Position numbers and translations under genes: made by a program
Notes under the pieces: model-generated
Database searches by the model: none
Seen by the model: only the letters and a program-made list of their open reading frames with translations
What the model was told of the DNA's origin: nothing
Origin: Antedon mediterranea
Taxonomy: Eukaryota > Echinodermata > Crinoidea > Comatulida > Antedonidae
NCBI RefSeq assembly: GCF_964355755.1
Contig: NC_092677.1
Span: forward strand, 10,190,601-10,254,600
Length of the DNA: 64,000 nucleotides
Direction: 5' to 3'
In this document: one piece after another, positions 1-64,000 of the stretch
How the letters are laid out: the number at the start of each line of letters is the position of its first letter
Position numbering within the stretch: the first letter of the stretch is position 1

Positions 1-314
1 CTATACGACCACCGGGAGAGGTGAGTCATTTTTCCGATGTGCGTCATACTTTTGAATACCGTGACGCACCCGTGCGTCAAAAAGGTGACTTACCTTTAGG
101 TGACCATGACGCACCCATTTTGACGCACTGTGACCATGTTGTTTATGATATGGTGGGTGGTAAAGTGACGGACATTGACACACCTTGTTCATTGATGTGA
201 CGTACCATCTAGGTTTTTTGACGCACCCCTGCGTCAGTAATTATTTGTAAATGACGCACCCATGACGCACCTTTCCCGGGGGTCGTATAGTGAGTCATAC
301 AATTGACAAGTGCA
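1..314 (-). mobile_element. MITE-C copy 1, left end cut by window edge
   Basis: Non-autonomous inverted-repeat element. Its right end (positions 281-314) matches the terminal repeat of the complete copy at 22870-23206, and its interior is that copy in reverse orientation. By comparison about 24 bases of the left end lie outside the window. The interior is packed with TGACGCA/TGCGTCA motifs. The right end is followed by TAA, compatible with a 3-bp TWA target site. No transposase is encoded; the open frame across it is a by-product. It ends 67 bp before a COG4 exon. Confidence 0.8.
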
Positions 315-381
315 TAATGATGGGATTATGATAATAAGAGGATTTTCTGATGATAAAAACAACCAAATCACTTTTTTATAG

Positions 382-3300
382 AGCCGCGTACAAGCTGCAA
401 AGCACAGAGTAAATGATGTGTTGGATCTTAAGGTTAGTTCTTTTTGTTTTATCATTCCAGACCAACTAAGCATTCTGTTTCAATAACTTGTCTTAACAAT
501 TCTCCCATTTAACGTAATTCCCTATGCTGATTAATGACTATTAAAAGATTACAGCAGTCTAAATATAAAAGAATTTACTTAAAAATATCCCTTATTTTCT
601 TAAGCTCTAAATGAGATGTGCCAAAATATGGTAGTGATATGACATCATTGTGTCCATATATGAGCACATCACATTTTTTCATATAAAGTTTGATAATGTA
701 GACAGAGATTTATAGAAAATGACCAAGGGAAAACTAAATGACTATTAGGAAAAACACATTTAAACTAAATAAATAATTAATATTAACTCATTTTTTGCCT
801 CTGTAGTTTTGTACAGATGGTGTTCAGACAGCACTACAGTCAGAAGATTTTGAGAAAGCAGCAGCACACATCCATCGATTCCTTTCACTCGATGAGAAAG
901 TTTTAAAACAGTTTGCTCCGGAAACGAAAGAAAGTAAGCAGTGTTTTATGCAGTTTGTCAGAGCAAGGGACTACATACTTTAAATTGTTTAGAGCATTAT
1001 AGCAGCTGGAAAGAAAAAATAAAAACTGATCAAACTGTAAATTGTCTCTCTAACTAAAGATCATTTTTGGTCTTTTATTAGAGGTCAAATATACATTGTG
1101 TTTAGCCTGAGTGATTTCTAATGAATGTACTGTAATAAAGGTTTCTCTATATAATAACTAAGGACCACCCTTTTTGGAGTCGTTTTGAAACCTAAACCTT
1201 ACCAACCGTACTGGTGGCTACGGCCCTGCCTTAAATTAGAGACATCTGATGTTTTACATGATTGCTTTATATACAGCATTTAAACTCTGGACCATCTTTA
1301 TCATTTTAGGTGGTGGACTAGATGCGTCTTTGCAGGTGCTGCGGGAGGCTGAAAAGAGACTACAAACACTAGTTCATGAGAAATTTGATGAAGCAGTTGG
1401 TACGAGTGATCTTGCATCGGTTGAACGATTTTTCAAAATCTTTCCTCTTATTGGTCTGAAAGACGAGGGCTTAGCCAAGTTTTCCTCTTACTTAAAAACA
1501 CAGGTAAGCTATCACAACGACTAAACTTACCTAGTTATACCTAGGTAAACTAGTTATACTGTAGTTTACCTAGTTATACTATAGTTTACCTAATTATCCT
1601 ATAGTTTACCTAGTTATACTATAGTTTACCTAGTTATACTGTAGTTTACCTAGTTATACTGTAGTTTACCTAGTTATACTGTAGTTTACCTAATTATCCT
1701 ATAGGTTACCTAGTTATACTGTAGTTTACCTAGTTATACTGTAGTTTACCTAGTTTTAGATGTAGTTTATCTACTGTAGTTTAGCCAAGTTTTCCTCTTA
1801 CTTAAAAACACAGGTAAGCTATCACAACGACTAAACTTACCTAGTTATACTGTAGTTTACCTAGTTATACTGTAGTTTACCTAGTTATACTGTAGTTTAC
1901 CTAGTTATACTGTAGTTTACCTAATTATCCTGTAGGTTACCTAGTTATACTGTAGTTTACCTAGTTATACTGTAGTTTAGCTAGTTTTAGATGTAGTTTA
2001 CCTACTGTAGTTTACTTAGTTATACTGTAGTTTACCTAGTTATCCTATAGTTTACCTAGTTATACTGTAGTTTACCTAGTTATACTGTAGTTTACCTAGT
2101 TATACTATAGTTTACCTGTTTATCCTATAGGTTACCTAGTTATACTGTAGTTTACCTAGTTATACTGTAGTTTAGCTAGTTTTAGATGTAGTTTACCTAC
2201 TGTAGTTTACTTAGTTATACTGTAGTTTACCTAGTTATCCTATAGTTTACCTAGTTATACTGTAGTTTACCTAGTTATACTGTAGTTTACCTAGTTATAC
2301 TATAGTTTACTTATTTATACTGTAGTTTACCTAGTTATACTGTAGTTTACCTAGTTATACTGTAGTTTACCTAGTTATACTGTAGTTTAGCTAGTTATGC
2401 TGTAGTTTACCTACTGTAGTTTACCTAGTTATACTGTAGTTTAGCTAGTTATGCTGTAGTTTACCTACTGTAGTTTACCTAGTTATACTGTAGTTTACCT
2501 AGTTATGCTGTAGTTTACCTACTGTAGTTTACCTAGTTATACTGTAGTTTACCTAGTTATACAGTAGCTTAAAAGCATGAGTAACCTTGATGTTTCAATG
2601 TTGTTTTATATTTTCAGATTGCAAACAAATCAACAGAACATATAGAAGTCGGACTTAGCAAAAGCACAACAGATCGAAGGGCAAAGGTCATGTTTGTGGA
2701 CACACTTACGTTACTATTTGAAGAAATTGCACGAATTGTTGAAATACATCAACCACTAGTAGAAACTTTTTATGGTGAGATAAAATTAATTTTTAGTTCA
2801 TCGTAATTAGATGTTTTAAAATTGAGTGGAAAATAGATATTTTTATTTATATATATTGATTAAAACCAAAATTAAATGGTAAGCAACTCTTTCTCCTTCT
2901 CAATGTGAAACCACACTTTTGTTGTTGTTGTTGTTTTTTATATTGGTATATATTTTATCATTTATTTTAGGACCTGGTAGAATGCTTCACTTAATGATGG
3001 ACTTACAAGAAGAATGTGATAAACAAGCGAAAATAATTGTAGATAATTTTGTAAAACACAGGGATTTCCACTCCAAATCTAAACTTGTTATGCAGGCTTT
3101 TAGGACAAATTACAAAGCATCAAATCCTGCTGAAAGGTAAATCTCTTTGTAATTAGATTAATATTTAGCTCTAGTGATAATAATTCTTCCATTCAGAGTA
3201 TGTACACTTTATGATATAATTGGGTTTTTCTTATGGCCGATGTCTGTCGCAAACGACAATGTCAATTACTTACTATCATCTGAATGATGGACGAAACTAA

Positions 3301-6300
3301 GCCAGGACTGTTTAAAGCACCTTGATTGGTCCTATCATTGATCAAGGGCTTCTCTCGTACAGTGCCCATCTTGTCCAGAAGAAACACATAAGCCAATACA
3401 TCTGAGCGTGGACCTATAAATTAATGAATCTAATTGTCTGGAGCAGATGCAGGGCTGCCATAAGAGTCAACAGTGCTGATTTCAAATGCTTAATGGGACC
3501 CCCAGCTTCATATACAGCACCCGATATTCCCAGATGGTCTCTCATCCAAGCTCTTACCAGGCCCAACATTGCTTAACTTAGGTGATCTTAAAAGAACCGG
3601 TGTGGTAATAGGCTTAAAACTTGCCCTTTTCATATTATCTAGCAAAACTTCAGAATTTTAAACAACAGGATGTCAACACCACTGTTTTCTGTGGTATGTG
3701 CCACGTTGTGTGTAAACTCTGTAGTTCAAGTTATATATTCCTATTGAGTATAAGAGAAAATAGAAATGATAATTTTGTTTCTGTTTTTAAGCAGGTTAGA
3801 TCCAATGGAGCTAGATGTAATGTTAGCAGAGAGTACACTTCTGAATGCCAGGACTGAATTATATCTTAGATTTGTTAGAAGAAGAGTCATGGTAAGGTCT
3901 TTATCAAATTGCACCACAAATTTAGTTATAGTGATTGTATTGTTAGGTTATGTTATGAAAATTAACCATTTAAGTAAAACGCTATGAAGAGAATCATCTA
4001 AAAAAGTGTTCCCTTTATAGGGTTGTCTTCTAGATAGATGCTGGCCGTAATGCTAAAACACATTCAGCCTTTGTTCATTTCACCAGAAAGTGTCATTTTA
4101 TAGGGTTCTCCACTGATTAATGGTGTCCCAAAAGAGAGTTCTACTTTACTTATATAATTCTAGGGTGGTACCCTGGATACGTGTTGGCTGTTGGCTGTGC
4201 TCCTTGTTTATTTCACTGGAAAGTGTCCTTTTATAAGAGTCTCCACTTATTAATGGTGTCCCACCAAAGGAGGGTTACACTTTACTTATATAATTGAATT
4301 AAACATTTGATTTCACACAGGCTGACATTGATATCTCTGATGTAGACGAAGCACAGAAACAGGAACACACCAGTGATCTGGAGAAGATGGTGCTTACGTG
4401 TCAGCTTAGCTGTTGTATGCAGGAGATCATTGGCAGTTATATACTGATGGAGGAGTATTTCATGAAAGAGACAGTGAATAAGGCTGTTAGTATGGACACA
4501 TTGGAGTCAGAATCTCAGACGTCAAGTATGGTAGATGATGTCTTCTTTATCTTGAAGAAGTGCACAAAGTAAGACAAAATTAGTATTTTAAATTCTGAAT
4601 TATAATTTTAAAGTCCCATTCCCTATGCAAGCTACTTAGGTAATGCATTGTTTCTCTATTTTTATCATAATTTACCATAATAGATACATTTAAGACAAGG
4701 AATGACCTGGTTTTAAGTTTTTTAAAGTAATATATAATAATGCATTAAAAAAACATATAATATTGTAGGGAATGGGACTTTAATAATTTCTATAAGTAAA
4801 TGAAATAAAAGATTTAAATTATCTGTTGTTTCTTTATTTTCACAGACGTGCCATTTCAAGTGGCAGTGTTGATTGTGCATGTGCCATGGTTAACCACACA
4901 GCATCTCTTCTGGAGTCTAACTACAGAGATGTTCTTTATTCAAAACTGAGGGCAGGCTTTCCTTCTGGTTCTTTTGACGTCACACAGGCGTACAACTTGC
5001 TACAACAAGGAAAGTTCCCCACATCTAGCTCAGACACAGATGCTGCAAAATTAGAATTTCTTGTAAGTCATGATGTTGACTCTTTTCAATAATGATAAAT
5101 AATTAGGAACCATATCTTTTTCAGGGCCGTAGCCAGGATCTCACAAGGGGGATTTGGAAACTGAGTATTTCACCACAGGCCCAAATTTTGTTAAATGACA
5201 CCCTACCTGTAGCATGTAAATGGTTTTTATTTAGGGGTAGTGAGCATGTCGTGGGTCGGGGTTCGTCTTGAATTAATGGAGGTTCACTATAAAAAAGGTA
5301 TTGCAAGTAATTTATTTGTATTATAAAATGTATTTTGTTTTTGAATTAATTTTAATACATGGAGTCTATTAAGAGGACACCTTTGGGACTCAACCATGTA
5401 TCCCCTTTGTAGCGGTGTCCGATGAATAAGGATTTACCATAGTGTTAAAACATAAAGCGTGGTTCCCACTAGCGACGCAACGCAAGGACGTAACGCACCG
5501 CAAGTGAATTGACCAATCACAAGCGATGGCTTATTCGCTTGTGATTGCTAACTGTCTATAACTTCGCTTGTCATTGGTCAACGCGCTTACGTTGCGTTTA
5601 CGTCCTTGCGTTACGTTCTAGTGGGAACCAAGCTTGAGGCCCTCTAATTAGTACTGTGTGTATGTAGTAAATGGTTTATTGATTATTTTGTTGATTTTTT
5701 TTTGTCAGACTACATTAAACAACATAGAAGTTAGTCTGGAGTATACCCATGCCTTAAAGAAGAGCATCACAGAGGAGTGTGAATCACTGATAAGCAAGGG
5801 AGCTGGAGAGGTTGGCAGAGCTAAGCTGGAAAGTTGCATTGCTGACCTGGCTCAGTTGAACCACAAATTCAAGGATGTTCTAGATGTAAGTTATATGTTC
5901 GTATAATCATGGACCTATAATTTAGATATTGAGGCCTATGGTATAATATACTCCGTCACCTGCTAAAGTTACCAAGAAAAATCCAATCCAAACACTGGCT
6001 ACAACACCCACAAGGTTAAATTAACCCAATAGTTAATTTTACTGACCACTACATGATCAGTAAAACGTATCAGTCTAGGTAAAACTAACCATATGACTAA
6101 AAAGTCCAATACGAATGTTCGAATTATGTTAACACATGCGATAAATATTTTTTTTCACGCCTAAATTTTTGTCAAACTAACTGCATGAAAATATCAAAGT
6201 GCGAACAATGGTCAAATCTTCCGATGACATTGGGTAAATCTACCATGGTTACATTTACCGTACCGCAGTGCGCACAAGGCTTTAGTCATCATATACATAC

Positions 6301-8656
6301 TCTGTATAATTGATCGCATAACTGGCTAATATAAGGGACCTCGGACTCAAGGGGACCCCAGAGCAAGACCCATAAATGTACGGTATGTCTTTAGTGACTA
6401 TCTCACCTACTTTTATTAATCACATTTCCATAATTTATAAATGTATATTTTAAGAACCTTTTTTAATTTGATATTGTTGGCCTTCTTTGATTTTCTTGTT
6501 TTTACATTCTTTTGTTCGTTATAACAAATCTACCACGCTGCTGAGGTGAAAAAAAATAAATAAAAACTTTTTGACAGTTACATTTATGATAAATCAAGTG
6601 TTTTTATTTAATTAATTTTCCTCTATTTTTAGTATGGTTTAAGTCAACTAAACACAAGTGCAATAAAACCCAGGATTAAGCCATGGGTAGACACATACCA
6701 GTCTGTTAGTCACAGCATCACTGAAGAAGAATTCTCAAACTACGAAGCCAACGATCCATTCATTCAAGAGTTTATGATCAACTTAGAGACACTTTTATTA
6801 ACATTTAAGGTATTTATACTTATCGTATTATTCCAATAAAACGCCTCCTTCGAATAAACGCCCCCATAGAACATCATTTTGAATAAATGTCCTCCCCCTC
6901 TTTGAATAAATGCCCCATAAATGCCTCATTCATACAGTAGAATTTATTGATTGACATGATCTGCAATTTACAAAGCATTTTGATATAATTTTTACTGTAT
7001 TTTATCACTTATCGATATTAATTGTTTTCATATCTATGTGCTATTTATTTTATTAAACGTCACCCTCGAATAAATTATGATATTTGTGCATTTCATCATA
7101 TTTTTTTGCAATTTTTGTTGTACTATGAATTAGGTCGAGGTCATCAATTTAATGCAAACACTAAGTCAAATATATTTAATCAAAAGCAAATTGAAAATAC
7201 CATATACAGTAGTTCTAATATATGTGTTATTGATTTTTTTCAGGAATCGTTAACATCATCCAATTACGACGCCCTTGTTAGCTTATTAACGACAGCTGTT
7301 ACTGCACAATTAGAGAAGACAGTTTTAAAGATGACATTTAACCGAGTAAGTCGCCATAATTCATTCATTTTTAAAATGTTATTGTTATTAATAAACGATA
7401 AAACCAAGTAATCTAATGTAAAAAAAGTCAACTGGAAGCCTAGTGGTTTTTTTATTCAATTTAACAGTTTATTTTTTCATTTTTGAAATTAACTTATTTT
7501 TAAATTTATTTTTAAAAGTGAGGGAATATTTGATTTAATCTTTATTTTTCATGTTTTGAGGACAATACATCTTTAAGTACATATTGTGAATGTTTGGGCA
7601 CTTATTTACAGTATTCGTATACTTTTATTACTATTTATCATGTGTCAAAATTTTAATTAAAAATTTTAAATTCTATTATACAGAAGCTATATCATAAGTA
7701 GGTGTTTTAAATTCAATTAATCCGTCTATTGCATTCCAGCTCGGTGGCCTTCAATTTGATAAAGAACTGCGGTCATTGATTGGTTATTTGACGTCTGTTA
7801 CTCAATGGACGATCCGAGATAAATTTGCAAGGCTATCGCAGATGGCTACTTTATTGAATCTAGAAAGGGTAAGATTATTTTGTCAGAAGTTTTAATATAT
7901 TAATACTTATATAATTATTTATATTATATCATTTTTGTTTATACTCACATCAGTATACATATAAACACTGGTCTCTTCTCCCCCCCCCCCTCCCCCTTCT
8001 AATTATTTATGAAACTTAAGCAGTGATAAATTATTAAAGCGAATATTGGCGACACGCTGTTTGTCGCTACATTTATATACATTAGTCCAATAAAAAATCA
8101 TTCATTTTAAGGTTACTGAAGTAATGGACTACTGGGGTACTAATTCAGGACCTTTGACCTGGAGATTGACCCCAACAGAAGTTCGACAAGTTTTATCATT
8201 ACGGTAAGTACAAAATGTGTTGACATCTTCACAAAATATTAACTTTTGTATAGCGCACATTTCTTTGATAAAATATGCGAATCTTTACATCAATATAATT
8301 ACACATTTGAGATGATGATAATCAGGTTGGTTACATCAAGGAAATCTAACAACAGGATTCTGAGCCCCAGATATCAAAGAGTTTATCTGTGGTTGCAACA
8401 TGGTCAATTCCACGCCTCTTAATAGACACCATGTGCCGCAGAGAATATTTATATAATGTACTGTACTGTTGGTATTTGTTGCAACCAGACATGAGATCAA
8501 AGGACTGTTACAAATTCCTATAGTGGCATGAGGTGTTCTGTTGTTAATGTTAGATTGCCCTGGTTACATCACATGACTTGGAATACTATTGTAGATTATA
8601 ACTTGTATTTCAGGAATGACTTTAGACATGAAGATATAAAACGACTCAAATTATGA
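382..8656 (+). CDS. COG4: Conserved oligomeric Golgi complex subunit 4, 3' 14 exons (5' end outside window)
   Basis: COG4 is a lobe A subunit of the COG tether, which captures retrograde intra-Golgi vesicles and keeps glycosylation enzymes in place. Exons, all GT-AG and in consistent phase: 382-432, 807-933, 1310-1503, 2618-2774, 2971-3136, 3795-3891, 4321-4568, 4846-5062, 5709-5885, 6633-6809, 7244-7345, 7740-7868, 8112-8203, 8614-8656 (TGA). They join to 658 residues. Landmarks typical of COG4 read straight through: [105 protein letters not shown] and the C-terminal [10 protein letters not shown]. Vertebrate COG4 is about 785 residues, so roughly 125 N-terminal residues are upstream of the window. 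The small first exon (17 codons, ending NDVLDLK) is assigned because it aligns without gaps to the expected segment. No frameshift or premature stop was seen. Confidence 0.96.
604..712. mobile_element. MITE-A copy, left end eroded
   Basis: In a COG4 intron. It has the family core (GTGATGTGCCCAAATATGG-like, GACATCATNNTGTCCATATATG) and right end (AGTTTGATAATGTAGACAGAG), but the left terminal repeat is mostly lost. Confidence 0.75.
1525..2570 (+). repeat. About 20-bp minisatellite in COG4 intron, with copied exon end and splice donor
   Basis: Roughly 50 tandem units close to CTAGTTATACTGTAGTTTAC fill the intron between exons 1310-1503 and 2618-2774. Variants (CTAGTTATCCTATAG, CTAGTTTTAGATG, CTACTG) recur in blocks, so larger segments were also duplicated. 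Positions 1781-1850 repeat 1471-1540 without change, placing a second copy of the last 33 bases of the exon and its GTAAGC donor inside the array. The array appears to have been seeded by the sequence just after the real donor (CTTACCTAGTTATAC). Confidence 0.95.
3232..3617 (-). mobile_element. 5S-rRNA-derived SINE (SINE3-like) in COG4 intron
   Basis: Read on the minus strand, 3615-3507 is a diverged 5S rRNA. It retains the box A-like AGTTAAGCAATGTTGGGCC, the box C-like GAGCTTGGATGAGAGACC, and the 3' end GGGAATATCGGGTGCTGTAT. It is about 109 bp against 120 bp for 5S, with a small internal loss. Downstream of the 5S head lies a non-5S body (3506-3232) that recurs in the plus orientation at 28617-29115. 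A 5S head fused to a dispersed body is the layout of SINE3 elements transcribed by RNA polymerase III. A plain 5S pseudogene is less likely because the body is repeated elsewhere. Confidence 0.8.
4015..4305. repeat. Diverged direct repeat in COG4 intron
   Basis: Two related blocks about 135 bp apart (near 4075-4165 and 4205-4300) share TTTCAC(C/T)(A/G)GAAAGTGTC, CTCCACT(G/T)ATTAATGGTG and TACTTTACTTATATAATT. No coding content. Confidence 0.7.
5455..5635. mobile_element. MITE-B copy in COG4 intron
   Basis: Long imperfect palindrome with ends GGTTCCCACTAGCGACGC and ACGTTCTAGTGGGAACC, and an interior of GCAACGCAAGGACGTAACG and AATTGACCAATCACAAGCG plus their inverse. No open frame. Closest relative in the window is the nested copy at 56605-56778. 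Confidence 0.9.
6838..6935. repeat. Short tandem repeat of GAATAAAYGCCYC type
   Basis: About four degenerate units of roughly 25 bp ((T/C)(T/C)GAATAAA(C/T)GCC(C/T)CC) just after the donor of COG4 exon 6633-6809. Confidence 0.65.
8315..8590. repeat. Interspersed repeat with inverted ends, copy 1
   Basis: In the last COG4 intron. AATCTAACAACAGGATTCTGAG near one end and an inverted GTTGTTAATGTTAGATTG near the other bracket GTTTATCTGTG and AGACATGAGATCAAAGGACTGTTAC. A diverged copy with the same order of motifs lies at 54325-54490. Probably an old non-autonomous DNA element. Confidence 0.6.
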
Positions 8657-9660
8657 TAGCGTATTTTGGCTGTTGAATCTAGAATAAGCTTGCACTGTAG
8701 GTAACAGGTTGCACAAGGACCAGTTGACATCATTGATCACCCAAAGAAAACAGTGTCATGTTTCTGCAGGCAAGCCAGCAGAAGAAATGACAAGTTAGGG
8801 TGAAGGAGTTAAAAATAGGCATTGAAGAATTGAAAACCCTACCTCGGGTAAGTAACATGAGCTTACAGCCTGGCGTGCGCTGGGTTCCATCATAGCCATA
8901 GGAAAGTATTACAGATACTAAGTGGCCACTGCCAAAAATGTATGACGTCATGATGTCACCTAGAGACTTGTAGTTAGAAGTATACTGCAACATCCAAGGA
9001 CTGCAGACTACTCTTTACCATGTTATGATGACACCAGAAGATGATCAGATAGCATAGCTAGTCAGACATGCATCATCATAGGTAGAGGTTGTGGCTTGAT
9101 GTCAGAAAGTACACCACTGTAGCAAGAGGAAAGCCATTGTATTCAATTTGTACTGCCATATCAGAGAACTACAGTAGCAGCAATGGCATGGTATCAGAGG
9201 TTTTAGAGAGTGTTGCTTGATGTCAGAGGTACGCCATCATTGATGGAAAAAGACCTGGTTTCAGAAGTGTACCATCAAGAAAGTGTTACCTGAAGCAGAA
9301 AATCTGGCATTATTGAAAAAAACTGTTGTAAGCTTTAATAATTTATGAACATTAAGTTATGTTAATTGAATTCATTTCCCACCAGATTATTTAAATCATT
9401 TGATTATAGTACTGTTTATATTACTGAAATTAACATTTTATAATTTTTGAAGTTGGTTTTTATTTCAGTTTATTTTATCAAAGATTAAAGGACCAATTTA
9501 AATACCATACCATTGCCATACTAGGGCTTTGTTTCAATATTATATATTTAATTACGGTTTTAAAAGTATATATCTATGGGATTCTACATATTCAAGTGCC
9601 TACAAGCAATAATTGTGTAAATTCTGAGACGATTTTGTCTCTGGTAAAATATATTATATA
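8657..9660 (+). other. COG4 3' untranslated/downstream region
   Basis: No reading frame. 8980-9300 holds loosely repeated phrases (TGATGTCAGA, GTACACCA, AGAGTGTTGCTTGATGTCAGAGG). A weak ATTAAA near 9483 is the nearest candidate cleavage signal; the true transcript end cannot be fixed from sequence. Confidence 0.4.
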
Positions 9661-10450
9661 TATTAATTTTATTTTTAAAGTTTTGTTTAAATTGTTAGAT
9701 AGACAATTTAATATTACGTATATGGTGGATTTATATTAATGTTTTAGTCTAACTAATTGGGCTTGTAGATGGATATATACCGATGTTTGTTTGGCTGTCG
9801 GTCCTTTCATGGGCCCTCCGTTGTCCATTTACGGCTACCTCGCTGCACGCTAATGATAATGCTAACGTTCGTAGGCAAGCAATGCAGAAAACATGACTTA
9901 TTCATTAGTTATATTCCGCTAACAAATTGACAAATTGAATATACATTTCTGCATTGATTAACTACGAGAAAAAAATTACGCTGGCTGCACATTGTTGTAC
10001 AGCGTGTATGAGGGATAGATCCGTTTTTGCTTTAAGCCTGAATGACTTACAGAAAGGTGTCAATTAACAATGGGTAGAGATTAATGTCACAACGATCATT
10101 ACGTCATCTACGTCATCTGTTTTCTTTGTGAGAAGTTGTATAAAGTGCACAAATCAACAATCAATGAGATTGATTTAATTTTTAATTTATTTGAATGATT
10201 ATTATCTAAGAGATTATTGAAAAATAATAATTGAATATTTATAACAAACTGACTGTCTATTTTTTTAAATGTTTATTTTATTTTTTGTTTTATTCATTGA
10301 AAATCGTCTTATCGCTATATTTAATAAAGCACCGCCTTCTTCAATTCCGTGATTGTAGTCTCAGCGTTGTTTCGTGAATTGAACTGTTAAAGCCGTTACA
10401 AAACGTTTTTGTAAAATTGTGCTTAATGTCTACAACAGCGTTTTTCGAGT
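9661..10450. other. Intergenic, nothing recognised
   Basis: AT-rich sequence without coherent frames, RNA genes or clear repeats. Confidence 0.6.
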
Positions 10451-10960
10451 TTTTTAGTCGCGTGGACGTGACTCTATAGTTCACTATGTCGGTCGGTCGG
10501 TCTGTTTGTCGGTCCGGTATCACTATGCGTTTTATATAGTACCATAGAACCCAGTTATGCCGAAAAATAAAAGGTCGAAAATTTGCCATTTTTCGAAAAA
10601 CTCCTTGTACTATTATAGTACAGGGATTTTTTAGAAAAATGGCAAAAATTTCAAGTTTTTAAAATTTTAGTATTATGCGTTTTTATTGCTGTATATGATC
10701 ATATATTGCTTTATGATCATCTTATAGTATCATAGAACCCAGTTATGCCGAAAAATAAAAGGTACTATAGTACAGGGATTTTTTTTTAAAATGGCCAAAA
10801 TATCAAGTTTTTAAAATTCAATTATTCGTTTTTATTGCTGTATATGATCATATATTTCTATATGATCATCTTATAGTACCATAGAACCCAATTATGTATA
10901 TTATATGAAAAATAAAAAGGTCGAAGATTGGCCATTTTTCGACAAAATGCCTGTACTAAT
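10451..10960. repeat. Local repeats around TACCATAGAACCCAGTTATG
   Basis: Begins with AGTCGCGTGGACGTGACTCTATAGTTCACTATG followed by GGTC(G/T) iterations, a block that recurs at 13740. Then three diverged units start near 10536, 10727 and 10871, each with CATAGAACCCA(G/A)TTATG, AAAAATAAAA(A)GGT and mostly ACAGGGATTTTT and TGTATATGATCATAT. No gene. Confidence 0.75.
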
Positions 10961-11985
10961 CTTTGAATCCAGCGCGAATCATTGTTAGGCATGCTATAAT
11001 ACAAAACGTTTAAATCATATCATTACTTCGACGCCTAAGGGCAGCGCGCGTCAATGTTTTAAGCATTCAGTTCACCTAAACCGAGAGAGAACACTACCCG
11101 TTCCCTCTTCTTGTATACGATATGTTCGTAATCTTCTAGATGATACTTCTTACTCAGACTATTGGTATTACAATTTCTAAGCATACTTTTGGAATGTTTC
11201 TGATTGTTCTTATAATAATTATACATGGTTTCTTAAAATCTAAACACATTCTAGAATGTTCATGTAGATGTTACTGTATATTATGTTAGGAAATGGTAAT
11301 TTATGACGATGTCAAACATCTTCAATACCGAGTGGCAAAGGCGCGCATATAGGCGCGGTATAATATCTAACTTGCCGTTTAACACAATAGCATTCGTATT
11401 GATTTAGACTTGATACCAAGGTCCATACGATGGCAAACGTTGACGATGTCAAACATCTTCAATACCGATACAGCTGGCAAAAGGCGCGCATATAGGCGCG
11501 GTATAATACCTAACTTGCCGTTTAAGACAATTGCATTCGTTAGATGTATGAAATGACCGTAAACTTTTTATGACAAACCTATTCTTCAAGACCCCCGCGC
11601 CAAGGACAGCGCGTGTCTTATTGTAAAATCATTGAACATGGTCATCTAGCATTCGTTTGATAGTTCTTTAGAAAATAAACCCAAAATCTTTACTTCGACG
11701 CCTAATGACAGCGTGCGTCAATGTTTTCAGTTTACAACAAAAGAGAGAACAGCGTCGTCTTACAATCACAATGCGTGTTCAAAATACTGGGATCATACAA
11801 AATGCAAGACAGAAATTAAAAAAATACATATTTAAACTGCACATATTATTTATTTTCAAATCCCATATTCATTCAATCCAAGGATATAACAGCGCGAATC
11901 ATTGTTAGGCATGCTATAATACAAACGTTTAAACAATAATCATTACTTGGACGCCAAATGACAGCGTCAATGTTTTTAAGACTAT
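10961..11985. repeat. Cluster of GC-richer local duplications
   Basis: CAGCGCGAATCATTGTTAGGC with GACGCC(T/A)AA(G/T)G(G/A)CAGCG occurs at about 10970 and 11890, with a shorter relative at 11690. GACGATGTCAAACATCTTC with AAGGCGCGCATATAGGCGC occurs at about 11305 and 11442. The units carry more CpG than their surroundings. No coding signal; the short frame at 11705-11908 crosses the repeats. Confidence 0.7.
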
Positions 11986-11989
11986 ATTT

Positions 11990-13735
11990 TTTGTATTTCT
12001 GCCTAAGTCAGCTGTGAGGAGAGCTGACTTATGATCTGCCTAACTCACTGCTCATATCATTATACTGCCCTCTGTACATTATCTGAGTGCTTTTATATAC
12101 ATTTGCACATGCTCAGATCGTTGTTTGTCTTTCTGCTTAAGTCAGCTGTGTGACTAGGCTAATTAAGAAGAGGAGACTCATGATTTTTTAATTCTTTCTC
12201 TTTTATTGCTACTTTCCTTTTCTAAAATCATCAGTGTTAATTTTAATCTGAAGAGCTGATGCTATTAAATTTTGTTACTTAGGCCTAAAGGTAGCATTTT
12301 TTTGTATATAGATGATATTGACAGCCTCATAACAAAAGTGTCTAAGTCATAATTTGTTTTTTTTTCTGCCTAACTCACTGCTTATATCAATATACTATAT
12401 TTTTTGTGTTTCTGCCTAAGTCAGCTGTGTGACTTAGGCAATTAAAGAGAGGAGACTCATGATTTTTTAAATAAAATAAGAAATACATTTTTATAGTATA
12501 TTTTTTAACCCATTTGTTACAAATTCTTTCTCTTTTATTGCTACTTTCTTTTTCTAAAATCATCAGTGTTAATTTTAATCTGAAGAGCTGATGCTATTAA
12601 ATTTTGTTACTTAAAGGTAGCATTTTTTTGTATATAGATGATATCGACAGCCTCATAACAAAAGTTTCTTAGACATAATTTTTTGTTTGTTTTTTTGCCT
12701 AACTCACTGCTTATATCAATATACTATATTTTTTGTGTTTCTGCCCAAGTCAGCTGTGTGACTTAGGCAATTAAGGAGAGCTGACTTATGATCTGCCTAA
12801 CTCACTGCTTATATCATTTTGTTACTTAAAGGTAGAATTTTTTGTATATAGATGATATCGACAGCCTCATAACAAAAGTGTCTAAGACATAATTTTTTGT
12901 TTGTTTTTTTTCCTAACTCACTGCTTATATCAATATACTATATTTTTTGTGTTTCTGCCCAAGTCAGCTGTGTGACTTAGGCAATTAAGGAGAGCTGACT
13001 TATGATCTGCCTAACTCACTGCTTATATCAATATACTATATTTTTTGTGTTTCTGCCTAAGTCAGCTGTGTGACTTAGGCAATTAAGGAGAGCTGACTTA
13101 TGATCTGCCTAACTCACTGCTTATATCATTATACTGCCCTCTGTACATTATCTGAGTGCTTTTATATACATTTGCACATGCTCAGATCATGTTTTTGTGT
13201 GTTTCTGCCTAAGTCAGCTGTGTGACTTAGGCAATTAAGGAGTGTAGACTCATGATTTTTTAAATAAAATAAGAAATACATTTTTATAGTATATTTTTTA
13301 ACCCATTTGTTCTCTTTTATTGCTACTTTCCTTTTCTAAAATCATCAGTGTTAATTTTAATCTGAAGAGCTGATGCTATTAAATTTTGTTACTTAAAGGT
13401 AGAATTGTTTTGTATATAGATGATATCGACAGCCTCATAACAAAAGTGTCTAAGTCATAATTTTTGTTTTGTTTTTCTGCCTAACTCACTGCTTATATCA
13501 ATATACTATATTTTTTGTGTTTCTGCCTAAGTCAGCTGTGTGACTTGGGCAATTAAGGAGAGCTGACTTATGATCTGCCTAACTCACTGCTTATATCATT
13601 ATACTGCCCTCTGCACATTATCTGAGTGCTTTTATATACATTTGCACATCCTCAGATCGTTTTTTTGTGTTTGCAATTAAGGAGAGGAGACTCATGATTT
13701 TTTAAATAAAATAAGAAATACAATTTTATAGTATA
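11990..13735. repeat. Complex tandem array with AAGTCAGCTGTGTGACTTAGGC module
   Basis: About seven occurrences of a module with the imperfect palindrome AAGTCAGCTGTGTGACTT, followed by GGCAATTAAGGAGAG, GACTTATGATCTGCCTAACTC and ACTGCTTATATCA. It is interleaved with two longer spacers: one with ATCATCAGTGTTAATTTTAATC and GATATCGACAGCCTCATAAC, the other with TACTGCCCTCTGTACATTATC. Modules are shuffled, not uniformly periodic. No protein frame. Confidence 0.85.
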
Positions 13736-13737
13736 TT

Positions 13738-14010
13738 TTTAGTCACGTGGACGCGACTCTATAGTTCACTATGTCGGTCGGTCGGTCTGTCGGTCTGTCT
13801 GTCGGTCCGTTATCACTTTGCGTTTTATCGCTTTTCTGTACTTTTTGAACTGTTTTGATGTACAGAAAAGTTTTAAAGTACATTACTTTTTGAAAGTTCA
13901 TTTTTTTCTGAGAGCACGCGACTTATGGCTGTTGGCCTTGTTTTTACGTATTCTCGTATTGAAAGCTATTATGTCACTCACACACAATTGCCAGCTGTCA
14001 GTCAAACTCA
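13738..14010. repeat. Second copy of the GTCGGTCGGTC-containing repeat
   Basis: Opens with AGTCACGTGGACGCGACTC, TATAGTTCACTATGTCGGTC and GTTATCACTTTGCG, as at 10451. It ends in GAGCACGCGACTTATGGCTGTTGGCC, a phrase also present in degenerate form at about 36945-37000 in an ATP9 intron. Confidence 0.65.
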
Positions 14011-14353
14011 TCTAACTATCACTTAAACCAATAATAGGCCTAATAGGATTAGCTTTGAACTTTTACAGGATAAGGGGATAAAGGAAACTGCTTGTAGTAT
14101 GCCACTACTACTACCCCTTAGGAGATCATTCTAATGTGTCGCTATTTTCTCCTTTGAAAACAATCTCAATCATAAAATAATTTAGCTGTATTATAGCTCT
14201 ATGCTGAGTATAAACTAGAGGTAAATCCCTACAGAAAACCCCATAAAACATACAAATTAGAATACCTCTTTTGGGAAACCGCAATTGATAAGACACTTTT
14301 CCGTGAAACAAATTAATGGAACTTTGTAACACTACGGTAACCGAAGAATCCCC

Positions 14354-14512
14354 TTAAGCTTGGTTCCCATTAGGACGCAACGCAAAGATGTAAACGCGAT
14401 GCAAGCGTGTTGACCAATAACAAGCGAGAGTTCCAGTAGTCCATCGCTTGTAATTGGTCAACTTACTTACGTTGCGTTACGTCCTTGCGTCGCGTGTCTA
14501 GTGGAAATCAGG
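14354..14512. mobile_element. MITE-B copy, diverged
   Basis: AAGCTTGGTTCCCATTAGGACGC at the left and CGTCGCGTGTCTAGTGGAAATC at the right enclose the family palindrome, including GACCAATAACAAGCGA and TCGCTTGTAATTGGTC. Confidence 0.85.
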
Positions 14513-15986
14513 CATTATAGGCCTATCGACGATTGGAAAAACACAAGCTGACATAATATAAGGATAGGCCTACTACTCAGTGCAACACCAAGTGTATATA
14601 ACTTGGTTGTCTTTCTAGTCTGAATATACAGTACCATGTACTGTAATTCATTATTATAGAGTTTCGGTTATTTAAACAAAAATTATTAATTATAATAATT
14701 ACAATGACGTCACTCGGTTTGTGTCACACCAGATTCGGAATAGCCATGATCGAGCGAGTTTAGGAAGTACGTCTATAATAACACCTGCAGGCGGTCTTGG
14801 TCAAGTCACAATTGAATTGTCGTTTTGAAAAAGCTCATGTCGTCGTCAATATACTATTAACAATAGAGCACTCGATACAGGCACAGTATGCTTTTAGTTG
14901 GGTTGCTGCTTTAAAATTGTTTCTTCATTCGTAAATAAAAATCCACTAAGAGAAGGAAGATTTGAAGTATATTCAGAGGAACGCCTTTTTATTGTGAAAT
15001 ATTTTATCAACAGGCTACTTACTTTGCTTGATTTTTTAAGCGGTTTTTTGATTCGCCAAACGATACGTTTGTTAGGATTATCATGTCGACGTTTTGTAAT
15101 ATTATCATCACGAAATGATGGTCTCCCGTCGTTCAAGGCACCCTATGCAAAGAAGGTGAGTGTTTCACATTTTTTATACTCGGTGATTGAGAAGTATGGA
15201 GAGAGAAGACTTTCATAAACGATAGGTAGGCGATACATGCTATAAACAAGTTCCCAATCGAATATGATGGAAATGAATATAATAAGGTAACGCAGAAGTG
15301 ATAATGGGAATTTATTGAGTTTGATACTGAAGACTTTTTGCTTGTTTTTGTATTTTTGTGAATGTTTTTTTGTGTGATATGATATTTCTTGTGTGAATAT
15401 TTTCTGATATATTTTTATTGAAATGCTGTATTTTATCTTTATGTGATACTTAGTATGGGGATTCACAGGCTCTTGTCATAGGGATTTAGTTCCCCTTTGT
15501 GCATGTTTCCTGCGACTTACTTTGTAGTTGTTTGTTGTTTAAGAATAATAAGGAAACGTATGTTTATTTGATGATGAAATAATCCTGAATTTACGGCCAA
15601 TATGTAAAAAGATGCCATCCGTAGCCTACATGCTAACTACTACTCAGCAAATAGGCCATATTTATTTTGATAAGTCAGTGTTGGGCAAAAGCCGCTTAAA
15701 AAAAATCGTCTTAAAATAAACTTTGCGGATACATTAATGTCAAGATAAACAGGAAACATCGATTTATCAAATCAAGTTTAACTAAAAATAAACATTGTTA
15801 CAAAATGATAATGAAACATTTACGACATCGTTGTTCTAATTTCAGATATTTGGACCACCATGTGATAGGCCTACATGAAACTCAGAAAATATGGAAGAAT
15901 TGTGCATAATAGTTTGTAGCCGATGCAATCACGACAGTAGCTTGTCTCTCATTACTGGGTAATCTGAACTGATTAATTTATCCAGA
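14513..15986. other. Upstream region of the ankyrin gene, possible untranslated first exon
   Basis: No coding exon recognised. CAAAGAAG|GTGAGT near 15155 is a good donor, and TTGTTCTAATTTCAG near 15845 a good acceptor. A non-coding 5' exon spliced to the exon holding the ATG at 15987 is therefore possible but unproven. Opposing open frames at 14894-15218 have no ATG-supported coding context. Confidence 0.35.
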
Positions 15987-18842
15987 ATGCGTCAGTTGCC
16001 ACCGATTTATATACCAACTGGTTCTTCTGATGACAACTCTGACGTCACAACAGATCGTTGTTTATCAGCGCCTTCATATGCAGCAGCACAATTGGATCAC
16101 TGCCAGACTACTCCAGAAGTACCACCAGTAACAGCATTAAATGGAACTTCTAACAACCACCACATCGAGCCATCAGAGAATGTTGTATTTTCTCTTCCAT
16201 CAAGCGCATGCAGGTTTTATTTTGATGGGATTACCCTCGAGTCTACAGTAGAAGATATCAAGAAGAGATTAGAATTGGAACTGGGTCTGCCGTCTGATGC
16301 TGTCCAATTGATACTGGTGTGCGCTGCTGGGAAGTGCCAGATGAATGGAACTACCAATTCGTCACGTCTCGTTGATGTGATAGGATGCACAACGGCGTCT
16401 ACTCATGCAGTGAATGTGCAAATTGAGATCTGCCAAAGTTTACTCAAGACGTTTCGATTAGCCTGCGAAGGAAATGTAGACGAGGTAGGTAATATTCTCT
16501 ATATTGATTTATTCATTCATATTCATTATTGTCACGTCAGCATTACCATCATATTTAGTATCAGCGTCATCAACCATTTCCTAGTAGATTTCTCTTATTT
16601 TTTCCACTTTCTTTTTTTCCCACTTATTTAAACTTTTTAGAATGTAGGCCTATGCTTTGTATGAACACCTATATATGATCAACATGAAAACACTTATCGT
16701 ACCAATAAAAACGTTTTCAAAAACGATTATCAATGAAAAAATTATCAATGAAACCACATATTTGCTTATTTTTATATGAAATATTCGTACCAATATCAAT
16801 GTTTAAAATTATTAAATAGGTCGCATGTTTGCTTCTTTACTTTTGACATAAATACATCATCTAATCCCATCACATGACATTTCTATAGAACAATGTATTT
16901 GAGCTGTGATTTTCATTATCTTTGTAAACTCTCTTCCTACAGTACTTCATAACATTCTCACTCTCGCTAATCGTCTCGCCTAGATATATCTTTCAAACAA
17001 TTTAAATCTGTGTTTTTGTACCATCATTTATCTTTACTTAAATCCAGATAATTTCGTCTGGAACTTTGGATCTTCTTGATACACCATTTCTCAAGAGTCT
17101 TCCCTGCGAGGACGTCATACGTGTTGTTCTGCAGAGATCGTTCTTGATGTTGTGTCTGGCTGTCAACAGAGGCCATTTTGGAGTTGTCGATACAATTTTG
17201 AAGAAAAGTAAGTCTTTAGAAAATACTCGCCTTCTCATTCGTATTTTTATTCGCCTTTGTTTATATATAGTGTACCGATAACGATATGTCATATCTAATT
17301 TTATACAATTTTCTTTCAGATGTTGATCCCAATACGTGTACTCCGTTTGGCCGAACGCCGCTTCACGTTGCAGCCTTCTGTGGACAAATTGATATCTTAG
17401 AAATTCTCCTGTCACACGGTGCTAACGTTTCCCTGAAGGATATGGACGGTAACACACCTCAAGACATCTCGGCAAGCCGAGGGCACACGAATTGTATTAG
17501 GCGGTTGTGGCTTCATCGCTGGAATCTTAGACCTCCGATATTGACCATGTGCCAACAAAAAGAAATCAACTCACGCGGTAGTAGTGCCAACAGGACAACG
17601 TTATCAACCAGCAACACTAGAACTTACAATAGCAACATGACTTTGGGAACTTGTTTAGCATTGAGAGCTCACGATGTGGTCAAATTGTGGTCCATGGAGT
17701 GTAGTGATCAAAGTCGACTTCACTCGTCTTTAGGAAAGCGTAAACCAAATTATATGGGGCGGACTAATTCAAAAACATTACAGAAATCGAACCCTGCTAA
17801 CCCTGGTAGTACTGGTGGTAATAATGGTGACGATCGTGAAACAACGTATGGTTCCACGAATAAATTATCAAGTGACGTTGACGATCGGGAATCATCTCGG
17901 TTTGGTTTCACGAGTAAAGGCCATCGTTCTCCCACAGTCTCCATATGTACCGTTGTTAATTTTAAGTCGCCGTTTTTAGTAGCTGAGATTTCACCGATAT
18001 CAAAAGATTTGGTTTCTCCAGCTGATGACGCAGAGAGTCGCCAGTGTAGTACAAAGAAAAGAGAACGTATTAATAGGTTAGTAAAGTCAACATAACACTC
18101 TTATGTTACTAAATTGACTACGACCATCTCTATGCACGAGAAGATGAATCATAATAGGTATGCAGTGATGATAAAGAATATATGAAAACGATGATTGTGT
18201 AAAGTCTGTCAACACTATCAAACTAAAGAAGTGTGATGTGCTCAAATATGGCAGTGATATTCCCAAAGATGGTAGTGATATGACATCATCATGTCCATAT
18301 GTGGGCACATCAAATGTTTCACATAAAGTTTGATAGTGTAGACAGAGCTTAAGGAATGATGAGTGATGACGATGACGTTATCCACCATTCACCCACTCAT
18401 TATTTCAGTTAATATCCATAGAGAGAATATATATATTATTGTAACAAAAGAAATGTATCCTGAGAAATATAAAATTGATAAATGATTTTACACAATCTAT
18501 TGTACAATTTTGAATTTGAATTGAGTATATTTAAATTTTTGTATTTCCAGAAATGAAAGCATTGACCGACACGTCTTAATGAGAAAATTGGTCCACTTCC
18601 ATCGACCACCGGCGGCTGTTTCAACAGAGAAAAGTCGACCAAAAACAACCCCTCCAGACTTTCAGGCGTGGCTAACAAAGAAGAACACAAACGCGAAAAA
18701 AGAAGCGATCGCAGAACACGAAAGAAGTGAGAAAATGATAGAATATAAGAGTGAACGTAAAGAACTGAATGAGAGAGCTTATAAAAACTGGCTAAGTAAT
18801 AAACGACGCCTTGTTAAGCCTAGAACTAGCAGTTCAATTTGA
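15987..18842 (+). CDS. Ubiquitin-like/ankyrin-repeat protein, ANKRD60-like
   Basis: Four exons: 15987-16484, 17048-17207, 17320-18076, 18551-18842 (TGA). All are GT-AG with matching phases and give 568 residues. The ATG has an in-frame TAA 27 bp upstream. Residues about 65-150 look like a ubiquitin-like fold (ITLESTVEDIKKRLELELGL). About 190-220 form one ankyrin unit (LMLCLAVNRGHFGVVDTIL) and 227-290 two more (FGRTPLHVAAFCGQIDILEI, then DGNTPQDISASRGHTNCI). A long Ser/Asn-rich linker follows. The last exon encodes a basic coiled helix with two W-L-x-x-K segments (FQAWLTKKN, YKNWLSNKRR). The order Ubl then ankyrin, with a GRTPLHVAA core, is that of vertebrate ANKRD60, which as I recall is shorter and lacks such a tail. 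ANKUB1 is a less good alternative. The molecular role of this family is not known to me. Confidence 0.8.
18201..18351. mobile_element. MITE-A copy in last intron of ankyrin gene
   Basis: Ends AGTCTGTCAACACTATCAAAC and TTTGATAGTGTAGACAGAGC around the family core. It begins about 125 bp after the splice donor at 18077. Confidence 0.9.
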
Positions 18843-18913
18843 TTCAATAATTAAGTATTTTAATATTGATTAACTCATAACTTTATTAGAATATAATACA
18901 ATTTTTATTTTAT

Positions 18914-18919
18914 AATAAA
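18914..18919 (+). terminator. Probable poly(A) signal of the ankyrin gene
   Basis: AATAAA 72 bp after the stop codon, the first canonical signal downstream. Confidence 0.55.
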
Positions 18920-19190
18920 ATAATTCAATTGTGGATGTTAGATTTCTTTAGCAGTCAGTGGAAGATAGCTTAAAATTACTTATTTTAGTTTTATCAAATA
19001 ATCTTGTTTTGACAACTCTTGTAACATTACTACGGTGCTGATTTTTGCCATTTTCCCGTTACTGTAATATTATTTCCTTTTTATACCTGCCTATAGCCTA
19101 TAAAGCCTACTTATACTATATATATTTCTAATATTATTAATATGCTATTTATTTACTATTACTGTGCTCTCAGAAGTTTGGTCTAGACTA

Positions 19191-19338
19191 GAATGTTCGC
19201 GTACTTAAAACGTCATCACTAGTTATCATAACCCTGCCTTATTTATTATCTACAGACCTAGCATGCCATTAGGCCTATGACGAGCAGACTATAATTAGTA
19301 CATTCTTGGAGCACGCCACTACATTGCATTCATATAAG
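19191..19338 (+). promoter_or_regulatory. Candidate sHSP promoter: heat-shock-element half and TATA box
   Basis: A GAATGTTC dyad (nGAAnnTTCn, two HSF units) lies at 19191-19198. A weaker TTCTTGGA lies near 19303. TATAAG at 19333-19338 would place transcription start near 19363, giving a roughly 50-base leader before the ATG at 19415. A classical strong element needs three or more units, so heat control is plausible, not shown. Confidence 0.4.
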
Positions 19339-19414
19339 CCTAAATGTCAATTACATCTCAGTGAAATATAATAACTGCTACACGACTAACCTATACTGTT
19401 CAAAGATATTTGTT

Positions 19415-20353
19415 ATGGAAAATATGTTTAGCTTTAAAATCGACTCCGGTCGCCGTTTGTCTGATGACTGGGAACCATTTAAGTTCTCAAACGAGCGGTT
19501 ACGAAGCCGACTCAGAGATCGATCGAAGTTGTTTGATGATTCCTGGTTTAAAGAATTGCCAATTTCTCGACGACTTCTCGACGATAAGTTTCCATGGGAT
19601 GACGATAAAGAATGGAAGAGTAAGAGATTAGGAAAGGATGTTGCAACCGAGCCTCTTTCTTCCGGTCAGACAGTTCAACTGCATCGGCAAAGTTTGTTTG
19701 ACGATCCGTGGTTTAAGGATTTTATGGATGAAGAAGATTCACTGTTTAAAACAAGTGAATGCAGCAAGAAATCATCTGCAGAAGCACTGTCAGCAGCAGC
19801 AGAAAGTAAAGAGGTTGTGTCATCAGAGAACTTTCAAGTGACATTTGAAATGGGTAACTTCGAAGCAGAAGAGATTGAAGTGACACTTGATGGTGACAAT
19901 TTAACAATACATGGTCAGAAATCAACGTCTGGTGAGTGCCGTGAGATGTTTAAATATTATAAACTTCCAGATAACATCAATACAGATGCTTTGGCATCAA
20001 GTCTTTCAAAAGACGGATTGCTAAAAGTAACCGCACCATGGAAAGAGGCTCCTCCTAAAGAAGCAGTTGCAGATTATCAAGTGGAGATACCATTGGCGGA
20101 TTTCAAACCTGAAAACATTGATGTGAGCCTCGATGGACGTAGAGTTAAGGTGCATGCAAAGACGTCTGATGAAAATGCAACCACGGGTGAAGAAGTCACC
20201 AGATGGTTCACGCTGCCAGACACGGCTAGCACTGATGGTCTGAAATCCTGTATAGGCGATGATGGTTCGATAATAATTCAGCTGCCATTCGCAAGTGGCG
20301 GTGGATCGCTGGAGATATCTTGTGGCAAAGAGGCTAAGGATGACAATAAATGA
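19415..20353 (+). CDS. Small heat shock protein with two alpha-crystallin domains
   Basis: Single-exon gene of 312 residues; an ATP-independent holdase-type chaperone family acting in the cytosol. Start chosen at the first ATG (MENMFSF). The frame is open to 19361 upstream but without another ATG, and the predicted start of transcription is about 19363. Residues about 137-209 form the first crystallin domain (FQVTFEMGNFEAEEIEVTLD ... LSKDGLLKVTAPWK). Residues 218-293 form the second (VADYQVEIPLADFKPENIDV ... DGSIIIQLPF). The N-terminal arm carries a duplicated motif, KLFDDSWFKELP at 38-49 and SLFDDPWFKDFM at 93-104, like the WDPF-type region of other sHSPs, plus a further WEPF at 19-22. No clear C-terminal IxI/V anchor is visible. 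Tandem-domain sHSPs are known from several invertebrates. AATAAA follows at 20585. Confidence 0.9.
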   Translation: MENMFSFKIDSGRRLSDDWEPFKFSNERLRSRLRDRSKLFDDSWFKELPISRRLLDDKFPWDDDKEWKSKRLGKDVATEPLSSGQTVQLHRQSLFDDPWFKDFMDEEDSLFKTSECSKKSSAEALSAAAESKEVVSSENFQVTFEMGNFEAEEIEVTLDGDNLTIHGQKSTSGECREMFKYYKLPDNINTDALASSLSKDGLLKVTAPWKEAPPKEAVADYQVEIPLADFKPENIDVSLDGRRVKVHAKTSDENATTGEEVTRWFTLPDTASTDGLKSCIGDDGSIIIQLPFASGGGSLEISCGKEAKDDNK

Positions 20354-20584
20354 ACTGATTGCTATGTAGATTAAGAAGTTTTATCTTCATACGTAAAACA
20401 TGGACATTATTGTGTTGATATTGTATGGTAATATTCGATTATAGGCCCTTTTCTCTATAGGCCTACATTATAGGCCCCTTTCTCTATAGGCCTACATTAA
20501 GATTCTAACATATTAAGCTTATCGTGAGGTATGTTTATACAAGATAACTAAAGACGATATAAATATACCTTTTTAAATTAATTA

Positions 20585-20590
20585 AATAAA
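20585..20590 (+). terminator. Probable poly(A) signal of the sHSP gene
   Basis: AATAAA about 230 bp after the stop codon in a T-rich context. Confidence 0.5.
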
Positions 20591-21717
20591 ATTTTTTAAT
20601 TTCTTTTTATTGACTGATTTGTGAAAATATTATTTTTATCGAAAGCATATGAAAACTTTTATAATTTTGTTAGGAAATTACCGTAATGTATTTGGTATTT
20701 TATCGTCGTTCGATCGTCCCAGTATCAGCTTTGAATAAATGGTCAGGCATGGATGCTCCAATATGCCTAATATTTTCGGTTGTATATATACCGACAGAAA
20801 AATGTTTTCCTTGTAGGCCTAAAAATGTGTATCTGTAAACATATAGGCCTATATCAGATCATCGATGTGCATTCAGCATTTTGCAACATTGGGTCATAAG
20901 GTCAACATTTGTCACATAAATTCTTAACAAACAATTCTGATTGGTTCTTCTTAAATGTTCTATCAGTCTAAATTGAATTCCTAAGTTTGTATAACGTGAG
21001 TTTACATTCCGTTCTTTACCATCATAAAGGCATCGGGCAAGGGACATCTGCAAACTGAATTTAGAGAATATAAAATAAAAGCGATCGGATTTTGGGGTTA
21101 AGAGTGTGTTGATTGTTTTCTTTTATAATCATGTTGTTTGTGAAATAACTTAATCCTTTTATTGTATTAAATATTGTTTTTATATGCTATCTTTTAGAAT
21201 ACAGATTATTGTATTTTATATTTTAAACAATCAAATTTCATGATAAAGACATACCTGTATTCGTGACCGTGAAATACAGAAAACGATGACGTCATACCGG
21301 TAACTGATCAATTTGATCCGTAAATTGTGTCTCTGTCGTTTTATGATAATGATTATTTCAACAATAATATTATAATCTACTTAGTTAATAACCAATGATT
21401 TGTCTGTCAGTTTTGCCCGACACTTGTTAATGTATTGGATTGATAATAAACAAAACGTTTTTACGATGTATATTTCTTTGTTTGATAACGATATTCGTGA
21501 ATGACCATGCATGGTACTCGTATAAACATATTTTTTATTTTAGTTTTTCATTTCATCTTTCGGAGTTTACATCCTGAGAATAACATAAAAGTACAAAAAA
21601 TTGCTCAGGGATATAAGATGAATTTATTATTTATCTTCAGTTAAAAAAACTTTGTGTGTGTAGAGGGCGCTATATTAATTGGGTGGTGGCGGTACCACAG
21701 TCATAAAACTGAAATAA
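20591..21717. other. Intergenic between sHSP and ATP9
   Basis: AT-rich with no exon recognised. The last 100 bp before 21718 (AGAGGGCGCTATATTAATTGG and a GGTGGTGGCGGTACC stretch) is where an ATP9 promoter would be expected, but no TATA box at a convincing distance was identified. Confidence 0.45.
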
Positions 21718-21747
21718 ATGTTCTGTGTTATGGAAAATGGCAGATGA
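21718..21747 (+). promoter_or_regulatory. Upstream open frame overlapping the ATP9 start
   Basis: ATG at 21718 opens a nine-codon frame (MFCVMENGR, second in-frame ATG at 21730) that stops with TGA at 21745-21747, overlapping the ATP9 ATG at 21737 out of frame. If the leader starts upstream of 21718, this could lower initiation from this first exon. It depends on the unknown start of transcription. Confidence 0.4.
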
Positions 21748-24700
21748 ATTAAGTGTTCATATTCGTGGATCCGATCATTTTAATCCGATTAAATACCAGG
21801 GAATTAATAGGTAATTATTTGAAGTACTATTTAACTGAATAAAGTTGTGTAAAAAGAAAGATAAGGTTACCTAAATGTTCATTATATCTAGGCCTAACTA
21901 GGTAGGCCTAGGCCCAGTAAATTTACGAGAACGACGAAACTCGCACTGTGACCAGAACAGTCAGTGATGAGTCAAGTGCTCATGTGATAGATTATATAGG
22001 CCTAGCTAGACTAATGGATAAAGGCCTAGTCTTTATTTAGAGGAAGTAAGGCTACTAATGCTGCTATACAATAGGATATAGGCTAGGCCTAGACGGTGTA
22101 AGCCTAGGGCCTAGGCCTAGGCCCTAGCTACTAGGCCATGTAAATTACTAGCCTGGTCTATAATAATAATTAATCTAAACTAGGCCTAAGTAAGAATTAA
22201 GATTATAAAGTAGGCTAATTTTAATAAAAATATTTATTTTTTCTTAATTATTTATTATCCAAACAAAGGCTTAGAATATGCTTTGGTGTTTAATATGACA
22301 GGGTAAGTAGGCCTACACTTTAGTTAATTAGCGATGTGGCTAGAGGTCCAGTACCGCCACCAGGGGGCAGGGTAATACTAATCTTCGCCCGGTGGCGTTA
22401 TATGATGTAAAATGTTAAAAGTACATCTTATTCTTAACATTATATTTAATTGTACTTTTATACATTTTTAAATAAAAATACTGATTAGGTTTATTCTGAA
22501 ACTGAAGAACGCTCTTTGTGATAAGTGATGTTTTGTGGTGTTGAAGCTGACGATTGCGTTTAGAATGAAAGGTTTAGCAATAAAATTAAATAATTTTAAC
22601 TTGCTTTTGGAAATAAATATATTTAAATTACAGTAAATTTACCACTAGAGCATATTAATAACATGTACTTGATATCATATCATAACAACTTTACCGGGCG
22701 ATACCATGTCAGGTAATATACCTCTAGCCACAGTGTTAATGTAAGTATAGAGAATAATTGTTGAGTTATATGATAATTTGTATCCAGTCAATATAACCTA
22801 GTCTTGTTTTACCCATAACCATGTGTTCTTTACATAAAAGGGTTTAATTATTTGTTGGGTGTACAATTATGCACTTGTCAATTGTATGACCCACTATACG
22901 ACCCCCGGGAGAGGTGCGTCATGGGTGCGTCATTTACAAATAATTACTGACGCAGGGGTGCGTCAAAAAACCTAGATGGTACGTCACATCAATGGACAAG
23001 GTGTGTCAATGTCCGTCACTTTACCACCCACCATATCATAAACAACATGGTAACAGTGCGTCAAAATGGGTGCGTCATGGTCACCTAAGGTAAGTCACAT
23101 TTTTGACGCACGGGTGCGTCATGGTATTCAATGGTATGACGCACATCGGACAAATGACGCACCTCTCCCGGGGGTCGTATAGTGGGTCATACAATTGACA
23201 AGTGCATTACTAATAATCAGGGCTCGGAATTTACTTTTTTATCTATGAAGAAACCATTTCTAGTTGTAAAAATCTTATCTAGCAAAATGAACATCCCAAA
23301 CTAGCAACCAAGTAAGTTTGCTGGTGAATTAATTAATTCTTCAACATAATGAATTGCCAGGTCTATTGCTTGATTTGTTTAAAGCTCTATCCACACTATC
23401 AGACTAGTTTCACAAAATAAATGTGATGTGCCCAAATATGATAGTGATAGTGATATGCTTAAATATGGTAGTGATACAGTATGCTCAAATATGGTAGTGA
23501 TATGACATCATCATGTCCATATATGAGCACATAACATTTTTTTTGTCACAGAAAGTTTGATAAGTGTAGACAGAGCTTAAAAGTTGCAACCTGCTACTTT
23601 TGAAAATTGTAATCTAAATGGTGAAACATCTACTAGCAAATTGCTAGTTTGCTAGAGTGAATTTCAAGCCTTGATAGTACAGTCTATAATGCTTATTAAC
23701 ATACAAAGATAGATGTGCGCAAACCAATATTAACAGTTGTTAAAATCAAGTTATTTCTATTTCAGAATATAGTGTTTATGTAAATAACAACTTGCTAATT
23801 GTATTTAAGTGTTTAGTGCTTTCTAAATTGATATTTGTACTTATTATGTGAGAAATTATAATTTGTGCGCCATAAAATGTTTGGGCATCTATATGAAAAC
23901 TAATATTTAATGTACATATGTTCTGTTTGGGAGGAAAGTGTATGTTTTTTTATAAGAACATAATGTCCAGAATCCACATTTGAGTACTATATGTAGGCTT
24001 AAGAAATTTATTCCAGGACAGTTTTTAGAATTTATTTTCAAATTTGATTGAAACAGAACAATCCTAGTACTACGGTATGTGATGTACATTGAACTACCTA
24101 AGAATAGAGATTACGTACTTGAAACAACTAATACTAGAATTTTTCATTATCGTATCAACATTATTTATTTCCAGAAATTGATATTTATCACATGGTACGC
24201 AACAGAGTTTGTGATTTGAGGTATATCTTTGCATGAGTCATACAATTACGATCTTTTACTGTAGTATTCAGGGTCCTTCTTCAATTACTCTTCTTAAGCT
24301 CTGTCTGACAAAAATGTCAAATATGATAGTGATATGCCCAAATTTGGTAGTGATTGACATTCATCATGTCCATATGGGCACATTTTTTGTCACATAAAGT
24401 TTGATAGTGTAGACAGAGCTTTATTGATCTTTGTAGACATGCAAATGAAAAACAAAATTATAAATCAATTTTAATACAATAGTTCCTTACATTTTACACT
24501 GTTTTTAGTTATTTTCTTTTTATGAAGACTTGTTTTCTGCTACATAACGAATTACTCTTCTTTTTTTCTGTTTTTTTTTTCTAATTTAATCAATATTCTT
24601 CATTATGTATAATAATAGCTCTTTTGTAGCTTGTTCTGTAGCCAGGTGTACAGTATATACAGTACTCAGGTGTATATACAGTACTCCTGTGTAGAGTCTA

Positions 24701-27700
24701 CTACAGACATTTTATTTAAACACTATTAGCTACAGAGTATCACATCCTACAAGGTAGTAAGTGTACTGTAGTGTGTGACTGTGACATATACAAAGACTTC
24801 ATCAACACATTAAATTCAAAATGGCATATTGTGTTTCTTTTTTTTGCTAGCTATTTCAAACATTAAAAAACTTTTGGTAGTTTAGTGTGGAATGGTTCAA
24901 ACTAATAGAATACTTTGCAATAATTTAATTAGTCTAAAGTGATTTTTACCGGGATAAATGTTACTGAATTTCACACAAGAGTGACTATGTGATGTTCATG
25001 TTGGGTTTTAGAAAGAATCACTGACCTCTGACATGGTTTTCTCTCATGTGTAACTCACTGTTTATGTGTACTGTTTTAAATGTATCAAGTGGCTAACCAT
25101 AGGCTAATGTTGGTTTATCTAGATCAGCCATCACTCACCATGTGTAGCTGGTATTGTTTTCTAGAAAAGTAATACTCCATTAATGTTTTTAACTATAGTG
25201 AAATATCATTAAATTCGGTGTATGATGGCATGCTGTCATGTATTGGTCCTTTAATAGATTCTTTTTTTATTTTTTTTCATTTTTCACCTGTACATGTTTG
25301 ATGTAATATCTTAAGTTCTGTTTACACTATCATTATCAAACTTTATGTGACATAGAAATGTGATGTCCTATCACTACCACATCACAGTTTTGTCAAACTA
25401 GTTTGATAGTGTAAACAGAGCTTTAGTTGAGCTCATTTTGTTTTATTAATCAAGAATGGTATGGTACACAGTAATGAAGTAATGTAGTTAGATTCTGCAC
25501 TCATGCCTGTCTGAAATTGGGCTACTACTGTACTTAGTATGATTAGATGATGATAGATGCATGACACATCAGAATCCTTAATGTCTCCCTATCTTCCCAA
25601 GCCACTCAACACTACCCACTCTTGGCCTACACCATTCCTCCTCTCCATCACATGACTTTACACATTTGTTTTAATTTTTATTATATTCCTTGTGACGCGG
25701 CTCAAGATGTTAATTGAATAATCGCAAGACTCTTGTAATAATATGCTGGTAGGCAGCACACACTGTTCACTGTTTAACAACGATACTGTTTCACACACGT
25801 CTTCAACAGCCATATGATAGTCGTACAATATTTTAATGCACGCTGTGAATTATACTGCACTTTGTATTCAAGTAGCAGTTTTGATGTCTTAAAACCGTAA
25901 CTGTTTTTTAAAGGATTTATTTCATTTTGATAATAATAATTTCATTATCAAGGAAGTAAGTTTAAAGGAATTTTAATCATTTAGTGTTTTTAAATTATGG
26001 TTGGTTCCCACTTTATTTCATTTCATTTCACATGGTATACCGCACACATTATGCACTGTACCACGATATGGTTGTTTTTGGTTGGTTTTTTAGTCCTTAG
26101 CCATACACCTTCTATTTCCAGAGCACCAAAGGTTTGGGTTACTATATTTACAAGACCTAAAAAACTGTTATTGTTTAAGGCTAAGATATTTCTGAAGTTT
26201 CTAGTAGGGTATTACAACACATGGGTTGGACATGATACTATGTGATGGTTTCATTTGGAATTCAATGGAATTTTTAAATATTACAGTAGTAGGATAGATA
26301 AACACTTAGTATTTTCCATTAATTAAAAAAGGGAAATAATTGAAAGGTGAGTCTTTAGTTCATGTTTTATTGATCATAGAAATGGGAATAGTTTTTCAAT
26401 AAAAGCAAGTTAGAGGATGTACTGTAGTAAAATGTATTGAATTCCAATTTTGGGATTTTGTGATAGATATGCATGAAGGTTGGTTGGATATTGGGAAAAG
26501 TCTTTACCCCTGGTATTGCCAATGAATTTATTCAAATTTAAAAGATATTAAAGGACGACAAAGATAAAAATGGAAAAGTCTTGTGAAGTATATGTTGAGG
26601 AGAGTCAAGATGCTGAAGTGCAAATTGGCGATCTTGACGACTTGGATCAGTAAGTAATGTTGCAATCTCAACAAAAAAACTTTTTTATTGTGAAAAAATT
26701 ACCTGTGTTCTATGGTATGTGTTTGTGTACAGAAAACTTTAAACCATTAAAGTACAGTGTTTACACTTTCTGACAATTTGTGAATATTGACCATTCTACT
26801 TTAAAATATAAACATATTTTTATGCCGATTTACCTCCAAATTTACATTTAGGTTCTAATTATCTTCATAAATGTGGTTTTAAAAATTTTAATTAACCATA
26901 GACATTTATTTAAATGGCTGCAGTTGGTCTATTTATAACATTAGACTTAATACTGCAAGGTAATTTTCTATAATTCATGAATATTTATGAAGAAAAAAAA
27001 AATTGATTTGTAAATTTGCATAATAAATAGTACTAAAATATTGTTGAGTCTAGTCGACTTCCATACTTTAAACTTTGACCTTAACTGAGGCTGCTCAACA
27101 ACAGAATAATCTCATTCAATTTACTCAAGATAAATGTCATAATTTTGATTTTAAATCATTGTATTAATATCAGTATTGTTTAGTTTACAGTTCAAATTCT
27201 AGAAATATAGTACGTCGGTGGATGTATTAATATAAAGTGGGTGGTTACATCTGCTCTTAATTGGGTCTCTTGCAAGGATTTTATATTTACGACGACGTTT
27301 CCTACATAATTGTACTCATTATGTGTGTCTTTGATTTATACTTTATAAGTAACAACCTCCTGCTCATTTGGAAATTACCGATTAAAAGAGGAAGTCGTTG
27401 ATATGTTTAGCATTCTGTCTTGTTTTTCAATGGACGTTACAGTCGCATAGCAAGCTGCTCAGTTCAATACTGTAGTTGTCTTTTTTTTCATTAGACGCAA
27501 GATATATATATATATATATATGTTTTAAAGCTTGATTGTACTTTATGTTGCTGGAATTTTTATTTTTGTGGAAATATTGATATTGGTAGGTTGAAGTATT
27601 ATTATATAATATTTGACATAGCTACAGGTAGATAATCTATGTGTATTTAATGATTTTAAGTTAGTCAAATTTGACATTAACTTTAAAATGGTAAGGGGTT

Positions 27701-30700
27701 TTGTTAATATGACAGTAAATAAATATAAACGTTTTGTCTGTGCTAGAAGATTTGTCCACCTGTAAATAATTTATTAAATTAAAGGGTCAGTGTATTAATA
27801 TTAATCCAATTCAAAGTTACAATCTGTAAAAAAATGACTGCCTCTTGACAGAATATTAAGAAAACCACTGTTTTATTTTTTTAAATGATAAAATATGTAG
27901 ATTTTCAAACAGATTGTAGAATCCTGTTGTAATGCAAAACATGTTTCTCTGTTGTTTTTGCAACATCACTACAGTATTTTAGTATTTTTAGCTAAAATTA
28001 TATTAGATTCAACATAATTGTAGTGAAAATAAAATTGTCCAATTATTTAATCTCTAAATATATATTTTTCTTTTTATTCTAATTTTAACAAAATGTTGTT
28101 TTGCCCTTTGACCTTTCCCACCACCCACATATTCATCATGAGCTTTGCAATAAAAGTCCGCAAAATATTGACTAACGTCACAGAAGAATGACAACCATAC
28201 TCATCACATGTTATATCATAAAAAATATCCCCTTAAATTTTATTTCATCGGTCATGTGATCCCATTTTGTGGATTTTTGTTGTTAATTTTGTCTATGATC
28301 CCAGAACTTAGCAACAGCATGAATTACTGTATATTAATATTTTTTAGTATTCATTATTGATTTCTATGAATATGATTTTTATATTCAAATATTACATTTA
28401 AGTATAAAAATTTATTATATTTATTTATATTTTTAAATGTTAATATTTTTGTATTGTATTATGTACCTGAGTACGGAGTTTTTTCTTAATATTAGTAAAA
28501 ATATAAACATTTTTGCACATATGGCGTTTCATACGTGTATTACTTGAGAAAAATCGCGGTCGAAATAAAAACAAATAAATTATAAAAAAAAAACAATACA
28601 GACTTGGGGCAAGTCTACTGAGTATGTTATGTGCTCTCCTCTGGTCAAGGTGGGCACTGAATAGAAGAAGCCCTTGATCAGTGATAGGACCAATCAAGGT
28701 GCTTTAAACAGTCCTGGCTTAGTTTCATCCATCATTCAGTGAGGGCGTGTGGCGCAGTGTGTTGGACGTTGGACTACCGATCGTCAGACCTAGGTTCGAA
28801 TCCAACTCTCGCCGCATTGCTTGTATCCGTAGGCAAGATACTTTACTTACGTTGCCTCTCTCCATCCAGGTGTATAAATGGGTACCCAGTTAGATCTAGA
28901 CACAACTTTGCGCTGGTTACCGGCTGCATTATGGGAGTATGTTTCCATACGTGTTTGATCCCAAAAAATACTGGGGTAGTAATCCTTGTAAAGCGCCTTT
29001 GAGCATGATTACTCATGAAAAGGGCGCTATATAAATGTGGTATTATTATTATTATTATTCAGATAATAATGTAAAACTAATTAACATTGTCGTTTGCGAC
29101 AGACGTCAGCCATAATACTAATAATTGATATAATGATTGATTATGATCAAAATCATTATTTTGATTTCAGTCAGTAAGATACAACTTTGATTATGAATAA
29201 ATGGACCACATTTTATTATCATCAATATTATTATTATATATTATTAATATTAATTATACTCAATCAGTATGATCATATTATAACCATTAATATTTGAACC
29301 ACTAAATTCAAAATTATTATTTTCATGATTTAAATCTTAAACATCAAAATCAGTTTCATCATCATAATCAATTGAATAATGTATATTCAAATATGTTTGC
29401 AAATAGAATAGAATTGTAGTGTTTATTTTTATTAACATTATATTATGTGGTGGTTTTTTAATCTAGATTTTACAGTGGCAGGAAAAACAGAATACTAACC
29501 AAATTATATTTTAACCATGTTTATTAAATAATAAAAAATATTAACTTCCAACTATACAATAAAGCCCCTCCTTTAGAACAGCTCTATTCAGGTTACACCC
29601 TAGATAACAAATAGGTGTCCTCTTTAGGGTATCCTCCTTTGGAACAGCTCTATTCAGGTTACACCCTAGATAACAAATAGGTGTCCTCTTTACGGTATCC
29701 CTCCTTTGGAACAGCTCTATTCAGGTTACACTCTAGATAACAAATAGGTGTCCTCTTACGGTATCCCTCCTTTCGAACAGCTCTATTCAGGTTACACCCT
29801 AGATAACAAATAGGTGTCCTCTTTACGGTATCCCTCTTTTGGAACAGCTCTATTCAGGTTACACCCTAGATAACAAATAGGTGTCCTCTTTATGGTATCC
29901 CTCCTTTGGAACAGCTCTATTCAGGTTACACCCTAGATAACAAATAGGTGTCCTCTTTACAGTATCACTCCTTTGGAACAGCTCTATTCAGGTTACACCC
30001 TAGATAACAAATAGGTGTCCTCCTTGCGGTATCACCACTGTACTAAAACACAAGAAACAGTTATAAAATGTGTTCCAAATATAATTTTCATTTTTCAAAA
30101 TAATTCTTAAAATTTGCCAAAAGTCTTTTGTTTATCATCATGATTAAAATAAAACAATGATTATAGAAATATGCTATAATGAATATATTTTAATTTTCAT
30201 AGATTGATTTCTGACGATTCCCCGCAAGACGAAGTTCCTCTTATGATGCACGAGGACGGATTTGAAAGCGAGAATGACAGTTTGACACGAAAGGGTGTTA
30301 AGAAGCAAGGATGCTTGTCCCGCTTACTATGTTGCTCATGGGAGTGTTGTTTCTGGTAAATTTATAAACTCAACTCTCTCAAAAATGGATTACCTGAATA
30401 CAAAAAAAAAAGTCTATTTCATGCCTGGATAAACCGACAAATGCAATATTCTCCTCCAGAGAAAAAAAAAGTAGAAAATTCAGTGAACTCCCCTCTTATA
30501 AATGGTACAGTCCACAACCCCCCCCCCCCCCCCTTTATTTCTGGTTCGTGTAATTTTCTGTATGGCATCCCAATGGTTCTAAATTTGTTGTTTTCAAACC
30601 AGGCTTTCTAAACAAAAGGCACAAGGAAGTGTCAGTAGAACCTTAACAAAAACATGTTTAACAACTATTCTTTCATCTGGAAAATACATCTTTATAAGTT

Positions 30701-33700
30701 AAATTTTGACCTTATTAATTTACTAAATGTTGTATTCTATACATGTTTTTAGTTGCTGTATATCAATAAAGAATTGTTTGACAAGAAGTAAGGAATTGCA
30801 GCCAAGGACGGTTTGGCTTGGACACAAAGGACCTCATGAAGAGAAATATCCCCCAAATAAAATTCGCAATCAAAAATATAATATAATTACATTTTTACCT
30901 TTGGTAAGTAACATTTTCTCTTTTACAGATAAAGCCTTGTCTACACTATCAAACTTCATGTGACAAAAAATGTGTTGTGCCCATATTTGGGCATATCACT
31001 ACCATATTTGGGCATACCACTACCAAGGTAGAGCTTTCACTCACAAACAAACAAATTTACAATAAAAGAATATTATGTTACTTTCCACAGTTGCCTGGGC
31101 TTAAATTGTGCTGCTTTTTGATAATAAATTACATAACTTAAATACTAGATTCATCAATATCTTTCTATGTCATACAAAAATTAGGATTTAACAATCACTG
31201 GTTTGATTTTAAACTTTTGACATTGCCTATCTATTGATTTTGGAATGATGAATATTTATCCATCAACCAATATTAATAATATTGATCTAAACTGAAGAGA
31301 ATCAATACCATAACATGTGGTCTGATGCAGGGCTATACCATTGTCACGTTTGTCGGTCTGTTAATCCCATTGGTGGAGCACTTTAGATTCTGTTTTAGTT
31401 GCAATAACTTTTTTTTATGATTATTTTGCCTAAAAATATAAAAAATGATGCATTTGAAAATAAATTCATTGGTTTTTTTTTCAATTTCAAATATTTTTTA
31501 ATTATTGCAATTTTTGTATGCAAATTGGATACAAATATTTAATAATCTTGATCTTTATTTATTTTCTTCATTTTTTAGGTATTATTCAATCAATTTAAGT
31601 ATTTCCTGAATTTTTACTTCCTTCTTGTTGCTTTATCACAATTTGTACCATCACTTCGGATTGGTTATTTATACACATATTGGGCTCCACTGGTAAGTAT
31701 CCACCAATCAAAATCATTGTTATATAATTATTATTACAAAATGTATCATCATCATCATTAAACATAATTTTGTTTATTGTGTTTTTACATAGTTAGGTAA
31801 ATATAAATTAGTTGGACACCAGAAAGAAATTGCTTGCAGTAATCCAACCCTTTTCTGCTACTAATTAAAGAAATTTTTTTGATACTGTATATACAGTATA
31901 GTTATTTAATTAGGCCTATGTATATAATTTAAAATACTTTTTATATATATTTTTTATATTATGATTTAAACTTAGCTTTGGAATCTTGATATATTATATT
32001 TTAAGATGGTATAATCATTGCTTGTGAAACTGGGTGAGTGGGGAACACAGGCTTTAAAAGTCATAGTGATTAGGTTCGCTTTTGTGTCCAATGCCAGCTC
32101 ACTCAGTTGGTTCTATTTTTTTTTTTGTATGTCGTGTTCTTCATGTATTTTATATTTGGCAATAAAAGAATAAAAGGAATAAGAATATATATATCGGAAT
32201 TAAAAGACCAGTAATACCAAATTTGGAACCCTTTTCAGTAAAAACCAGAAATGTTTGATACAATATTAATGTATTTTACAATCAAACCATATTTCTTTTT
32301 GTAGGGTTTTGTAATATTTGTAACTGTATGTCGGGAAGCATTAGATGATTTACGTAGGTTTCGGCGAGATAAAGAAGTCAACTCGCAAAAATACAAGAAA
32401 TTGACACGGAAGGGTGTAGTAGAAGTACCGAGCTCCGAGATTCAAGTGTCGGATTTAATATATGTCGAAAAGGTAAGATGAGTTGCAACCACAAACACAT
32501 TTTTTATTTTAATTAACCCAATAAAAGCCCAGGACGTTTATTCAAATAAATACTTATATATTTAAATATTTAGATTTTTCATTAACAAAAATTTACCTGC
32601 ATTTTCAAATATGTGATTCATCTTGTCATCCTCTTTCTCGTAATCTAATTTTCTTACATTTTTGTTTCAGAATCAAAGAGTTCCTGCTGATATGATATTT
32701 ATGAGAACAACAGAGAAAAATGGTAAATAAGAGTACCTCAGAAATCTATTGCACATTTTGACCAGTGAGAGTAATATTAAACAGTGCAATATATACTGTA
32801 GATAAATTTACAAAATGGAAAATTCTATATCTGTAATATTGATGGATGATGGATCATTTTATTTCAGAATAAAAATTCCATATATACAACAAACAATACA
32901 CAAAGGAAAATCACACTAAAATAGAATTTTCTAACATTTACTGAAGAAATTTGAATATCCTAACAAGATAATTTTCACTATTCAAAACTCTTATTCTAAA
33001 ATCATAGACTCACTTGCGGACATGCTCGTAAAAAGAGGGAATTCTCCTCATATATCCATCTTATAATGCTTTATAAAAAAAGTTTTAAATCCCCAATCGT
33101 CTGAATTTATTTGAAAGGTTCATGTTTTATAAGAACTGATCAACTTGACGGTGAGACAGACTGGAAATTGAGGCTAGCTGTCAGTCAATGTCAAGCATTA
33201 CCAAAAGATGAGGTAAGAACACCATATTGTGTGAGGTTGTTTTGAGAAACCTATCTTTGCAATCTGTCTAAAGCTGTGTTTACACTACTAGTTTGACAAA
33301 AAATATGATAGTGGTATGACATCATCATGTCCATGTATGGGCACATCATATGCTTTTGTAACATAAAGTTTGATAGTGGAGACAGACCTTTGAAATATTT
33401 ACTGTAAACGTAACATTTACATTGAGCAGAGTGCTGCCTTCCTCTGAGCCTACTAAAAAGAGTGAAAGAGATCTATATTCAAAGATAGAAAGGATAATTT
33501 GTATTTGTATATTTATTATAATTCCATGCTGTAAACATGCTTTTTTCTTGTAGGATATGTTCGATATAGAAGCACATGTGTTTGCAGAGAAACCGCAGAA
33601 AGCAATTCATAATTTTGTGGGTACCTTTACTCGGTCTGATGGTATGACACAACAGGACCCGCTTGCAATAGAGAATACATTGTGGGCCAATACTGTAGTT

Positions 33701-36700
33701 GCATCAGGTAAATTTGGGTGTTTGTTTGGGTGTAGGGAGGTGGCAGGGGAGGGGTCAGTTATTTTGATTGTCTAGAAAAAACTTAACCTTTTTATCACAA
33801 GTAGCAAATTAAGGCAACAGAAAACAAACTTGAAATACATCAAAACCATGGATTGTTCAAATCTTTCTATTGCATTTCCCTCTTTTTTTTTAGGTACAGC
33901 CCTTGGGTTGGTCGTTTACACAGGCAGAGAATCCAGAGCCGTTATGAACACGTCCTACCCACATTCCAAGATAGGCTTACTCGACGAGGAACTCAATAAC
34001 CAAACTAAAGTGCTTTTTATTGGAACATTGGTTTTATCTATAGTAATGATTGCATTAAAGGTGAATATTCAACTAATGTTTGTATGCTAGTTGGACAAAA
34101 AAAGTGTAATGTGCCCAAATATGGTAGTGATATACCCAAATATGGTAGTGATATACCCAAATATGGTAGTGATATGACATCATCATGTCCATATATGGGC
34201 ACATCACATTTTGTTGTCACATAAAGTTTGATAGTGTAGATTAAGATTATTATTCTTACAAGCCAATGTTGAAACATTAACATGTCAATTGTTACTGTGC
34301 AAACTGTGACCAAACAATGTTAAGTGACAGATTCCATTCCATCCAGAAGGTGGACTCTAATTGTGGATACGTGTACATGTTTAGCTTGGAGCTCTCTGCT
34401 CTCTCACTTATTTCAATACGGTTTCTTCCCCTTTTTTAACAGATCTTAAAAGTTCTATTATATATTTTAAAAGAGATTTGGCTTGTTTTCATATCCTCTT
34501 ATACCATTATTTAATAAATTTCAGGGATTTGACGGCCCATGGTATCGTTATTTCTTCCGCTACGTTCTCCTGTTCTCTTCCATCATTCCGCTCAGTCTGC
34601 GAGTGAATCTCGATATGGGTAAAATTGTTTACTCGCTGTTGATTCAACGTGACACAGACATACCAGACACGGTGGTGAGGACGACGACAATTCCGGAGGA
34701 ACTTGGGCGCGTGTCTTACTTGCTCAGTGATAAGACGGGAACCCTTACAGAAAATACAATGGTAAGTTTAGGTTCTTCGGTAGTTGTGGTTTGTGTGTCT
34801 AATTCAATTATAGTACAACCTCTCCTTTGGGACACACCTATTCATGGACACCACTGCCACTTTCTCGTAAAACAAACACGAGGGATTATATGTCCCGGTT
34901 TTCAGGGGACACCATTACACTTTGTCGAGTCCCCACTATAGGAGGTTCTACTACTGTAGTTAGCATGGATGAATTGAAATAAACAAATATTTAATTTAAT
35001 ACTAAAAAAAAAAATAAGTTATTTTTTAAAGAGTTAATAGAGTATAAATATGAATTTATTATTTAATTTATTTATTATTATCTTTAATGAGGGTGGCCTA
35101 TCCAGTTCCAGTGAAGGAATTGATCATTAAGGGCCCTCAAAAAACATACAAATACCAACATAAAATATTCAGAACAAGCTAAGTATATAAATCTGTACAT
35201 TAAAATTTAAAATTGTTTTAATGGTAGATGGATAAAAAGAAAAAAAATTATCTAGCAAAAAATGATTTGAGTTGACGTTTAAAACAGTTGAATACATTTT
35301 TATAAATCTTTTTTAGATATTTAAGAAACTTCACCTTGGTACAGTAGCCTTCGGTCAAGAGTCAATGGACGAAATGAGTGCGCATCTACTAACAGCGTTT
35401 TCACAAACAAAACATGGCACATCAACGCCCGGCGCTACTCCTGCTAGAAAGTCAACCACGAGACGCACCGTTGTGACCAGATGCTACGAAGCGGTCAAAG
35501 CAATCGCACTGTGCCATAACGTGACACCGGTCTATGAAGATGATGATGTTGAGATGTCGGAGACTGTGGAAGCTGACCGCGATCAAAATGTTAATGTTGT
35601 ATACCAAGCTTCTAGTCCAGATGAGGTATGTGGTCAGTCGTACAATTTCTACAATGACTATAAATAAGCCTACCCTTAAAGCTCTGTCTACACTATCAAA
35701 CTTTATGTAAAAAAAAAAGGGATGTGCTCATATATGGGCACGATGATCATATCACTACCATATTTGGGCATATCACTACCAAATTAGGGCACATCACACA
35801 TTTTTTGTCAAACTAGTTTGATAGTGTAGACAGAACTTAAAGGAGAAGAAAGAGCATGTTATTGAATATGTAATCCACCAACTAGTGCAATTTAAATCTC
35901 AAATATATATTTTTCAAAACACATTTTGTTATTTTTTCTCTTTTTAAACTATCACAAAGCAATATTTTTATCAGTAACTTTTCATCAATTTATCTAGGTT
36001 GCTCTTGTCTCGTGGACTGAGAGCGTGGGTTTGGCTCTAGTGAAACGTGACCTGACCACGATGCAGTTGCGTACTCCACAAGGGGAACTGATTCTATACA
36101 CAATTCTCCAAATCTTCCCATTCACATCCGAGAGTAAACGAATGGGAATTATTGTTAGAGTAAACATTTCTTGAACATTTTGTAGATAATTGTTAAGATA
36201 TGATATTTTTGTAATTTAATAATAAAAATTTAGTCTTTTTAGTGTTTACACTTGCATTTTTGTTCCAAATTTTCTTTTTAGGAAGAGAAGACAGGAAGTA
36301 TTTTATTTTATATGAAAGGTGCAGATACAGTAATGGCTTCTGTTGTACAGTATAATGATTGGTTGGAAGAGGAGGTGAGTGAGTTTGTCGAAAAATTATG
36401 TTATAAAGCTGAAAATAAGGTTGTGTCCACACTGTAGGAAAAGATTATATTTTGACAAGACGTGTGTACTTATTCTAGTCTAGTCACCATACTGTAGATA
36501 GCACATACTATCATTATGCTGAAAAATACACTTGTGTCCACACTAAGGATGTGATTATATGTTCCAAGACCTTTGTACTTCTACTGGTTTGGTAATAATG
36601 TGAATCGCTTTGAGGCATGTGTATGTGCATTATTATTGTTATATGCTGAAAATAAGCTTGTGTCCACACTGTAGGATAGAATTACAAGACTTTTGTTCTT

Positions 36701-39700
36701 CTGGTTTAGTAAGCCTTGATTTGTGTGTGTTTTTGTATGATTACAGTGTGGGAATATGGCAAGAGAAGGCCTGCGAACTCTAGTGGTAGGCAAGAAGAAA
36801 TTAACAGAAGACCAGTATAACGATTTTGAGGTAAATACGATATTAAACATAAATACTACAATTTATTTTCAATTAGCAGAAATAAATAGGTACTTATTTA
36901 TACCAATTTAAAGGTATACCGTTGATGAGGTTCAGTTTATTTTTTTTTTGCGTGCAACGCGACTCTACAGCTTACTTGAGCACGCGACTGCAGCCATGTA
37001 TATGGCCTTGTTATTTAGTTACTATTTAAATTACAGTAAAGGAGGCAAATTTTAACTACAGTATGTACACAGATAGTTATGCTTATTGTATAAATACAGG
37101 ATTAAATACCTACATGTTGGCTCTATGTTTCTTTCTATTTCAGAGTCGTTACAACCATGCTAAGCTAAGCATGATAGACCGTGCTAGTAAAGTAGCTGCT
37201 GTTATTGAAAGCCTTGAGAGGGATATGGAGCTTCTGTGCCTGACAGGAGTTGAGGATAAGCTCCAACAAGATGTTAGGCCTACACTTGAGTTACTTCGTA
37301 ATGCTGGTATCAAGGTAGGTGCTGAAAGCATAATAATAATAATAGTTCATTCTTATATAGCGCATATAAGCAAGCTCTCAATGCTTTTATTTTTAGGATC
37401 AAACACGTATGGAAACATACTCCCATAATGCAGCTAAGAATCAGCGAAAAGTTGTGTCCTGATCTAACCAGTACCCATTTTATACACCTGGGTGGAGAGA
37501 GGCACATGTAAGTGTCTTGCCTAAGGACACAAGCAATGTGGTGAAAGATTCAAACCCACGATCTCACGATCAGTAATCCAACATCCAACACACTGCGCCA
37601 CATGTTTTCTCAAATAAACATTGAGACAAGTTATGGAATAAACCTGACCCTTTGCATTATTTAGACATTCAACAGCAAAAGTAACTCACCAATAACAGGA
37701 TAGATATGCTTATAAACTAAGTCTCATTTTGGGCTTAGGGAGTGAAATAACAGTCATGAATTACAACCCAGACGCTAGGTAAGAATTTAACCTTGGACCT
37801 TGAGATTAGAGGTACCAAGCGACAATAACTAATTCTGTATTATTTTTCATTACAGATTTGGATGTTGACGGGGGATAAGCTGGAAACGGCAACATGTATT
37901 GCAAAGAGTTCTCGTCTCGTTGGCCGTACACAAGATATATATACATTCAAAAACATAGCTAATCGGTCCGAGGCGCATCTCGAGTTGAATGCATTCCGTA
38001 AAAAGAACGACAACGCCTTAGTTATACTCGGAGACTCTCTAGATGTAAGCCAAAACATTCCAATTGTTTTCTTTTTAAAATTAAATATTCAATAAGAGGT
38101 AATTGACCGTTCCAGCACAAATATTTTCCACTATATGGTTTTACACAATAAGTTTTAATTATGTAATATATTAGTAAATTATATTTACAGGAAATGTAAC
38201 TGTAGCTTGACCGATGCAGGATCAAGAACAATAGAAAAAGATAATATTTAAACCCATAACATGTCATATACAGATGTAATATTTTATATTACTATAATTT
38301 TTATTTTATTTAACCTTATTTATAGAGATTGACCCTAAACAGCATATGCTGACAATCAAAAGGCCCTCATGATGAGTTATGATAAGTGTCTATGTGACAG
38401 TGGCTGTGTGTATAATAGTACAATGGGGTAACCCCTAGTCATCTTGAATTAGAAAGATGTCCTAGGTTCTTTAAAGTGCACAGATCCAGATGTGTACAGT
38501 GTCGTAGGCAAATTGTGGGTCACATATGTACAGTATCTTGCAACATTGTGTAAAAACTCCCTAGTTCTGCTAGCTGATTTTAGAAATTGTGAAATGAAAA
38601 TAAAGACACTGCACCTCATGTAATTTATCATTTCTTCAGGTTTGTTTACGTTATTACGAACATGAATTTATGGAATTAGCCGTACAGTGTCCTGCGGTTG
38701 TTGTGTGTCGATGTTCTCCGACGCAAAAAGCTAGTATTGTCCATTTAATTAGGACCCACACAGGCAAGAGAACATGTGCAATAGGTGAGTTGCAAATTGG
38801 AATTGTATTCGTAGGAAATTTGTGGGAAAATATGTTTATTGTGAGGCAGGCTATAGTATTGATCCTTGTTATAATATAGAGGGCAGTATACTATATATAA
38901 AGAGTTACGACATTGGGTTAAAGTCATGTGATACACACTAGAGCAACTGTGTCAACATTTTCTTCGTTTATGCATGTAAAGTGTAAGAGCAACAAAATAT
39001 TTTCAACGTTTTCTTATATTTTTAATAATTTAATTACATATTTGATGGTGGATTATCGATGTGCAAAGCGTACATAAGTGCGGAACAAACTACGTCCTAT
39101 TAATAACAATTTTGTAACATTTTTTAATTCGTAATGTATGCTTTGATGACAAAGTAATACAGTGTCGTGGATATATTTGTTAATATACTGAAAAGAGTAT
39201 GAACAATATTAAATAATACAGGAAAATTAAAAATGAAATGATGAACGAGTCTCTGAAATTTTATAAAGTAGGCGGCACAGTTTGTGTCAAGACAGCTTTT
39301 AATAAATCCAATGTCGTAATTCTTTACACATATGGCTCTGTTATTTTCAAAATGCAATATATGTTTTAATAGGGATTTACTGTATGAAAACATTTGTCCA
39401 GTTTTGGAAGTATTGACTCCATTTCTTTTGATAAATGCCATTAGCACCATAAAGTTGCATACTTTTAATGAACAATTTAGATTACTATTCGAATCTCACT
39501 TCAGCCTACATTCTAAAAATGATTTTGATGATGATATTGGACACTAACACGTCGAATACCTACCTTTAGGCGCAAGTCAGTGTACTATTGCATGGCATAG
39601 CAACCATCATCATTTATTGCCTTTTTGACATTTCATTTGTTGGGCATTAAATACTTCCCTGCCTGCTACCATCCCAGCTATTTTAAATCCAACACAGAGA

Positions 39701-42700
39701 ATGGCTTGGTGGTATGAGATATTTGGCTATACCAACCCTTGGATTCTTGGTTCAATCTTATCGGATGTCATAATTTATCTTGTGTTCATGTTTGTCCTGT
39801 GTGAATGCTATTTTTGAAATCTTTGGCAATGTGCCAAAATAAAATAACAATTTAATATTTTTGTATTCTGAACTTCCTTGTATTCATTATTAAATATTTT
39901 CTGTTAAACTGATGTTTATAATGGTTTTAATACCTTATCATCATATAAACATCTGTTTTTTAAATCCATGTGGTGACACACATGTTTATTTGCTTTGTTC
40001 ACCAGACCAGCCTATGTGTGAATTTACAACTTAATTTTCAGACACCTCATGTAAAAAGTTTACAGTTTCTAGGTGCCATATCCCTCAATACTAGTAGTGG
40101 TAATCTAGCTTGGTGGTTTACCTGCAATTATAAGGTCCCTGGTTCAAATCTATATGTCTATATTTTAAAATCTATATATTTCTATACTATGTCTATAGTT
40201 TGGTTAATGTAAGTTGTAATAACTACTGTATTTTCTCATTCCACATGCTTTAGAATATATATGTTTTTTTATGAGTGGCCTTGCTGATGAAATAATATTT
40301 AATTAAGCATAAGTTTTATATCACTCATGTTGATTAACAAATCCAAGTCATGTTGATTCCAAAAATATTTAATTGACGTCATCCTAAATATAGATGAGAA
40401 CATTTTATCAGACATGTTTTAATTAATCGACATCGTGACATCCTAAATATTGATAGATGAGAACGTTTTAGCGAACCTGTTTTATAACGTGAATTACTGT
40501 ATAATTGTTCGCATGTTTAGTTTTGTTTCCTCAAATACGATTCCATGATTTAAATCTTTTAATCAGCGCCGATTAATCCGAAGGATGAGTCTATTTTAAT
40601 AAGATTCAGCTGTTAAATTTGATAAACACATGTTTTGTTCGGATATAGCTCTCATTAATATCGTAATTTGGAGACGAAAAAATTAAAATGTAGACCAGTT
40701 AGTGGCACCAATGCCATAATAGAAGTTGTTTATACGTATTGATATTGATCTTTTCCTGCACTCCAGCATTGAAATTTGAGTATTAAGGGGATTATTCACC
40801 CCAATATTTGTGTACAGACTGGGCCGGCTATTTACTGTACATATTCATTTCTTCCTTGAGGAAAAACTTGAGGCTTAATTAAAACGATTGATATTGATCT
40901 GTTCCTGCACTCCAGCATTGAAATGTGAGTGCTAAAGGGATTCACCCCAATATTTGTGTACAGGCCAGGTCGGCTATTTACTGTACATTCATTTCTTCCT
41001 TGAGGAAAAACTTTAGGCTTAATTAAAACGATTGATATTGATCTGTTCCTGCACTCCAGCATTGAAATTTGAGTGATAAGGGGATTCACCCCAATATTTG
41101 TGTACAGGCCAGGTCGGCTATTTACTGTACATTCCTTTCTTGAGGCTTAATTAAAATGGGAAATCAACAATTTTAATCCAATTTGAGTTTCGTTTTTGCA
41201 AGAATGCCTGTCTTACAGGTTTCTTGTCTCTCCATAGTCTCACCCACATTAGACATGTTTTTTACTTGTTGTTCTAATCTCCCTTAGTGTTCTTGCTTGA
41301 CTCTGTGTACTAGTACACTATAACAACCCCTAATCATCTTGAAAGATGTATTAGGTTCTAACTGCACATGAGCTAGATGTGTACACTTGACCTATGGTTT
41401 ATAGTCCTTATCCGAGAAGACTTGTTCTACCACCAGACCAAGTGAGCCTTGAACCCTTGCCAATGTTATGGCTATTTAATTACAGTTCCACTCTTAACTC
41501 TTAACTGCTCAGCCACTTATTGACTCACTCGCTACAATATTTTTTTTTTGTTCAAATTGTGGTCCTTTCTGACTGATAGCTTGCTATGCTCAATTATCCC
41601 ACCCAATACCCACAGTGTGAACCATAAATAAACTCCATACTTGTAATATTTTCCAGTGGATAAATATAAGCTTTAGTTCACACTTAACTTAGCTGGTTTA
41701 CCAGCTGTAAAATTGAATTCCCATGTTGATTGTGTGAACTCTTTTTAATTATAAACATTTTCCATCTCATTTGAACCCTGTTGTGTTTTGTCGCCTAGAT
41801 CAAATATCAAAGAAATTGCCTTTATGGTAATGTTTTTTCCAGTCTACCATACAAAATGATGTCGCCAAGAAAAAAAAAATGAAATTAATAATAACAACTG
41901 TAGTTTGATCAAACATTGTTTATTTTTTGACAAAGTATTTTCGATACAATGGTAAATTTGTCTTTTAGATGTTGGTGACAATCCATTTACAAGATAAATA
42001 TAACACAAGACTTGATACATACATACTTTCTAAATAATTTGATGAAATACAAGTGAAAGAAACAAAAGGAAACAATCAACATAGATTAAATATTAATCTT
42101 AATTAAGTAATTAATTGCAGTTGAATACAGTTGAAATTTGTGAATCTAAAATATTTTTTTGTTCCTTAAAAGTTGACAAAAATGAAACCAGGTCACTTTA
42201 ATTACCTCAAACTTTACTCTTAAATTAAAATAATAAAATATGTGCAGCATTTTAGTGTATATTAAATTACATTATATATTTTGATAGAAATATTAGACAT
42301 GTATGTGCAGTACACCAGCACTAATATTACTAGGGTATGAAAGTGTAATGGTGTACCAGTGCAGTACAGTACTCCATGGTACAGTACTGTACTTTTGTTT
42401 AAAAACACTCCTTCTTATCTATAAATACTGTTACCCATAGAAAACCCATAGAAACCCAGCTACCATAGCTGAGAAATTTACAATGAAAATAGGTTCAATT
42501 TGTTTAGTCTTTCATTGACAAAATTGTTGCAAATATTTCTCATTTATATAATATTCACCCAGTAATTATGTCCACTCAACCATTGAAAACTTTATTTGAG
42601 TTCTATTTATCTACTATGAGAAGCATGGCTACAATAGAGAGGCTTTTAACAGATTTTAAGAGATTATTGTTGATTTTAACAGCTTAAATTTCAGCCAAAT

Positions 42701-45700
42701 CAATTATGTACCATCCAATGCAATTATTTGAATTTGAAATGTTTACTATTATTAGATTAGATATGTCAAAGAAATTGACCGTGTTCGTACGGCGATTGAA
42801 ATACACGTTTATTTGGTTTTTACCCTTGGGGTAAAACCCATACGACGTTCGTACGAATAAACAAAGTACCGGTAAGCTGACACAAAACCAATTAAGATCG
42901 GAATTCTTAGGTCAAAAAGCGCCCTCTGTGCGTCGACCCATATCAATTGACATGGCGTGTTGACAAATTCAACTGGATATTGCATGTCGTTTCGCGCGCG
43001 AATCCTTCAATTATTATTTTTCAATCGACAACCAGACCTATATATTTATAATACATCGAATACAATTTACTTTTTAAATAAATAATGATCGAAAATCCTG
43101 CTAACGTATGTTGTTTGTTGACCACGTGTATTTATCGTGCGAGCCGAACTATTGTTGTGGAAATTCCATTTAATGTACACGCACTGTACCCCTCTTGTAA
43201 AAATCACCACGTGTATTTATCGTGCGAGCCGCCGAACTATTGTTGTGAAAATTCCATTTAATGTACACGCACTGTACCCCTCTTGTAAAAATCACCACGT
43301 GTATTCATCGTGCGAGCCGAACTATTGTTGTAAAAATTCCATTTAACACCCACTGTACCCCTCTTATCGTGCGAGCCGAACGGTTGATGTGGTAATTCAC
43401 AGACACCAGGCTACCACAATACAGAACTCCCTGCCGTTACAATACATGTACATTGATTCGCAAGTTCAGGTCACCGGAAAAAACCAACGAGTTGATTATT
43501 TATATATGATTTTACAAAACAATAGATATACATTCGCATTAACGAAAAAGAACATTTTAAACAATAATTGCTAAACAATCAGAAAGCTTATTTGAGGTCG
43601 CGATTTGACATGACCCCGTTAACGCTTGATTAATTATACCCCGAGGCAGCGTGTAATTGGAATGGGATTGAAATAACCAGTAAAGTTGGTGGATTTTTCG
43701 TCCAGATGGTTTTCTAATTTTTTATAGCCAGAGGCGTAAGTTAATTGCTACACGCGACCTCACAGTTGGAAGTACACGGTAGTTTCAGCCCCGTCCGAAC
43801 GGGCCCATTGTTAGGTTTCATTTAAGAGTTTTGAAGGAGGATTAATGTGTTTGCTATAGTTTTTATCCATTACATTTAAAGGAAATCTCTATTGATAGGT
43901 TATACTTTACTTGTTTATTTTTGTCTTTACAACGTTTGCAGTTTTGAAAAACGTTTAGTTCAGTTACTGGGTATTACCATAGGATTTATGTGTAATCCCA
44001 TCTCTAAACAAAGAATTGGATAAGCGTATACTCGAGGACTAAAATGGCTTATCAGCCCATTACCCACTTGAATTAGTTTTGCATTAGTAGGCCTACAAAC
44101 ATAGAGAAATAATGATACAAATGTATAGTATTAAAGCCACATTAGGAATTGTTCTTAGTTTGTTTAAGTACCGTAACCATTTTAAGGTTCTTTTTTTCTT
44201 ATTTAAAAAAATACAAAAATACTCATGGATCACAATCCTAAGTGCTAGATGCACATTCAAGGTTTATTTATTTCAATTGTTCTTGCAGTTAAAAAAAACT
44301 GAATTACCACAATCTTGACAATATATAAAAATTGGATACATAATATAAAACATTTAACATTAAAATTAACATCTCCATTAATCAACAACATACAATTACA
44401 ATTTAAAATATACATTATATTAAAAAACAAATTTTTTCAAACATGTTCTCTCCTTTTACAGATTAAATAAACTACTTTTGATATCTATTTTGACTATTTT
44501 CGATCCTCCCCTGTGCATAACAGTAGTGTCGCATAGAGAAAGAATGTTGGAATCTAAAACAAAAATCGAGATATTTTATTGATACACTACATAGTGCTTT
44601 GGTCTCAATCTTTAAGCAACATTTTTAGTGTTATTGCAATGCTTATTCATAAAACATAGTGTCAAGGGGGTAGAGTTAACATTTCTTCCCAGATGTGTGG
44701 ATGCAAAGTGTGCTATAAATCAAAAGAGGAAAAACAAAAGTATATAGTGCTTAATTTGACGTCAAAGCTCTATCACCTTTATGGTTGAATAAATGCGGCT
44801 AGTATGTGACTTGATTTTATTTGCTTTACTCTTGACAGATTTATTATATATTTAATTTTGTAGACTTTGATAATCAACATGATCCACTGAAAACAATGTT
44901 TGTGTATGAAAAGTGTTTTTCTGAATTGACCATCTCGTATGATCTTTGAATAATTAATCCATTGTGAAATCATCCTTTTTTTCAAGAATGTAACATTGAA
45001 CAATTTCAAACATCTTAGGTTACAGCTTAGAGGACCAACCACATGCAGGAAAAAACAAATACAAAACACTTTAAAAAAAGACATCAAATTCAGATTGTTG
45101 TTTAACAAATTACAGTTAAAAATTACATTATTAGGGAACAAGTCGGTTTAAAGCGGGCATTCCATATGGTATATGGTAATGATCAATAATAAAATCCTCA
45201 ACATTTCATTCAATTAATTATAATCGCCACTTTTACACCCTACAGTACTTTCCTTAACCCTTTCAAGTGCACATGATGTGTACATCGAACGTCCATTTGA
45301 AGTATATATCCAAAAGATTTGTGTACCACCAGAATTAGGGTTGTGAGGATATTGTTACTTTGGCTTATACTGCTAGTGTCATAACCGCTCGGCCACTAGA
45401 CTCAACTAATATAAAATCATTACCACATTCACATAGCATCAAACTGTGTCAGACAGGGCATTACAGCATGAGAATAAATGTCGTTTTTTATATCTTGTCT
45501 GGTCATGCGATACCATAAATCTGTACTCAATTAAACTGATCTGTCAAGACATAAAACATTGAGGTGCAAAGAATAAACACATGTGGGCACAAGGAAATGA
45601 AACATGCTAAAGCTCTGTCTACACTATCAAACTAGCTTGATTTGCCCAAATATGGTAGTGATATTCCCAAATAAGGTAGTGATATTCCCAAATATGGTAG

Positions 45701-48700
45701 TGATATGATATCATCACGTCCATATATTGGCACATCACATTGTTGTTACATAACGTGTAGACAGAGCTTTAGAATAAGCATTTAGTTGCTGTACTATACC
45801 ACTATATTGTATTTGGTCAGATGTTTTTCCCTACTCTGATGTAATTTGTACTTCCTAAGTACATTGAGAATACTTGCGAATGACTTACTAATATATATAG
45901 TTTACAGGGAATTTTTAAGTTTTTTTTTTCATTTTCTTAAATTAATCTCAGTTTTGCTTGGATTTTTACATCCGTATTCATGTTATTTGCAAATTGATAG
46001 GATTATGATTTAGTCATTTATGTTCTTGAATCTCTCTTTGATTTCCTTTCTTATTTCCTGTTGCTATAATTACTAAGCCTAACATTAAAAAATGCTGAGT
46101 ATGTTTAATGTATATTTCTTGTAAACTGGACAAATTATTTATAATCATATAATTTATTGACTTAACCACATAGGATAGTGTGCAGTCAAACAAGTTAAAC
46201 AAACATCTTAACATTAAAAACAACCAAAATATAATCAAATCATATTAAGAAACTTTAATTGTCTTCATAAGAAATAAAGAAAAAATTAAAGATAAATATA
46301 CATAAAAGGAACTAAAAAATGACAAGATTAGGATTTTCTCAGTGATGTCTGTTTTGGAGTAAATAAAAATAGAATAAAAATAAATTGTAAAATAAATAAA
46401 TATATTTAGCCCAAACTTAACCTATTTTAGATCAAACATTTTTTGCAAACATTGTCAGAACATATTACTGAATGACCTTTACTGTATGTACTTTCACTTA
46501 TAGTATTATATAGCATAGTACCCTAATATGTTTAAAAAAAGTTTTTTACATTCATTAAAAGTTAAAATAGAATTAAATTTTCTACATAATTTAATGTTAT
46601 ATTCAAAGATTTTAATTTATATGTTAAAAAAGGGATTCTTTTGTAATGTTGTGTGTTTTTGAAAGAAAATAAATGTTTATTTGATTGATTGACATTTACC
46701 TCAACTGTGTTTGTTTTCATAGGTGACGGTGGCAATGATGTTAGTATGATTCAAGCAGCTAATGTAGGCGTTGGTATCGTTGGAAAGGTTGGTGTTTTTA
46801 ATATTCTTAAGCTCTGTAAAACTATAAAACTAGTTCGACAAAAAAAAGTGTGACGTTCCCAAATATGGTAGTGATATGCTTAAATATCGTAGTGATATGT
46901 TAAATGTTAAATTTATTATTGATATCATCATATCCATATATAGGCACATCACATCAAGTTTGATATATGTAGACAGAGCTTTACAAGCAAATTAAAATAA
47001 TGCTTTCCATCAAAATTATCAATGCAAGAAGCAACCCCACTACATTTTTGTGTTTAATGCATCTCCAACATATAATAGGTGGATCCAGATGGGAGGACTA
47101 ATTTTTTAGAATTACAGCCATGCAAAAGATAGAATTAGGTTGCGTTCAGCACTTAAACATTTTTAGGTCCTGGGCTGTCTCTATTTCAAAATCTGAGACC
47201 TATCACTTCTCACCCCCACATAAAAATCTATTTATTTATTTTTCGTTGATTTATTTTATTTAGGAAGGAAAACATGCGTCGTTGGCCGCAGACTTCTCTA
47301 TCACCCAGTTCAAACACCTTGGATCTCTCTTGATTGTTCATGGACGCAACAGTTACAAACGCTCGGCTGCGCTTAGTCAGTTTGTCATGCATAGAGGTTT
47401 GATCATCTCCACGATGCAGGCCATCTTTTCTTCCGTGTTTTATTTTTCTTCAGTCGCACTTTATCAAGGAATTCTGACAGTAGGGTAGGTTTAAAATCTT
47501 CTTTATTTAAGTAAAAATCTAAGTAAATCACCAAATGCAGGATGAATAATAAACTACAGTATATCTTGCTTATAAACCAAGTCTCATTTGAGGCTTAGGG
47601 AGTGGAGTTGAAAGGGTTATGCCATTAGGTCAGAATTGAACCCTAGATCTTGGGATTGGAAGTCAAGCATGTTAACCACCAAGCTACCGGTACTTGATCA
47701 TTCCAATTTGGATGATCAGCATATTCCACTCTCGCCTGGTCCATTCCCATGGCAATCGGCTAACATAAAAAAAAGTCCAGATTGAAATCACACCCAGAGT
47801 TTGACTATATTTCTTAATCTCTGTATACACTATCAAATTTGATGTGACAAACAAATTTAATGTGCCCATATATGGTCATATCACTACCATATTTGGGCAC
47901 ATCACACTTTTTTGATTAAACTAGTGTAGACAGAGCTTTACATTTTGTATCGAGTATATAATTTCCTCAAACAATGCAAAGTAATATATTATACAATATA
48001 AGTTTTCATTGTTTTTTATCATCAAATATAATGGCAAAGTTTATCATTCAGCTTCCTTTCAATCCAATGTAGATTGTAGTTTTTGTATCAAATGTCTTGA
48101 GTACTGAAATGCAGAGATTAGACATTTTACGATTTATCTTAAGCTCTGTCTACACTATCAAACTTTATGTGACAACAAAATGTGATGTGCCCATATATGG
48201 ACACGATGATGTCATATCACTACCATATTTAAAACATATCACTACCATATTGGGCCGCATCACACTTTCTTGTCAAAATAGTTTGATAGTGAAGACAGAG
48301 CTTTACACACTTTTACACACTTACGACATATGCACGACTCATAGTTTGATAGTGAAGACAGAGCTTTACACACTTTTACACACTTACAACATATGCACGG
48401 CTCATAGTTTGATAGTGAAAACAGAGCTTTACACACTTTTACACACTTACGACATATGCACGGCTCATAGTTTGATAGTGAAGACAGAGCTTTACACACT
48501 TTTACACACTTACGACATGCACGGCTCATAGTTTGATAGTGGCACGGCTCATAGTTTGATAGTGAAGACAGAGCTTTACACACTTTTACACACTTACAAC
48601 ATATGCACGGCTCATAGTTTGATAGTGAAAACAGAGCTTTACACACTTTTACACACTTACGACATATGCACGGCTCATAGTTTGATAGTGAAGACAGAGC

Positions 48701-51120
48701 TTTACACACTTTTACACACTTACGACATATGCACGGCTCATAGTTTGATAGTGAAGACAGAGCTTTACACACTTTTACACACTTACGACATATGCACGGC
48801 TCATAGTTTGATAGTGAAGACAGAGCTTTACACACTTTTACACACTTACGACATATGCACGGCTCATAGTTTGATAGTGAAGACAGAGCTTTACACACTT
48901 TTACACACTTACGACATATGCACGGCTCATAGTTTGATAGTGAAGACAGAGCTTTACACACTTTTACACACTTACGACATAAAACGGCTCATAGTTTGAT
49001 AGTGAAGACAGAGCTTTACACACTTTTACACACTTACGACATATGCACGGCCGGCTCATAGTTTGATAGTGAAGACAGAGCTTTACACACTTTTACACAC
49101 TTACGACATAAAACGGCTCATAGTTTGATAGTGAAGACAGAGCTTTACACACTTTTACACACTTACGACATAAAACGGCTCATAGTTTGATAGTGAAGAC
49201 AGAGCTTTACACACTTTTACACACTTACGACATAAAACGGCTCATAGTTTGATAGTGAAGACAGAGCTTTACACACTTTTACACACTTACGACATAAAAC
49301 GGCTCATAGTTTGATAGTGAAGACAGAGCTTTACACACTTTTACACACTTACGACATAAAACGGCTCATAGTTTGATAGTGAAGACAGAGCTTTACACAC
49401 TTTTACACACTTACGACATAAAACGGCTCATAGTTTGATAGTGAAGACAGAGCTTTACACACTTTTACACACTTACGACATATGCACGGCTCATAGTTTG
49501 ATAGTGAAGACAGAGCTTTACACACTTTTACACACTTACGACATAAAACGGCTCATAGTTTGATAGTGAAGACAGAGCTTTACACACTTTTACACACTTA
49601 CGACATATGCACGGCTCATAGTTTGATAGTGAAGACAGAGCTTTACACACTTTTACACACTTACGACATAAAACGGCTCATAGTTTGATAGTGAAGACAG
49701 AGCTTTACACACTTTTACACACTTACGACATATGCACGGCTCATAGTTTGATAGTGAAGACAGAGCTTTACACACTTTTACACACTTACGACATAAAACG
49801 GCTCATAGTTTGATAGTGAAGACAGAGCTTTACACACTTTTACACACTTACGACATGCACGGCTCATAGTTTGATAGTGAAGACAGAGCTTTACACACTT
49901 TTACACACTTACGACATATGCACGGCTCATAGTTTGATAGTGAAGACAGAGCTTTACACACTTTTACACACTTACGACATAAAACGGCTCATCATAGTTT
50001 TACAAATTAGTAGTTTTTGCTGTTTTACTGATATTATACTTTTGGTTATGTTTTAAGTTTCTGTCATTATTACTAGGTATGTAACGGCATACACTATGTT
50101 ACCAGTATTCTTACTTGTACTGGATCAAGATGTTAATGCAGAGACTGCAATGCTTTATCCAGAATTATATAAAGATTTATTAAAGGTAATATCTAATTTC
50201 AATGGGTATATCATAATTTGTTAACATGATAAATTATCGTATCCTGATCCGCATACAACTAACTCTACTAAACGATCACTGCAATTCAAAGCCATACTAT
50301 TATGTTAAAATGAACATCAAATGTAGGTTTTGACATATACGGTAATAAAATAAACCTGCCTACTAAAGTTGTCTTTAATTGGAGAAAGACTGGTTTATTT
50401 CACTAATTAATTTCACTAATTCTTATAAATTTTTTTTCATTACTCTCAGGGTCGTGAGTTATCCTTTAAGATGTTCTTTATATGGGTGTTAATTAGTATA
50501 TTTCAAGGGGGCGCTATAATGTATGGCGCCCTCTGGCTGTTTAGCGGTGAGTTCATCCACATTGTCGCAATCTCGTTCACCGCGTTAATCATCACTGAGT
50601 TATTAATGGTTGCGTTGACGATACGCACCTGGCATTGGCTGATGGCGGTAGCGGAGTTGCTCAGTTTGTGTGTGTATGTTGCGTCGTTGTTCATATTTGA
50701 TGAATATTTTGGTAAGTACTGTATTATGTTTCTTGTAATTATTATAATGATATTGTAAAGAAAACCATCATACTCAAGAATAGCTAGTTTGCCCTTCTAT
50801 TTACTTGGATAAACAAATAAATGCCATTTTGTTTAATTATACCCCTAATAAATAATGGAATCAACCATTATCTATATTGTTCAATACTGAAACTTAAAAG
50901 CTTTATTAGATTTAATCATCATAATTTATTCATTACTGTTATTAATTAATTTTAATCCAATATAATTTATTTATTTATTACAGATCGAGAGTTCATTACA
51001 ACTTGGCCTTTCTGGTGGAAAGTTACAGTGATAACATTATTTAGTTGTGTACCTCTTTATATTCTCAAATATCTACGAAAGAAATTCAGCCCCCCAAGTT
51101 ACTCAAAACTTTCAGAATAA
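21737..51120 (+). CDS. ATP9B: Class 2 P4-type ATPase, ATP9B/ATP9A orthologue
   Basis: Golgi/endosomal P4-ATPase; the ATP9 class is reported to act without a CDC50 partner. Exons: 21737-21810 (or 26570-26649), 30203-30355, 30753-30903, 31579-31692, 32305-32472, 32671-32722, 33118-33212, 33554-33707, 33894-34060, 34525-34761, 35317-35625, 35998-36159, 36282-36374, 36747-36830, 37144-37314, 37856-38044, 38640-38784, 46723-46787, 47264-47484, 50077-50185, 50450-50711, 50984-51120 (TAA). This gives 1103 or 1105 residues. Motifs seen: LDGETDWK (actuator loop), [12 protein letters not shown] in M4, DKTGTLTEN with the phosphorylated Asp codon at 34729, [20 protein letters not shown], and C-terminal FSPPSYSKL. 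The acidic N-terminal [12 protein letters not shown] is closer to ATP9B than ATP9A; a single pre-duplication ATP9 is likely. M4 reads PLSL where vertebrate ATP9 has PISL. All phases agree; no lesion was seen. Confidence 0.96.
21890..22150. repeat. Cluster of TAGGCCTA palindromes
   Basis: AGGCCT recurs about a dozen times in 260 bp, some copies nearly back to back (22085-22130). Single copies are scattered through the whole window. In ATP9 intron 1. Confidence 0.8.
22870..23206 (+). mobile_element. MITE-C copy 2, complete
   Basis: 337 bp with perfect terminal inverted repeats of at least 50 bp (ends TGCACTTGTCAATTGTATGA). It is flanked by TTA at 22867-22869 and 23207-23209, a 3-bp target duplication of the TWA type used by PIF/Harbinger elements. 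The interior holds about ten TGACGCA/TGCGTCA motifs. Superfamily assignment is inference from target size only. Confidence 0.9.
23381..23580. mobile_element. MITE-A copy (ATP9 intron 1)
   Basis: Ends AAAGCTCTATCCACACTATC and GTGTAGACAGAGCTTAA. The ATATGGTAGTGATA core is repeated internally three times. Confidence 0.9.
24297..24422. mobile_element. MITE-A copy, short
   Basis: AGCTCTGTCTGACAAAAATG at left shows the first part of the terminal repeat joined directly to the interior, a small deletion. The right end TTTGATAGTGTAGACAGAGC is intact. Confidence 0.9.
25313..25426. mobile_element. MITE-A copy, internally deleted
   Basis: AAGTTCTGTTTACACTATCA and TAGTTTGATAGTGTAAACAG ends are kept, and most of the ATATGG core is missing. 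The ends match each other (TTTACAC/GTGTAAA) while differing from the family (TCTACAC). Confidence 0.85.
26570..26649 (+). CDS. ATP9B: Alternative first coding exon of ATP9
   Basis: ATG at 26570 opens 26 codons plus two bases ([20 protein letters not shown]...DLDDLD) ending at a perfect GTAAGT donor. An in-frame TAA sits at 26549. Splicing to the exon at 30203 keeps frame (CA|A, then [13 protein letters not shown]), exactly as for exon 21737-21810 (AG|A). It could instead be an internal exon: an AG at 26552-26553 would leave an open in-frame entry from 21810, but there is no pyrimidine tract before it. The acidic peptide is unlike the [11 protein letters not shown] form from the upstream exon. 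Confidence 0.65.
28617..29115 (+). mobile_element. Body of 5S-SINE family, split by a tRNA-type SINE
   Basis: Plus-strand relative of the 3232-3506 body: GGTGGGCACTG, AAGCCCTTGATCAGTGATAG, GGTGCTTTAAACAGTCCTGG and, after the insertion, ACATTGTCGTTTGCGACAGA. No 5S head was seen in front of it, so it is truncated or of a headless type. Confidence 0.8.
28740..29056 (+). mobile_element. tRNA-derived SINE, full length
   Basis: RNA polymerase III promoter boxes are present: A box TGGCGCAGTGTG at 28750-28761 and B box GGTTCGAATCC at 28793-28803. A body follows with TGCATTATGGGAGTATG and the tail GGGCGCTATATAAATG, then (ATT)n. ATTCAG flanks both sides (28734-28739 and 29057-29062). It is not a working tRNA gene: the head lacks normal cloverleaf pairing at its ends and runs into the SINE body. 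Confidence 0.9.
29563..30045 (+). repeat. About 67-bp tandem repeat, 7 units
   Basis: Units of 66-67 bp start with GGAACAGCTCTATTCAGG at about 29577, 29643, 29710, 29776, 29843, 29910 and 29977, each with GATAACAAATAGGTGTCCTC. Very similar units indicate recent amplification. It ends 150 bp before ATP9 exon 30203. Diverged single relatives (GGTGTCCTCTTAT, CCTTTGGGACAC) occur near 5370, 34810 and 59520. Confidence 0.95.
30931..31036. mobile_element. MITE-A copy, right end lost
   Basis: AAAGCCTTGTCTACACTATC at left and the core GGGCATATCACTACCATATT. The right terminal repeat is reduced to TAGAGCTTT. It begins 27 bp after an ATP9 splice donor. Confidence 0.8.
33269..33391. mobile_element. MITE-A copy
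   Basis: AAGCTGTGTTTACACTAC at left, TTTGATAGTGGAGACAG at right, with the GACATCATCATGTCCATG core. It begins 56 bp after the donor at 33213. Confidence 0.9.
34086..34240. mobile_element. MITE-A copy, left end truncated
   Basis: CTAGTTGGACAAAAAAAG then three AAATATGGTAGTGATATACC units, and right end AAGTTTGATAGTGTAGA. It starts about 25 bp after the donor at 34061. The ATATGG unit has itself been tandemly copied. Confidence 0.9.
35676..35841. mobile_element. MITE-A copy, near complete
   Basis: TTAAAGCTCTGTCTACACTA at left and TGATAGTGTAGACAGAACTTAA at right, with TTAA-like flanks. It starts about 50 bp after the donor at 35626. Confidence 0.92.
37329..37604 (-). mobile_element. tRNA-derived SINE, minus-strand copy
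   Basis: Reverse-oriented relative of 28740-29056: (TAA)n, then TATATAGCGC, CATACTCCCATAATGCAGC, CTGGGTGGAGAGAGGC and a decayed tRNA head (CACACTGCGCCACATG). More diverged than the other copy; its B box is weakened. In the ATP9 intron after exon 37144-37314. Confidence 0.85.
37683..37832 (-). mobile_element. Second tRNA-type SINE family, diverged copy
   Basis: Shares CTTATAAAC(T/C)AAGTCTCATTT, GGCTTAGGGAGTG and CCTTGAGATT with 47545-47700. The tRNA-like head is at the right, read on the minus strand. Confidence 0.65.
38425..38525. repeat. Interspersed repeat, CATCTTGA...GTGCACA...GATGTGTACA family
   Basis: ACCCCTAGTCATCTTGAA and CCAGATGTGTACAGTG match 41315-41395; a shorter relative is at about 45255. 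Probably fragments of one retroposon family. Confidence 0.6.
39690..39785 (+). repeat. tRNA-like SINE fragment
   Basis: GGCTTGGTGGTATGAG (A-box-like) and TTCTTGGTTCAATCTT (B-box-like) at tRNA-like spacing. In the 7.9-kb ATP9 intron. Too decayed to be a tRNA gene. Confidence 0.5.
40085..40155 (+). repeat. tRNA-like SINE fragment
   Basis: TAGCTTGGTGGTTTACC and GGTCCCTGGTTCAAATC are good A- and B-box look-alikes, related to the heads at 39690 and 47545-47700. Confidence 0.55.
40736..41155. repeat. About 145-bp tandem repeat, 3 units
   Basis: Units start near 40738, 40885 and 41028 with TGATATTGATCTGTTCCTGC, continue CTCCAGCATTGAAAT and CACCCCAATATTTGTGTACAG, and end TTGAGG(AAAAACTTGAGGC)TTAATTAAAA. 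The third is shortened. The minus-strand frame across it is a product of the repeat. Confidence 0.92.
41305..41525 (-). repeat. SINE-like element with tRNA-like head on minus strand
   Basis: Minus strand 41515-41450 reads TGGCTGAGCAGTTAAGAG (A box) and GGGTTCAAGGCTC (B box). The body contains CATCTTGAAAGATG and TAGATGTGTACAC as at 38425. A similar head (GGCCGAGCGGTTATGAC) ends the element near 45410. Confidence 0.6.
43120..43390. repeat. About 87-bp tandem repeat with CACGTG, 3.3 units
   Basis: Units begin ACCACGTGTATTTATCGTGC (43121, 43207, 43295), continue GAGCCGAACTATTGTTGT and TAATGTACACGCACTGTACC, and end CCTCTTGTAAAAATC. The third is shortened. Mid-intron in the 7.9-kb ATP9 intron; the frame across it follows the periodicity. 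Confidence 0.93.
45255..45420 (-). repeat. SINE-like element, minus strand
   Basis: Body phrase AAGTGCACATGATGTGTACA relates it to 38425 and 41305. Minus-strand GTCTAGTGGCCGAGCGGTTA is a tRNA-like A box. Confidence 0.55.
45609..45772. mobile_element. MITE-A copy
   Basis: AAAGCTCTGTCTACACTATC at left; three AAATATGGTAGTGATATTCC units; right end GTGTAGACAGAGCTTTA with the AAGTTTGATA part deleted. Confidence 0.92.
46808..46983. mobile_element. MITE-A copy
   Basis: TTAAGCTCTGTAAAACTATA at left and GATATATGTAGACAGAGCTTTA at right. Starts about 20 bp after the ATP9 donor at 46788. Confidence 0.88.
47545..47700 (-). mobile_element. Second tRNA-type SINE family, better preserved copy
   Basis: On the minus strand the head reads CGGTAGCTTGGTGGTTAAC then GATCTAGGGTTCAATTC (A and B boxes), followed by the body with CACTCCCTAAGCCTCAAATG. 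Confidence 0.7.
47814..47940. mobile_element. MITE-A copy
   Basis: TTAATCTCTGTATACACTATC at left and CTAGTGTAGACAGAGCTTTA at right with the GGTCATATCACTACCATATT core. Confidence 0.88.
48139..48304. mobile_element. MITE-A copy, founder of the adjacent satellite
   Basis: TTAAGCTCTGTCTACACTAT at left. The right end reads AGTTTGATAGTGAAGACAGA, with GAAGAC in place of the usual GTAGAC. That same variant is in every unit of the following array. Confidence 0.92.
48284..49992. repeat. Satellite array of 61/63-bp units, about 27 copies
   Basis: Each unit is the MITE-A right end (AGTTTGATAGTGAAGACAGA-GCTTTA) plus 35-37 bp of flank (CACACTTTTACACACTTACG, then ACATATGCACGGCTCAT or ACATAAAACGGCTCAT). 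Long form 63 bp, short form 61 bp. The first third is almost all long units, the middle (about 49080-49480) short units, and the end alternates long and short. Unit identity is near complete. It ends about 85 bp before ATP9 exon 50077. Because 63 is a multiple of 3, both strands stay open for long runs; these frames are not genes. Confidence 0.97.
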
Positions 51121-51192
51121 TTCAGACCCCCAAGTTTCTGAAAACTTTCAGAATTATTTAGACCCCTAAGTTACTCAAAACTTTCCGAATAT
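51085..51192 (+). repeat. 36-bp in-frame tandem triplication across the ATP9 stop codon
   Basis: Three consecutive 36-bp units (51085-51120, 51121-51156, 51157-51192). The first encodes the last 11 ATP9 residues, [11 protein letters not shown], and the TAA. The second reads FRPPSF-stop-KLSEL and the third FRPLSYSKLSEY in the same frame, so the 3'UTR begins with two decayed copies of the protein tail. Confidence 0.95.
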
Positions 51193-51223
51193 TTCAGGGT
51201 ATTGAGAATCTTTTTCAACTGCA

Positions 51224-51229
51224 AATAAA
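51224..51229 (+). terminator. Probable ATP9 poly(A) signal
   Basis: AATAAA 104 bp after the stop, followed by a T-rich stretch. It implies a short 3'UTR. Confidence 0.6.
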
Positions 51230-51747
51230 ATTTCTTTTCTTGTTTAAATTTGCTTTTTGAATTTCAATATACCAAATGGAATATATAATGTAATTTTTAT
51301 CTCATGATATATTGATAAACACAAGTTATGTTTTTTTAAAGTTTTATAATTTTTCTATAGATTAAATTAATTTTAAAGGCCTAGCAAGTGATACACTTTG
51401 ATAAATACTGTTATGTATTTCAGTAATCTTTTTGTTAAGTTAAATTGCTATAAATTAAGCAATTAATAATAGTAACAAGTTTGTGTGGGAAAAAGTGTAC
51501 TCTCACACAGTAGTAAATTATTATGTCTATTCTTAACCAACAGCTAATATAATATATCTCACCACCTTAATAATTAAAACATATGTTGTGTGGGAACATA
51601 TGGTGATTAAATTAAGAAACATGAATTTAATGAAACATGCACAGAGAAAAGAAAATAATTTTTACTACTAAGTTTTAAAAATGAATCAGAACTGCAGTAA
51701 ATATTTTATAGATAGCGTTAAATTATTTTGCATGATATTCACAGCGT

Positions 51748-51886
51748 AAAGCTTGAATCACACTTGAATGCACCAACGTGGATGCAACGCAAGTGAATTG
51801 ACCAATCATAAGCCACATTTCGGATGATCCATCGCGTCATGATTGGTCAAATTACTTTTGGTGTGCTTACGTCCTTGCGTTGCGTC
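51748..51886. mobile_element. MITE-B copy, diverged
   Basis: AAAGCTTGAATCACACTTG at left and GTGTGCTTACGTCCTTGCGT at right. GTGAATTGACCAATCA is kept. Confidence 0.75.
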
Positions 51887-52610
51887 AAAGAAGTCGCAAT
51901 GAAGATTTATTCTCACAGTAACTCTATTTTTAAACCGTTAAATTTGCGCTCTTTTATAAATTTAATTTACAACCATAGATATGTTTTAAATGGTTCACTG
52001 ATTTTAAGGAAAGATCAGGGTCGTGAAATATTCAATGGTTTCAAAGAAAGAATGCCTTGAAAGATTATTTGATTGAAGTTTTTATTGTTATTCGTCACAA
52101 TATCATCACTGTACCAAAACCCACTTGTCGTTCCTTTTTTAACAACTATGTTTAATTGTGTGAGTAGGCTTAGCATGACGAGGCAACTCAAAACTGAGCA
52201 CACCTTTTTGTTCACAAGTAGTACAACTTTGGGTATACAATTATAATGTAACGCAATCTAGTTTGTGTAAACCACAATTTACGTATTAAAGTGAAATAGT
52301 TATGTAAGAAGATGACAAGGCTGGCACTAAAAACAACTGCAAAAAAACTGTTAAAAGCAGTATACAATATCATCAATCAAGTGAATTCCCAATGTCAGTA
52401 ATACTAATGTATTTTGTTTCAGTACAATACAATTTTAATTATTCTTGTTTTTAACTGTTCTTCGGATTAAAGTAGTAGTACAGTAGTCAACAGTCTATTG
52501 AAAATGGTACTGAGACAAAAAAATCCACTATTTTGGATATTGTATAAAACACTGCAGCGCTTTAAAAACTTAACGTAAAGGCCAATTTACACAGACGAGC
52601 GGTAAAACGG

Positions 52611-52822
52611 TAAAGCGTGGTTCCCACTAGCGACGCAACGTAACGCAATCTACGCAACGTAAGCAAATGCCCTTCTAATAATTGTGTTTGTCCCCGCCTG
52701 CGTGAAATCAAACCCGCGATGTTTGCAGCCCTATTGCGTCGTCGGTTCCCACTTGTGATTACGCAATACAGCACATTGCGTCGATACGTCGCTGCGTTGC
52801 GTTCTAGTGGCAACCACGCTTA
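52611..52822. mobile_element. MITE-B copy, divergent interior
   Basis: TAAAGCGTGGTTCCCACTAG and CGTTCTAGTGGCAACCACGC ends match the family. The interior differs (TTGTCCCCGCCTGCGTGAA), suggesting a subfamily or an internal replacement. Confidence 0.8.
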
Positions 52823-54324
52823 AGCGTAGCTTGTCCCACGTAGAATCTGTATCTATCGTGAGCGGAAACTCCCGTCCGCTCCGCGTTGTGTGCAAATGGT
52901 CACACGGATCAACATAGATTCTATTTTGTTATTACCGTAACCGCTCGTCTAATTGGACGTAACCCCCAAGTTTTCTCTGGCCGCGCCGCTAGACCGAATG
53001 TGAGTTTGAATGTACAGTAGTACTGTATAGCCTTTTTGTTTCATTATTTATTATGTCTTGAAGAATGTTCTTTTATGAGCACGTCCGCATCTGTGCACAA
53101 CTTAACTGTTTTTGTATTACCGAAATTGTATACCCGATTCTCAGTGTTATATTCCCACATCACGACAATATTTTCCCAGTATTATAGAAAATCCGATAAT
53201 ATACCATAGAGATATTCACTATAATATCTCTATGGTAATAGGGCCTACATAAGTTAATTAACGCTAATATGTATTGCCGTGGTCTATCGGTTAAAGTCCC
53301 CGCTTAACAGTTTAAGACTCTACTGCGCATGCCACAATGTTCAAAACAAGACTTATTTTATAAAAACTTTTACAATTTATTTCTGTATACATTTCTGCAC
53401 ATATTCTGTATACATTGTATAGTGTTTGATATAAGTTTGTTTTAGATGTTGCTAAATACACAATATACACAGATCAACGAATAAGTGCATTTAATATTTA
53501 TTATACAAACTAAGATATCTGTGGTAGGTTTTTTTTTGTAGCAAAACAAGAACGAACTTGTTTGTGAATATTTGTGAAAAACTCACTACAAAGTTTGTTT
53601 TTTTTGTACTGTAGGTTTCGTATAGGATTATATTGTTGTAAATAAATACAAAATAATGTGTTTTTAGATTGACCATATATAATATATAGATGTTGTATTT
53701 AGATTTTTGTGAGCAATATAATATATTATATTTATTGTTTATGCATAGGAATTGTCGGTCCTCACGAAAAACTTGCATTCAACACATCATAACGTACGCT
53801 CCGCCCCTTTCACGCAGACGTAACCGTTTGTTATGATGTAATGATGACGCACGTGTGTGTGGCCATTTGTAAAATAACGTTCACGTAACGCTGTGGATCG
53901 AAAAGTTTATTTTTAGTTTATTTTTGTTGTATACAAACATTGTCTTTCATTATTCCAGTATAGTATGATTAATTAAATGCAATCTTCGCTTATATTTGGT
54001 GAAATGTCAAAGGCTCTACTTTAAATTTAAAGGGAAATGGTTGAATTTAAAATTCATTAACTTATTTTTGAAATTATACAATTATTTTCAAAAGACATAT
54101 TAGTAGAGGGTTGACTAATAAAGTTTAATTAGTAAATAACATGTGTTTGTTTTATATTTTTGTTTTATTCTGTAATCTCGACATATAATATTTCGACGGA
54201 AATTGTTGCTGAATCTAATCCAACACCAACATAGATACATTTCGGAAGCGAGTGTTTGATGCATTCATTTTGAAGCGTTGAACCGACACACCGACCGACC
54301 GACGGAAACCTTTCAACTACTCAT

Positions 54325-54490
54325 CTAAGCAAGGCAATCTAAGAACAGGATGCCGAGCACCGGTTTATCTGTGACCGCGACAGTACTGTTGTCGCAGCCA
54401 GGCATAAGATTAAAGAACTGTTACTAACTGGTCCTAAGCATCTTGCTGTTTGGTTCGATGTTAGATTGCGCGGCAAATGAAATGAACACA
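54325..54490. repeat. Interspersed repeat, copy 2 of the 8315 family
   Basis: AATCTAAGAACAGGATGCCGAG, GGTTTATCTGTGACC and GTTCGATGTTAGATTGC correspond in order to the COG4 intron copy. Confidence 0.6.
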
Positions 54491-54782
54491 ACCTGAGACC
54501 AGGATACAATCTCTCCACAGTTGTAATGGAAATTTTAAATTATAGGTTATTTCCGTCGCTATGACTATGCCAATGGTCATATAAATAATTTGCTTCTTTA
54601 AATTAAATTTGAAATAATTTTCCCGTGGGAATTCTTACTTCCGTTTAAGAATTTCAACAAGAGTTCGATGGATTTGGACAAAATGTTGTCGACAGTGATA
54701 GTAATATCAAATATAATGAACGAATAATGGAACTATTCATTTACTTTTCTTATAGTTATTGTTCGTAGAAAGATGGCATAAC

Positions 54783-54923
54783 AGCTACACTATCAAACTC
54801 TATGTGACAACAAAATGTGATGTGCCCATATATGTGGACACGATGATGTCATATCACTACCATATTTGGGCACATCACACTTTTTTTGTCAAACTAGTTT
54901 GATAGTGTAGACAGAGCTTTATA
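54783..54923. mobile_element. MITE-A copy
   Basis: GCTACACTATCAAACTCTATG at left and GTTTGATAGTGTAGACAGAG at right. The left GCTCTGTCT is partly lost. Confidence 0.92.
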
Positions 54924-56570
54924 ATTGTTTCATATAGGTGAAGATAATGACAAAATAATCCTGCTCAATGGAGCAGAACATCGTGCATGTTATTTGGAAC
55001 TTATCGGGTCCATTTCACCATGTCCAATATATACCACGATAGAATCTTTACTATAACGTGTTTTACGTTTTGTGGTTGCGTGTCCAAGTACAGTATTAAT
55101 CTAATCAAAAACCAAGACCACACACTGTTAAGTAATATTGTGTAAACATAAACGGAATTTTATGACGCGAATTGCGTTACATTTTATCGAGCTACGTGGT
55201 GGTCAAGTTAATTTAATTAATTAGGCACAGGATACACTGTATCTTTTTAATTGAAGTTATCAATATGCTAAGCTTACCAGAACTTCGTCACGTAATCCTT
55301 ACCTACTTCAGTACTAAATCGCCACTTCAGTCTTTCAATAAATTCTCCCTCCCCCAACCCCACTCCTCCGGCGCTCCACTTCCTTCCATTCCCACACTCT
55401 TGTCGTTTTCCAGGCCCGATGAATAGTGACAAATGCCACAGGCGATTGTATGTTATCGTTTGGCGGTTCCTCTTTGGCAGTCGATATAGCGCCGGTGTCG
55501 CGCCAAATTAGGTTCGCGGAACTAAATTAAACCCTGAGGCTTCATCCAGCCAAAAATTAGTAAACCGTACTGATTAGGTCATCAGCCAAAATTTAAAGTC
55601 TGTTATTGTTAGTCTTTCATTGACTATCGGTTTATTGAGTACCGGTATCGGTTTATTGATTATCGGTTTATGTTTCTTTAGTTACAGTAACCGGTTTCTA
55701 ATTTTATAGGTCTAATCGCAAAAAATAAAACGACATCATTTACAATGTGCTTTCCCATTTTATTATCTAAAAAGCTAATTCTCATAATTTAAAAATATTA
55801 TTTTATACAGTGTTAATTTCAATATTTTATCTCAATGCCTTAGCAAGTAAATTGACCAATGACAAGCTTGGCGCATCACATGCACTGGGCAAACGTTTGT
55901 CTGTGACGTCATTGTTGCGTCACAAGATTTTTTGTTGCGTTCCATCATAATTTTGTTTTCAATAGTTTGTGCTCCTTTTGCTCGTACGATAAAAAACCCC
56001 TCTACGTTGGCCCTAGTGTTACAACATATAATTATTTTAGTGTACCCTCAAGTACTGGCCCCAACTCCATTTTTTTCGTTGAAAGACAATTTAAATTCAG
56101 AATAAGTTAAGCTTAAGTCAATTTTATGTTTTAGCAAAATAGTTTCTTTAAAATGCTTACTCTACAAATATATAAATAAAAAACATGAAAACATTTATTG
56201 CGCTTTGACGTACGAAATGATGATTATGTGTATACAAACACGACACGCCACCGTTAAGCCTTACGGTAGGCCTACTGCAGAACTTGTGAAACAACCAAGA
56301 AAACAATAAATATTTACACACCGTATCAAACGTACATCACTTACTTAATAAAATAAATATTAGAATTTCATAATCAAAATTGTTTAAGAAAAGATAGGCC
56401 TAAACTATCACAATGCACTACTGGTAGGTCGGGTCTGACACTACCGCATCGTAACACGGTTGTTTTTAAGATGGTGATAAGATCATAAATGTTGTGATGC
56501 ACAGAAATCTATTGATTATTTTATACCGAACCCAATAACTAATTGTCTTTAGCAAAATTAGGATTTCCCT
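54924..56570. other. Intergenic, nothing recognised
   Basis: No exon, RNA gene or clear mobile element. Short direct repeats of ATCGGTTTATTGA near 55625-55670. Confidence 0.55.
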
Positions 56571-56604
56571 AAAGTTCTGCCTACACCATCAAACTTAATG
56601 CTTG

Positions 56605-56778
56605 GTTCCCACTTAGCGACGCAACACAAGGACGTAACGCAACGCAAGTGAATTGACCAATCACAAGCGATGGCTTATTCGCTTGTGATTGCTAACTGTC
56701 TATAACTTCGCTTGTCATTGGTTAAAACGCTTGCGTTGCGTTTACGTCCCTGCGTTACGTTCTAGTGGGAACCAAGCT
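56605..56778. mobile_element. MITE-B copy nested inside MITE-A
   Basis: GGTTCCCACTTAGCGACGC to TTCTAGTGGGAACC palindrome, very close to the 5455-5635 copy. TTA on both sides (left AAACTTAATGCTTGG, right CAAGCTTTATGTGAC) is consistent with a 3-bp target duplication. Confidence 0.88.
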
Positions 56779-56801
56779 TTATGTGACACAAATTGTGATC
56801 A

Positions 56802-56807
56802 TTTATT
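56802..56807 (-). terminator. Candidate poly(A) signal for the sulfotransferase, inside MITE-A
   Basis: Minus-strand AATAAA about 45 bases after the stop codon, within the right arm of the outer MITE-A. Confidence 0.4.
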
Positions 56808-56850
56808 TTTGTCAATCTAGTTTGATAGTGTAGGCAGAACTTGTTTCTCT

Positions 56851-58113
56851 TTAGTGCCTTGTAAAATTCCATATATCAGGCAAAGGGCTTAGTAAGTCCT
56901 CCCTAAAATCTCTTAATAAATATTGCATCGGTGCTTCCCTGTATCCTAGCATTCTCAAGACATCTCTACAAACGTCTTGTATTCCGACGGACGTCTCAAA
57001 CGGGATGCTATTTCGCCATTCCTGCCATGTTGCCGAGGAATTACGACTGACGGCGTACGAGTCTCCGCTAGACGTCTGTGTGTTGTTAGTAATCCACTGT
57101 ACCACGTGTCGCGGAAGCTTTCCAAGACCCGCAAATTTATATAAATGCTGCGCCGTCTCTTCAGGCTTTCGTGCCATGTCCTCATACCTGACGATCTTAT
57201 AAATATCTTTTAGCCAATCAGGTGTTGGCTTATTTGTAACAAATTCTAAGTTTTGTTTCATACGTAAGCAAAGGTACCTTACGTTGTTCAACTCATCTGG
57301 CGTCATGTCCATACTAGTTTTTTTCTCGCTCTTTGCGCGACTAATAAACGTACCTCTTGGATCACGCACCAGATGTATGATCTTCAAGTTAAACGACTGG
57401 TCACGTGCTAAAGATTCAATATCTTGGAGCTTAGCAAAGCGAATTGTTTTTACTGCAAATAATTTATATTTTAGACACTCGTCGTGTGTTGTTACCGACT
57501 TTAGTGCCTTGCATGTTCTTTTTGGTCCTACGTTTGTTTCCGGTTCACACAGAGGTGGCGTAGATAACGCTCGACTAGACAAACGATGCAAATGATTTTT
57601 ACTGTAAAAATTCAACAACGAATGTTTTGGCGGGAAACGACAATTAAAAATATCAGATATCATCTCCGTAGAATTTCCCGCGAAATATTCTCGCGGCACT
57701 TTCTGTTCTATACTTTTAAGAGGTTCAAAATGAAAGAACACGTTTTTATTTTGATTAAATAATTGACCTAAGAAACTTGACCCGGATCTCCGGTTAGTGA
57801 TTATCAGGATATGTGATGGATCTTTTGGTACAAACTCTTCTGAGTTATCACGTCTTGAAAACAACGACGGTAACACTTGGAATCCAGGACCGTAGTTGAG
57901 AATACTACGACGGATGATTTGAGCGAGTTGAGGGCTTTGGTCCGCTGCTTCGCCTGAAACTTGACTACGTTGCTTGCCATGTTTATACGTCTCTAGTAAG
58001 ATTTCACTGGCAGTCTGTATGAATGTAAATATAACAGCAAGGATGAAGGCGTACGTGATGACGGCGAATGAGAAACAGGCCCGTGGGCGGTAGAATAAGC
58101 GACGAAGATTCAT
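56851..58113 (-). CDS. Golgi carbohydrate 6-O-sulfotransferase, CHST1/CHST3-like
   Basis: 420 residues in one exon; moves sulfate from PAPS to the 6-OH of Gal, GalNAc or GlcNAc in glycans, in the Golgi lumen. It is a type II membrane protein: short basic N-terminus (MNLRRLFYRPR), membrane anchor at about 12-32, stem, then the catalytic domain. The 5'-phosphosulfate loop is ITNRRSGSSFLGQLFNQ (105-121). The 3'-phosphate site is LVRDPRGTFISR (248-259). IVRYEDMARKP (307-317) and LGYREA are usual C-terminal landmarks. N-glycosylation sequons at 147, 343, 358 and 416. The frame is open to an ATG at 58146, but TTTATTTCTTTCAG ends at 58119 as a splice acceptor. The exon therefore likely begins at 58118 and starts at 58113, with an untranslated exon upstream. 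Length fits CHST1 (about 411). The exact acceptor sugar cannot be told from sequence. Confidence 0.92.
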   Translation of the reverse strand: MNLRRLFYRPRACFSFAVITYAFILAVIFTFIQTASEILLETYKHGKQRSQVSGEAADQSPQLAQIIRRSILNYGPGFQVLPSLFSRRDNSEEFVPKDPSHILIITNRRSGSSFLGQLFNQNKNVFFHFEPLKSIEQKVPREYFAGNSTEMISDIFNCRFPPKHSLLNFYSKNHLHRLSSRALSTPPLCEPETNVGPKRTCKALKSVTTHDECLKYKLFAVKTIRFAKLQDIESLARDQSFNLKIIHLVRDPRGTFISRAKSEKKTSMDMTPDELNNVRYLCLRMKQNLEFVTNKPTPDWLKDIYKIVRYEDMARKPEETAQHLYKFAGLGKLPRHVVQWITNNTQTSSGDSYAVSRNSSATWQEWRNSIPFETSVGIQDVCRDVLRMLGYREAPMQYLLRDFREDLLSPLPDIWNFTRH

Positions 58114-58120
58114 GGGCACT

Positions 58121-59618
58121 GAAAGAAATAAAACCCGTATGAACATTAATTTTAGAAATGAGTAACATTAAATATTCAGTAGTCTGGAGTCTCCATTCAC
58201 CATGCACTGATTGTCGTTATCGTACCGTAGGCTAATACGTCAGCTTTTTTCGTCAACCTCATCATTGGCCGTCGTCGTTTCGTAATATAGACGTGTAAGT
58301 CTGTCGCCTATTCGTCGTATTTTCCGTCGTCGTCGTTGCCCCCTCGGTGTCCTTGGTGTGTCAACGCCGTTGTTGGTAATACAAGTCCTAAGTCGTTTAA
58401 ATGTACTGTACAAACATTCTATAACTCATCGTCGTCAAATAGGCCTACCGCAGGCAGTTACTGTAATGTTTTTAGTGGCTAACATGCAGATTATTAAATA
58501 GCTACATTTCAGGAACATTTTAACCCCTGTAACCACTGTAAAGGGACTACAAAAGAACCGTCAACTGTGCCAACACAGTTATCGACCTTGCGCCGTGCTT
58601 GGCCCTATAGTAATATGCCACATCTGGTTAAAGACTGTAGGTTAAACAAGCACCACATACCACGCTACACTCACCGGAAACTGTTTCTTTCCGTTCGTTC
58701 ACCTACAAATACGGGTACAAATGGCAACCTTCCTCAATTATACATTAATATTAGTGATTATATCACCTTTGTCTTGGATTTAATTGACCACAACATCAGC
58801 CGAATTAACCTTTAGGCATAAACGTCACACCGCTAACATGTATATTTGAGCAGGGAGTTGTAAAATACTCCCTGTATTTGAGCATTCACATTCGAAAAAT
58901 GAGGATTTTTGTTCTGTTATGGCACGTCATGTGTGACTTAATTATCTCACGTCTTGGTGTATCAACATCTTTTTCAATAGTATTGGTAATCAAATAGGCC
59001 TACAGAATATCAACTTGACCTGGTAAATTTACTGGTATTGTCTATCTATTTCATCCGGTACCGATGGAAAAATAAAGATCACGTAATAGTGATCGAATTA
59101 TCGTCTTCATCAAAGTTTAAACATGGAGGTACATTAAACACGCACGTCAAATTCCTCGACCATTGGCGATGTTTTTACGTTTACGCCGGAACACGATGTA
59201 ATTTTTAAAAGTAGGCTTACCATACCCTATTGAAATGTAATACTGTAGTATAAAGTAGTCTAACCTAGATCAAATTAGATAAAGTAGGTTGTGTTATGCT
59301 AAGAATATGATCTGAATATGCTATGATATAACATTAATATTAACGATCCAGATCTGTAACGTTGTATTATCGTTGCATGATTTTGATCATCTGACAGACG
59401 TTTCAATTTCCGGCCTTTTAATTTACTACAGAACAAAATGTAATCTGTTCAATTACCCCAAGGTTGAGTTGGAAAAATGCTGATCTACACTATCAGTACC
59501 ATATAAGTACAGTAGAACACCTATTAAGGGGAACACATTTGTGACCACACACTGGTGTCCTCTTATCGATGTTCCCTGAATAGGAGTGCACCCAAATAGG
59601 CGTTATTATATAATAAAA
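58121..59618. other. Region upstream of the sulfotransferase
   Basis: Would hold the 5' untranslated exon and promoter. GTCGTC-rich stretch at about 58265-58340. No coding exon identified. Confidence 0.5.
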
Positions 59619-59795
59619 TAAGCTCTGTCTACACTATCAAACTAGTTTGACAAAAAAGTGTTATGTGCCCAAATGGTAGTGATAAGCCCCGTGATAAGCC
59701 TAAATATGATGATGGTGATATGACATCATTATATTTATATATGAGCACATCACATGTTTTGTCACATAACATTTGATAGTGTAGACAGAGCTTAA
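59619..59795. mobile_element. MITE-A copy
   Basis: AGCTCTGTCTACACTATCAAAC at left and ATTTGATAGTGTAGACAGAGC at right, both well kept. The core is partly duplicated (GTGATAAGCC twice). Confidence 0.93.
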
Positions 59796-62700
59796 CGATA
59801 AAAGTTAGCAAAAAAGTCAATCAATAAATATACAAATTTTCTTATGAAACGATTGACTGGTTTTTATCCGACCTCAGCTGAATTTTTATTCAAAGATCCA
59901 ATGACCTAGTATCTGTTGCTATATCCATTTCATTGTTAAATTATAGGAAGTGATTTTAACAAAGAAAACAACAATCAAAACATATAATAATAAAAGTGTG
60001 AACATAAAGCAAGTCTCTCCGGCCGGATACAGACAAATACCGTATAGCATTTTCAATTGCGGAGGCGAAAAGTATATAAATTAATCTAGGCCTAGTCCTA
60101 TATTTATTTTATTTTTTGTTTCAGTATGGACAGAGTGATTGACCCACCGGGCCCAGGTCATACTCGTCTTATGCATGTGTTCCATCCATAAACCATTGAA
60201 CAATTGAAACTTTTTCTTGATAGCAATCCCCTCGATGCCCTAGGCTTATTTTTCTTTAATTGAATTGGTGTCAAACGGCAAGATTTCCCGTGAAGTTCGC
60301 CAGTTGTTGCTTGCCGGGTTAACATAGCCTGGCTTACAATTTACATCGAATATATCGTGATCTTATGAATTCTATTTATTATGTTCAGGTTTCGTTGTTC
60401 TATTAGTCAAGTTCAATTAAAGTTTAAATGATGATATTAAATGGATTGGAGGAAATATAAAATAATTTAGAGGCCTATCCACACTACAGGCCTATATTGC
60501 AGAAAACATGCGTGCGCGCGCCTCAACTAATTTTATATTTTATATTGATTTTATTCGACTAATACTCTCGTAAATTGCCTACACAGTACAATATAAAAAT
60601 ATGAATCAATCTCAACAAAAGCAACGATAAGATCACCGATCAAAATCTCAATAAAATTTAATTTTATAAAATGACCTGGAAATCTTTTGATAACATAACA
60701 AGGAGCTTAATGAATTGTGCGGAGGAATGCATACTACAATCTTAAAATTCTCCAGTAACTGAAGAGAAATTAATCTATGCCTAGGTCACGTTAATTTGTG
60801 CTTCAGCCGGTAATTATAGAATTCCGTTGAATTTTCTTACATTAAAAAATTGTTTCCGCTATCACTAATGGGGAACTCGGAGGGATATTAGTGTGGACAT
60901 GTTTTCCTGAAGAAAGTTGTTTAAGGCGAGTGTGTCCATGTGGTGATGTTACACCAACGAGTGAACCAGGGACGTATGGAACACCGTGGTACATCATGGT
61001 CAATGTTTGTGAGGGTATAGCATCGCCATGGACACACATAACGTGACGTCATCACACTCTGGCACACGTTGTCAATATACAAAAGATATTAATTAGAATC
61101 ACAGTACTGTATAGAACATTATTTAAATATTACTAGTTAGGAAGATTTCAAAGCTCCCATTCGATATTGCGATATTCCTCACAATCCATTATTCGCGACT
61201 TTTGGCGGATTCTAGAGAACAGGTCCAGCCTAGAAGATGACACACATGTCCAGGTCAGGTCAAATTTAAATGCGCCAGGTCAGGAGGCTATCGTCCTATT
61301 TTAGTTGATATAAACGACTTGTTGAAAATTTTACACCACAAGGGTTTATATTTCAATACACAATATTATATTATTGGATAAGTATGAAATTCTATGTATA
61401 TCATTAATATCATGAAAACATGAATGGTTCTAGGTATAGTAGGCTAGAAGTAGAAGTTAATTTATATAACAAAACATAAGGAAGGAATTATTAACAAGCG
61501 ATTACATAGCAGCTAACGATGTTTCGATTGCTGTCTTTTAGACCACTGTGACTCGAGTATGCAACGCAAACGTGACAAACAAAGCTGATGACTTTTACCA
61601 TGCAGGATGTAACCTCCATGCTTTCTTTTTACAGTAATTTTAGTGGACTTTCTAATGATACCATTTTAGCGTTCCATAGTTGAGGTGTCGTATTTTCATC
61701 AGACCCACCATGGTCAAAGGATGAGCTGTATTGACAACCACTGTCTGTCTGACCTTGTCTGGTGGAAAACCTCCCTGTAGTGACGTAATGACGAAGCGAT
61801 GATAATATTTGACATCCATTAATGTTTAGTCATTTTACAAGACAATGAATAAATGATAACCAACTCCAATTTATGTTGAACCCCATCCAACTTAATTATA
61901 AATAAACTTGGGTGGTACAATAAGATACCCATTTAAAAACAAACACCTCGTAAAATCACCGACGCTTGAAACTTGAACTGGCAGTCTGACTCGGGAATCT
62001 ATTAATCATAAAGCACCAAGTCCGCAACATATCACGTTCACATAAGATTTTATCGTGCTTGTACATCTTGTACGATGGCCACTGCTGCTACTTACTACTG
62101 CTCTACATGCCATGTGGCTACTGAGATGAGTAATTCTTCGCGCAATTTAATTATACTCACTAGTAAAGGAGCTAAATGTACCATTCACATAAAACAGTTA
62201 GAGGAAAAATGGAAAAAAATCAGCACTAGGTCATGTTACAAGAGTTGTAAACAATATAGATTATTTGATAAAAATCCTAGAAAGTAGGAAACCTTTTGCC
62301 ATTTTTCCTCTGATTGAAAAGACATTATCATTGAAACATATTATTTAGGTTTACAATTTAGCCTATATGAAGAAAATTTACCGATAGCAGTCTATAGTCT
62401 AATGATAAGGAGGTGTCTTTCTAATTCAGGATTGGAATTTCTCCATTGATGGACTTTATAAGAGATGTGATTGTGAGTGTTTTTTGTGGGGCAGGGGGAT
62501 GGGGGGGAGGGGGTAGTTAGGTGGGTTAAGATTCACAATACTTTACTCATCTTATTATCCATCCGAATATAATACTTTATTAGTTTAGACCTATGACATG
62601 CATTGAACGTGTAATGTAGCCTAAACCATATTTGAGTGTTCTACTTCTACAACTTAATCAGTGAGTTTATTCAAACAAAACTTACCAACTTCCTACATAC

Positions 62701-63505
62701 AAACGACAGTACACATTCTCTAGTATAAATCCATGATGTGAGTCACCATTTAGCGATCCGTATCGAGTAACAACTTATCGCCAACTGTGCACGATAAAGT
62801 TCTTAAATTTCCAAACTAAGATTATATTCGTTGATAGAGGGAGGCCTTGCTAAAATTCTTATTATCAAATGTCAATGTTTTCTTTTTTTTTCTTTAAAAC
62901 TTTATCGAAATCACGTAATTATTGGTCACTGTACATTTCAGTTAGATCTTTATATTAACAAAAGACAATTTTAACTATCAACTACTTTTTTTATTTAAAG
63001 ATATATTGTCCCCCTAAAAAAATTTTTTTTACATTTTTTTGTTGAATATGTTATTTTAATGTCACATAATAGTTATTCACTCTCACAAAAAATTGGGTCT
63101 GAACAAAATTTATTTACCTGAGAAAAATGTAATTTAAAGCAAAAAATGGTCAAATTGTCTGGAAGACAATGAGTTTTTGGGTAATTTAACTGTTTATTTT
63201 GTCTTTTTATAGATGAAATAATTTTTTCCCCCGTTTTTTTTTCTTATGGAAGTGAACAACTTCATTAAAACTGCAAAATGGCCTATTCAAAGTCCGATTT
63301 TAAAAATCTATATTTTTCATGATTTTGGGGGATAATACATCTTTAAAGAAAGTTATGTCTATCTATTGTTCAAATCGCGCATTAGGCCTATATTATCTGT
63401 AGGTTCTCTTATCTTTCAAAATCTTTTGTAGCCTAAAATTGATCAATTAGTTATTTGATTAATTAGTTGTTTATCATTTGCTCACAACATTAAATTGTCA
63501 ATTGA
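59796..63505. other. Intergenic, no gene recognised
   Basis: Short frames at 60842-61039 (-) and 62075-62287 (+) match no family I know and lack supporting splice structure. Possible regulatory or intronic DNA of the gene beginning near 63596. Confidence 0.45.
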
Positions 63506-63595
63506 ATTAATAGTTTAAATCATTTTTTCTATGATGAATTACTTTTAGTTAAGTCAGGTGACCAGATTATTAACTTTGATTGGCTGAATCCTCAG

Positions 63596-63740
63596 GTGTT
63601 TTATGACGAGTCATCTTCTCCAAATTATTACCGGTACTTTTGCTTACTTTTTATCGTCTGCGTGCTTAGTTTATATTGTTCAAACAATTGTTGTGAAAAA
63701 ACTATGCCTGTTGTTGAAGAAACCAAACATTTAGAAGTGG
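63596..63740 (+). CDS. Possible exon with a membrane segment (unrecognised gene, runs off window)
   Basis: Open from 63506. CCTCAG before 63596 could be an acceptor, and GTAAGTAT at 63741 is a strong donor. The encoded peptide includes YYRYFCLLFIVCVLSLYC, a hydrophobic anchor, then CCEKTMPVVEETKHLEV. No ATG precedes the hydrophobic segment in frame, so it would be an internal exon. It could be noncoding; nothing downstream is available to test it. Confidence 0.3.
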
Positions 63741-64000
63741 GTAAGTATAGAATAAAGTATAAAGAACTGAATTGTGTGTTTTAGATGTATTATTTTAGTG
63801 TTTACCGTTTAGTGTAGCTTTCTAGGCTGTGGTTGTGCATAGCCACTTCCTGTGGTTGTGGTTCAGTCATCTGGATAAAGTATGCGAGCACCTGGTAAAC
63901 ATTTTAACAGGAAGTGATCATGGAATATACAGTACTGTACTTGCATTTATATGCAATAAAAATGTGATAATAAAAACCCTACCTACACTGGAGAATCCAC

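What the first reader, a model, noticed from the sequence alone, without database searches (positions are those of the whole stretch)
48139..49992. Satellite born from the right end of a MITE
The 27-unit array in an ATP9 intron is contiguous with a MITE-A copy. Each unit is that copy's right terminal repeat plus 35-37 bp of its flanking DNA. The diagnostic GAAGAC variant in the founder's terminus (all other copies read GTAGAC or close) is in every unit. This is a snapshot of a transposon end turning into a satellite, with the direction of descent readable from the sequence.
Basis: seen in the sequence. Interest (0 to 1): 0.72.

Follow-up and report, generated by a model that had tools for sequence, protein, structure and literature searches.

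The report
Minisatellite grown from a transposon's end
In an intron of a lipid-flippase gene, the tip of one small mobile element and about 38 bases of the DNA beside it have been copied head-to-tail 27 times; this is a clear local example of a known process, and the same thing has happened independently at more than twenty other copies of this element in the genome.

Summary
A complete 161-bp MITE (48142-48302, TTA on both sides) runs straight into 27 full units of 61-67 bp plus one 23-bp fragment (48278-49992), inside a 2,592-bp intron of an ATP9A-type flippase gene. Each unit is 25 bp of the MITE's right end plus 36-38 bp of its flank. The unit occurs nowhere else in the 354-Mb genome. The flank continues into unique intron DNA only at the far end. 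In-situ birth from this MITE end is therefore well supported.

Three points are corrected. GAAGAC is rare but not private: 116 exact ends, 25 of them in this array, against 10,165 GTAGAC. Two units read GAAAAC. It is a single-locus minisatellite, not yet a satellite.

The event is not unique. Pattern searches found 10 further right-end arrays and about 14 left-end arrays, each at its own site, from 2 to about 38 units. Six clean junctions, this one included, share 2-8 bp between the MITE and its flank, as in published models of minisatellite birth. Ends are duplicated more often than MITE interior (0.42% against 0.13%, p=0.035), but no more than random genomic DNA can be shown to be. It is a new member of a known kind.

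The parts
48142..48302 (+). Founder MITE-A copy, 161 bp, both terminal inverted repeats present (left tip AGCTCTGTCTACACTATCAAACT, right tip AGTTTGATAGTGAAGACAGAGCT)
   Evidence: (24-bp arms, 96% complementary)
48139..48141 (+). Left flanking TTA, presumed target-site duplication
   Evidence: flank ttatcTTA|AGCTC
48303..48305 (+). Right flanking TTA; included in every full unit
   Evidence: GAGCT|TTAcacac
48278..49992 (+). Tandem array: 27 full units (61-67 bp) plus one 23-bp fragment
48278..48340 (+). Unit 1, whose first 25 bp are the MITE's own right end; private GACTC variant
48528..48550 (+). 23-bp partial unit; the neighbouring B-C unit pair is repeated on either side of it (210-bp block duplication)
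   Evidence: (period 210)
49368..49804 (+). Alternating 62/63-bp units, a 125-bp higher-order repeat (GFGFGFG)
   Evidence: (period 125)
49988..50003 (+). Distal edge: CTCAT|CATAGTTTTAC, where unique flank carries ATAGTTT matching the unit start, the likely partner in the first duplication
   Evidence: 2-bp overlap as read, 7-bp if one CAT is an extra slip; 524 of 100000 shuffles reach 7
47485..50076 (+). Host intron (GT...AG) of the ATP9A-like gene; the array ends 84 bp before the acceptor
47264..47484 (+). Upstream ATP9A-like exon ([12 protein letters not shown]...ALYQGILTV)
50077..50185 (+). Downstream ATP9A-like exon ([11 protein letters not shown]...ELYKDLLK)

Best explanation
A MITE inserted at a TTA in this intron. 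Its right tip carried or acquired the T-to-A change that gives GAAGAC. A segment made of the last 25 bp of the MITE and about 38 bp of the adjoining intron was then tandemly duplicated, probably by replication slippage or microhomology-mediated repair between ATAGTTT in the MITE end and a matching ATAGTTT just beyond the duplicated flank. Once two copies existed, unequal exchange or slippage expanded the array to 27 units, at times copying blocks of two or three units (the 125-bp and 210-bp higher-order repeats). Shown: the MITE, the contiguity, unit composition, locus uniqueness, block duplications, and the same anatomy at other copies. Inferred: the order of events, the slippage or repair step, and the length of the initiating homology. 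No function is proposed; it is most likely neutral intronic sequence.
For: Unit 1 is physically the MITE's right end. The 63-bp unit and the distal flank match only this locus; all other hits are MITE tips covering at most about 44 bp of the query. GAAGAC is about a 1% variant of the tip genome-wide, yet the abutting MITE and the array share it. MITE body lies only at the proximal edge and unique intron follows only at the distal edge. Eight of ten sampled right-end arrays show the same anatomy, MITE body then tip+flank units then unique flank, each with a different flank. L033 is frozen at exactly two copies with a readable 2-bp junction. Six of six junctions that resolve without filler share 2-8 bp: L027 AGTTTGAT, L028 TG, L029 TA, L032 AA, L033 CT, window AT or ATAGTTT.
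Against: The distal edge reads CATCATAG where units read CATAG, so the 7-bp match needs one extra 3-bp slip; without it only 2 bp are shared. Four other arrays have 3-23 bp of junction sequence that is neither flank nor body (L023, L031, L034, L035), so not all began by simple slippage. Which of the two main unit types (ATATGCAC or ATAAAAC) is ancestral cannot be told. No empty or pre-array allele was available.
Confidence: 0.8

Rival explanations
1. Generic minisatellite formation: this genome makes short tandem duplications everywhere, and with over 10,000 MITE-A ends some are bound to be caught. The MITE contributes only its abundance. This is compatible with the best explanation, as the reason why this locus was hit.
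For: In 200 kb of sampled genome 0.30% of 12-mers are first copies of a repeat at 40-70 bp (0.11% without two repeat-rich pieces). For 5,730 exact ends this predicts 17 loci (bootstrap range 2.4-42) against about 24 seen. The window has several non-MITE arrays.
Against: A word from the MITE's own interior is duplicated less often: 3 of 2,374 copies against about 24 of 5,730 ends (p=0.035), and none of the interior hits is a multi-unit array. Which loci are true was judged by eye and the effect is small.
Confidence: 0.6
2. Transposase- or hairpin-driven initiation: nicks or abortive excision at a MITE end, or stalling at the inverted repeats, provoke repair that copies the end and its flank, so ends are true hotspots.
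For: Arrays at both ends, and tip-only 25-26-bp triplicates at five separate loci; end/interior odds ratio 3.3. A second family (TGGGAACCAAGC end) also shows many tandemly duplicated ends. There are 150 scored matches to the Harbinger-type transposase domain PF13359 in the genome.
Against: Enrichment over random DNA is not shown. The unit's inner boundary is not fixed relative to the tip. Microhomology junctions need no transposase. The link of this MITE to PF13359 is untested.
Confidence: 0.2
3. The array came first, or landed here from elsewhere, and the MITE tip was homogenised into it.
For: None found.
Against: The unit is unique to this locus; the first unit is an integral part of an intact MITE with matching TTA flanks; the flank half of the unit never occurs without the tip.
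Confidence: 0.03
4. Unequal recombination between two neighbouring MITE copies in the same orientation, so that the unit is the interval between two tips.
For: This fits L024 (C1:1.257 Mb, 134-bp unit), where the unit includes a second truncated MITE body and the last unit ends exactly at a MITE tip plus TTA followed by new flank.
Against: In the window unit there is no second MITE body; beyond the 25-bp tip only flank is present.
Confidence: 0.05

Closest known systems
Minisatellite birth by slippage between short non-contiguous direct repeats (Haber and Louis 1998; Taylor and Breden 2000; as summarised in PMC3389668)
   Same: Unit bounded by a short shared sequence (2-8 bp, perhaps 7 here); single-locus array; later growth by block duplication.
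   Different: One of the two short repeats lies inside a transposon tip and the other in host flank, so the parental junction can be read.
TE-derived tandem repeats in the human genome (PMC3389668), including partial Alu duplicates beside a full Alu
   Same: Tandem repeats made at the edge of a transposon insertion after it landed.
   Different: Retroelement, mostly two copies; here a MITE tip plus host flank in 27 copies.
Tetris / TIR-220 satellite of Drosophila virilis (PMC4079207)
   Same: Tandem repeats tied to the terminal inverted repeats of a non-autonomous DNA transposon.
   Different: TIR-220 repeats are internal to the element and have grown into kb-size arrays across many contigs; here the unit includes host flank, cannot travel as part of the element, and stays at one locus.
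Xstir and miDNA4 of Xenopus (as described in PMC12628747 and PMC9659126)
   Same: A MITE as source of a tandem repeat; for miDNA4, microhomology was proposed for growth.
   Different: Those repeats lie inside the MITE; here the unit crosses the MITE boundary into host DNA.

Membership tests
MITE (non-autonomous DNA transposon) | Short, no coding capacity, terminal inverted repeats, high copy number | tested here: met
   161 bp; 24-bp arms 96% complementary; about 5,700 exact 28-bp ends genome-wide
MITE (non-autonomous DNA transposon) | Short target-site duplication | tested here: inconclusive
   The founder has TTA on both sides; across sampled copies the flanks are mostly T(A/T)A, but in about half the two triplets differ at the middle base
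PIF/Harbinger-type MITE | Shares ends with a DDE_Tnp_4 transposase element | tested here: inconclusive
Minisatellite | Tandem array of roughly 10-100-bp units at one locus, kb scale | tested here: met
   27 full units of 61-67 bp over 1.7 kb, locus-unique
Satellite DNA | Long or multi-locus arrays making up a measurable genome share | tested here: not met
   The unit is found only here
Slippage-born minisatellite (Haber-Louis / Taylor-Breden) | Short direct repeat at the two original boundaries | tested here: met
   2-bp AT as read, 7-bp ATAGTTT allowing one CAT slip; at sister loci 2-8 bp in five of five clean junctions. With the 2-bp reading the 5-10-bp size of the Haber-Louis model is not reached
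Slippage-born minisatellite (Haber-Louis / Taylor-Breden) | Copy number variable between individuals | not testable with these tools
   One assembly only

The most novel reading that the evidence does not exclude
The ends of this MITE family are true hotspots for the birth of tandem arrays, more than its interior or ordinary DNA, so a transposon burst has seeded dozens of independent minisatellites frozen at every stage from 2 to about 38 or more units, each carrying its own flank as a birth certificate.
Probability: 0.2. Interest if true: 0.6.

Novelty: new member of a known kind. Interest (0 to 1): 0.36.

Why it matters
How the first tandem duplication of a minisatellite or satellite arises is hard to study, because the founder sequence is usually unknown. 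Here the founder boundary is marked by a transposon tip of known sequence, so the founding junction, its microhomology and the direction of growth can be read. The genome holds about two dozen independent replicates, each with a different flank and copy number. That gives a natural series for testing slippage, end-joining with filler, and transposase-linked models. The single locus itself is ordinary.

Tried and rejected
Uniqueness of GAAGAC as a founder mark: rejected as stated, kept as a roughly 1% variant. Same array elsewhere: searched with the unit and with the distal flank; not found. Right-end-only mechanism: rejected, because left ends do it as often. Strong end enrichment over background: not established; estimates from 200 kb of sampled DNA are too wide. 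The Harbinger transposase link was left open because loci could not be cut.

Full report
WHAT IS THERE. The window lies at C8:10190601-10254600 of a 354-Mb assembly. At 48142-48302 there is a 161-bp MITE with 24-bp inverted arms that are 96% complementary and TTA on each side. From 48278 the sequence becomes a tandem array that runs to 49992. Cutting at ATAGTTTGATAGTG gives 27 full units (eight of 63 bp in form F, eleven of 62 bp in form G, and rarer variants of 61-67 bp) and one 23-bp fragment at 48528. The first unit begins inside the MITE: ATAGTTTGATAGTGAAGACAGAGCT is the MITE's own right end, followed by TTA and about 35 bp of flank.

HOST GENE. The exons at 47264-47484, 50077-50185 and 50450-50711 together encode 197 residues, 196 of which align with the chain named phospholipid-transporting ATPase IIA (ATP9A; PDB 9vdk, E=1e-94); yeast NEO1 also matches. 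The intron is 47485-50076 with GT/AG borders. The array takes up about two thirds of it and stops 84 bp before the acceptor.

IS IT LOCAL? A genome search with the 63-bp unit finds the array here and, elsewhere, only partial hits of up to 44 bp covering the MITE tip. A search with the last unit's flank and the unique DNA beyond it finds only this place. Absence elsewhere in this assembly is subject to the tool's stated limits on repeats and withheld stretches.

THE DIAGNOSTIC VARIANT. The exact end GATAGTGAAGACAGAGCTTWA occurs 116 times, 25 of them in this array, against 10,165 for GTAGAC. So the variant is rare (about 1%) and supports descent from the abutting copy, but it is not private. Two units carry a further change to GAAAAC (48404, 48614).

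GROWTH. Labelled by sequence the units read ABCD-E-BCFFFFGHGGGGGGFGFGFGDFG. The repeated BC pair around fragment E is a block of about 210 bp, and the alternating FG pairs form a 125-bp higher-order repeat; TRF reports both periods. Array growth thus went partly by multi-unit steps, as unequal exchange or long slippage would produce.

HOW IT BEGAN. At the distal edge the array reads ...CGGCTCAT|CATAGTTTTACAAATT. As read, flank and MITE share 2 bp (AT) at the founding junction. If one CAT is a later 3-bp slip, they share ATAGTTT, 7 bp. A 7-base in-phase match this close to the edge appears in 524 of 100,000 shuffles of the flank, so I favour the 7-bp reading, without certainty. Most of the flanking repeats reported for TE-derived tandem repeats in human are also 7 bp (PMC3389668).

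IT IS NOT ALONE. The first 100 listed GTAGAC ends alone contained three more arrays on C1, with periods 42, 134 and 92 bp. A gapped pattern for right ends repeated at 40-70 bp gave 43 hits. I fetched ten loci. All are tandem copies of the right tip with different flanks, from exactly 2 copies (L033, L035) to 16 (L026). In eight of ten a MITE body sits at one edge and unique flank at the other; in L026 and L030 the body is missing. The left-end pattern gave about 14 loci, including one whose array is about 38 units long and which I read in full (L023), and five where only the 25-26-bp tip is triplicated. L024 shows a second route, with units spanning two neighbouring MITEs. A different MITE family with the end TGGGAACCAAGC shows the same at many loci.

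JUNCTIONS. In the window, L027, L028, L029, L032 and L033 the founding junction resolves without filler and shares 2 to 8 bp. In L023, L031, L034 and L035 there are 3-23 bp not explained by either side. This mixture is what slippage and error-prone end joining would leave. That reading is inference.

ARE ENDS SPECIAL? Exact ends: 2,772 right and 2,958 left, with about 24 duplicated loci at 40-70 bp. A word in the MITE interior: 2,374 copies, 3 plausible duplicated loci among 5 hits and no multi-unit array. Fisher p = 0.035. Sampled genome: 0.30% of words, bootstrap 0.04-0.73%, which predicts 2-42 loci. So ends beat interior modestly, and no claim against ordinary DNA is possible. Loci were judged true by eye, and most left-end loci only from the matched string.

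COMPARISON. The works-like match is minisatellite birth at non-contiguous short repeats (Taylor and Breden; Haber and Louis, as summarised in PMC3389668). TE-to-satellite cases such as Tetris (PMC4079207), Xstir and miDNA4 (PMC12628747, PMC9659126) differ because their repeat lies inside the element; here the unit crosses the element's boundary. Satellite status is not met.

VERDICT. The locus is a new, unusually legible member of a known kind. The part worth following is the genome-wide series of independent cases.

Noticed in passing
56573-56841: A MITE-A copy split by a second MITE family (ends GGTTCCCACT...AGTGGGAACC); that second family also shows tandemly duplicated ends at many loci, e.g. 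C10:4544709-4545760 (57 bp) and C1:40739313-40742959 (67 bp).
   Followed up: partly
18233, 23423, 30981, 34114, 35748, 45638, 46850, 47866: MITE-A carries an internal 21-bp repeat (CCATATTTGGGCATATCACTA type) in varying copy number between copies.
   Followed up: no
1527-2571: A 20-bp unit repeated about 53 times, apparently unrelated to MITE-A; also 67 bp x 7 at 29566-30033 and 144 bp x 2.8 at 40738-41141.
   Followed up: no
L028 (C4:36024800-36027200), about 706-1350: A tip+flank array interrupted by an insert of roughly 650 bp, and followed closely by an unrelated 41-bp x 8 array.
   Followed up: no
L035 (C10:23017200-23018600): Two-copy right-end duplicate in which the second copy's subterminal sequence looks closer to the usual MITE-A sequence than its own parent MITE does; perhaps later change in the parent, perhaps copying from another MITE.
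   Followed up: partly
MITE-A copies in sampled loci: The triplets flanking MITE-A are mostly TTA or TAA on each side, but in about half of sampled copies the two sides differ, which a simple 3-bp target duplication does not explain.
   Followed up: no
L025 (C1:1405600-1411600): A 92-bp array of at least 53 units with both orientations of the MITE tip in the unit (CTATCAAACA-AGTTTGATAG).
   Followed up: no
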